IMG/VR virus record: IMGVR_UViG_3300046648_000378
Location: 1-38,309 of that record
Strand: one strand, 5' to 3'
Source of the DNA: a virus
DNA: 38,309 bases
The stretch's first letter is position 1. The number at the start of each line of letters is the position of its first letter. Made by a program: the position numbers and the translations under genes. Shown piece by piece: positions 1-38,309 of the stretch. Under the pieces are notes generated by a model. That model was not told the DNA's origin, did not search any database, and saw only the letters and a program-made list of their open reading frames with translations.

Positions 1-1764
1 ATGAAAGGAACTCTTTATTGCACTAAGTGTGGAACAGCAAATGCTGCTGATGCCAACTTCTGCTTCAATTGCGGCCAGCCGATCACTCACGCGCAATCCG
101 AAACCAACAGCATCGAAGAGTTTATAGACGTAGAAGATCCCGCCCATTTAACGTCGAGGCGCGGCGGCAATGATCCCACCACATCGGCCACCGCGCCGCT
201 GAAGGTGGCCAAAAAGTCGCACAATTTCATAGTGAAACATTGGCGCGGAGAATACTCTCTCGCAGTCTCTTATTGGCTGTTCGGCTTTTTGATCGCAATC
301 TTCGTAGCGATCCTGCCTTTTGCCCTGGGTGAATTAAGCAACGCGCTGAATCTGGGCACTGAGACACAAGGCACCCTCATCCTAGCCAACTACGCAGCCA
401 TAGCTGCGGTGTCGGTTTGGCAGATCGTTGGAGTTATCCGATCCGCTTCGGCCTACGTTAAGCACGGCGGCAGGTATATTTGGGCAGCGATGGCCACCCT
501 GATGGTCTGCCTTGGTGCGCTCCGCTTGGTTAATAGCTTTATCGTTGACGGTGCCCCCCTTATCCGGGAAGGGATAAATATGATTCGCGGTACTGACAAT
601 ATACCCGCGTACTCTCTCCGGCTGATGCGCAACGACACCGAATTAGAGCTAGCCGGGGGTATTCCCATCGGCACCACCACTGCCGTACGGAATATGCTGG
701 ACTCTTCCCCTACGGTCCGAGTCATTCACCTGAATAGCGCAGGCGGGCGAATTGCGGAGGCAAACAAGCTCGCGAGCCTGATCTCCGAACGCCAGCTCGT
801 CACATACACCCGCACCAGCTGCACCAGCGCTTGTGCCATAGCCTTCCTCTCCGGCCGCGAGCGTTATATCGGCGAGCAAGGCAGGATCGGATTCCATAGT
901 GCTTCCGTAAATGGAGCTACTGGCAGTGATGAGCTTAACGTCAATGCCAGTTTCAGGACCGCGCTCTCCCGTATAGGTGCAACACCACAGTTCGTTGCGA
1001 AAGCGATTAACACCGGCCCGCAGGACATGTGGTTCCCCACCACGGACGAGTTGAAACAGCAGAACGTCATTACCTCGATAGTGGATTCTCGGAACTTTGC
1101 CCTGTCCGGAACCTCGGACTGGCAAGATGCCAATAAGATAGAGCAGTCTCTGTTGAAAACACCCGTTTACACTGCGCTATCCATCTACGATACGGACAAC
1201 TACGCCAAGTTAAGGAAAACGGTGGTCGCGGGAGTGCAAGCAGGCCGCTCAATGGCCGAAATACAAACGGACGTCCAGACGCTGTTCACAGGCTCGATTG
1301 TTCCGAGCTACCTGATCCGAGCACCCGATCAAGCCCTCATCCGCTACTGGCGCTCCCAGCTCGCAGAGGTGAAATTCTTCGGCAAAACAAATCCAGGCCA
1401 TTGCTTGACTTTCATTGGGCTGGACAGCAAAACACCCGCAGTAGAGTTGATGGCGAAGGTGCCGAAGGATCTGGCCACTGAAGATCTCGCCGCCCTAACG
1501 GAAGTAATCGTGCAAACAGCCAAAAATCCGATAACAGCACACCCGATCTCGAACTACGACAAAGAGTTTGAAGGAGTGCTGCTTGCAATGATGGAGAAGG
1601 ATCGCCATTCGGTGGAGGTTATTGCAGCCCCAGAAAAGTTCTCTAATGACCCGGCCACTACATGTAACAGTATGATCCTACTTTACGACACGATCCTTTC
1701 ACTGAGTGACTCGAAAAAAGCGGCAGATCTGTTGCGAAGCGTCGCCCAGGACACCAAACGTTGA
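1..1764 (+). CDS. Zinc-ribbon, membrane-anchored ClpP-like serine protease-fold protein
   Basis: 587 residues. The N-terminus is a short zinc ribbon (C7, C10, C21, C24). Three hydrophobic segments follow at about 90-112, 126-148 and 158-181. The soluble C-terminal part resembles the ClpP/crotonase fold of the COG3904 type: an HLNSAGG strand-turn at 243-249, a TSAC-AIAFLSG segment at 275-285 where the nucleophile would lie, and a GFHS histidine at 299. With the zinc ribbon inside and three spans, the protease-like domain would face the periplasm. Substrate is unknown and catalysis is inferred from family resemblance only. The ORF begins exactly at base 1, so an upstream start cannot be excluded. 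It may be a chromosomal gene or prophage cargo; the sequence does not decide. Confidence 0.7.
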   Translation: MKGTLYCTKCGTANAADANFCFNCGQPITHAQSETNSIEEFIDVEDPAHLTSRRGGNDPTTSATAPLKVAKKSHNFIVKHWRGEYSLAVSYWLFGFLIAIFVAILPFALGELSNALNLGTETQGTLILANYAAIAAVSVWQIVGVIRSASAYVKHGGRYIWAAMATLMVCLGALRLVNSFIVDGAPLIREGINMIRGTDNIPAYSLRLMRNDTELELAGGIPIGTTTAVRNMLDSSPTVRVIHLNSAGGRIAEANKLASLISERQLVTYTRTSCTSACAIAFLSGRERYIGEQGRIGFHSASVNGATGSDELNVNASFRTALSRIGATPQFVAKAINTGPQDMWFPTTDELKQQNVITSIVDSRNFALSGTSDWQDANKIEQSLLKTPVYTALSIYDTDNYAKLRKTVVAGVQAGRSMAEIQTDVQTLFTGSIVPSYLIRAPDQALIRYWRSQLAEVKFFGKTNPGHCLTFIGLDSKTPAVELMAKVPKDLATEDLAALTEVIVQTAKNPITAHPISNYDKEFEGVLLAMMEKDRHSVEVIAAPEKFSNDPATTCNSMILLYDTILSLSDSKKAADLLRSVAQDTKR

Positions 1765-1807
1765 GCCAAAGATTGGTCATTACTGAGTAATGAAAATGAT
1801 CATGGCA

Positions 1808-1846
1808 GACAGGGGCCTGCGAGGCGCGAAACCTCACAGCCCTGTC
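1808..1846. terminator. Long hairpin downstream of the ClpP-like gene
   Basis: GACAGGG pairs with CCCTGTC and the stem continues as CTGCGAGG/CCTCACAG with one mismatch, leaving a CGCGAAA loop. No U-run follows, so it could be a factor-assisted terminator or an RNA element. A separate 15-bp palindrome (CATTACT-G-AGTAATG) lies at 1778-1792. I see nothing else in 1765-1963. Confidence 0.4.
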
Positions 1847-1963
1847 AAATACCGGTGAGTTCTCACAGATTTTGACATCCCGCCCCCCTACGACGTGGCG
1901 AAATGATTCTCTACGCATGCATTTCATCACCCAACGCTCGCCACCCTCCCTACTTTTAAATTA

Positions 1964-1979
1964 CTGTATATCCAAACAG
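1964..1979 (+). promoter_or_regulatory. LexA box upstream of the unknown pair
   Basis: CTGTATATCCAAACAG has both conserved CTGT/ACAG arms at the 8-bp spacing of the Pseudomonas LexA operator. It ends 26 bp before the start codon at 2006, so it should repress the two genes that follow until the SOS response. Confidence 0.85.
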
Positions 1980-2005
1980 TATAAATCCCAGTAAGGACGA
2001 CCAGC

Positions 2006-2299
2006 ATGATTGAAGACAGTGGCGTGATCCCCATCGATGAAGACGACGTGGTCCTGATTCCCGTCGTGGCCTGGAGCGACCTGTCGCTGTCCCACTGGTC
2101 GAAGTACTGGACGCTTCGGCCCAACGGCAAAATGGGCTGCACCGCTTGCCAGGGCGAGCAAGCCAGCAGTCAAAACTACCTGCCCTTCATCCATGAACAG
2201 CATTGCCGCCTAAAGGTGGACGGAGCCCAACGCCCTTGGACTCACCTTAAGCAGATGCTGGCCAACCTTTCCGAGGAGAAAGAACAGTGTCCCTTCTGA
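2006..2299 (+). CDS. LexA-controlled hypothetical protein with CxxC/HxxHC motif
   Basis: 97 residues, not recognised. An acidic N-terminus (ID-EDD at 10-14) is followed by a tryptophan-rich stretch and a possible metal site made by C45, C48, H63, H66 and C67. The start is supported by AAGGA about 9 nt upstream. It is the first gene behind a strong LexA box and overlaps the next gene by 13 nt, so the two are probably made together during DNA damage. No signal peptide or membrane segment is visible. Function cannot be assigned; a small zinc-binding regulator or accessory protein is only a guess. Confidence 0.65.
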   Translation: MIEDSGVIPIDEDDVVLIPVVAWSDLSLSHWSKYWTLRPNGKMGCTACQGEQASSQNYLPFIHEQHCRLKVDGAQRPWTHLKQMLANLSEEKEQCPF

Positions 2300-2685
2300 T
2301 CGACCCGGAATATTGCGGCGTCGATTACGACGCTGAAAATTGGCTCGGAAATCCGACAAGAGAAGAAATGCTTGAGCATCATTGCAAACTCGTAGAGGCC
2401 GAGTGCGATGACATGCGGTTAGCTATCGAACGATACCGAGAGAACCAGGCAACGCTGATTAATATGCTGACCGAGACGATCTGCGAGCGGGACCATCTGA
2501 GACAGGAACTGGGGTCAACCGTAAGGCAATTGGCGATCTTGCGCGACCAGGCGGACTCGGCTGGCTGGCTAAAAGGACTGACCTCGACCGACCGGCAAAA
2601 CTATCAGTTAACTGAGCAGAATCGGTATCTGCAGGACAAGGTACTCAGGCTTTCAGCGGGTAGCGGTGAACCGCCGCCATTTTGA
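2287..2685 (+). CDS. Hypothetical coiled-coil protein, second gene of LexA-controlled pair
   Basis: 132 residues starting at GTG, chosen because GAGGAG lies just upstream and the gene overlaps its predecessor. Residues from about 25 to 125 are charged and helical with heptad-like leucines (ERDHLRQEL, NRYLQDKVLRL), suggesting a coiled-coil dimer. It is acidic near the N-terminus and ends in a PPPF tail. No catalytic motif is visible and no family is recognised. Co-transcription with the upstream zinc-like protein suggests the two act together. It resembles the coiled-coil small proteins common in Pseudomonas accessory regions, but that is only general similarity. Confidence 0.6.
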   Translation: MSLLIDPEYCGVDYDAENWLGNPTREEMLEHHCKLVEAECDDMRLAIERYRENQATLINMLTETICERDHLRQELGSTVRQLAILRDQADSAGWLKGLTSTDRQNYQLTEQNRYLQDKVLRLSAGSGEPPPF

Positions 2686-2693
2686 TGGACTGG

Positions 2694-2734
2694 ACGGGAG
2701 GCCTCGAGCACGGCTAGTGGTCAAGGCCTCCCGT
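2694..2734. terminator. Inverted repeat between convergent genes
   Basis: A perfect 11-bp arm pair (ACGGGAGGCCT at 2694-2704 and AGGCCTCCCGT at 2724-2734) sits between two convergent genes. No strong U-run follows on either strand, so a bidirectional terminator is inferred from position and stem strength. Confidence 0.55.
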
Positions 2735-2756
2735 TGTTGCCGCTACAGCTTTCGGT

Positions 2757-3065
2757 TTACGTATCCTGACGAATCGGCCGACACCACCATGACTGCGCAT
2801 ACCAGCGCTCGCCATCAAACTCGATACCGCTAAGCGTGAATCCTTCGGTGGCCATTGCAGAAATCGTCGCATCGTACATTTCCCTAAGAAGCGGACGTCT
2901 GTTGCCGAAGATCTCCGTCACCCTTGCCACATTTGAGTGGCGATGCAGGGCCTCGCAGACTTCATTTCTGATGACCAAGTCGCCACGGATGACGTTCGTA
3001 CGCTTGACGGGCAGCGCCCTTAGTGTGGCGCCCATGCTGCGCCGAGGGGTAATGAGGAGATGCAT
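2757..3065 (-). CDS. Hypothetical protein divergent from the SRAP gene
   Basis: 102 residues, not recognised. It is a compact soluble protein without signal peptide or membrane span, with an amphipathic middle (LREMYDATISAMATEGF) and a C-terminus of aromatic residues (ERWYAQSWWCRP). The start at 3065 has a poor Shine-Dalgarno sequence; an internal Met at residue 11 is an alternative. It is transcribed away from the SRAP gene and shares the intergenic palindrome at 3081-3096, so the two are probably co-regulated, perhaps by LexA. Function unknown. Confidence 0.6.
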   Translation of the reverse strand: MHLLITPRRSMGATLRALPVKRTNVIRGDLVIRNEVCEALHRHSNVARVTEIFGNRRPLLREMYDATISAMATEGFTLSGIEFDGERWYAQSWWCRPIRQDT

Positions 3066-3080
3066 AGCAATCGCTCGATA

Positions 3081-3096
3081 CTGGATATGTATCCAG
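3081..3096. promoter_or_regulatory. LexA-like palindrome between divergent genes
   Basis: CTGGATATGTATCCAG is a perfect 16-bp palindrome with the length and AT-rich centre of a LexA box, but with CTGG/CCAG arms in place of CTGT/ACAG. It lies 16 bp upstream of the - gene start and 60 bp upstream of the + SRAP start. It is either a variant LexA site or the site of another repressor. Confidence 0.55.
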
Positions 3097-3155
3097 TAAA
3101 CTAAGCTTGCGATTTGCGGTCAATACTGGATGACCGGAATTCGACGGGTGACGCG

Positions 3156-3842
3156 ATGTGTGGGCGAATTGTTCAAAGCTCAGGAATGGATGACTTCTTC
3201 AGCGAGCTGGCGCCCAGGTATCGCAAGCTTGGCGCCTATGACCATGAGCCCCTCGAACGATACAACGTCGCGCCGTCGACCCGAGTAGACATCATCCGGT
3301 CCGTTGACGACGGAATCCGTGTAGATAAGGTTAAATGGGGATGGGCGCCATTCTGGGCGAATGCCACACGACCGGACCCTATCAACGCCAGAGTAGAGAC
3401 TGTTGCGTCAGGGAAGTTCTTCAAGCAGCTCTGGCCGAAGGGCCGAGCCCTGACGCCAGCAAACGCCTGGTACGAGTGGGTGAAAGATCCGGATGACCCT
3501 AAGAAAAAGCAGCCATACCTCATCCGCCTGAAAGGGGGCGTGCCGATGTTCCTCGCGGCCTTGGCCCAGGTCCACACGGACATGGAAACGAACGAAGGCG
3601 ATGGCTTTGTGATCATCACTGACGCCAGTGACAAAGGGATGGTCGACATCCATGACCGGCGCCCGGTAGTGCTGGGGCCAGAGGATGCGAGGGAGTGGCT
3701 GGAGCTTGACCTATCTGCCGAACGAGCTCTCGAGCTCGCCCGGCATACCAGGCCGGTTGAGGATTTTGAGTGGTATCCCGTCGGGCGGGAAGTGGGGAAT
3801 GTACGCAATCAGGGCCCAGCGCTAATAGTACGTTCGCCCTGA
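3156..3842 (+). CDS. SOS response-associated peptidase (SRAP/YedK-HMCES family)
   Basis: SRAP proteins shield abasic sites in single-stranded DNA by forming a covalent thiazolidine link through Cys2. The start was set at 3156, not the earlier in-frame ATG, because the family needs Met-Cys-Gly-Arg at the very N-terminus so that Cys2 is exposed after Met removal. The 228-residue length fits the family. Other hallmarks are the NVAPS and GWAPFW segments, the NARVET motif, the WYEW motif carrying the conserved Glu, and IHDRRPV carrying the conserved His. The LexA-like palindrome upstream fits SOS control. It is probably prophage cargo, because it sits between the Pycsar genes and another SOS gene pair. 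Confidence 0.92.
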   Translation: MCGRIVQSSGMDDFFSELAPRYRKLGAYDHEPLERYNVAPSTRVDIIRSVDDGIRVDKVKWGWAPFWANATRPDPINARVETVASGKFFKQLWPKGRALTPANAWYEWVKDPDDPKKKQPYLIRLKGGVPMFLAALAQVHTDMETNEGDGFVIITDASDKGMVDIHDRRPVVLGPEDAREWLELDLSAERALELARHTRPVEDFEWYPVGREVGNVRNQGPALIVRSP

Positions 3843-3872
3843 TAGAAGTCGACATACGCTTACGACGGTAAT

Positions 3873-4640
3873 TTATTGCGGAATCTTGTATCCATCTACT
3901 CCTTTTATTTTTTTTTGTAAAAACGTAAACCCGCCAGACTGTGCCTTGGGCCAACGACCCTTCATATAAGAATCAATAAGGATTTCGTTTTCCCCGCCGG
4001 AGAGTTTGGACGCGTAATAAACGCATTTACCAAGCAGCCTCGCCTGTTGTTTTGAGGGTAAGCCTATTAAGTTTACCATTGCAGGACTCAACGCCATTCC
4101 GATACCAATTACCAAAGCAGGAAGACCGTATCTACTCTTTAGCTCTTCGTTAACGATACTCAACGTTTCATTTAAACAACTTTTGGCTGCACGATTGGCA
4201 GCATAGATAGCGTCAGCCTCAGCGTCAAAGTCTGCAATTCTAAAGAAAGCAAGAACACCATCCCCTAGATACTCCGTAACATGTCCATCTTCAAAGCTCA
4301 ATGTTAGAGCTAGGGCTGGGAGTAGAGAGCTGGTTTCATAATATACGCGCTGCAACTCCGTGACCTTTGAAACCTTTGGATCAATACGCTGTAACAAATG
4401 AGAGCTTGAACCTCTCAAATCGATTACGACCGCGACAAAGTCCTCTACCTCTTCTGTTTCCGAAGTAACCAGAGGATGGCCAGGAATTAAAGATGGCATT
4501 GAATCAAAAACTTCCACAGACTTAGCTACCGCCTCTTCAAGCGCCAAGTCAGAACCTTTGCGGTCCCATCGCGCTTCCGCTTTATCAAGGCAGTCTGATA
4601 CAAGAGCATGGACCCTTCGAGCCTGGGATTTATTTAGCAT
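3873..4640 (-). CDS. pycC: Class III nucleotide cyclase, probable Pycsar uridylate/cytidylate cyclase (PycC)
   Basis: 255 residues. A helical N-terminal part (1-65) precedes a class III cyclase domain. VVIDLRGSS places metal-binding D74 and YLGDGVLAFF places D127. E123 lies where adenylyl cyclases have the adenine-contacting Lys. The usual VN-x-AARL helix reads VYYASKL (207-213), so the canonical Asn/Arg pair is replaced by Tyr208 and Lys212. The gene overlaps the upstream membrane protein by 11 nt, so the two are translationally coupled. In Pycsar systems phage infection triggers synthesis of cCMP or cUMP, which opens a membrane effector and kills the cell. The pairing, not the domain alone, supports Pycsar; which pyrimidine is used cannot be read from the sequence. 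The gene is visibly AT-richer than the phage late genes. Confidence 0.8.
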   Translation of the reverse strand: MLNKSQARRVHALVSDCLDKAEARWDRKGSDLALEEAVAKSVEVFDSMPSLIPGHPLVTSETEEVEDFVAVVIDLRGSSSHLLQRIDPKVSKVTELQRVYYETSSLLPALALTLSFEDGHVTEYLGDGVLAFFRIADFDAEADAIYAANRAAKSCLNETLSIVNEELKSRYGLPALVIGIGMALSPAMVNLIGLPSKQQARLLGKCVYYASKLSGGENEILIDSYMKGRWPKAQSGGFTFLQKKIKGVDGYKIPQ

Positions 4641-5199
4641 TGGGGATCAGGCCTCCATGGTAACTATAGATCATTAAGATCATTGCTATAGCGATCCACA
4701 GGAACGTACACTTTAAACTAAACATAAACCGGGAAATTTTCACATCGCGTATGTATGACACCTTCAGCAACTCAAAAATCATCTCAGATTCTAAATCATC
4801 GTCACTGCCAGGCATTGCATTTAAAACCTCCGCCACAGAAAAATTGGATTTTATAGGGAAATTAAAAAAAACATCTACCAAGCCTACACTAAATAGACCT
4901 GACCCATGATAAATCCCCGTGCCAGTATCACCAAGCACATGCGTAGCAGGGGGCGAAAGAGCCCCTACTGCATTGAACAAGCCGATAAATGATAGTAGCC
5001 ACAACAAACCAATTACCAGCACTGGAAACAGAACATAACAATTATTGCTATTAATTAATATGAACTGTGCAATCACTGGGACGGCTGTAAGCGGTGCAAA
5101 TATTACCACAAACAGAAATCCGAGCTTTACATCTGTAGCCCGGATCGTTGCCTGAATATCTGCTACGGCACTGTATAAGAAAAGCAACCTATTACTCAT
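4630..5199 (-). CDS. pycTM: Pycsar membrane effector (PycTM, DUF5706-like)
   Basis: 189 residues from the ATG at 5199, preferred over the ATG at 5244 because GGAA lies about 8 nt upstream. The N-terminus fits the Pycsar TM-effector pattern: an amphipathic helix ending RATDVKLGFL (counterpart of the family's ADxKxxxLL), then hydrophobic spans at about 30-52 and 62-82. A soluble linker follows, then an acidic segment (GSDDDLESE), a helix with SYIRDVKISRF, and a final span near 165-185. In the family the cyclic pyrimidine signal causes the TM effector to damage the inner membrane. It is the first gene of a two-gene operon whose stop overlaps the cyclase start. It is AT-rich, like its partner, suggesting joint acquisition. 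Confidence 0.78.
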   Translation of the reverse strand: MSNRLLFLYSAVADIQATIRATDVKLGFLFVVIFAPLTAVPVIAQFILINSNNCYVLFPVLVIGLLWLLSFIGLFNAVGALSPPATHVLGDTGTGIYHGSGLFSVGLVDVFFNFPIKSNFSVAEVLNAMPGSDDDLESEMIFELLKVSYIRDVKISRFMFSLKCTFLWIAIAMILMIYSYHGGLIPNAK

Positions 5200-5314
5200 G
5201 ATGTATTCCGTTACAAGATGGCACGGCGCCACCACATATAACATTAGCCTGATCGTTCTCGATGAGCCACATATTTTTTGGTCGGCTTACGTCGAGACCA
5301 GATCAAAGCGACAT

Positions 5315-6127
5315 CTATTCGTAAGGGATGCGGGCGAAAAGCCCCCCTAACGCCGCAGGCTCCCAGTTCATGATCACCAGTTCGCCGGAGATATCGGCCT
5401 TACCCTGTCTCTGATTAGTTGTGGTGTACCGAATATCTAGGGTCTCGAATTGAAAACCCTCAAACGCCTGGCGTATATCAGGATGGTCATTGATGCTGAC
5501 CATCACCTTGCCTTTGCAGCGCCGCATGAACTCAGCCATCCGCACGTAGTTGTCGAACGGAAAATCCACGCCGTACCCAGCGGTCTGCCAGTACGGCGGG
5601 TCCATGTAATGGAATGTGTGCGGCCGGTCGTAGCGCTCGGCGCATTCAAGCCAGGGCAGGTTTTCAACGTAGGTGCCGGACAGGCGCTGCCACGCCCCCG
5701 AGAGATTCTCTTCAATGCGTAGCAGGTTAATGGTCGGGGCCGTGGTCGCGGTGCCGAACGTCTGGCCTGAGACCTTGCCACCGAAAGCGTGCTGCTGCAG
5801 GTAGAAAAAGCGGGCGGCGCGCTGAATGTCTGTGAGGGTTTCCGGGCGGGTCATCTTTTGCCATTCGAAAATCTGGCGCGAGCTGAGTGCCCATTTGAAC
5901 TGACGAACGAATTCTTCAAGATGGTTTTGAACAACGCGATACAGCGTAACCAGGTCGCCGTTGATGTCGTTGAGGACTTCAACTGGCGCAGCCTGCGGAC
6001 GCATGAAATAGAGGGCGGCGCCGCCAGCGAACACTTCAACGTAGCATTCGTGGGGCGGGAAGAGAGGGATAAGACGGTCGGCCAGGCGGCGTTTGCCACC
6101 CATCCAGGGGATGATCGGACTGGTCAT
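5315..6127 (-). CDS. dam: DNA adenine N6-methyltransferase (D12/Dam class), orphan
   Basis: 270 residues. Start placed at 6127, where MTSPIIPWMGGKRR begins the D12-class PWxGGK cofactor motif; the open frame continues 43 codons upstream but that extension would cross the LexA box. Other hallmarks are the EVFAGGAAL SAM-binding loop, DINGDLVTLY, and the catalytic MDPPYW (DPPY). It transfers methyl from SAM to adenine N6; the target sequence cannot be read here. No restriction endonuclease accompanies it, so it may guard phage DNA from host restriction or alter gene expression. A LexA box 17 bp upstream of the start implies induction by DNA damage, together with phage excision. Confidence 0.9.
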   Translation of the reverse strand: MTSPIIPWMGGKRRLADRLIPLFPPHECYVEVFAGGAALYFMRPQAAPVEVLNDINGDLVTLYRVVQNHLEEFVRQFKWALSSRQIFEWQKMTRPETLTDIQRAARFFYLQQHAFGGKVSGQTFGTATTAPTINLLRIEENLSGAWQRLSGTYVENLPWLECAERYDRPHTFHYMDPPYWQTAGYGVDFPFDNYVRMAEFMRRCKGKVMVSINDHPDIRQAFEGFQFETLDIRYTTTNQRQGKADISGELVIMNWEPAALGGLFARIPYE

Positions 6128-6143
6128 TGAAAGCAAGCCTTTA

Positions 6144-6159
6144 CTGTATGGATAAACAG
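6144..6159 (-). promoter_or_regulatory. LexA box of the adenine methylase gene
   Basis: Read on the - strand this is CTGTTTATCCATACAG, with both CTGT and ACAG arms and an AT-rich centre. It lies 17 bp upstream of the methylase start codon, so LexA bound there would cover the promoter or start region. Confidence 0.82.
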
Positions 6160-6295
6160 GCACTAAACTCCCCGCGCTTTGTGCACGAAGCGGGAGCCTT
6201 GGCTGGACTTGCAGGGGTTGTCTGCGGTTCGGCGACCCGGCGGCATGTTGACGCATGCTGTCGGGCCGCTCCTTTTGATTCGTGTTTCTAGCCTT
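6160..6295 (-). other. Structured non-coding leader between DUF1353 and the methylase
   Basis: The strand read by the late genes can form a hairpin here: CCCG/CGGG outside and GCATG/CATGC inside (6236-6265). An ATG at 6256 with AGGAG upstream opens a frame that continues into the methylase. That N-terminal extension is arginine- and proline-rich and crosses the LexA box, so I treat it as leader. Confidence 0.35.
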
Positions 6296-6757
6296 CTATG
6301 CCACTGCCTTGTGAGTGACGGGAAGGAACGAAGTCCAGGCGACTCGCTCCTGATCGCTCATCAGCTCGAACGCCAAGTCTTCAACCTTCATGCCTCCAAC
6401 GCATGCGGCATAGCGCGGACCACCGCCGATCCGTAGCCCCAAGTGCATCAGGCTTGCCCGGCGCTGATCTGCCCCCATGGCCAGCAGCATCTCGTAGAAC
6501 AAGGCATCACAGACTTCGCGCGGCAGTTCGTTGCGGCAATACAGCATGTCGTGGATAACACCGCAGGCTCGGTCCTCGATGCCCTGAAGCAACGGCGCGA
6601 CGAGCCACGGCGTTGAAGCCAGATCAGTGATGAAATAGCGAGGCGCCGTGTAGATCGTGCCGTCGATGGACTGGTACCGGAAATCGGTTGCCAGTACCCA
6701 CTCCCCCTTCGCATACGCCTGCAGGAGCAGCGGGTCGAGAAACTTGCCATTACCCAT
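6296..6757 (-). CDS. DUF1353 family phage protein
   Basis: 153 residues. The DUF1353 signature is clear: FITDLASTPW early and an IHDMLYCR segment later, both typical of this phage family whose role is not established. GAGG lies 7 nt before the ATG. It overlaps the upstream lipoprotein gene by 8 nt and is the last structural-cluster gene before the accessory genes. In related siphophages DUF1353 genes lie near lysis or tail-fibre genes. No signal peptide is visible. Confidence 0.8.
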   Translation of the reverse strand: MGNGKFLDPLLLQAYAKGEWVLATDFRYQSIDGTIYTAPRYFITDLASTPWLVAPLLQGIEDRACGVIHDMLYCRNELPREVCDALFYEMLLAMGADQRRASLMHLGLRIGGGPRYAACVGGMKVEDLAFELMSDQERVAWTSFLPVTHKAVA

Positions 6758-6944
6758 GTGGGACCTCGTCGGCGCAGGTCACCGCGATGGAATTAGGTGC
6801 GATGGTCGCGTTAACGAGTATTCGATTGGCGATTCGGGCAGGATTGGGCACCGCGCAATAAGCAGAAACGGCCGAGCTGGTTGCCTGAACGACCGTGCAG
6901 CCGGACGTAACCGCCACTGCGGCGAGGATTAGTAAACGCTTCAT
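6750..6944 (-). CDS. Small phage lipoprotein
   Basis: 64 residues starting at MKRLLILAAVAVTSGC, a lysine/arginine-started hydrophobic signal ending in a Cys at residue 16 with a relaxed lipobox (TSGC). AAGGA lies about 6 nt upstream, so this start beats the longer in-frame one. Two further cysteines (31 and 58) could form a disulfide in the periplasm. It overlaps the hydrolase gene before it by 4 nt and DUF1353 after it by 8 nt. The place beside the endolysin-like gene suggests a role in lysis or envelope modification. It could be an outer-membrane spanin partner, but no inner-membrane Rz is visible and it is not proline-rich like Rz1. Confidence 0.65.
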   Translation of the reverse strand: MKRLLILAAVAVTSGCTVVQATSSAVSAYCAVPNPARIANRILVNATIAPNSIAVTCADEVPHG

Positions 6945-7366
6945 GGCACGTCCTTGAAAAAAGTGTGATTGCCGATGAAGGCTGTTTTCTTTGCCTTCGT
7001 TGCCCAAGCTGGGGCTTTTGGCATCGAAGCCGCGTGATAATGCGTTGCCCCGCCAGTGGGGTCCGGTTGCTTGTTGTCGATCACCTGGTCAGCGGCGCCA
7101 CGGGCCTGGGCAAGTTCGCGGAAAGGAATATCCCGAGCGCCGGACAAAAACGGGTAGTTCGGGTCGTTTTTGTTCCAGCAACTGAATTGCGAAGGCGCCA
7201 AGCACACCCCGGCGTAGCCTTCGCCCCACCAGGATTTATCCTTGCCATCGTTCACGCGGTTGCGGATCGTCCACGCCACGGCAATCTGCCCGGCCAGGCT
7301 CTCGCCACGGGCTTCGCCCCACAGGGTGCGGGCAAGGGTGTCTCGGTCTTTCTCGGTTACCGGCAT
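6941..7366 (-). CDS. SleB/CwlJ-type cell wall hydrolase (probable endolysin)
   Basis: 141 residues. The whole length matches the Hydrolase_2 (SleB/CwlJ) fold: LARTLWGEARGES contains the catalytic-type Glu, IRNRV follows, SQFSCWN is the family's middle motif, and ATHYHA lies near the end. It should cleave peptidoglycan at lysis or during entry. There is no signal peptide, so release would need the holins encoded about 20 kb upstream in the late cluster. GGAG sits 8 nt before ATG, and a hairpin-plus-U-run terminator lies just upstream of the ribosome site. Confidence 0.85.
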   Translation of the reverse strand: MPVTEKDRDTLARTLWGEARGESLAGQIAVAWTIRNRVNDGKDKSWWGEGYAGVCLAPSQFSCWNKNDPNYPFLSGARDIPFRELAQARGAADQVIDNKQPDPTGGATHYHAASMPKAPAWATKAKKTAFIGNHTFFKDVP

Positions 7367-7382
7367 TGCATTTCTCCAGGCG

Positions 7383-7404
7383 AAAAAAAACCGCTCGAGG
7401 CGGT
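7383..7404 (-). terminator. Intrinsic terminator in front of the hydrolase gene
   Basis: On the - strand ACCGC-CTCGA-GCGGT is followed by eight T. The U-run runs directly into the Shine-Dalgarno region of the hydrolase. A 25-bp stretch (7371-7395) recurs exactly at 16378-16402. Confidence 0.75.
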
Positions 7405-7432
7405 CGGGTAGCTGAAATTTGTAGTCGATGGG

Positions 7433-7948
7433 TCAGACGGGCCAGCCCTCGTCGAGCATGCCCTGGGTAATCGACCCGCCTGCCACGGCAGCGAGCAGAT
7501 CGGCCTCACGGTCGAAGCACGCTTGCACGAAGGCACGCACTGCAGACGCTACGCCGATGATCTGAGCGCCGGTAAGCTCGACAAAGCCCTCAGCTGTTTT
7601 CCAACGGATCGAATAGCTGGTGTCGAGCATCGCAGCCAAGGCCGCACCAGTGATAAGGCCTTGGCTGCGGTCGTCGGTGGCAATGGCCATACCCTGCACC
7701 GTCGTACCGGCCATTTCTGCCGTGTAGCGACGCGCGGCGATCAGGCTGGGCCAGTCAGGTGTGAGGGCAGGCGCTGGTTCTGGCGCAGCGGCAAGCTTGA
7801 CCCACTGGCCTTGCCACTGCGCTACTTGGGTGCCCGTGAGTTTGGGCGGCGCAGAAGGCGTTGAGTTGGGCGGCATCGCCTGGCCGTCCTCGACTTCTAC
7901 CTTGCCCGAGTACAGAGCGTTATCACCCCACCGGTATACCGTGATCAT
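7433..7948 (-). CDS. DUF4376 tail-fibre-associated protein
   Basis: 171 residues. After an N-terminal strand-rich part and a proline/alanine linker (55-65), the C-terminal half carries the DUF4376 pattern: AARRYTAEMAG, ATDDRSQGLITGAALA, then IRWKTAEGF and FVQACFDREADLL. Proteins with this domain are encoded just after fibre genes and probably assist fibre assembly or cap the fibre. The start overlaps the fibre stop as ATGA, implying coupled translation. Confidence 0.82.
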   Translation of the reverse strand: MITVYRWGDNALYSGKVEVEDGQAMPPNSTPSAPPKLTGTQVAQWQGQWVKLAAAPEPAPALTPDWPSLIAARRYTAEMAGTTVQGMAIATDDRSQGLITGAALAAMLDTSYSIRWKTAEGFVELTGAQIIGVASAVRAFVQACFDREADLLAAVAGGSITQGMLDEGWPV

Positions 7949-9501
7949 GCCAATTTACCTTTGATATATGTAGCGGTAGGATTTGGGGTTGCCGTAGACG
8001 GAGGAGTCATAAAGTTAGCTAGCGTGTCGTATGAAAATATAGGGAATTTATAGCCGTTGTTCCCTTGTACAAAAAGCAACGATGCCGCCCCAACAACTAG
8101 GCTCTTGTAAAAACTCGTCCCTGTCTGCCCCCTCAAAGACCAAGTCAATCCGCCATCATTAGAAACAACAGCGCTGCTTGTGACGCACGGAAGAATTATG
8201 CACTTACTTTGGGGAATGACCACAGCCGAATTATCGGTATACACGCCAGCGCCGCTAGGCAAAACATAGTTAAGAGCCCAACTACCCGATGCCGCCGGGG
8301 TAGTCGTCGAAAACAATATGGTAGTATTTCCACCATAGAGAGCGTAATAAACACCGCCGTAATAAAAAATATTTGAAAACGCATATCCAGGATTTACATT
8401 ATTCCAAGTGATACCGTCCAGACTGTAAGAGTATGCCGAAGTACCTGAAGCCTGGGCGAATATGTATGTGCCTGCCTTTGTAAGCCAGGTGGCACCGATC
8501 GTAGTGAAGGTGCTACGGGTAGTCCATGTAATGCCATCGGGCGAGGTGTAAAATGTACCTCCTGTAGTACCGATAGACCAGACGATGAATATCGTCCCAG
8601 TCCAAAATATGTAAGGCGATTGAACTGTTGCTGGCAAAGAGCGAGAAGTCCATGTCACGCCGTCGGTGGATGTTTGGATAGCTGCCGAGCTGGCAAACGT
8701 CGCGACAAAAACTCCGTTTCCGCAAGCCAATTGGTAGGGCTGCGCTGGGAATCCAGTGAGGCGTCTGGTCCATGTGGCACCTTTATCGGCAGACGTGACG
8801 CAAGGAAATGGTGAGTTGCTCATCAACGCAATTATTAGGCTGCTATTGTCCGTCTGTGCTATCTGTTGATAGCTGGTGCTCTCCGATGGAACTGTAGGAT
8901 CGATACTGGCGACAGTTACAGTCGAACGATCAGCGTCCGCGAGCGAGCCCAACAAGGTCGCCAAGTCGGGAAACTGCGACTTTGCATACACTGTACGATT
9001 GCCAGCGGCGTAAGTTGCGTCAGGCGCCCGCGCCGTAACCAGAATATCCCCGACAGATTGACCAACGGTGCCCCATTCAACACCGGTCTTAGCCGCGTTA
9101 ATACGAAGAACGTCAAATGCATTCTTACCGGTGAAGGTTGGGATGCCCGCAGCGGCCTGTGAAGCCGCTGCGTAGATCTGCGCATTGATTGCAGACTGCG
9201 CCGCGTTGTTTGCCTGAGTGGCTGCCAGCACCACCTGGGTGGCGCCGTTCGAGGTTGCCAGGGCTGCTTGTGTAGCGGCTGTCTGCGCCGCGAGTGATGC
9301 GAGGTTAGCGCTACTCGCGGCGGCATTCTTATAATCCAGCGTTAAAGCTACGGTGTTGCCCATCCAGGCTACAGCAGTATTCACCTGAATGCTGAACGGC
9401 GGCAGTGCGGCGGTGAAGGTGTCGGCCTTGGCAGAATAGTCTGGCTGCGCATCGGCACGCGTGGGCGCCACAGGCAAAGCATTAATAACAGGAACATCCA
9501 T
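7945..9501 (-). CDS. Tail fibre / receptor-binding protein with Asp-box propeller
   Basis: 518 residues from the ATG at 9501, which touches the stop of the upstream gene and has GGAGG in front. Residues 1-130 are an alanine-rich shaft. At about 160-200 a DILVTARAPDATYA segment resembles attachment regions of other Pseudomonas fibres. The C-terminal half has five Asp-box motifs: SADKGATW, STDGVTW, SPDGITW, SLDGITW and SNDGGLTW. They mark a BNR/sialidase-like beta-propeller that probably binds host surface glycan. The propeller part is AT-richer than the shaft, a common sign of tip exchange. No sialidase catalytic residues are claimed. Confidence 0.85.
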   Translation of the reverse strand: MDVPVINALPVAPTRADAQPDYSAKADTFTAALPPFSIQVNTAVAWMGNTVALTLDYKNAAASSANLASLAAQTAATQAALATSNGATQVVLAATQANNAAQSAINAQIYAAASQAAAGIPTFTGKNAFDVLRINAAKTGVEWGTVGQSVGDILVTARAPDATYAAGNRTVYAKSQFPDLATLLGSLADADRSTVTVASIDPTVPSESTSYQQIAQTDNSSLIIALMSNSPFPCVTSADKGATWTRRLTGFPAQPYQLACGNGVFVATFASSAAIQTSTDGVTWTSRSLPATVQSPYIFWTGTIFIVWSIGTTGGTFYTSPDGITWTTRSTFTTIGATWLTKAGTYIFAQASGTSAYSYSLDGITWNNVNPGYAFSNIFYYGGVYYALYGGNTTILFSTTTPAASGSWALNYVLPSGAGVYTDNSAVVIPQSKCIILPCVTSSAVVSNDGGLTWSLRGQTGTSFYKSLVVGAASLLFVQGNNGYKFPIFSYDTLANFMTPPSTATPNPTATYIKGKLA

Positions 9502-10403
9502 TAGATAATTGCCTCCACAGTAATCGAACAGTCGGAAACAGTCGGCCCCGAAAGCACGATGCTGAAATCCTTGTAATAGCCAAAGAGAACGGTGGCCTCG
9601 TAAGTCTCCTCGCCGATCCAAACCACCAACGTAGAGCGAAACTCAGCCAACAAGCGACGGATACGAGATACATCCTCGGTATAAATCGACACGTCGAATT
9701 CTGCGCGGTTTGAATAGGAGCGAGGCGTAATGACCGTGTTGCCGAACTCATCTGTCGTCTTGCGGCTGTAATCGTTGATTCCTACGGACGAGCCATACAG
9801 CGCGACACCGATCTCCTGCTGCATCCCCACCACCAGGTGCCCAACGGCCGCCTGCCCTCCCCCCGCATCAACCGTGACGATGATGTCGGCTGAACCGTAG
9901 GCTGGCAGGTCAAGCAGAACGAAGTCAGTTCGAACGCCGATGGGTGAGAAAAAGTAGTCGTACCAATTGCTAACCCCGGCATCGACCAAGTTCACTTTCT
10001 CGATGTACACCTGCCCGTCGAAAGGATCGACCACCTTCACGGTGACCGACTTGCCCGCGACGTTGAACATCGCAATGGAGTTGACCACCGCCCCCGGCCT
10101 GATCGTGACGGTGATCGTTCCGGGATTGGTGGTGAGCGATTCGATCTTGTCATCGAACATCCGCCAACGATTGTCAGCGCCAATCAATTGCCACTTGGCC
10201 GGGCTGGCTTCCGTCACAACTTCCTCACCCGGCTTCACGCCAGCGGCAACAGCCGCCAGCGCCTCGTACACCTTGTGGTTGAGTAAGACCCGCGCGCCGA
10301 TGGCGTAAGTGGTCGCTGCCGCCCATGCCGGATACTCACTTTCAGGAACGTTGCTGCTGATGAGTTTTGCCTCGGCGATTGCCACCGGTTTAATCAGCCT
10401 CAT
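9501..10403 (-). CDS. Distal tail / fibre-base structural protein
   Basis: 300 residues starting at MRLIKPVAI, with the ATG overlapping the stop of the tape measure gene as ATGA. Residues 20-75 (YPAWAAATTYAIGARVLLNH and KVYEALA) look like the carbohydrate-binding-type module found in phage tail-tip proteins. The rest is beta-rich, with a YSNRAEFDVSIYTEDV segment. Position between tape measure and fibre, and the module, point to a baseplate or fibre-attachment protein. The exact counterpart in model phages is not clear. Confidence 0.7.
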   Translation of the reverse strand: MRLIKPVAIAEAKLISSNVPESEYPAWAAATTYAIGARVLLNHKVYEALAAVAAGVKPGEEVVTEASPAKWQLIGADNRWRMFDDKIESLTTNPGTITVTIRPGAVVNSIAMFNVAGKSVTVKVVDPFDGQVYIEKVNLVDAGVSNWYDYFFSPIGVRTDFVLLDLPAYGSADIIVTVDAGGGQAAVGHLVVGMQQEIGVALYGSSVGINDYSRKTTDEFGNTVITPRSYSNRAEFDVSIYTEDVSRIRRLLAEFRSTLVVWIGEETYEATVLFGYYKDFSIVLSGPTVSDCSITVEAII

Positions 10404-13400
10404 AGTGTGTAGTCCCGCTCTTTCGGAGTGCCCTCGTCGTCCCACTTCCTGATCAACGCGCCCAATTGCTGCGTGTTCTTCGCGATCTGGAACTGTGCCT
10501 GTCGGTTTTCGGTGCGCAGCTGCCGGACCTCAGCAAGTAGCGCTGTGTTGTTGCTGCTGTCGCTCACAGACGCCCTTTGATTTGCACCGTAAATCCGGCT
10601 CGGGCTGGCCACATCAAGCGTTGGCCCCGTCTGACCGACAGCACCACCCGTTGCGAAAGCCGGAATCAAACCGGAGTTCATCTGATCGAGCATGCCGGTG
10701 CCGAACATACGAACAGCATTGGCACTCATGACGTACTCACCGTTGGAGAGGCGAGCAATGATGCTGTCTGACGTGCCGGTGCCAGGACCCGCTATAAGCC
10801 CGCCCATTGCGTACTTGGGCAGCTCGCCATTTGCCTGGGCATCAGCTTTGATCTGCGCGGCCAACTGATCAGAGGTCATCGACCCGGCCTTACCACCCCA
10901 GTAAACCGAACCGGCATAGTCCGCATCGCGGCCGAGCACCGCCTGATAGATCGCGTTGATGTCGTTGTACCCAGCCCCGCCCGCCGTGCCGGTATAGCCA
11001 CCGCCAGTGGCCGCAGCCGGGGGCTTATTCGCAGCAGCGGCAGCCGCCGATGCTGCAATGGCTGCCTGCACAGCGGCGTTGAAGGCGTTCAGCGCCTCAG
11101 TAACACTTTGGATGGAAGTGTCGATGCCGTTCAGCGCATCCAGTTGCTTCTGAGCAGCCTCGAGCTGGTCGTCCAATTTCGTCATCTGCAGGTCGAACTG
11201 ATCCTTGGCATCCGCGATCTGCTCCTGCACGCTCTTCAGCAATTGCTGCTGTGCGGTCAGTTGCACACCGTTGATGGCATTCAACTGAGCAACCACGTTC
11301 GCTGTACGGCCCTGCTCGCGGGTGAAATCCTCCAGTGAGCCGTACATGTCGGTCGTGTTGGTGCTGACCGCCGTCAGAGCGTCGTCCAGCCCGGAAAAGC
11401 CAGACAGCGAACCACCGGCCTGAGCCGTGGCCAGGGCGCTCTGCAGTGTGGCCTTGGCTTGCTCGCGCAGCATTTTGACTGTCGTGTCCGACGTGCCATT
11501 GAGCGACTTCAACGCAGCTTGCAAGGCATTGCTGGTATTCGTCAGCCCAGACACATTGGCCTGCGCGGTGGACAACATGTCGTTCAACGACGCCACGCGG
11601 GCGTTATAGGCCGTTGTGAGTGCGCTTTTCTCGGCTGCTACCGCCCGTTGCAGCGCGCTCATGGCGTTGCTGGCATTGGTCAGCGCCGCCGTTTTAGCCG
11701 CAGCCTGTACCTGCTCCTGAGCCTTGTAGAACGTGTCTGCCGAACCCGCCAGCGCCATCATCGTGTTGTACAACGTCTTGCCGGATTCGGTTGTCCGGTC
11801 GATACCCTCGACCATCGCCCGATACCCCTCACGACTCGCTGGCAACGTCACGTTCGCTTTTTTAAACTCGGCGGTGACCTCGGCGACGGTGCGCGCGGTG
11901 TTCTCCGACTCGCTGTAAAAGGCGTCGTAATACGTCTTCTGACGGGCTTCAATAATGTCGTAGGCCTGGTCAGCTGTAGAGGCGAGGGTCATCAGCGTGA
12001 CAAACAGTTTGCGGCCAGCCTCGGTCGACTTGTCGATGCCTTCAACCATGGCCCGGAAGCCATCACGGCTATCGGGCAGCTTGATATTCAGACCGTCGAA
12101 CACGTCCTGAATGTCACTGATGGCATCAATCGACTTTTGGTTATCCGAGAAGAAAGCGTCGTAGTAACCGCTGACCGACTTCTGCAGTTCCTCAAACCCA
12201 CCGCCCATGGCTGAAAGCTGCTCAGCCATAAAGCCGCCCGTCACCGACATGTCGTAAAGACCGATGTTGACGTGCTTGAGCATGGTGTTCACGTCGTACA
12301 GGTTCTTTACGAACGCCTGCAGGCCAACGTAACTGAACCCGCTGACACCCGCATCGGTGGCCTTGGACACAGCGACAACGACCTGGTCACCCAACAGCGC
12401 GAACCAGTGATCGATCTCGGCCTGGATCTGCTCTGAGGTTTTACCTTGGGTGCTGATCTGGGCAGAGGCCATGTTGAGGCCGTCCATCACGCTGTCGTTG
12501 AGCTTGACGCCCAACTGCGTGAACAACGCCATCGCGCCCATGACCGTGGTGTTGTATTGACTGCCCAAAGCATCTTCGGTGTCGTCCGGCAGCTCGTTGT
12601 ACAGATAGCGAGTTTTGGAACTGCCCGAAATCAGGCCGCCCTTCTTTTTCTGCTTCGTGTACTGCAAGGCATCGAATTCGCCCGCCTTCACCGCCAGCTG
12701 GATACCCGCGTCCTTGGTTTCATAGCCGGTGCCGAACAGCTTGGTACCGACCTTGCTCCATACCGCCTGGTACAACGTGGAACCGGTGAGGATCGCCGCT
12801 GCCTTGCCGCCAACGATCTTGCTCAGCGCGCCGTCGACGATCTCGAACGCCTTTGCGGTCAGGGTCGGGATGCTCATCACCACCTTACCGAGGCCGGTGC
12901 CACCGGCACTGTCGTACATTTTGCTCGCGTCGGGTCGTACACCTGCGCTGTACAGCTTGCCGGACTGGATCATGCCCATGAGGACGGCCAGCGGCCACAT
13001 AGAGGCGGCGCTGCCCAGCGCACTTGTGGCGCCGGAGCTGGCACCCTGCGAAGCCGCCGCCGTGGCAACACCCTCGGTGGCTGCCTGCTGTACAAGCCCC
13101 GCCGCAATCTGCTGGCCCGCTGCGTCCAGAGTGAACTGGCCCACGGTGGACGCCACACCTTCGGTGATGCCGTAGTTCAGCGCGGCCTGAGTGGCCGCCT
13201 GTTGCGCGATCTGCAACGCGGTCTGTTGGCCCAACAGCGTCGCCATGCCGCTCTTTGCAATGTCGTACAGGGCGCTGACTTTATCGGTGTAGTAAGTGAC
13301 CCCGGCTTTCGCAGCGCCAGGAATGCCAGCCTCGGCATAACCGGCGACGACCTTGGCACCGACACCGGTCACGATGTTGTAAGCGCTGTACAGTTTGTTG

Positions 13401-16372
13401 GCCACCGAAGCGATGCCACTTGAACCACTGCTTGAACCGCCTTCGCCATTCAAAGCACCGATGACATCGCCAATGCCACCGGACTTATTGGTGCCCAACA
13501 GGTTGTTCGCGAAACTGATCAGGATCGGCTTGGTGATGGCTTCGTGAGCCAGCTCCGCAAGCATCTGTTTGAAGCCGTCGAGCAGGCCCTCGGAAAAGCC
13601 CTTGAAGCCGTCACCGACGTTCAGCCACATGTCAGCGAACACCTTATCGACGCGATCTACCGCCGCCTCGGTCAACCGGCCCCAGACCGTCAGTTTGGCC
13701 TGATTGTCGTCGTATTCCTGGCCGAGCTTGGTCAGCGACTCCCGGTACAGATCGGCCTTTTCGGGGTACTGAGTGATGGCCTCATTCAGCGCTTTCTGAT
13801 CTTCTGCATAATCCTTGAGCAGTTTGAGCTGCGGATTGAGCCGGTCGACCAGGTCATTGGCTTTGTTGGCAGCCTCCAGCGCCTTGGTGGCCTGCACCTG
13901 GGCTTTGGTCTGTTTGAGCAGTTGGTCGTATTCCTTGCTGCCAAAGTCGATGTTCTTGCCCGCCAATGCGACGGTCATCGATTTTTGCAGGTTGTACGCC
14001 TCCAATGCAGAAGAACCCTGCAACTGCGCCTTGGCATGGGCAACCAGGTCAGAGGTTTCCCGTTCCAGATCGTACGCGGCCTTGCTTACGCTCAAACGGT
14101 CCTGCGCATCGCGCTCGGCGTTGAGTTTCGCGATGACCTCGGTGCGCGCCGCAGCCCCGGTCTTTAGCAGCGCCTCTTCGGCTTTCTGCTGAATCGACAG
14201 CTCGCGAGAACGGTCGACGCCATCAAGGTAAGCGTCCGCCAGGCCCTGGGCCGAAGCGATGGCGATGTCAGCCTGAGCCTTCAGATCCTTCAGCGCCTTC
14301 TGCCGGGCCTCCTCTTCTGAGGCGGCCTTTTTGGTGGCACTGGTACTGTCCTTGGTGGCCTGAGTGGCGGCATCGTCCGACGCTTTCTGCGCATCCCTGG
14401 CAGCGCCGAGCGAGCGGATGGCGACAATCTGCGCCTCGGTGAGATCCTTGTTCTCCGAGATAAACCGGTTGGCCTGCTCGGTGAACGTCTTGTCCTGCTG
14501 ACCCTGCAATTGCTTGGTCATGTCGGCGATGTATTTCTCACCGGCAGCGGACGCCATCGTTTTGGCTGCGGTGTTCTGGTTCTGCGACGCCGTGTTCTTG
14601 TCGGTCTCAGCTGTCAGTGAAGCCAGGGTTTGCTGCTGTTTCTGCAGCAAGGCGCTGAGCTCGGACACCGGTGCCTGGCTGGACTCCAGCGACCGCGCCA
14701 TTTCCTCGGTGACGCCGGGCATGGTCCGCAACTGATCGGCGACCGCCTTCCAGTCAACGGCCACACCGGCGGCCTGGTCCTTGGATGCCGTGCGAACCAG
14801 TTCCAGGGCAGCCTGAGTATCCGCAGGCAGATTGACCAGGCCGGACATGAGCCCGTCTGCACCGGCGGCGCCCATGCCACGCAAGTCATTTTCAAACTTG
14901 TCTGCCATCGCCCCGGACATCTGCCCGATTTTGTTCTGTGTCTCTGCGATGGTTGCCTGCAGCTCGCGCAGGGTCACAGCCTGGGTGGCACGGTTGAGCT
15001 TTTCAAATCGCCCGATCAGCTTATCCATCGGATCAGCCAGATCGCCCAGGCGCTTTTCCAGATCAGCCGTGTTGTCGCGCAGGGTGAAGAACGCAATCGC
15101 GGCGCCCGCTGCCAAGGCCGCGAGCCCGGCAGGACCGCCAAGGAATCCGAGCACAGTGCCGCGCGCAGCGGTCAACCTGGCCTGAGCAGCCGCAACCTGA
15201 TCAGTCGCGGCCTTTTCTGCCATCCTGGCTTCGGCAAGCTGGATCGACATTTGCGTTTGCACGGCGGTACCGCGCGCGGCGATGGCTTCGCGCTCTGCCC
15301 GGACAACAGCAGACTGCGCGGCCAGCTGGTTGGCGGCAGCGGTATCAACCGCACTGCTGGCCAGCGCCATATTTGCCGCGCGCGACTGGATGACGGCGGC
15401 TCCCGAAGTCACAAGGCTCTGCGTATAGCTGACAAATGCCGCCGCTGCCTTGCCGCCCAGAATGGCCGCAAGCACGTTGACGTTGTCTGCCAGGAAGCCC
15501 ACGCCTTCGCCGATCAGCTCCATGGCGCCGTTGTCGCTCATCGAATTCAAGCGATCAGCGACACTCTGAACACCCGGCAGCAGGCCGGTAGCCAACTGCT
15601 TGGACGCACCGTCGAATGAGACGCCCAGCGTTTTGATGGTCTGATCGATCTCGGCGAACTGATCGAGCTGGAACGACGACAGTACGTTCCCGGCCCGCTC
15701 AGCTTTGTCGCCAAAATCCTTGAAACCCGCGCCATTGTTTTTCAGCAGCGGAATCAGGGCCGTGGCTTCATCAGCCATTGCCTCCATGTAAGTCGTGACC
15801 TGCTGCTGATTCAGCCCGGCCTTTTCCAGCGAGTTGTAATAGAGCTGCAGAGCGTCCGGACCCGACAGGTTCTGGAACATCTTGGCGGTGACGCCGACCC
15901 GTGGCGCAATCTCCTTGAAGAAGTCGGCCATTTCGCCGCCGCCGCGCTGGGTGAATTCCCCGACCCGGTCAGTGGTGTCCTTGAAGATGTCAGCGAGCTT
16001 TTCCTGCTCCACACTGACCGTACGAGCGCCGGCGGCCAGCCGCTGGAACTGATCGGTCGTGGTGTTCGAGAGCGCGGCCTGGCTCTTCACCTGCGTGGCG
16101 TATTCAGCGGTTTTCTGCGTGATTGCCACTAGCCCGGCAACAGCCGCGGCTGCGCCCAGCGCAACGCCGTTAAAGACGCCGCCCATGGCCTCGCGCATAG
16201 ATTCAGCGTGTTCACCCGCGCGATCAAACGCATCGTCAACGCGCTTGAGCTGCGTGTCCATGCGCGTGGCCGTCGACGCCACTGAAGCTTCGCCACGGGC
16301 CAATTCCTGGCGCATCTGCGCCGTGGTGGCTTCAATGCGGACCAGAAGGCCCTGAACGTCAGCGTCAGCCAT
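10400..16372 (-). CDS. Tail tape measure protein
   Basis: 1990 residues, the largest gene, in the usual place after the tail chaperones. The N-terminus is a coiled coil (LLVRIEATTAQMRQELARGE) followed by the phage tape-measure domain, which contains TTTDQFQRLAAGARTVSV. Hydrophobic alanine-rich helices lie near 290-430. The middle holds two related blocks of about 75 residues, each with GFRAMVEGIDKS or GYRAMVEGIDRT (about 11.73-12.17 kb). Near the C-terminus a YQAVLGRDADYAGSVYW module precedes MGGLIAGPGTGTSDSI-type glycine repeats typical of these proteins. It sets tail length and may help pass DNA through the envelope. GGAG precedes the ATG. Confidence 0.95.
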   Translation of the reverse strand: MADADVQGLLVRIEATTAQMRQELARGEASVASTATRMDTQLKRVDDAFDRAGEHAESMREAMGGVFNGVALGAAAAVAGLVAITQKTAEYATQVKSQAALSNTTTDQFQRLAAGARTVSVEQEKLADIFKDTTDRVGEFTQRGGGEMADFFKEIAPRVGVTAKMFQNLSGPDALQLYYNSLEKAGLNQQQVTTYMEAMADEATALIPLLKNNGAGFKDFGDKAERAGNVLSSFQLDQFAEIDQTIKTLGVSFDGASKQLATGLLPGVQSVADRLNSMSDNGAMELIGEGVGFLADNVNVLAAILGGKAAAAFVSYTQSLVTSGAAVIQSRAANMALASSAVDTAAANQLAAQSAVVRAEREAIAARGTAVQTQMSIQLAEARMAEKAATDQVAAAQARLTAARGTVLGFLGGPAGLAALAAGAAIAFFTLRDNTADLEKRLGDLADPMDKLIGRFEKLNRATQAVTLRELQATIAETQNKIGQMSGAMADKFENDLRGMGAAGADGLMSGLVNLPADTQAALELVRTASKDQAAGVAVDWKAVADQLRTMPGVTEEMARSLESSQAPVSELSALLQKQQQTLASLTAETDKNTASQNQNTAAKTMASAAGEKYIADMTKQLQGQQDKTFTEQANRFISENKDLTEAQIVAIRSLGAARDAQKASDDAATQATKDSTSATKKAASEEEARQKALKDLKAQADIAIASAQGLADAYLDGVDRSRELSIQQKAEEALLKTGAAARTEVIAKLNAERDAQDRLSVSKAAYDLERETSDLVAHAKAQLQGSSALEAYNLQKSMTVALAGKNIDFGSKEYDQLLKQTKAQVQATKALEAANKANDLVDRLNPQLKLLKDYAEDQKALNEAITQYPEKADLYRESLTKLGQEYDDNQAKLTVWGRLTEAAVDRVDKVFADMWLNVGDGFKGFSEGLLDGFKQMLAELAHEAITKPILISFANNLLGTNKSGGIGDVIGALNGEGGSSSGSSGIASVANKLYSAYNIVTGVGAKVVAGYAEAGIPGAAKAGVTYYTDKVSALYDIAKSGMATLLGQQTALQIAQQAATQAALNYGITEGVASTVGQFTLDAAGQQIAAGLVQQAATEGVATAAASQGASSGATSALGSAASMWPLAVLMGMIQSGKLYSAGVRPDASKMYDSAGGTGLGKVVMSIPTLTAKAFEIVDGALSKIVGGKAAAILTGSTLYQAVWSKVGTKLFGTGYETKDAGIQLAVKAGEFDALQYTKQKKKGGLISGSSKTRYLYNELPDDTEDALGSQYNTTVMGAMALFTQLGVKLNDSVMDGLNMASAQISTQGKTSEQIQAEIDHWFALLGDQVVVAVSKATDAGVSGFSYVGLQAFVKNLYDVNTMLKHVNIGLYDMSVTGGFMAEQLSAMGGGFEELQKSVSGYYDAFFSDNQKSIDAISDIQDVFDGLNIKLPDSRDGFRAMVEGIDKSTEAGRKLFVTLMTLASTADQAYDIIEARQKTYYDAFYSESENTARTVAEVTAEFKKANVTLPASREGYRAMVEGIDRTTESGKTLYNTMMALAGSADTFYKAQEQVQAAAKTAALTNASNAMSALQRAVAAEKSALTTAYNARVASLNDMLSTAQANVSGLTNTSNALQAALKSLNGTSDTTVKMLREQAKATLQSALATAQAGGSLSGFSGLDDALTAVSTNTTDMYGSLEDFTREQGRTANVVAQLNAINGVQLTAQQQLLKSVQEQIADAKDQFDLQMTKLDDQLEAAQKQLDALNGIDTSIQSVTEALNAFNAAVQAAIAASAAAAAANKPPAAATGGGYTGTAGGAGYNDINAIYQAVLGRDADYAGSVYWGGKAGSMTSDQLAAQIKADAQANGELPKYAMGGLIAGPGTGTSDSIIARLSNGEYVMSANAVRMFGTGMLDQMNSGLIPAFATGGAVGQTGPTLDVASPSRIYGANQRASVSDSSNNTALLAEVRQLRTENRQAQFQIAKNTQQLGALIRKWDDEGTPKERDYTL

Positions 16373-16389
16373 ATACTTTTCTCCAGGCG

Positions 16390-16410
16390 AAAAAAAACCG
16401 CTTTCGCGGT
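16390..16410 (-). terminator. Intrinsic terminator in front of the tape measure gene
   Basis: On the - strand ACCGC-GAAA-GCGGT is followed by eight T and then the tape-measure Shine-Dalgarno site. It shares a 25-bp sequence with the terminator in front of the hydrolase gene. Confidence 0.75.
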
Positions 16411-16421
16411 CCGGTGCTTCT

Positions 16422-17038
16422 TCACTTGCCTTTGTTGCGGCTCATGGCGGCGACCCGAAAGCCCATCCGGGCTTCGCGGGCGAGAACCGCTTTTGACGGT
16501 TTGTCCTTGTCACCACCGCCACCGAACGGATTGGTATCGATCAAGAATTGGCGCTTGGAATCCCACGCCATGATGATTTCTACCATCGGTGTGTCCCAGG
16601 CTTCGCTGGGAGGCCAGCCGAGCCAGCCTGTGGCAATCTTGTACAGCAAGTCGACGGTCCCAAGATCGGGACCTGCCTTTACTCGTTTCCCGAGTCAGCC
16701 GCTTTTTTTTCCTCTTCCAGCTCGGCGTCGGTCTTGCCGGACGGATTGAGCAAGGCGCTCAGGAACGTGATCACCTGCCCACCAATACTGCCGATACCGG
16801 TGGCCCAGAGCACCTCTTCGATGATCTCCAGTTCCTTGCGCTTGTTGGTGTCGCCGCCGGTACCGGCCGCAATGACAAAAGCGGCAGCGGTGACGCTCGC
16901 GCTGCCAACTGCAGTCATCGCGGGCAGGATGCCATTGAAGCGGGTTTCAATGGCACGGAAGGCGCGCAGGGTGGGTTTGAGGGTGTAGCTGGTTTCGCCA
17001 GCGGTGATGACGATGGTGCCGTGGTCAGTCTTGGTCAT
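16422..17038 (-). CDS. Tail assembly chaperone G-T fusion, made by -1 frameshift
   Basis: Joined coordinates 16422..16685 and 16685..17038 give 205 residues: the first 118 of the G-like protein, then 87 in the -1 frame. The T part runs from ..RVKAGPDLGTVDLLYKI to ..AMSRNKGK and includes WLGWPPSEAWDTP. The T frame has no good start of its own: its first codon would be TTG at 16649 with no ribosome site. In lambda-like phages G and GT act at a fixed ratio to load tail tube protein on the tape measure. The frames overlap exactly at a canonical slippery heptamer, which makes the frameshift convincing. Confidence 0.85.
16679..17038 (-). CDS. Tail assembly chaperone (G-like)
   Basis: 119 residues from the ATG at 17038; an in-frame TTG five codons upstream is less likely. 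The protein begins MTKTDHGTIVITAGETSY, has a mid-region rich in small residues, and ends with an acidic/lysine tail (DAELEEEKKAADSGNE) that carries the slippery codons. Location between tail tube and tape measure is diagnostic. Normal termination is at TAA 16679-16681; slippage four codons earlier gives the fusion. Confidence 0.85.
   Translation of the reverse strand: MTKTDHGTIVITAGETSYTLKPTLRAFRAIETRFNGILPAMTAVGSASVTAAAFVIAAGTGGDTNKRKELEIIEEVLWATGIGSIGGQVITFLSALLNPSGKTDAELEEEKKAADSGNE
16685..16691 (-). other. -1 ribosomal slippery site GGGAAAC
   Basis: In the zero frame the codons read TCG GGA AAC GAG TAA. Slipping one base back gives GGG AAA and opens the T frame. An in-frame stop (TGA) in the -1 frame just upstream means slippage must happen between it and the TAA, a window that holds only this heptamer. 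An A8 run slightly upstream cannot serve because the -1 frame is closed after it. Confidence 0.85.
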
Positions 17039-17062
17039 GAGGGTGTGTCTCAAAAAAAGGAT

Positions 17063-17097
17063 GCAAGAAAAGGAAGGCGCCGAGGAGGCTCGGCACC
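17063..17097 (-). terminator. Hairpin terminator after the tail tube gene
   Basis: On the - strand GGTGCCGAG pairs with CTCGGCGCC (one G-U) around a CCTC loop, followed by a pyrimidine-rich tail TTCCTTTTCTT. It separates the abundant tail tube mRNA from the chaperones. Confidence 0.6.
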
Positions 17098-17119
17098 GGA
17101 GGACAGTCAGGCGCCAGGC

Positions 17120-17584
17120 TCAGACCACCTCGTAGATTTCGGAGTTGACGCCCAGGCTGACGGCGCGCTTCAGGACGCCCTCAACACTGATGCCGGTTTT
17201 CTTGTTGCTCATGACCTTGGCCGCGAAGTAGTCCGTCTCACCATCGACATACACGACCTTGATCGGGTAATCGAAACGAGAGCGGTCCAGGAACGCCTCG
17301 ACCAACTTGAGCTGACCGGCGTCACCCGCATCGAAGCCAATCGACAGATCGACAGTGCCCGCGTCAGCCAGGCCTTTCAGATGCTTGGCCCGACCGCTGG
17401 ACAGGCCGGAAAAACTCACATCGTTGATGGTGTCGCCATAATCACCGATGGTTTCCATCTCACCGACCTCGACGTAGGTCAACGCCTCCAGAAGCGTCAG
17501 CGCGGCAGCGTGGTCGGCTGGCAAGTCGGCGAGCAAACGCGGGCCGATATAAATTCGCGTGCCCGCGCCGGTATTGATAGACAT
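17120..17584 (-). CDS. Major tail tube protein
   Basis: 154 residues, AGGAGG 8 nt before ATG. The N-terminus (SINTGAGTRIYIGP) and the regular beta pattern with TYVEVGEMETIGDYGD fit siphoviral tail tube subunits. A FDYPIKVVYVDGETDYFAAKV segment near the C-terminus is typical of this structural class. It lies after the tail completion gene and before the chaperones, the standard order. A strong ribosome site fits a protein needed in many copies. Confidence 0.85.
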   Translation of the reverse strand: MSINTGAGTRIYIGPRLLADLPADHAAALTLLEALTYVEVGEMETIGDYGDTINDVSFSGLSSGRAKHLKGLADAGTVDLSIGFDAGDAGQLKLVEAFLDRSRFDYPIKVVYVDGETDYFAAKVMSNKKTGISVEGVLKRAVSLGVNSEIYEVV

Positions 17585-17639
17585 AAGCAGTCCTCCTGAG
17601 GACAGGTGAAAAAGCCGCAGCGCGGCATGGATTCAACAG

Positions 17640-18023
17640 TTAATGGGTGGTGACGATGCGCAGCGTGACGCTGCCCTGGTACGTGACGCCGTCCGGCTCA
17701 CGATTGGACTGTTTGCGGGTGACCCGGATGGAAATGACCCGCCCGGTGTTGAGTGGCAGAGGACGCTCATGGAGAGCGGCATCGATCTCGGCCATCAGGC
17801 GCTTCACCTCCTCCTGGCCCTTGAACTCCGAAAAAACCGACAGATAGAACAGCCTGAGGTCGCGTCGACCGCTCAGAGGATCGTCATTGGTGACGATCTC
17901 GCTGTCGATGCTGACATAGGGGAGCGGCGCATTCAGCGGGGCACCGTCGTACACCGGGCAGGACACCTCCGCGCCGAGCCGGTCTGCCAGCGCGACCTGC
18001 AGCGCGAACGACGGATCAGCCAT
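17640..18023 (-). CDS. DUF3168 tail completion protein
   Basis: 127 residues starting MADPSFALQVALADRL, with GAGGA 7 nt upstream; the start overlaps the preceding gene by 8 nt. DUF3168 features include CPVYDGAPLNAPLPYVSID near residue 30 and a strand-rich C-terminus ending in LRIVTTH. The family joins the head-tail connector to the tail terminator region in HK97-like phages. Confidence 0.85.
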   Translation of the reverse strand: MADPSFALQVALADRLGAEVSCPVYDGAPLNAPLPYVSIDSEIVTNDDPLSGRRDLRLFYLSVFSEFKGQEEVKRLMAEIDAALHERPLPLNTGRVISIRVTRKQSNREPDGVTYQGSVTLRIVTTH

Positions 18024-18522
18024 TGCACAGTTCCTCACCAGCACGTTTGAGCGTGTTGCTCACCGCGTGCTTGATGCTGGCCAAGACAAACTCGCGATTG
18101 ACGTCATAGGCCGGACGCAGCCATGGGTGTGCAGGACGCGCCGGAATGTCCGGATACTTGCCGAAGAAGTTCGTGCCATCGGCCTTGTTGGTGACACGTT
18201 TGTTGCGGCCGCCCGCGCGCTTTTTGCCTTCGGTGTACCCTTTCGTTCCGTACTCAATGAAGCGCAGGTAGAAAAACCGCTGATTGAGTTTCTTGCCGCG
18301 TATGCCGATCTGGGCATCCAGGCCGCTTTTCGACACAAAGGCCGTGAGCGCCGCCGCACCCTCCCCCGAATCCTTGGGAATCAGCTCCTGCATGGAGGCC
18401 AGGATCTTGTTGGCCCCCTTCTGCATGACCGGTTTGAGTTCGTTATCGAGCCGGGTGTGAATGTCACGCAGCACCCGTCTCAACTTGAAGTCGCCCGATA
18501 ATCGAGACCTGCGCGTGGCCAT
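18016..18522 (-). CDS. HK97 gp10-like head-tail joining protein
   Basis: 168 residues with AAGGAG before ATG. The helical N-terminus (VLRDIHTRLDNELKPVMQKG), then LIPKDSGEGAAAL, FIEYGTKGY and PARPAHPWLRPAYD are standard gp10-family landmarks. It is thought to act in head-tail joining or tail completion. The C-terminus overlaps the next gene by 8 nt. Confidence 0.88.
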   Translation of the reverse strand: MATRRSRLSGDFKLRRVLRDIHTRLDNELKPVMQKGANKILASMQELIPKDSGEGAAALTAFVSKSGLDAQIGIRGKKLNQRFFYLRFIEYGTKGYTEGKKRAGGRNKRVTNKADGTNFFGKYPDIPARPAHPWLRPAYDVNREFVLASIKHAVSNTLKRAGEELCNG

Positions 18523-18525
18523 GAC

Positions 18526-18705
18526 TTACTCCTTGGCCGCGCCTTCGCCGCCCGGCTTCGGCTTCGCAACCTTCACAGCGTCGACCGGCTCAACCAGTTT
18601 CTGCTCCTGCAGGTCAGCGGCCATGTCGCTATCGATGTCGAACTCCGAACCGACAGCCTGATTGCCAAACGGGCCGGACAGACCGACCAATGCACGTACT
18701 TTCAT
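18526..18705 (-). CDS. Small head-tail region protein
   Basis: 59 residues from MKVRALVGLSGPFGNQ; the ATG at 18705 is preferred over 18711 because GAGGG is 8 nt upstream of it. It has a short beta-like N-terminus, an acidic DIDSDMAADL helix and a lysine/proline/glycine tail. Such mini proteins often occur between connector and gp10 genes of HK97-like phages. Function is not known. Confidence 0.65.
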   Translation of the reverse strand: MKVRALVGLSGPFGNQAVGSEFDIDSDMAADLQEQKLVEPVDAVKVAKPKPGGEGAAKE

Positions 18706-18718
18706 GCTCATACCCTCG

Positions 18719-19039
18719 TTATGGATTGATTACGTTGGAACACAGCAGCCGGAGCATCGTCCGCTTGAGCGCGGGCAGGGCTGCCTCGATCAGGTACGTT
18801 TCATCGCCGTGAGCGATTCGCATACCGGCCACGATGGTTTTTCTGAAGCGGACCTGAATCTCGGCCGTGACCTCTGCCGACAACCGGTCAGCCACCGGCA
18901 ACGTCCGGCCGGTGGGAATGGCGATCCCTGCCCAAACATCGCCAACCTTGACCCAGGTTTCCGTGGAGCCTGCGCCCGGACGCTTCACCGTCTCAGACTT
19001 GAGCAGTGAACAGCGCCGGTCCAATGGACCTGCTCGCAT
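18719..19039 (-). CDS. Head closure / head-tail adaptor protein
   Basis: 106 residues from MRAGPLDRRCSLL, with GAGG 8 nt before ATG; the frame extends further upstream but overlaps the connector gene without need. DRRCSLLK, TWVKVGDVWAGI and AEVTAEIQVRFRK, followed by DETYLIE, match the phage head-tail joining (gp16/SPP1 gp16-like) family. Its start lies 1 nt after the upstream stop. Confidence 0.82.
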   Translation of the reverse strand: MRAGPLDRRCSLLKSETVKRPGAGSTETWVKVGDVWAGIAIPTGRTLPVADRLSAEVTAEIQVRFRKTIVAGMRIAHGDETYLIEAALPALKRTMLRLLCSNVINP

Positions 19040-19040
19040 A

Positions 19041-19592
19041 TCAGAACCTCGGAGGGACGGTGATGGGCGCCAGGAGTGAGTCCAGCATCGAGCTGGGCAG
19101 CTCAGCCAGGGTGGCACCGACCACCAACGTTTCGCGGTTTTCGTGAGCCGTGGCGGCTTGCATCAGCAACCAGGTACGCACGGACGGGTGAACATCAAGG
19201 TCGGTACCGGCCTCGTAGCGAATGAGCAAGTCACCCTCGGGGCGGCCGTCCGGGAAGTACAGAAAGCTTTCCTTGCCCCGGTTACGCAGGGCATGGGCAA
19301 CGGTCAGCACTTCGTCGCTACCATCGGCTAAGACACGGCTGATCGAGATGATCGCTGTGGCCTGGCCGACATCGAGAGGACGACCCGAGCCGAAATGCGC
19401 GGGCCATTCCTCTTCGTACTCGGCCTGGCGGATACCGGCGCCGGTGCGCTCTTCGGCTTGGGCCGTCACGCCCGGAATGATCAAGCCTTCGATCAGCTCC
19501 GGCACCGTGTCTTCTGGATCAAGGCGGCACTGATAGGCCACCTGTTCCAGCGTCAGCACGGGATCACCCGTGTACGCGATACGCCGGGCCAT
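19041..19592 (-). CDS. Head-tail connector (gp6 / phiE125 gp8-like)
   Basis: 183 residues. LTLEQVAYQCRLDPEDTVPE is the N-terminal signature of gp6-type connector proteins, followed by a helical middle (GVTAQAEERTG) and a beta-rich part. It forms the ring under the portal. It lies between the acidic small protein and the head closure protein, as expected. Confidence 0.82.
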   Translation of the reverse strand: MARRIAYTGDPVLTLEQVAYQCRLDPEDTVPELIEGLIIPGVTAQAEERTGAGIRQAEYEEEWPAHFGSGRPLDVGQATAIISISRVLADGSDEVLTVAHALRNRGKESFLYFPDGRPEGDLLIRYEAGTDLDVHPSVRTWLLMQAATAHENRETLVVGATLAELPSSMLDSLLAPITVPPRF

Positions 19593-19594
19593 GG

Positions 19595-19957
19595 TTACGG
19601 CTTCTCTTCGTCATCGCCGTCGCCATCACCACCGCCAGCTGGACCATCGTCGCCCGACGTAACGCCAGTGCCGCCATCGGTCTCCGATCCTGGCTCGGTT
19701 TCAGCCGAGCCAGGGATCGTGGCTGGCGGCAGCTCAGCTTTACCTTGCGGTTTCGAAGGTGCGCCCTTGCCCGGCGGCTTGGTCACCGTGGATTTGGCCG
19801 CACTGGCCGGTGCTTTGCCGTCATGCAGCACCGCGACACCGCCCTTGATCAGCGCGTCGACGGTCTCCTGGGAAAACCCCGCCACCTCGGTCGGCGAATA
19901 ACCACGCCAAGGCTTGGCGAAAGTGACGATGACTACATCGTTGCTCGACTTGCTCAT
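19595..19957 (-). CDS. Low-complexity acidic head protein
   Basis: About 120 residues starting MSKSSNDVVIVTFAKPWRG. The first 50 residues look folded (AGFSQETVDALIKGGVAVLHDG); the remainder is a disordered proline/glycine/aspartate tail (GGTG, DDGPAGGGDGDGDDEEKP). This resembles small proteins located between capsid and connector in Pseudomonas siphophages, some of which are decoration or completion factors. No precise function can be assigned. Confidence 0.65.
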   Translation of the reverse strand: MSKSSNDVVIVTFAKPWRGYSPTEVAGFSQETVDALIKGGVAVLHDGKAPASAAKSTVTKPPGKGAPSKPQGKAELPPATIPGSAETEPGSETDGGTGVTSGDDGPAGGGDGDGDDEEKP

Positions 19958-20016
19958 GTTCAATACCTCGAATGCTGCATCAGGAAGTGGCCCCGCACTG
20001 CTGCAGGGCCTGGGGA

Positions 20017-21330
20017 TCACATACCGGCGCCCCAGGTAATGCCGGTACCGACCGCAACCGACTCAACGTGACGCGGGCCGAAGTCGTGCTTGCTGATCAC
20101 GCGGATCAAGGTTTGGTCACGCTGGAACGCGCTGACCGTGTTGCCGTTGGCATCCTTGTAGGAGGCCTCGGTGCTGATGGCGATGGCCAGGCTGGTGTCT
20201 TCGCCGATGTAGCAGTCAGCAAAGTTCACGAAGTAGATTTCCGACTCGTTGCCACCCGCGCCCAAGTTCACCGGGATTTGCGTGGTCAATGCCACCTTGT
20301 AGCCCTTGAGCTGGCCCTGATCGATTTCCGGGTAAGCCTTATTGCCGTTGCCGTCACGCAGCGATTGCAACCAACGCAGCACGCGCGGCGCCATCAGCCA
20401 GCCACAGGCGGCCAGATTCACGTTGGCAGCCTCCAGGCGCAGCATCATGCCGCCCAGGTACAAATCAACGATGGCCAGGGTCGCACCTGCCGGAGCGGCC
20501 AGAACGTTGCCCGCTGGCGCCCAGTAGCGCAGCCCCTTCGGCAAGGTCGCACTGCCAGCGCTACGGATAAAATGCAGATCCTCGGACAGGCCCATCGATA
20601 CTGCGAGGTCGCTACTGACCTGAGCGTCGATGCGCGGGTTTACGCCCGACTGCGCCAGCAGGTCATTGGAGATCGGTACGATGGCAGCCGCTTTTTTTGC
20701 CGACAGTTTCAGGTCACCGAACTGCATGTCGGTGACGGAAATGTCCTCTTCGGCGCCAAGGTAGGCGACCTGCGTATTGCCCAGCACGCGCGGCATGGTC
20801 AGGTTGCCGTTGTTCAGCGGCAGGCTGCGAGCGCCCATGGAACGCACTACCGAATTCGGACGCAGGGACTCGATCACACTGGTGCTGAAGTTCTCCGGCA
20901 CCAGGACACCGCCTGCGCCGGGCGTCACGGTGGACAGCGCCATGTGAACATCAGCGCCGTAGCCACCGGTTTTAGCCAGTTCTGCAGCGGCCTGTTGATT
21001 ACCACCCGCCTGAACCATCAGCCGCACCATCTGCGCCATTGCTACGCCGGGCTGGGTCGCTTCGTTGAACGGACCCGAAATACCGGCGGGCGGGCCGTTG
21101 ATGCCTTGGGCCGACTCGGTGACCGGCACCGCCGATGCGGCCGCCAGACGCTCAGCGACTTCGGCGCGACTGATTTTCTCGGTGATGGCGTTGATCTTGA
21201 CTTCCAGATCGGCGAACTCCGAGAGCTGTGCTGCGGTGAGGCTGCCGCCACCGGCCTCGACCTGCGCCAGGACTTGGACAGCAGCGTTGAGCGTGGCGCG
21301 TTCGCTGCGCAATTGAGTGACAAGGGACAT
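20017..21330 (-). CDS. HK97-family major capsid protein
   Basis: 437 residues, AGGAGG before ATG. The first 110 residues are a coiled-coil delta/scaffold domain (LRSERATLNAAVQVLAQVEA) normally removed by the protease encoded just upstream. The shell domain begins near GGYGADVHMALS and has the HK97 pattern: GGVLVPENFSTSVIE, LTMPRVLGNTQVAYLGAE, KKAAAIVPISNDLL, then a C-terminal FGPRHVESVAVGTGI. A terminator lies directly in front of its ribosome site. Confidence 0.95.
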   Translation of the reverse strand: MSLVTQLRSERATLNAAVQVLAQVEAGGGSLTAAQLSEFADLEVKINAITEKISRAEVAERLAAASAVPVTESAQGINGPPAGISGPFNEATQPGVAMAQMVRLMVQAGGNQQAAAELAKTGGYGADVHMALSTVTPGAGGVLVPENFSTSVIESLRPNSVVRSMGARSLPLNNGNLTMPRVLGNTQVAYLGAEEDISVTDMQFGDLKLSAKKAAAIVPISNDLLAQSGVNPRIDAQVSSDLAVSMGLSEDLHFIRSAGSATLPKGLRYWAPAGNVLAAPAGATLAIVDLYLGGMMLRLEAANVNLAACGWLMAPRVLRWLQSLRDGNGNKAYPEIDQGQLKGYKVALTTQIPVNLGAGGNESEIYFVNFADCYIGEDTSLAIAISTEASYKDANGNTVSAFQRDQTLIRVISKHDFGPRHVESVAVGTGITWGAGM

Positions 21331-21347
21331 TGGTGCCTCCTGGGCAT

Positions 21348-21369
21348 AAAAAAACCCGCCGGAGCGGGT
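21348..21369 (-). terminator. Intrinsic terminator in front of the capsid gene
   Basis: On the - strand ACCCGC-TCCG-GCGGGT is followed by seven T and then the capsid Shine-Dalgarno sequence within 20 nt. It would cut read-through from the protease gene into capsid unless antiterminated. Confidence 0.75.
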
Positions 21370-21393
21370 GTGATGTAACTGCCGCGAACGCGG

Positions 21394-22341
21394 TCAGAGT
21401 GTTGCTTGAATATTCAGCGCCGAGGCACGCAGACCAATTCGGCCGGACTGCCGTTGCGCTCGCACCTGGGCGACGACGCGGGACAGGTCGTCGACCGCGT
21501 CCTGAGGGCTTTGCAGGCGATCAGCCAGACCGGCGTTGATCCCTTGCTGGCCGCGATACAGCCCTGCCTCGGTGGCTCGAACGGCCTCAACGCTCAGGCC
21601 GCGATAGTCGGCCACGGCGTTGACGAAGAGCTGATAGCTCTCTTGCACCAGATCCTGCAGGAACTTCATGGACTGATCCGTCAGCGGCTCGTTGGGGCTC
21701 AGGTCGTTCTTGTGCGCCCCGGCGTATACCGTAGTCACCTTGACGCCCTGGCTTTCCAGTTGTTGCGAGCGCTCCATGTGGCTCGCAATGACGCCGATGG
21801 AACCGACACCGCTGGTCTGGCTGACCACCAGCTCGCTGCACGCGCTGCCGATCAGATAGCCGCCGCTGTAGGCCATGAAGTTGACGATGCCGGTGATGGG
21901 CTTGATCAATGACATGGCCCGGATATCGGCCGCCAGCTCGAACGCGCCCACGGCTGAACCGCCGGGCGTGTCGATGTCCAGCGCCACGCGCTCGACCAGA
22001 GGATCGGCGATGGCCTGACGCAGTTGCTGTCGCAAGCCCTCGTAACTGGTCATGGTCTCGCAGGCGTTGAGGTGGCTACCACGACTCACCAGAAAGCCAT
22101 GGACCGGCAGCACTTGTACGCCGGTGGAGGCCAGCGCGGCCCGTTCTTGCTCGGCCTGCAACGCGGCCCGATCCTCGGCCTCATCGTCGTAGAAGCCGAG
22201 CCGCGCTCCGCTCCCACCGAGATTAATGATGTTGAGGTTCATGGCCTGATTGGCCCAGCGCACGCCCAGGTCGAGCATGTCAGGGGTCACCAGCAATGGC
22301 TGATTGAACAGCAGGCCGGATGCCCGGAGATGTTGTTTCAT
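21394..22341 (-). CDS. S49 (SppA/ClpP-fold) prohead maturation protease
   Basis: 315 residues. VERVALDIDTPGGSAVGAFE gives the strand and oxyanion turn; FMAYSGGYLIGSA carries the catalytic Ser of S49 peptidases; HKNDLSPNEPLTD has the Lys region; GLYRGQQGINAGLAD is the usual C-terminal motif. It should trim the capsid N-terminal scaffold domain. The start overlaps the portal stop (ATGA). Confidence 0.92.
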   Translation of the reverse strand: MKQHLRASGLLFNQPLLVTPDMLDLGVRWANQAMNLNIINLGGSGARLGFYDDEAEDRAALQAEQERAALASTGVQVLPVHGFLVSRGSHLNACETMTSYEGLRQQLRQAIADPLVERVALDIDTPGGSAVGAFELAADIRAMSLIKPITGIVNFMAYSGGYLIGSACSELVVSQTSGVGSIGVIASHMERSQQLESQGVKVTTVYAGAHKNDLSPNEPLTDQSMKFLQDLVQESYQLFVNAVADYRGLSVEAVRATEAGLYRGQQGINAGLADRLQSPQDAVDDLSRVVAQVRAQRQSGRIGLRASALNIQATL

Positions 22342-23612
22342 TGCGCAAGCATCCTTTCGATTTCGCGCTGTTGCAGCTCCAGCTGCGCCCGCACGGATGG
22401 ATTACTAAGGTCAGGCTTTCCTTTGCCTGCATCGACCATGTTCAGCGGCTGCAAGTAGGTGTCGCCGCCGGTGACCGGGGGCATGTTTTCAAGACGCCGA
22501 ATGTCGTTGACTGAGAGCCATCCCCACTGGCGGCCAATGGCATAGGCTTCGTAACGACTCTTCTGGTCGCCGCGCAGCAGGCCCGCCAGGTTGAATTCGA
22601 TGAAGTAGTCGCGTCGGTCCTGCGGGAGCAGGAAGTCGCGCATCATCGACTGTTCATGACGCTTGACCCACGGCAGCAGACCGAACACCACGAACTGAAT
22701 CAGCAGTTGCTCGATGGTGTTGTAGTTGGCCTTGTCGAGGTCGTTCACCATCGGCAGCGGGATCTTGTAGATCCGCGCGCAGTCGACGCCGGACAGCTTG
22801 AGGATGTCGACCACTTCGGCATCAACGTTGGTCATGGAGACGGGCTTGAAGGTCATGCCCTCCTGCAGCATCGCGACCTTTTTGGCGTTGTCCATGCCAC
22901 CGAACTTGTTGCCCCACTGATCAAGCACCCGATCAATCGAACCCTGATCCTTGATCGCCGGGGCCTCGCGCGGCCGTTCGATCACACCCGAGACGGTTGC
23001 ACCGTTGGCAAACGACTTGCCGGTGTACTGCCGCACCGCCTGGGCCAGGCCAACCGCCTCGGCGTGCAGCATGATCGGCGACAGCCCCTCATAGAAGTTG
23101 TGGGACTGCCAGCGAACGTGGTGGATCAGCCGCATCGGCAGTCGATCCTCGAACGTCCCGACCTGGTAATACGGAAGCATGTCGCTGCCCTTACACACAA
23201 TCACCTTGTCGTTGTGGATCGGCCAGAGCGCGGCCACGTTGCCGTCGTCGCGCCGGTCGATATAGCTGTAGCTATTGCCCCGCAGCCCGGCCGCCATCTG
23301 ACTGCCTTCGCGATGCTCATACGGGGTCTGAAAGCCGTTGGGCTGATAGCGCAGCACGTCGTACAGCGGGTGATTGACAGCGGCATCGCGTTGGCCGTTG
23401 TCGGTGCGTCGATACAGCTCAAGCGGCAGTTGCGCGATGCTTTCGGCCAGCAGCGTGACGCAGTTCTGGATGATCGGTACCGCCAGCGCTGACTCCGGCG
23501 TCACCCTCACGCCGGAGCTGCTGCGACCGGAACCTATGATGCCGCGCCAGACACTGCCGTCCGGGCTGGATACGGCGCCCTGTACCGATCCACGTTGTTT
23601 GCTGAAGAACAT
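22338..23612 (-). CDS. HK97-type portal protein
   Basis: 424 residues from the ATG at 23612; the TTG one codon earlier is not needed. Portal motifs include VPIIQNCVTLLAESIAQLPL, NHPLYDVLRYQPN, GNSYSYIDRR and KIPLPMVNDLDKANYNTIEQ, then FVVFGLLPWVKRHEQ. It forms the dodecameric DNA channel at the capsid vertex. The start and the upstream stop share one base (TGATG). Confidence 0.95.
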   Translation of the reverse strand: MFFSKQRGSVQGAVSSPDGSVWRGIIGSGRSSSGVRVTPESALAVPIIQNCVTLLAESIAQLPLELYRRTDNGQRDAAVNHPLYDVLRYQPNGFQTPYEHREGSQMAAGLRGNSYSYIDRRDDGNVAALWPIHNDKVIVCKGSDMLPYYQVGTFEDRLPMRLIHHVRWQSHNFYEGLSPIMLHAEAVGLAQAVRQYTGKSFANGATVSGVIERPREAPAIKDQGSIDRVLDQWGNKFGGMDNAKKVAMLQEGMTFKPVSMTNVDAEVVDILKLSGVDCARIYKIPLPMVNDLDKANYNTIEQLLIQFVVFGLLPWVKRHEQSMMRDFLLPQDRRDYFIEFNLAGLLRGDQKSRYEAYAIGRQWGWLSVNDIRRLENMPPVTGGDTYLQPLNMVDAGKGKPDLSNPSVRAQLELQQREIERMLAQ

Positions 23613-23800
23613 CAACCACCCCCGTCGTCATGGACTGGCGCCGATGTGGCTGCCGCTTGATCTGCCAGATAGGCCCACACCAGCATCCCGCCCCCGGCGG
23701 CGATGAAGCCCGCCGGAACACTGATCAACGCCACGCCCGCCACCAGCAGACCGAAGCCCGCCAGCCCGACGAGCCAGGCCAGTAGCCCGAGATATTTCAT
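23612..23800 (-). CDS. Small phage membrane protein between terminase and portal
   Basis: 62 residues, almost wholly hydrophobic: one or two spans from residue 3 to 47, then a short polar tail (ATSAPVHDDGGG). The start overlaps the terminase stop by ATGA and the end overlaps the portal start, so it is certainly translated in the late operon. Similar tiny membrane proteins sit here in other HK97-type phages; their role is unknown. Confidence 0.7.
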   Translation of the reverse strand: MKYLGLLAWLVGLAGFGLLVAGVALISVPAGFIAAGGGMLVWAYLADQAAATSAPVHDDGGG

Positions 23801-25632
23801 ATGCCCGCCCCTTCGTCATAAATGGATGTGCCGCTGCCTTCAATGGATGCGCCGCTTAGACCTGTCGCCATCAGGCCCGCGACGATACCGTCGATGCGGC
23901 CGGTGGCTTTGGCCTTGTCGACCTTGCGGTTGCCCGCCGGGTCGCTGACGATGACCGCGTTACCGGCGCACCAGGTCATGACCGGGTTGTTGTCGTGCCG
24001 CAGTGTTTCCACGTCCGGCACTTCGCTCACCACCTCGCTGACAACCTCAAAGTCATCGGGCGACAGGTCGATGACGTCTGTTTCAGCCTTGGGCGAAAGG
24101 CCCAGCAAGCGGCGCTCGAACTCATCGACCGCTGGCCCCATGTCCTTGAAGCCTTGCCCAAACGGGACCATTTCCGGCAGCTCGATGTCGTGTTCAACCA
24201 TCAACTGTTTCAGATCCTCAATCCGCCAGCGGTCATAGGCGATCTTGCGCACATCGAAGTACGCGCAAATGACTTGCATCCGGCGCAGCACGTAGAGCTT
24301 GCTGATTGCCCGGCCTGGTGTGGTCTCCAATTCCTTTTGCTTGATCCACAGCGAATACGGCACCTTGTCGCGCTTTTCACGTTCGGCAAGGTCGTGGTCG
24401 GGTATCCAGAAGTACGGCAGAAGCCGCCAATGCGGGTCAGCTGCCGTTGGATAGAACAGCAGCGTGAGCGATGTGAGGTCCGTCGTACTGGCTAAGTCGA
24501 GGCCACCGACACACGGCCGGTCACGCAGCATCCGCATCGGGACGCGCTCGCCCGCCTGGCTCCAGACATCCCACGATATCCAGGGCGAATCCGCCTGGGT
24601 CCACTCGCAGAAGTTCAGGCGCCTAACCACCGACTCGGCAGCAGGCAGACCTCGCGCCGACGTGACCTGCTCGCGCAGATACTTGCGACCTGGGATGCCG
24701 TCTACCTGCCCGTCCGCGATGTAGTCCAGCGACGGGTTGACCTTGGGCCAACAGGATTCATCCTTGAACGGGTCATCACCCTCATCCAGAGAACAGATGA
24801 AGGCGAAGAAACTGTCGTCCTCCTCCTGCCCCGCGCAGATCCGCACACCGAGGTCGTGGTACTGACCGCACACCGTCTTCTTGTCCGACCCACTGTTGGT
24901 GATCATCACCACCATGGCCTTGCGCCGGTTCTTGGTACCGGCGCGCATCATGTTCACGGTGGTGGCGGTCTTGTGTTCGTGCAGCTCGTCCAGCAGGCCG
25001 ATGTGCGGACGCGGGCCGGACTGGCCTTCGTCGGCGCTGATCGGTTTGAAAAACGACTTGGTGTTGGGGTAGTAGAGGCTCCACACCTTCTCATCGCGCC
25101 CCGACTGCACCACCCTGCTGGACATGTGCGGCGACATGCTGACCATACTCACCGCATCGCGGAACAGAATCATGGCCTGATCACGCTTGGTCGCGGCAGC
25201 GTAGATTTCGGCGCGGTTTTCGCCGTCCGACACCAGGCCGTACAAGCCGATGCCCGCGACCAAGGGGCTTTTCCCCGATCCTTTGCCGGTCTCGATGTAG
25301 GCCAGGCGGAATCGGCGATAACCGTCATCGGTCATCCAGCCAAACAGACTGCCCACGACAAAGGCTTGCCACGGCGCAAGGAGGAACGGCATCCCCTCGT
25401 AGTCGCCGCCGTTGAGGCAAAGCACCTCCTCGAAAAAGCCAATGGCCCGATCCGCTGCCGCCTGATCCCAGACCAGGCCGCGATCCGAGCTATGCTCCAG
25501 ATCCCGTAAGTGCCGAGCGCATGCATTGCGAACAGCGGGACCGGCAACAATCTCATGTGCCAGAACGGCGTGAGCGAAGGCCGCCACCCTGTCGTCAGTT
25601 GAAGTATCGGTTTGCGGCGTCTCGTTGCTCAT
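23797..25632 (-). CDS. terL: Terminase large subunit
   Basis: 611 residues from MSNETPQ at 25632 (GGTGAG upstream); a GTG five codons earlier is possible. The ATPase has GKGSGKS as Walker A (about 116-122) and IGLLDE as Walker B (about 211-216), then an ITNSGSD coupling motif. The nuclease part begins with GGLDLASTTDLTSL (first metal Asp), with further candidates in IAYDRW and RIDGIVAGLMA. It packages DNA through the portal and cuts at cos. The gene overlaps terS by 38 nt. Confidence 0.95.
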   Translation of the reverse strand: MSNETPQTDTSTDDRVAAFAHAVLAHEIVAGPAVRNACARHLRDLEHSSDRGLVWDQAAADRAIGFFEEVLCLNGGDYEGMPFLLAPWQAFVVGSLFGWMTDDGYRRFRLAYIETGKGSGKSPLVAGIGLYGLVSDGENRAEIYAAATKRDQAMILFRDAVSMVSMSPHMSSRVVQSGRDEKVWSLYYPNTKSFFKPISADEGQSGPRPHIGLLDELHEHKTATTVNMMRAGTKNRRKAMVVMITNSGSDKKTVCGQYHDLGVRICAGQEEDDSFFAFICSLDEGDDPFKDESCWPKVNPSLDYIADGQVDGIPGRKYLREQVTSARGLPAAESVVRRLNFCEWTQADSPWISWDVWSQAGERVPMRMLRDRPCVGGLDLASTTDLTSLTLLFYPTAADPHWRLLPYFWIPDHDLAEREKRDKVPYSLWIKQKELETTPGRAISKLYVLRRMQVICAYFDVRKIAYDRWRIEDLKQLMVEHDIELPEMVPFGQGFKDMGPAVDEFERRLLGLSPKAETDVIDLSPDDFEVVSEVVSEVPDVETLRHDNNPVMTWCAGNAVIVSDPAGNRKVDKAKATGRIDGIVAGLMATGLSGASIEGSGTSIYDEGAGI

Positions 25633-26128
25633 TCGGGAAAAGCTCACCTTGAGGCGCCGGGGCCGTTTTCAGGTTGCGGCGGGCCATCGGAGAGAACCCG
25701 AACTGGGCGCCAGCGGCATTCGCGCGCTTTTCGGCATCGTTTGCCAACTGCCGCAGGACATGCATCTGCTGGGCGCCGGTCTTGAACGTCTGGATATCGC
25801 CGCCCAGGTCATCGTCCGACTTCGCATTGCGGACAGCGATCAAGCGCTGATAGCGCAGCCAGTCGGCATAGGCCTGGCAATAAGTCGCCAGGGCCATCTG
25901 GTCGAGGGTCGAAACCAGACCTAACGCCATCAGGTCAGGAATGAGCCGTTCCCATTCGGCCACAGCGTCGTCGCTGAGCACGTCGGGCATCGGCGGCGCC
26001 GCTACGGGAACCGCTGGCGACTTGATTTCTTCGAGCAGTTCCTCGAAGTTTTTCTTGCTGCGATTGCCCTGCAGAATGTGCAATGATGCGGGCTTCGCAG
26101 GACGCCCGGAATTTCCGTTTCCTGCCAT
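25595..26128 (-). CDS. terS: Terminase small subunit, P27 family
   Basis: 177 residues, GAGGGGG before ATG. The N-terminus GRPAKPASLHILQGNRSKK is the standard start of P27-family small terminases, followed by the helical LSDDAVAEWERLIPDL and a C-terminal FGFSPMARRNLK motif. It recognises the packaging site, likely in the gap just upstream. Confidence 0.92.
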   Translation of the reverse strand: MAGNGNSGRPAKPASLHILQGNRSKKNFEELLEEIKSPAVPVAAPPMPDVLSDDAVAEWERLIPDLMALGLVSTLDQMALATYCQAYADWLRYQRLIAVRNAKSDDDLGGDIQTFKTGAQQMHVLRQLANDAEKRANAAGAQFGFSPMARRNLKTAPAPQGELFPNEQRDAANRYFN

Positions 26129-26294
26129 GTTTACCCCCTCAAAATCGATACCCCCCCTCCCTCATTTTTCCCGCATTTTGCGGACGGAGGGCGAGTGGCG
26201 GTCTAGCTATGGATAGTAAAAAACATTTTTGCCCCCCCTCCCCATAGGCAGCGCCTATGCGCACCAACCCGGTGCATTTTCCCGTCATTTCGGA
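26129..26294. other. Probable cos / packaging recognition region
   Basis: Non-coding gap between HNH nuclease and terS, where cos lies in HK97-type phages. It contains two C7-tract repeats (CCCCCCCTCCC at 26151 and 26232) and three small inverted repeats: CCGCA-TTT-TGCGG (26171-26183), ATAGGC-AGC-GCCTAT (26244-26258) and GCACC-AACCC-GGTGC (26261-26275). The cut site cannot be placed. Confidence 0.5.
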
Positions 26295-26657
26295 TCAGCG
26301 CCGATTCCAGTGATGCTTGGGGTCGAGGGGTCGACCAGCAGCCGTGCAGCCCACCATCCGTCCGGATTTTTCGAGCCGTTGCTTGGTGGAGTCGTGGCAA
26401 AGCTTGCAGAGCGGCTGCCAGTTCGAGCTATTCCAGAACAGCTTCCAGGCACCCTTGATACGCTCGGCATCACCGCTGGCCTTCGCGTCCTTCAGCCTCG
26501 GCGCCACCTTGTGGTCAACGATGGCTGCGGCGACAGGACGAAGATCCGTCGAGCACATGCAGCACAACGGATTGGCCCGCAAGAAGGCATCGCGCGACTT
26601 CTGCCAGCGGTACCCGTAACCGCGCTCTGCGCTGCTACCGCGATCATCACCGGCCAT
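26295..26657 (-). CDS. HNH endonuclease
   Basis: 120 residues from MAGDDRGSS at 26657, with AAGGA 7 nt upstream. A zinc knuckle (CCMC) precedes VDHKVAPRLKD, with the HNH Asp-His, then NWQPLCKLCHDSTKQ with the Asn and a second Cys pair. HNH proteins beside terS stimulate terminase cleavage at cos in HK97 and relatives. The start overlaps the holin stop (ATGATG). Confidence 0.9.
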   Translation of the reverse strand: MAGDDRGSSAERGYGYRWQKSRDAFLRANPLCCMCSTDLRPVAAAIVDHKVAPRLKDAKASGDAERIKGAWKLFWNSSNWQPLCKLCHDSTKQRLEKSGRMVGCTAAGRPLDPKHHWNRR

Positions 26658-26947
26658 CATCTTTCCTTCCAGACGCGAGCCAGGTTCCCGGCGCTCTTGT
26701 AGACCGAACCAACGAAAACGCCCAGGAGCATTACGACCGGCCATGAGTAGATCGACATGACGAGCTGGCCCTTGCCGATGTACAGCGCAGCCGCACCGGA
26801 CAGCACCATCACCAACCAAGCGAGCCAGCTCATGTTCCGGCGGAACCGTGCGCCCTTACGCCGAAAGGTAAAGAGGCGAACGAACAGCGCAACGCACAAC
26901 CAGAACGTCACTTGAGTCAGCACTTCAGGGATCAGCAGCTCATCCAT
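26657..26947 (-). CDS. Phage holin, 3-TM type (PF05449-like)
   Basis: 96 residues from MDELLIPEVL; GGAGG 6 nt before ATG. Three hydrophobic segments: about 9-24, 40-55 and 62-80, with FTFRRKGARFRRN as a basic loop between the first two, typical of the putative 3TM holin family. It should form the inner-membrane lesion at lysis. It overlaps the neighbouring membrane gene by 8 nt. Confidence 0.78.
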   Translation of the reverse strand: MDELLIPEVLTQVTFWLCVALFVRLFTFRRKGARFRRNMSWLAWLVMVLSGAAALYIGKGQLVMSIYSWPVVMLLGVFVGSVYKSAGNLARVWKER

Positions 26948-27302
26948 CCCGGCCTCCGGGTTGATCAACGTCGAGAGCACCGCGTCGCCGGATGGCGGCA
27001 AGTGCTACGGTGACCACCAACACCGCCGACCCGAACGCGGCTGGCCCGGAGTACTTGAACGGGCGAATGCCCCAAGCCTCGAAGTCAGCCAACGCGGGGG
27101 CGAACAGGTAGCCCATTACGAACGACACCAGAAAGAACATCGCCCGCTTCCACACCGGTAGTTCCTCGGTCGTGGTGAAGAACACCAACGCACCAGCCAG
27201 GGCGCCAACACCGGCCAACGGATCAAGCCCCGCCAAGATTCCAGCCACACCAGCACCGGCGGCACCGGCCACCACCACTGTTGCGGTCGCTGGCTCGCCC
27301 AT
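26940..27302 (-). CDS. Second holin-like membrane protein (PF16931-like)
   Basis: 120 residues from MGEPATATVVV, with GGGAG about 8 nt upstream. Glycine/alanine-rich N-terminal span (8-45), then FTTTEELPVWKRAMFFLVSF and FGSAVLVVTVALAAIRRRG. This resembles the putative phage holin family often encoded as the first late gene in Pseudomonas siphophages. It may be a holin or antiholin to the overlapping 3-TM protein. The terminator just upstream marks the start of the late cluster. Confidence 0.72.
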   Translation of the reverse strand: MGEPATATVVVAGAAGAGVAGILAGLDPLAGVGALAGALVFFTTTEELPVWKRAMFFLVSFVMGYLFAPALADFEAWGIRPFKYSGPAAFGSAVLVVTVALAAIRRRGALDVDQPGGRDG

Positions 27303-27333
27303 GCTCGTACTCCCTGAAAAACCCAACGGGCAG

Positions 27334-27360
27334 AAATAGAAAACCCCGCAGAGCGGGGTT
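27334..27360 (-). terminator. Intrinsic terminator upstream of the late genes
   Basis: On the - strand AACCCCGC-TCT-GCGGGGTT, then TTCTATTT. It lies between the probable late regulator and the first late gene, where a Q-type antiterminator would act. Confidence 0.7.
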
Positions 27361-27499
27361 AGTTGGAGTTCGTCACGGACTCCTTGAAACAGCACAGCAC
27401 AGTGCTCAACCCGACGCGCAGTGCGCAAATGTCAGATCGTGGACACTTTGTACCGAGGTTCGGAAAAACCGAAAAGCGGTGTTTTTCGGTTCGACCAAA

Positions 27500-27532
27500 T
27501 GTGACCCGAATCTGACCCGGATGTGACCCACA
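27500..27532. repeat. Three tandem 11-bp repeats in the late control gap
   Basis: TGTGACCCGAA, TCTGACCCGGA and TGTGACCCACA in a row, one helical turn each. Next to them lies TTCGG-AAAAA-CCGAA (27459-27473). The gap separates the Q-position gene from the late terminator, so these are candidate binding sites for a late regulator. Confidence 0.55.
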
Positions 27533-27562
27533 TGCGACAAAGTACCCTGACGAACGGTCATG

Positions 27563-28030
27563 TCACCGGCCCAGAACATTGGTGCGAATGAGGGCCGTCT
27601 GGTGGTCGTTACCACCCTGCCGCTCATAGCCCCGATTGGTTCGAGTACGCATGGTCAGATCCAGCAGCACACGCTCATGCAACCGTCGCACCCAGTTTCG
27701 GTAAGTACGGTCAGCGCCTTCGGCAATGCCAGCCGTTTGCATCTGCTCCCGCACCGTCACGCACTGGCAGTACCGTTGCCGCGCAAGCTTCGCCAGCTTC
27801 TGCTCCGGCGCGGCACCACGCTCAAGGCCCGCGATCACGGCGTCGATTTCACTCGCGACCTGGTCCATACCCGCCCCGCCGCTGACGATTCGTGAACCGG
27901 GTGTACCGCGAGGCGCGGTGCCTTTCCATTCCATGATGCTGCCCATCTGGCTGCCGATTCCCGCTCCCAGGCCGTGCCGGGCCAGTTGCTCGCCCCAATG
28001 AACCATCAGGCTCTCAATCTCCTTGATCAT
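27563..28030 (-). CDS. Probable late-gene regulator (Q-position protein)
   Basis: 155 residues from MIKEIESLMVHWGEQLARHG. A helical basic protein with MGSIMEWKGTAPRGTPGSR in the middle and an arginine-rich C-terminal half (YRNWVRRLHERVLLDL, TRTNRGYERQGG). It is the last gene of the leftward early operon and lies before the late terminator, the position of Q in lambda. The NWVRRLHERV segment could be a DNA-binding helix. Family is not recognised with certainty, so the role comes from position. Confidence 0.6.
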   Translation of the reverse strand: MIKEIESLMVHWGEQLARHGLGAGIGSQMGSIMEWKGTAPRGTPGSRIVSGGAGMDQVASEIDAVIAGLERGAAPEQKLAKLARQRYCQCVTVREQMQTAGIAEGADRTYRNWVRRLHERVLLDLTMRTRTNRGYERQGGNDHQTALIRTNVLGR

Positions 28031-28054
28031 CCCCAAATCCCCCCGCAAACCATA

Positions 28055-28345
28055 CCCAACACAAAAAACCCAATACCCAACACAAACCCAACACAGATAA
28101 AACCTTTTAAATTCAAGTATCTAAACGACGTTGTGTTAGGTGTGTTGGGTTTGTTGGGTTTATCTGTCCTCGCATGGAAAAAAAATCTGATGGCCTTGGT
28201 CGGTGCAACTAACGTCATGCATGCGCGCGCGCGACGAAAAACCCAACACACCCAACACACAGCCATACACCCCTTGAAAAATAAGGCTTCGCCCTGTGTT
28301 GAGTATTCAGAATCAACCCAACACACACCCGACACACCCAACACA
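28055..28345. repeat. CCCAACACA iterons, candidate replication origin
   Basis: Non-coding gap downstream of the primase-helicase. CCCAACACA occurs at 28055, 28076, 28087, 28242, 28251, 28317 and 28337, and CCCGACACA at 28328. Reverse copies lie at 28141 (TGTGTTGGG) and, degenerate, near 28132, 28152 and 28295. Several copies are 11 or 9 bp apart. An AT-rich stretch with T/A runs lies at about 28096-28130 and 28175-28190. This layout suits an iteron-type origin. Confidence 0.6.
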
Positions 28346-28358
28346 CATTTGGTTGTTC

Positions 28359-31034
28359 TCATGCTGCGGTCGCCTTGATGTGGTCCCAGGACTCGACATG
28401 CCAGCCAGCAAGCTTCGCTGCGTCGCGCCAATCCTTCACGACGACGCCCAGTCCGGCCGCTGACAATGATGGGGCGGGGGAAGCCATCGGATCGTTTGGA
28501 AAGAAGAACGCTCCAAATCGCCTGTTGTTGCCGTCCGTCCAGGGTATCGAGCGACTCTTTTCAACCTCGGAACTGATGAACAGTGAGAACTTCGTTTGGC
28601 TCATCGCGTGCTCTTTGTTGCGCTGACACCATTCGATGAACAGCGCGTACAGATCAGTCGAAAGGCATACACCCCACATGTTTTGCCCAAGCTCGCCATA
28701 CCGCCAGAGATGGAGAAACGTCTGCCACCCGGCCCGACTGAGAGCAACCAGGCGATCCCGCGCATCTGTATTTGGCGGCCGTGTACGCTGGTTGAAGTCC
28801 CCGAGGTCAACCCGCAGCAGCCAGCCATATAAGGCCGCGACACCGCCGCTCACCAACTCCTTTCCAATGGCCTTCTGCCGGGCTACGGACAAGGTCTCCA
28901 TGGGCCACATGACCAGCATGCGGCGGTCGCTATCGCTGATGGGCCACGGCAGAATCTCGTTGCTCAGGAAGACCGCGTTCATGTGGTTGGCCTCTTCCCA
29001 GCCGTTGATGAACTTCGACTCCATCCGCACCGTCTTGCCGGTGACCAGGTGCTTGATCTTGCCGACCTGGTTGTAACGCTGGTCACGGCTGACCACTTCT
29101 TCGAACACGGCCCACATCTTCCGGGACTGCCAGGCGTTGAAGTTGCTTTCGAGCTGGGTCTGCCCAACTGTTGCGGCGTACTGACCGTAGAGCGCCCCGA
29201 ATGTGTCGGCGAACAGCAGACTCTTGCCCGAGCCTTCCATCGTGGAATGCATCAGGACTGCGGTGTCCATCTTGGCGCCCAGGTGTTGCAAGGGATATGC
29301 AAGCCAGCGAGTCAGCCAAAGGGCGGCGTCGGGGTCATGGTTGCAGAGAAAGGAAATGAGCCAGATGAGATTCGCGCAGGCGGCGTCGTCGTCAACCGGC
29401 TCCAGCGGCAGCCCGTCGAACGTGTTGATGTAGACGTTCGGGTCCTTGGTCATGGTCGGGTCAAAGACGATGTGGTCAACGTCCACCACTCGCCGCTCCG
29501 GGCTGTTCAGCCAGAACGCATAGGTATCGCCCAAGGCCATTTTCACGGCGCCTTCGGGAATCCTGCGCTTCTTCTCGCGATCCCAGACATCCTTCGTGCC
29601 ATCGATATAGACGTAACGGTCCACAGGCTCCAGACCGAATGCGCCGCCCTTCTTGCCCGCGATCTTACGGGCCTGCTCGACTTCCTTGGCATGCTCGTCA
29701 GCAATCAGCTTCTTGTTGGTGTTGTCCATCCACAGCTTTGCCAGGGGCTTACCGACACGCGCCTCGAACGCAGCCTTTTTCATAGCCTTCGATTTGTCGA
29801 AGTCCCACACCTGCGTCGTACCTTCGACCAATGCATACCGGCGCAAAACCTGCTCTATGGTTAGGTCCTCCCCCACGCCCCCGTCAGGAGCCGGAGCGGC
29901 CTCGCTGGGCGGCGAAGGCTCGGCCGAATCCACCGATGGGGCCGGGGGAAGATCGTTGGCGGCAGGACGAGACGATTGCATACCGAGCATCCGGGCAGCT
30001 TCTTTCACCGCGCGCGAGCGATCCCCGCCATGGTCGAGCAGGCAGAACACGTCAAATGCATCGTTCTGGTGACCGTTAGCGAGAGGGTCAGCGCCGTGGT
30101 GGGAGAAGACTTTGCCGTCATCCGAAACAGTGATGCCGGGTAAGCCAGTGCTGCTTTGCGGGTACAGCCACTTGCTCCCGCGCTTGATATAACTGTGGGC
30201 ACGCAGCAGCTCTGTTACGTCATGGCAACGGTTGAACTCGTCAATGACCGAAGGCCGATTACCAGGCACAGAGGCGAGCTTCGCCTTTGCCTTCGGCGCC
30301 GGAGCTGCAACCTTCGGCAACCACGGGCACGCGGCCTCGGCGTCGCGCTTGAAGAATTCCCAGTTGTTCCAGACGGACAATAGCTCGCTGGTCAGCAACG
30401 GAAATCCAGCGGCATCGGGCGGCGTGCGCCAAGTGTAGGGCTTACCGGTACCGGGATGGATGGACGGGGGCAGAACGTCCTGCACAGGACCAGCACGCAG
30501 CTCGAATACCGTGAGACGCTGGAACTGCTTTGCCTCTTCGCGGAAAGCCTGCTCACCGGCGTGATCACCGGCATCCTTCGCAGCCCTCGCCTTGGCCGTA
30601 AGCCCCTTATGAATCGAACCATCAGGATCGTTTTCATTCGGCCAGGCAAGGGAATGGCGAGTCAGGTCGACGCCGTCCGGCACGCGGAATAGAACACGAA
30701 ACCGCGCCGGGTTGCCCACTACAGTCGGGAATACCAACGCCATGGCGTCGACATCCAAACCCAGCAGCTCGTAAAGAACATGCCGGGTCCACTGGACGTC
30801 GTCGACATCCAGCGAGCAAACGCGGCTCGGCCCGAGCACCACGCCAAGGTTATGGTTGGGATTGGCCCGCCAAAAAATATCGGCCTTATCGGGGTCGGTA
30901 AAGTAGCCACCCGGTTGGTTCCAGCCCATACCTTTCGGGGCTTTTTCACCGGGGTCAATCGGTACAAGTGCAAGGTTGAAGGTTTCAGTGTAACGCCGCG
31001 CCCAGGCGGAAATCGGTGCTGGACGGTCACTCAT
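28359..31034 (-). CDS. Phage primase-helicase (prim-pol N-terminus, DUF5906/D5-like helicase)
   Basis: 891 residues. Residues 8-220 form an AEP prim-pol: PIDPGEKAPKGMGWNQPGG, then LGVVLGPSRVCSLDVDDVQW (metal Asp pair) and NPARFRVLFRVP. A proline/alanine linker (about 370-395) leads to an SF3-like ATPase: STMEGSGKSLLF (Walker A), WAVFEEVVSRD (Walker B), AVFLSNEILPWP and DSDRRMLVMWP. It should prime and unwind phage DNA, likely at the iterons just downstream. GGGAG precedes ATG; start overlaps the upstream stop (ATGA). Confidence 0.92.
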   Translation of the reverse strand: MSDRPAPISAWARRYTETFNLALVPIDPGEKAPKGMGWNQPGGYFTDPDKADIFWRANPNHNLGVVLGPSRVCSLDVDDVQWTRHVLYELLGLDVDAMALVFPTVVGNPARFRVLFRVPDGVDLTRHSLAWPNENDPDGSIHKGLTAKARAAKDAGDHAGEQAFREEAKQFQRLTVFELRAGPVQDVLPPSIHPGTGKPYTWRTPPDAAGFPLLTSELLSVWNNWEFFKRDAEAACPWLPKVAAPAPKAKAKLASVPGNRPSVIDEFNRCHDVTELLRAHSYIKRGSKWLYPQSSTGLPGITVSDDGKVFSHHGADPLANGHQNDAFDVFCLLDHGGDRSRAVKEAARMLGMQSSRPAANDLPPAPSVDSAEPSPPSEAAPAPDGGVGEDLTIEQVLRRYALVEGTTQVWDFDKSKAMKKAAFEARVGKPLAKLWMDNTNKKLIADEHAKEVEQARKIAGKKGGAFGLEPVDRYVYIDGTKDVWDREKKRRIPEGAVKMALGDTYAFWLNSPERRVVDVDHIVFDPTMTKDPNVYINTFDGLPLEPVDDDAACANLIWLISFLCNHDPDAALWLTRWLAYPLQHLGAKMDTAVLMHSTMEGSGKSLLFADTFGALYGQYAATVGQTQLESNFNAWQSRKMWAVFEEVVSRDQRYNQVGKIKHLVTGKTVRMESKFINGWEEANHMNAVFLSNEILPWPISDSDRRMLVMWPMETLSVARQKAIGKELVSGGVAALYGWLLRVDLGDFNQRTRPPNTDARDRLVALSRAGWQTFLHLWRYGELGQNMWGVCLSTDLYALFIEWCQRNKEHAMSQTKFSLFISSEVEKSRSIPWTDGNNRRFGAFFFPNDPMASPAPSLSAAGLGVVVKDWRDAAKLAGWHVESWDHIKATAA

Positions 31035-31237
31035 ACACGCCGCTCCCGCAATGACTGGCAGTCTATGCAGGTGTCGCAGCCCTGTGACGCTACCCGGCGG
31101 GCTTCGGGAATCTCATCATCACAATCGACGCAAACCAAGGCGCTGACCGCCCGGAAATTGGTTACGCGGCAATTGCTCAGCGCGCTTTGCAGATGTGCCT
31201 CAATGTACTTGTCGGCAATGTCAGCGAGGTCAGCCAT
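31031..31237 (-). CDS. TraR/DksA-type C4 zinc-finger protein
   Basis: 68 residues from MADLADIADKYIEAHLQ, GGAGG upstream. N-terminal helix, then a C4 finger built from C36-x2-C39 and C57-x2-C60 (CVDCDDEIPEARR, then GCDTCIDCQ). This matches short TraR-type members of the DksA/TraR family that bind the RNA polymerase secondary channel. It is coupled by 4- and 8-nt overlaps to the primase and CII-like genes. Confidence 0.85.
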   Translation of the reverse strand: MADLADIADKYIEAHLQSALSNCRVTNFRAVSALVCVDCDDEIPEARRVASQGCDTCIDCQSLRERRV

Positions 31238-31718
31238 TGTTGCTGGCCTCCATCGCTTCCCTGGCCCCGGCCATGATGCCCAACACTTCGCGGATGACAT
31301 CCATGCCGCGTGACTCAAGCTCAAGGACCTCATGCCGCTCCCACTTATTGTCAGCAGCGCCGTCGTGCATGCTCGCGACAAACTCGCCGGACTCTTCCAG
31401 CAGTTTGCCGACTGCCTTAAGTGCCGCGTAGGACGCAGGCATGGGGATCGGGCGATACCATACTGCTCCGGCAGGACGCATCAGCGCGTCCAACAACAGA
31501 GGGCTTTGCGTCAACCTGATGATTTCTTCCAGCTCGTCAGGTGTTGGCCAGCGACGCTCTTCGTCCAATTTGAGTTTCTTTTGCAGGGTGTCGTTGTCCA
31601 TCACCATGTCAAAAGCAAGGGCGGTCACACCGCCCTTATAGTCACGCCCGGCGCGGTAAAGCGCCTGGCGCAGAGAAAGGACCGGACCTGCGTCCGGCAA
31701 AAGGTCTGTGCGACTCAT
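31230..31718 (-). CDS. Phage regulatory protein CII (CP76 family)
   Basis: 162 residues. LRQALYRAGRDYKGGVTALA followed by a helix-turn-helix-like MDNDTLQKKLKLDEERRWPT and LEEIIRLTQSPLLLDAL is the family hallmark. It should act in the lysis-lysogeny choice. The start has a weak ribosome site; an inverted repeat CCGTAAA/TTTACGG (31721-31741) lies in the leader. It follows the two hairpins after cro. Confidence 0.85.
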   Translation of the reverse strand: MSRTDLLPDAGPVLSLRQALYRAGRDYKGGVTALAFDMVMDNDTLQKKLKLDEERRWPTPDELEEIIRLTQSPLLLDALMRPAGAVWYRPIPMPASYAALKAVGKLLEESGEFVASMHDGAADNKWERHEVLELESRGMDVIREVLGIMAGAREAMEASNNG

Positions 31719-31829
31719 AACCGTAAAATCCCCGTTTACGGTGTAGCCAGAGGACAGGGCAAACCTTATCCTTCAGCCACGACCGATGTGCTGTGCTAAT
31801 CGTGCTGTGCCGCACGGTTCATCGTTCGA

Positions 31830-31869
31830 GCCGACCAGGCGATACTTGTGGTGAGAGAACCTGGTCGGC
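31830..31869 (-). other. Early-operon hairpin 1 with CTCTCACCAC loop
   Basis: Perfect 10-bp stem GCCGACCAGG/CCTGGTCGGC around a 20-nt loop. On the - strand (the transcribed sense of the cro-cII operon) the loop carries TCTCTCACCACAAG (31858-31845). Confidence 0.7.
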
Positions 31870-31901
31870 GGAGTTAGCAGTGTTTTGCACTGCCCCAGCG
31901 G

Positions 31902-31939
31902 GGTCGGGGTTACATCTTGTGGTGAGAGACACCCCGGCC
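31902..31939 (-). other. Early-operon hairpin 2 with CTCTCACCAC loop
   Basis: Nine-bp stem GGCCGGGGT/ACCCCGACC (one mismatch) with a 20-nt loop. It carries TCTCTCACCACAAG in the same loop register as hairpin 1, although the stems differ. It lies directly after cro. Confidence 0.7.
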
Positions 31940-31952
31940 CAGCAACTTCATG

Positions 31953-32186
31953 TCATGCAGCAGACTTGGTCTCAGTCGCAGCCGGGTCTTCTGGGAAAAC
32001 CGTCTCAAGACTGCAAGAAACACCTGCACTGCTCAGTACCGAAACAATCCGCCGACATTCCGCCAACCGTGGCGTACGCCGCCCCGATTCGTAATGACCG
32101 ATCGCGGCCTGTGTCAGACCGACCTTTTCAGCAAGATCCTGCTGCGTAAGCTTTGCAGCCTTTCGAGCAATACTTAGGGCGCTCAT
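31953..32186 (-). CDS. Cro-like repressor (HTH_3)
   Basis: 77 residues from MSALSIARKAAKLTQQ with AAGGAGG 6 nt before ATG. The helix-turn-helix is at about 14-36 (TQQDLAEKVGLTQAAIGHYE), followed by SGRRTPRLAE. It is divergent from the CI gene across three operators, and so is the first gene of the leftward early operon, as Cro is in lambda. Confidence 0.9.
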   Translation of the reverse strand: MSALSIARKAAKLTQQDLAEKVGLTQAAIGHYESGRRTPRLAECRRIVSVLSSAGVSCSLETVFPEDPAATETKSAA

Positions 32187-32214
32187 GGCAACCTCCTTGA
32201 TGTTCGACCGAGAC

Positions 32215-32229
32215 AATACACTTTGTATT
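32215..32229. promoter_or_regulatory. Repressor operator OR-like 1
   Basis: AATACA-CTT-TGTATT, a perfect 15-bp inverted repeat 28 bp upstream of the cro start. Shared consensus of the operator set: AATAC(A/G)NNN(T/C)GTATT. Confidence 0.82.
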
Positions 32230-32247
32230 TTTTCCGTGCAAGCTCTC

Positions 32248-32262
32248 AATACAGTCTGTCGA
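32248..32262. promoter_or_regulatory. Repressor operator OR-like 2 (imperfect)
   Basis: AATACA-GTC-TGTCGA keeps the left half and the TGT of the right half. It lies 33 bp (centre to centre) from operator 1 and 26 bp from operator 3, so it is probably a weaker middle site. Confidence 0.55.
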
Positions 32263-32273
32263 TTGCCCATAAA

Positions 32274-32288
32274 AATACGCCCTGTATT
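32274..32288. promoter_or_regulatory. Repressor operator OR-like 3
   Basis: AATACG-CCC-TGTATT, ending 9 bp before the CI start codon. It would allow autoregulation of CI. Confidence 0.78.
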
Positions 32289-32297
32289 ATTTTGGGT

Positions 32298-32945
32298 ATG
32301 AGCGAATGGTATGAAATAGCTAAAAAAGTGATGGAAGAACAGGACATCAGCCAAGAGGAGATGGGCGTCCGCTTGGGCGTTACTCAAGGCGCGGTGGGGC
32401 ATTGGTTAAGAGGTGAGCGCGAGCCCAAGCTTGAGACAATCAACCGCCTTTTCGGTGTGCTCGGGTTGCCTGGCTTGGGCCTGATATCAACCACCACTTC
32501 CACCGTGGAACCTTCAAGCGCTGACGTTTCGACTGACCGGCTCTATCGTTATCCGGTCATAAGCTGGGTCACCGCTGGCGGATGGGCTGAAGCTGTGGAA
32601 CCTTACGAGCCAGGCGCAGCCGACACCTACGAACTCACCGACTATAAAGCGAAAGGTCCGGCTTTCTGGCTTCAGGTAGTAGGCGATTCAATGACGGCAC
32701 CGGTAGGTGCGGGCCAGAGCGTGCCGGAAGGGATGCTTATTCTTGTCGACACGGGGATTGAACCGTCGCCCGGAAAACTCGTTATCGCCAAGCTCCCAGA
32801 AAGCAATAAGGCTACATTCAAAAAGCTGGTCGAAGACTCCGGCATGTACTTCCTTAAGCCTCTAAATCCAGGCTATCCGATAACGCCAATCACCGAGCAC
32901 TGTCGACTGATCGGAGTTGTGGTCTCTGCCAAGACGGCGCTATAG
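32298..32945 (+). CDS. CI-like repressor with S24 (LexA-type) autocleavage domain
   Basis: 215 residues from MSEWYEIAKK; the longer frame would run through the operators. HTH at about 17-39 (ISQEEMGVRLGVTQGAVGHW). The C-terminal S24 domain has an Ala93-Gly94 cleavage site (SWVTAGGW), catalytic Ser131 (VVGDSMTAP) and Lys175 (KATFKKL). Activated RecA should promote self-cleavage and induce the prophage. The ribosome site is poor, perhaps keeping the level low. A strong terminator follows. Confidence 0.93.
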   Translation: MSEWYEIAKKVMEEQDISQEEMGVRLGVTQGAVGHWLRGEREPKLETINRLFGVLGLPGLGLISTTTSTVEPSSADVSTDRLYRYPVISWVTAGGWAEAVEPYEPGAADTYELTDYKAKGPAFWLQVVGDSMTAPVGAGQSVPEGMLILVDTGIEPSPGKLVIAKLPESNKATFKKLVEDSGMYFLKPLNPGYPITPITEHCRLIGVVVSAKTAL

Positions 32946-32966
32946 AGGCTAACTACAGTAAAACCG

Positions 32967-32991
32967 ACCCTGCTCCTGCAGGGTTTTTTTT
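32967..32991 (+). terminator. Intrinsic terminator of the CI gene
   Basis: ACCCTGC-TCCT-GCAGGGT with eight T. It insulates the LexA-boxed gene that follows. Confidence 0.88.
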
Positions 32992-33070
32992 GACCTCAAC
33001 CCCATGAAATAAAAGAATAATTTTATTCGTAGGATTATTTCCCTCTTGCCGTGGGAGGCAGCGCAGAATA

Positions 33071-33086
33071 CTGTATATGCAAACAG
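33071..33086 (+). promoter_or_regulatory. LexA box of the DUF1654 gene
   Basis: CTGTATATGCAAACAG, both arms intact, 17 bp before the start codon at 33104 and just ahead of AAAGGAGG. It differs from the box at 1964 at only two positions. Confidence 0.87.
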
Positions 33087-33103
33087 TAAAAGGAGGTTTT
33101 CCC

Positions 33104-33352
33104 ATGAGCAGCTGGTCACCCGAGATTTCCGAACACGAGAGCTATGTATTGCTTACTCGAAGAATACAGACCGTCATATTTAGCCCAAAATCCCAGATTG
33201 ATCACCAGGCCATCATCACCCGCGAGCCAGGAGATACAGACCAGAATTGGGACCGGCTCGTGTCCGAGATCAGCGACGCTGAAGGAGTTTCCGTCACGAA
33301 GCGTCCTAACGGCAGCCTGCTGGTTACATGGTTTGTGACCCCCGATCAATAA
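33104..33352 (+). CDS. DUF1654 family protein, LexA-controlled
   Basis: 82 residues from MSSWSPEIS, chosen because AAAGGAGG is 7 nt upstream and the longer frame would begin inside the LexA box. The DUF1654 pattern is clear: SYVLLTRRIQTVI, SQIDHQAIITREPGD, NWDRLVSEISDAEGVSV and a GSLLVTW end. This Pseudomonas-restricted family is found in phages and genomes and its function is unknown. It lies between CI and the rightward operators, where lambda carries rexAB/N, and has its own SOS promoter. Confidence 0.85.
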   Translation: MSSWSPEISEHESYVLLTRRIQTVIFSPKSQIDHQAIITREPGDTDQNWDRLVSEISDAEGVSVTKRPNGSLLVTWFVTPDQ

Positions 33353-33378
33353 AGCATCGGCAAGGCAAGACACACAAA

Positions 33379-33393
33379 AATACAAATCGTATT
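33379..33393. promoter_or_regulatory. Repressor operator OL-like 1
   Basis: AATAC-AAATC-GTATT, same 15-bp design as the cro-cI operators, in front of the rightward early operon. Confidence 0.78.
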
Positions 33394-33403
33394 GCCTCAA
33401 ACA

Positions 33404-33418
33404 AATACATATCGTATT
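33404..33418. promoter_or_regulatory. Repressor operator OL-like 2
   Basis: AATAC-ATATC-GTATT, 25 bp from its neighbour (centre to centre). Together the two would let CI silence the rightward operon and could loop to the 32.2 kb cluster. Confidence 0.78.
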
Positions 33419-33424
33419 GTTTGC

Positions 33425-33453
33425 CTCGTAACCCTCTCACCACAGAGTACGAG
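33425..33453 (+). other. Early-operon hairpin 3 with CTCTCACCAC loop
   Basis: CTCGTA/TACGAG stem with a 17-nt loop holding CTCTCACCAC (33434-33443). It ends 2 bp before the first ATG of the rightward operon, so it would also hide its ribosome site. Confidence 0.6.
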
Positions 33454-33455
33454 CC

Positions 33456-33650
33456 ATGCAAACGACACAGCACAATCCCCGCTGCCCGGTGTACCTACAC
33501 CCGGCAGCAGCAACCACCCCGGCCTCCATTGAGGCAATCCAACGCCAAACCGGCCTGATCGTCATCATCAACACCAAGCCATGCGCCCGGCATGCCGCTG
33601 CACGGGCGTACGACGACAGCAGCACGCCATGGGGCGGGGACGCAGCATGA
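33456..33650 (+). CDS. Small hypothetical protein, first gene of rightward early operon
   Basis: 64 residues, not recognised. Begins MQTTQHNPRCPVYLHPAAA and has a compact hydrophobic GLIVIINTKPCARHAAARAY core. The stop overlaps the start of the dNMP kinase (ATGA), supporting translation. Its own ribosome site is weak and lies in the arm of a hairpin. A minus-strand ORF covering the same DNA (33437-34084) is rejected. Confidence 0.62.
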   Translation: MQTTQHNPRCPVYLHPAAATTPASIEAIQRQTGLIVIINTKPCARHAAARAYDDSSTPWGGDAA

Positions 33651-34219
33651 GCCAGATCCTCATTGGCCTCACCGGCCCTGCCCGCTCCGGGAAAACCACC
33701 GTTGCCAATCACCTCTCCGAGGAGCACTTCCTGGCGAGCTATGCATTCGCCAATCCTCTGCGCGATGGGATCATGGCGATTTTCAATCTCAACCCCGAAG
33801 ACCTTGAGGGTGATGCGAAAGAGCAGCCTATACCGTGGCTGGGGCGCTCCCCGCGACAGCTGATGCAGTTGCTCGGTACGGAATGGGGTCGTCACATGAT
33901 CAGCGCTGACCTCTGGATCGACCTTGCCAGGCAGAACCTGGACTGCCTGGGAACACTGCACCGCAACCTGCCCGGCTTCGTGATCAGTGATGTCCGCTTC
34001 GAAAACGAAGCGGACTTCATTCGCAAGCAAGGCGGCACGATCATCCACCTGGTGCGGCCCGATGCCCAAGCGGTGAATCCGCACGTCAGCGAGGCTGGGG
34101 TATCACCTCACCCGGACGATCTGACCCTCATCAACGACGCAGGCGTGAGCGAGCTGCTCGGGCAACTGGACGAAATGTACCGCGCACTTCGTATGCGCAC
34201 ATTTCGCGCCGTCGCCTGA
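33647..34219 (+). CDS. Deoxynucleoside monophosphate kinase (phage type)
   Basis: 190 residues from MSQILIGLTG. P-loop GPARSGKTT at 10-18. LASYAFANPLRDGIMAIFN, SPRQLMQLLGTEWGR and FVISDVRFENEADFIRKQGG are hallmarks of phage dNMP kinases of the T4 gp1 type. It would phosphorylate dNMPs to feed phage DNA synthesis. GGGGA lies before ATG. Confidence 0.88.
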   Translation: MSQILIGLTGPARSGKTTVANHLSEEHFLASYAFANPLRDGIMAIFNLNPEDLEGDAKEQPIPWLGRSPRQLMQLLGTEWGRHMISADLWIDLARQNLDCLGTLHRNLPGFVISDVRFENEADFIRKQGGTIIHLVRPDAQAVNPHVSEAGVSPHPDDLTLINDAGVSELLGQLDEMYRALRMRTFRAVA

Positions 34220-34229
34220 GGCCGTCGCC

Positions 34230-34511
34230 ATGAACAGGACCCTCGACGAAACCGCAGCCGTGCTCGGCATCAAGCCACGCGCCTTTCGGCTACGCCTGCG
34301 CGAGCTGCGCATTCTGACCGAGGGCGGCGACCTGGCAAGCCACCATCGCGATAAGGGCTTCATGTTCGTAGACACGCGCAGCCGTTGGAATGCCGCCCTC
34401 AAGAAGTACGCCCATTACGGCGTGGTGATGGTGAAAGAAGACGGCGTCGCGTGGCTGGCCAAGCAACTGGAAAAGCCCATTTCCCGCAAAGACAAGGACG
34501 CAGCAGCATGA
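34230..34511 (+). CDS. KilA-C/antirepressor C-terminal-like DNA-binding protein
   Basis: 93 residues with GAGG 7 nt upstream. AAVLGIKPRAFRLRLRELRIL is the helix-turn-helix start of the phage antirepressor C-terminal (ANT/KilA-C) domain, followed by HHRDKGFMFVDTRSRW and GVAWLAKQLEK, also in that family's order. No N-terminal BRO/KilA-N part is present, so this is a stand-alone C-domain regulator. Coupled to the next gene by ATGA. Confidence 0.72.
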   Translation: MNRTLDETAAVLGIKPRAFRLRLRELRILTEGGDLASHHRDKGFMFVDTRSRWNAALKKYAHYGVVMVKEDGVAWLAKQLEKPISRKDKDAAA

Positions 34512-34873
34512 ATACGAACACTCTCGCACACGCAATGGGCGCAGCTGTCGGCACGCCCTTTCAGCTCGCAACACCGGCGATGGTTTGCCGTACGACTCTG
34601 ATCGGGACGGCGGCAGGCGCTCTGCAGGCCGACCTGCGGGGCCACACGCTGGAGCTGGCAGAGGCTTTTCGCAAGGTTGACGCGGCGATCCCAAGCCACC
34701 TGATCGCATACGTCACGCTGACCCATGACACGACCGCTCCCTATGGCGCCGTGATCGCCGACCAAACAGGACAGCTTCAAGCGACCGCAACCGCGCGCAC
34801 CCAAGACGAACTGGCAGCACTGATTCGCCGAAAGGTTCAGGCCCCTAAGGTGGGGCATGGGGAGGCACCTTGA
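34508..34873 (+). CDS. Hypothetical early protein
   Basis: 121 residues from MNTNTLAHAMGAAVG; the longer frame is not needed because the ATG overlaps the upstream stop. It is alanine/threonine-rich, with AGALQADLRGHTLELAEAFRKV as a helix and AYVTLTHDTTAPYGAVIAD as strands. Not recognised. The stop overlaps the TTG start of the PrtN-like gene. Confidence 0.62.
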   Translation: MNTNTLAHAMGAAVGTPFQLATPAMVCRTTLIGTAAGALQADLRGHTLELAEAFRKVDAAIPSHLIAYVTLTHDTTAPYGAVIADQTGQLQATATARTQDELAALIRRKVQAPKVGHGEAP

Positions 34874-35109
34874 GTTCGACCTTGGAACAACTACGCACAG
34901 AGTTCGCTACTCCATGCCCAACCCTGAGCAGCGTGCGCGAGCGCTACTTCTCGCACATATCGAGCGACAAGTACCTGCGCCGCAAGATCAGTGCCGGGCA
35001 GATTGACCTCAAGCTGACTCGTCTCGGCGGCTCCAGTAAGGGGCTGATTGTCGTTTACCTGCATGACCTCGCGGCCTACCTCGACGCACAGCGCGCACAG
35101 GCGGCCTAA
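34870..35109 (+). CDS. Pyocin activator PrtN family protein
   Basis: 79 residues starting at TTG, supported by GGAGG 5 nt upstream and a TTGA overlap with the previous stop. SVRERYFSHISSDKYLRRKI, then KLTRLGGSSKGLIVVYLHDL and AAYLDAQRAQ align with PrtN, the activator of pyocin genes in P. aeruginosa. In the prophage it may drive early or late promoters, or act on host pyocin loci. Confidence 0.85.
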   Translation: MSSTLEQLRTEFATPCPTLSSVRERYFSHISSDKYLRRKISAGQIDLKLTRLGGSSKGLIVVYLHDLAAYLDAQRAQAA

Positions 35110-35157
35110 CACCATTACCGGCCTACTCACCAGGGCCATTCACTAAAGGCACAGCAC

Positions 35158-35502
35158 ATGAGCAAAGCAAGACCCTTTTTCGAGACCCTGCGCGACATCG
35201 AAGCGGGCGCCCTCCTCGACGAACTGAGTGAACACCAGCACCGGCTGGTCGACGCAATCCGCCTCGCGGGCAAGGGCGGTGAACTGGTGATCAAGCTGGC
35301 CTACAAGCCCGATGGGCGCGGCCAGATGAACATCAAGGCCGAGGTCAAGGTGAACGAACCGAAGATGTCTCGCGGTACTTCGCTGTTCTTCCTGACCCCG
35401 GAAGGCAACCTCACGCGCCGCGACCCACGTCAGCAAGACCTGCCGCTGCGGCCGGTCGAGGATGACGAAGGGCTGGGCCAGCTGCGTCACGTCTCACAGT
35501 AA
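35158..35502 (+). CDS. Hypothetical phage protein
   Basis: 114 residues, AAAGG about 9 nt before ATG. A helical N-terminus (LRDIEAGALLDELSEHQHRL) is followed by KGGELVIKLAYKPDGRGQ and VNEPKMSRGTSLFFLTPEGN. This pattern recurs in Pseudomonas and other proteobacterial phages next to DUF2303, but its function is unknown. A degenerate hairpin (GGCC/GGCC around CTCACCAG, 35120-35137) lies upstream. Confidence 0.7.
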   Translation: MSKARPFFETLRDIEAGALLDELSEHQHRLVDAIRLAGKGGELVIKLAYKPDGRGQMNIKAEVKVNEPKMSRGTSLFFLTPEGNLTRRDPRQQDLPLRPVEDDEGLGQLRHVSQ

Positions 35503-35532
35503 AAATCTCTCACCACAACCGGAGCACTTCCG

Positions 35533-36354
35533 ATGCAAGAAGCTATCACGCAACTGGTAACCCTCGCCCAGGCATTGGGCAAGCCTATTACGCATCCCGG
35601 CATCTCTGCCCCTCTCACCCTGATACCGCAAGGCGTGAAGATTCAGGACCTCGAACACCTGCTGCCCGCACCGACGCGGATCAAACAGGATATCCGTGTG
35701 CTCGACGCTGACACGTTCATCGCATACGTCAATCGCTTCACCAGCTCAGCTGCTGCCGTGTTCTGCAATGGCCCCGAGGGCCGTACTTTCACGGCGGTTC
35801 TCGACTATCACCAACCAGACACGCCATCGTGGGGCAACCACGTTGCGACGTACTGCTGCCCGATCAGCATTGAATGGGGCCGCTGGAAAGCCGCAGACCG
35901 CAAGCGAATGAACCAAGCGGACTTCGCCGAGTTCGTCGAAGAAAACATCAAAGACATCACCACGCCGGAAAACAGCCCGAAGGCTCCGAACTCCGCCGAC
36001 ATGCTGGAAATCAGCCGCACGCTGGAAGCCAAGAAAAACATCACTTTCCGTCAAGGCACCCGACTGGATAACGGACAGGTCCAGCTGACGTACAACGAAG
36101 AAATCGACGGCCGCGCCGGTGAAGCAGGCCAGCTCAGCATTCCCGAGCAGTTTTACATCGCCGTCAAACCGTTCCTGGGCGGCGATGCGTTCTGCGTCCC
36201 GGCTCGCTTCCGCTACCGCATCACCGAAGGAAAGCTCGTCATGTGGTTTGAATTGGTTCGCCCGGACAAAGTGCTTGAAGAGGCCTACACCACTGTGCGC
36301 GCCAAGATCCAAGGCGCTATCGGCGACGTCCCGATGTACGAAGCAACCATCTAA
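35533..36354 (+). CDS. DUF2303 family phage protein
   Basis: 273 residues. DUF2303 features: PQGVKIQDLEHLLPAPTRIK, LDADTFIAYVNRFT, FTAVLDYHQPDTPSWGNH, then RMNQADFAEFVEENI and a C-terminal FELVRPDKVLEEAY. The family is common in temperate phages of Proteobacteria, usually in the recombination/early region; its role is unknown. CGGAG precedes ATG, and the loop motif CTCTCACCAC (35507-35516) lies in its leader, here without a visible stem. Confidence 0.85.
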   Translation: MQEAITQLVTLAQALGKPITHPGISAPLTLIPQGVKIQDLEHLLPAPTRIKQDIRVLDADTFIAYVNRFTSSAAAVFCNGPEGRTFTAVLDYHQPDTPSWGNHVATYCCPISIEWGRWKAADRKRMNQADFAEFVEENIKDITTPENSPKAPNSADMLEISRTLEAKKNITFRQGTRLDNGQVQLTYNEEIDGRAGEAGQLSIPEQFYIAVKPFLGGDAFCVPARFRYRITEGKLVMWFELVRPDKVLEEAYTTVRAKIQGAIGDVPMYEATI

Positions 36355-36364
36355 TTAACACCTG

Positions 36365-36404
36365 GCCCGCCACCGGCTCTCACCACGATAAGCCTTTGGC
36401 GGGC
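36365..36404 (+). other. Early-operon hairpin 4 with CTCTCACCAC loop
   Basis: Perfect 8-bp stem GCCCGCCA/TGGCGGGC with a 24-nt loop that includes CTCTCACCAC (36377-36386) and an inner GGCT/AGCC pairing. It lies just upstream of the next gene's AGGAG. Confidence 0.65.
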
Positions 36405-36423
36405 TGCACCAGGAGCACAGCAC

Positions 36424-36918
36424 ATGTCCGCAGAACATTTTGTCATCCTGATCGGCCTGATCGTTGCCACAACGCTGATCACCCAATTCGTTCGCCGCAC
36501 AATCCGCTGCAATGACGCCGAGGCGCGGGAACAGGCATCAAGCATCTATGTCGCTCAGATGGAAGAGATGGATAAGGAAATCACTGAGCTGGTCCACTTG
36601 CGGCAGCTGGACAAGGTTCGCTTTGACGCTGAACGCCAACGAACCGCACAAGAGATGGACGAACTGCGCAAATTCAAGCGCGAATCCAGCACCGCCACGC
36701 TCACTAAGCAGGATATGCGGACTCTTAAAGATATCGTCGCGACCTTGGACATGGCCCACCAAACCTGGCTGCCAATGCGCGGTACCGACCCGTGGCGAGC
36801 CAAAGCCGCTGCGCAGGTCAAGTCGATCAACATCCTCGCCAATCGCGTTCTTGACTCACTACAGAGCGAAAACGCGCCGGTGCTGATCGAGCAATGCAGC
36901 AACGGGAAAGCAGCATGA
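36424..36918 (+). CDS. Membrane-anchored coiled-coil hypothetical protein
   Basis: 164 residues, AGGAG upstream. One N-terminal span (about 4-22, FVILIGLIVATTLITQFV) is followed by a charged coiled coil (YVAQMEEMDKEITELVHLRQ) and a helical C-terminal part with VATLDMAHQTWLPMRGT. The body should face the cytoplasm or periplasm as a short stalk. Not recognised; coupled to the next small gene by ATGA. Confidence 0.68.
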   Translation: MSAEHFVILIGLIVATTLITQFVRRTIRCNDAEAREQASSIYVAQMEEMDKEITELVHLRQLDKVRFDAERQRTAQEMDELRKFKRESSTATLTKQDMRTLKDIVATLDMAHQTWLPMRGTDPWRAKAAAQVKSINILANRVLDSLQSENAPVLIEQCSNGKAA

Positions 36919-37094
36919 GCAGCTCACCGACATCGAGCCAATGCTCGACCGCTAATGAAACCGGTGAGGCGGCCGCCCTACAACGCTGGCTCGTTGCCAA
37001 CGCCCGTCTGCACCGCCCCATGGACAGCACCGGCTTGATGGCCTGGGCACTGGCCGCGCTGCAAGCACTTTCGCTAAAGGACTTAAACCAATGA
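36915..37094 (+). CDS. Small hypothetical protein
   Basis: 59 residues from MSSSPTSSQ, with the ATG overlapping the previous stop and GGGA about 9 nt upstream. A serine-rich start precedes a helical EAAALQRWLVANARLHRPM and ALAALQALS. The stop overlaps the start of the excisionase-like gene. No family recognised. Confidence 0.6.
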   Translation: MSSSPTSSQCSTANETGEAAALQRWLVANARLHRPMDSTGLMAWALAALQALSLKDLNQ

Positions 37095-37402
37095 ACCAAT
37101 CCACGGAAAAGAGCGAAGACATATTGGCTACCCTTCGAGCCTTGGTCATTGAACTACGCGGCCCCAAGGTCTCAATCGATGACGAACTATGGACCACTGA
37201 TGACATCGCTCAATATCTGAAGCTCGCTCAGTACACTGTAGAGCGTCGCGTCGTAGTTCAGCCCGGCTTTCCCGCGTCATTCCAACCCTGTGCGACGGGA
37301 TCAAAAGCAGTCAAGCGATGGTTCGCTGGTGAAGTTATCAAATGGGCACGTCAGAATCGCGCAAAACTACCAACTCCACGAACATCAAAGAAAGCCGCTT
37401 GA
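37091..37402 (+). CDS. xis: Probable excisionase / AlpA-like HTH protein
   Basis: 103 residues. ELWTTDDIAQYLKLAQYTVE is a winged MerR/AlpA-type helix-turn-helix, followed by KAVKRWFAGEVIKWARQN and a basic tail. It ends 4 bp before the convergent integrase stop, the usual place for Xis. It is the last gene of the rightward operon, so it would be made after induction. Confidence 0.75.
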   Translation: MNQSTEKSEDILATLRALVIELRGPKVSIDDELWTTDDIAQYLKLAQYTVERRVVVQPGFPASFQPCATGSKAVKRWFAGEVIKWARQNRAKLPTPRTSKKAA

Positions 37403-37406
37403 CCAT

Positions 37407-38309
37407 TTAATCAAGCCTTGCCGCCATTTCGGCGGCAGTGGCGTTGTAGTAAATCATCAGAGACTTTAGATCCTTATGTCCAGTGATCCGGGCTAGATCA
37501 AGTACATCGACCTTTCGGGCGAGCCGGGTAGTTGCTTCATGCCTTGTGTCATGAAAATGCAAATCGGCAATGTGCAATTCATCCCTGATCTTCCGAAACA
37601 TGGCATCAGCCGAACCTGACTTCAGTTTGAACACTGTACCCTCACCTCCGTGGTCACCGACCATAAGCGTCAATAACTCAGTCGCGCGCTTAGTCAGCGG
37701 CACATTGCGTGCCTCACCATTCTTGGTTTTTGGCAGACGCACATACCGGTCTTTAAGCCGTACAGTGTTGAAGGTCAGCCCCAGAATCTCGCTCTGCCGC
37801 ATCGCAGTCTCAAGGGCCAACAGAAAGGCATAGGCAAGCTCCTGCTGCAAGGTGACCGGCCCTAGCCCTTCAATGTATCCAAACCGCTTTAAGAGAGCTT
37901 TCTCCTCCTCCGGCGATATACGGCGGTCACGCGGTGGATTGTTAGCCGGTCGTTTGATCTCTCGGACTGGATTAATCGTGCAACACTTCCACTCACGCCT
38001 AGCAATTTCGAAGACAGAGGAAAGCAAGGTCATCTCGCGACGCACCGTTGGACTGGCTACTTGCTTCAAGCGCAAATCACGCCATTCGGCAATCTGATCT
38101 GCCGTGATATCTTCGATCCAGTCCCCCACGAACGTCAGATCAGCATCCATCCTATCGAGGCGAAGCTCCTCCCAACGCTGGCCATCCTTAGTAGTAGATA
38201 CGTCTCGCTTGTATCGCTTCAGAGCCTCTGATAGCGTCATTCTGTTGCTGGCTTTAGCCTTCCCACTGCCAGCCAGTATTTCCGCTTCACGATGCGTCGC
38301 CCAGGCCAT
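37407..38309 (-). CDS. int: Tyrosine-recombinase integrase (5' end outside the window)
   Basis: 300 residues visible, beginning at the very last base; integrases of this kind normally carry about 30 more N-terminal residues, so the start is probably outside. The core-binding domain starts near LSEALKRYKRDVST. The catalytic domain shows the first Arg in TAMRQSEILGL, the HDTRHEATTRLA box (His-x-x-Arg), ITGHKDLKSLMIYYN with the second His and the Tyr nucleophile. It integrates and, with Xis, excises the prophage. The att core would lie to the right, beyond the window. Confidence 0.93.
   Translation of the reverse strand: MAWATHREAEILAGSGKAKASNRMTLSEALKRYKRDVSTTKDGQRWEELRLDRMDADLTFVGDWIEDITADQIAEWRDLRLKQVASPTVRREMTLLSSVFEIARREWKCCTINPVREIKRPANNPPRDRRISPEEEKALLKRFGYIEGLGPVTLQQELAYAFLLALETAMRQSEILGLTFNTVRLKDRYVRLPKTKNGEARNVPLTKRATELLTLMVGDHGGEGTVFKLKSGSADAMFRKIRDELHIADLHFHDTRHEATTRLARKVDVLDLARITGHKDLKSLMIYYNATAAEMAARLD

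Follow-up and report, generated by a model that had tools for sequence, protein, structure and literature searches.

A two-gene operon on a temperate phage, encoding a class III nucleotide cyclase and a PycTM-like membrane protein, is best explained as a Pycsar-type defence system carried by the phage, a reading to which we give a probability of about 85%. Pycsar systems join a pyrimidine cyclase to a PycTM or PycTIR effector and act through abortive infection (PMC11224242). Two results settle the matter in favour of this reading. Firstly, in 30 of 32 related loci, which are not all independent, the cyclase adjoins a Pycsar effector, this being PycTM-like in 25 and a CNBD-TIR (PycTIR-like) protein in five. 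Secondly, the cyclases form a single clade (support 100/99), apart from the ordinary adenylyl and guanylyl cyclases. The original prediction of a Pycsar operon had allowed that the membrane protein might match no Pycsar effector, or that the cyclase might cluster with ordinary adenylyl cyclases; neither proved to be so, and the prediction is supported.

The operon, its genomic slot and its membrane effector

The window, meaning the whole 38,309-base stretch of viral DNA that was analysed, encodes an integrase, an S24-type repressor with a divergent Cro-like gene, a primase, a terminase, a portal and a major head protein (Table 1). It is a temperate Pseudomonas-type phage, the CI-like repressor marking the temperate lifestyle, and it shares 76% identity with Pseudomonas phage PG1 in the packaging and head genes. 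Its first and last bases fall on gene starts, which suggests that the window is a provirus cut out of a host contig. The PG1 genes run from tail through lysis to one small ORF, SRAP and integrase, with SRAP at the end of the lysis region, whereas in the window the small ORF by SRAP is replaced by a DNA adenine methylase and the two operon genes. Therefore the operon occupies a variable slot, with the SRAP gene as its downstream boundary and the methylase as the phage neighbour upstream on the same strand, in keeping with the accessory prophage position proposed for it. The outer accessory end (positions 1-1764, + strand) encodes a 587-residue zinc-ribbon membrane protein, a region of which is weakly similar to ClpP-type phage proteases.

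Within the slot, the two ORFs overlap by 11 bp with the effector gene first, and GC content is 44% over positions 4001-5000 against about 60% in the phage body; the overlap, gene order and AT-richness had all been described correctly. The effector starts at the ATG at 5199, which is preferred to a possible 204-residue reading from 5244 because relatives begin at the equivalent position. No second cyclase adjoins the operon in the window. Consensus scans for promoters and terminators performed at chance level, and identified no lysogen-active promoter, which counts against the Pycsar reading.

Table 1. Features of the window, and related loci with a second cyclase gene (locus coordinates)
Feature	Position	Strand	Basis
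SRAP (SOS response associated peptidase) gene	3114..3842	+	Pfam PF02586 4.7e-50
Class III nucleotide cyclase, PycC-like, 255 aa	3873..4640	-	PADLOC, AF2/Foldseek, tree
VTEYLGDG, residues 121-128, with second metal-binding Asp D127	4257..4280	-	All eight positions invariant in 22 aligned members
First metal-binding Asp D74, in VVIDLRGSS	4419..4421	-	Invariant in 22 aligned members
PycTM-like effector, 189 aa, three hydrophobic spans	4630..5199	-	PADLOC PycTM PDLC02364, hydropathy
Conserved effector motif IRATDVKLGFLFVVI, residues 19-33	5101..5145	-	Two alignments of effector members
DNA adenine methylase (D12 class)	5315..6256	-	Pfam PF02086 9.2e-23, PHROG 56 2.3e-97
CI-like repressor (HTH + peptidase S24)	32223..32945	+	PF00717 6.2e-22, PHROG 4 3.5e-42
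Tyrosine integrase	37407..38309	-	PF00589 9.8e-25, PHROG 1 2.8e-49
Two-cyclase loci	L008:3622-5786, L010:6296-8780, L013:6531-8792, L024:8001-10352, L026:4815-6822

The membrane protein matches the PADLOC PycTM model PDLC02364 over residues 7-179 (E 4.2e-12), as do all 18 aligned effector members. This model is selective, as only 8 of 400 genomes of the genus Pseudomonas match it, and seven of those eight matches adjoin an independently found cyclase. The suggested DUF5706-like label did not hold: the effector has no Pfam match at E<=10, hence none to a DUF5706-type model, and searches of NCBIfam and PHROG returned no family. Such a Pfam label is a means of detecting Pycsar, not a property that defines it. 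The proposed multi-span topology and N-terminal signature both stand, with three hydrophobic spans and the sequence TDVKLGFL at residues 22-29, inside the motif D-x-Q-x-T-I-R-x-x-D-V-K-x-G-F-L-x-V. In this region Q16 and D23 are invariant, and I19 and K25 nearly so; conservation recurs at a second place, a C-terminal helix of the form K-(V/L)-x-x-I-R-(N/D)-x-K. The AF2 model (pLDDT 88) is mostly helical, with long helices at residues 3-49, 54-78 and 133-181, and a Foldseek search with it returned nothing meaningful; no relative is solved, and there is no PycTM structure to compare it with. By analogy with PycTM proteins in general, the effector would form pores in the membrane.

The cyclase and its lineage

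The AF2 model of the cyclase (pLDDT 87.3) adopts the class III fold, and carries at residues 4-32 an N-terminal helix, which may correspond to the one described as a PycC hallmark (PMC11224242). Its best Foldseek matches are class III cyclases, with Cya2 at the top and CyaC, BcPycC (clade B, cUMP, PDB 7R65) and EaPycC (clade E, cCMP, PDB 8JSF) also among them, the two PycC structures each matching at E about 1e-9. The fold is shared with BcPycC and EaPycC, but identity to them is just 16-17%, and the likeness does not extend to their selecting residues.

Both metal aspartates are present, and D74 falls where BcPycC and AnPycC have their metal-binding Asp. Base selection has been assigned to Y50/D94/R97 in BcPycC, F60/K104/F109 in AnPycC and F100/R142/Q144 in EaPycC (PMC11224242). 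The lineage of the window cyclase has none of these residues proven for clades B, D and E, which counts against the Pycsar reading, although each clade has its own selecting residues and PycC as such is not defined by them. Hence the product is not readable from the cyclase sequence. Alignment on the metal Asp assigns V72 to the first of these positions, while E123 and L125 precede the GD, and G128 and L130 follow it. E123, Y124 and L125 lie in or near the predicted base-recognition pocket, which is unlike the pockets of BcPycC, AnPycC and EaPycC; these three residues, G128 and L130 are invariant across the 22 aligned members, in which position 201 is Lys or Arg. Where ordinary adenylyl cyclases have an Arg, nearly all family members have the Lys that is found in BcPycC, AnPycC and the PycTM-linked Pseudomonas cyclases. 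Where classical class III enzymes have their catalytic Asn, nearly all members carry Tyr, Phe or Trp, which is a further point against the Pycsar reading, and the catalytic mechanism of the lineage may thus differ in detail.

These features allow a direct comparison with AnPycsar (AnPycC and AnPycTM; PMC11224242), likewise a two-gene operon of a class III cyclase and a PycTM-family effector, the cyclase of which also keeps both metal aspartates and the Lys in place of Arg. The window cyclase differs in belonging to a separate lineage, with V72/L125/L130 in place of the clade D residues F60/K104/F109, and with its invariant VTEYLGDG.

Of the profile searches of both proteins that were originally advised, the one for the effector supports the Pycsar reading, but the one for the cyclase is a weaker test than supposed, as the PycC models also score ordinary cyclases highly. 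The window cyclase matches the PADLOC PycC model PDLC02369 at E 3e-10, which was rejected as proof of membership, as ordinary long cyclases in a control search matched PDLC02367 at up to 8e-24; the match alone is therefore no evidence of membership. All PADLOC PycC models are weak for the lineage, its best member reaching 9.3e-16 against 1e-65 to 1e-114 for clear single-model matches elsewhere. That the family scores no better than ordinary cyclases counts against the Pycsar reading. The window cyclase also matched nothing in Pfam or NCBIfam.

The tree instead separates the lineage from ordinary enzymes. A scan of genome contigs with the window cyclase alone found nothing, and hence the query was built instead from aligned relatives on plasmids and an ICE. 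The tree contained 22 family members, 20 cyclases expected to be ordinary, Cya2, CyaB, BcPycC, AnPycC and PycTM-linked Pseudomonas cyclases, with the published clades A-E taken as defined in PMC11224242. It speaks less to the deeper relation of the family to other PycCs, as it includes some very long branches and hardly any sequences from clades A and C; members of PDLC02369 are missing because a search of 229 genomes of the class with that model gave no strong match. One candidate PycC (L060) fell with the ordinary cyclases and was read as one of them. Among the candidate relatives, the one viral match to the single sequence (L001) was a false one to a structural-type ORF, and two weak matches to long unrelated ORFs (L030, L031) were left out.

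Relatives were found on plasmids of Enterobacter, Klebsiella, Acinetobacter and Desulfosporosinus, among conjugative-element genes in Salmonella houtenae, and in genomes of several phyla and viral contigs. The family is found on at least four kinds of mobile element, and its carriers appear to include tailed prophages, a phage-plasmid, a filamentous prophage, an ICE and plasmids. In Pseudomonas guguanensis (L015:7415-15901, the same as viral contig L032), a Zot-like gene (PHROG 1041, 1.4e-140) stands approximately 6 kb away from the cyclase-PycTM pair, and a 12.3-kb viral contig matches this region; together these suggest a filamentous prophage carrying Pycsar. The 110-kb Enterobacter plasmid pCP102 (L004, L088; NZ_CP104015.1) carries the pair and looks like a phage-plasmid, as it encodes portal, capsid, tape measure and tail genes; a pair closely similar to that of pCP102 is present on a 110-kb viral contig (L033). 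The only two loci with neither type of effector are from Xenorhabdus (L027:7734-8552 and L029:7833-8684), where family cyclases with a match that covers the first 220 residues only lie directly behind conserved housekeeping genes, and these are possibly decayed remnants.

Effector exchange and the likely signal

The five PycTIR-like loci (L018, L020, L023, L038 and L039, the last with a cyclase broken by a stop) link the lineage to PycTIR Pycsar systems such as PsPycsar and NpPycTIR (PMC11224242), although the window itself has a membrane effector instead. The CNBD-TIR proteins that were scanned match the PADLOC PycTIR model at 1.6e-75 to 1.7e-94, and the Pfam families CAP12-PCTIR_TIR and cNMP_binding. 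Their partner cyclases are nested within the PycTM-paired family, grouping with a PycTM-paired viral contig (L034) at 99/97, and so both effector types would read the output of one cyclase lineage. This apparent exchange of PycTM and PycTIR within one cyclase clade fits, and predicts, a shared signal read by both. The L034 contig also has tail and tape-measure genes, and in Pseudomonas izuensis a PycTM-paired copy (L014) and a PycTIR-paired copy (L020) lie approximately 34 kb apart on one contig.

A clue to the likely identity of that signal comes from the three PycTIR partners examined. The residues with which PsPycTIR contacts cUMP (PMC11224242), namely G86, E87, A89, R97, S98 (as S/T), R138 and N143, are all kept in them. 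As the partners of its sister cyclases conserve the cUMP pocket, cUMP is the favoured signal of the window operon, with rather better than even confidence. The R12-E114 salt bridge, said to drive filament formation by PsPycTIR, is not conserved in these three proteins (L018:7096-8004, L020:7060-8004 and L023:6892-8004).

Five loci carry a second cyclase gene beyond or beside the membrane gene (Table 1). The second cyclases that were scanned fit different PycC models, namely PDLC02368 in L010 (1e-94) and PDLC02367 in L026 (1e-65), the latter enzyme being close to BcPycC. It is conceivable, and we propose it only tentatively, that the window cyclase founds a PycC lineage outside clades A-E, with an undescribed pyrimidine pocket formed by VTEYLGDG and Lys/Arg 201. 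Such a lineage would supply both types of effector and, at some loci, act alongside a second cyclase of different descent in a two-signal or two-subunit Pycsar system.

Mode of action, alternatives and implications

If the operon acts as other Pycsar systems do, infection of the lysogen by another phage would switch on the cyclase, which would make a cyclic mononucleotide, most likely cUMP. The nucleotide would activate the PycTM protein and the inner membrane would be breached, such that the infected cell would stop growing or die before the invader multiplied. The death of this cell would protect sister lysogens, and hence the resident prophage, making it plausible that the operon guards the phage that carries it.

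The same architecture might instead carry a purine signal, with the cyclase making cGMP (or cAMP) and the membrane protein sensing it. This is kept alive by E123, which aligns with a Glu of the guanylyl cyclase Cya2, also the top Foldseek match, and which counts against the Pycsar reading; the loss of all proven pyrimidine-selecting residues points the same way. Yet a purine signal is unlikely, as N143 and R138, which recognise uracil, are retained in the PycTIRs paired with the sister cyclases, whereas a cGMP-specific CNBD carries Glu at that site (PMC11224242), and every family member has Lys or Arg as residue 201 while Cya2 has no basic residue there. Two-gene operons of a synthase and a transmembrane effector also occur as Panoptes (OptS/OptE) and Cap15-type CBASS (PMC12657218), which differ in having their own synthase folds (mCpol or CD-NTase) and cyclic dinucleotide signals. 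Panoptes shows that such operons can follow an inverted logic (PMC12657218), and phages destroy cCMP and cUMP with Apyc1 (PMC9117128). A constantly made nucleotide might similarly hold the effector off until a phage destroying cyclic mononucleotides releases it. The chances of this are very small, given that co-expression of the AnPycsar cyclase and effector is toxic, with the toxicity relieved by mutation of the active site (PMC11224242), and that the PycTIR partners of the lineage belong to a family activated, rather than repressed, by cUMP.

A role outside defence is a little less remote than inverted logic, but still improbable. The operon is placed near one edge of the phage, with genes for lysis and DNA modification as its neighbours, and the pair is also found on small plasmids, as might be expected of an addiction or superinfection-exclusion module, or of a lysogeny regulator, that signals by the cyclase; the exchange of PycTM for PycTIR, and the presence of the family on plasmids, an ICE and chromosomes, instead suggest a portable immune module. 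It is scarcely credible that an ordinary adenylyl cyclase lies by chance beside an unrelated membrane protein. The low PADLOC PycC score, exceeded by ordinary cyclases, and the lack of a Pfam match would permit it, but the conservation of the pair in 25 loci from several phyla already contradicts it, and in the tree the cyclase falls in a clade apart from 22 ordinary cyclases. A Pycsar-type defence operon remains the best explanation.

Pycsar, and the carriage of defence systems by prophages, are already known. What is new, as far as the literature and models compared show, is that a cyclase lineage has a dissimilar pocket, has spread to mobile elements of different kinds, and at some loci is accompanied by a second cyclase. 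Surveys may under-count this lineage, as the PADLOC cyclase models match it weakly and Pfam (for the window proteins, NCBIfam too) does not match it at all. As it lacks the known selecting residues, the rules governing the choice between UTP and CTP can be re-tested on it. The operon itself offers a concrete case, open to direct testing, in which a temperate phage provides immunity through cyclic mononucleotides.
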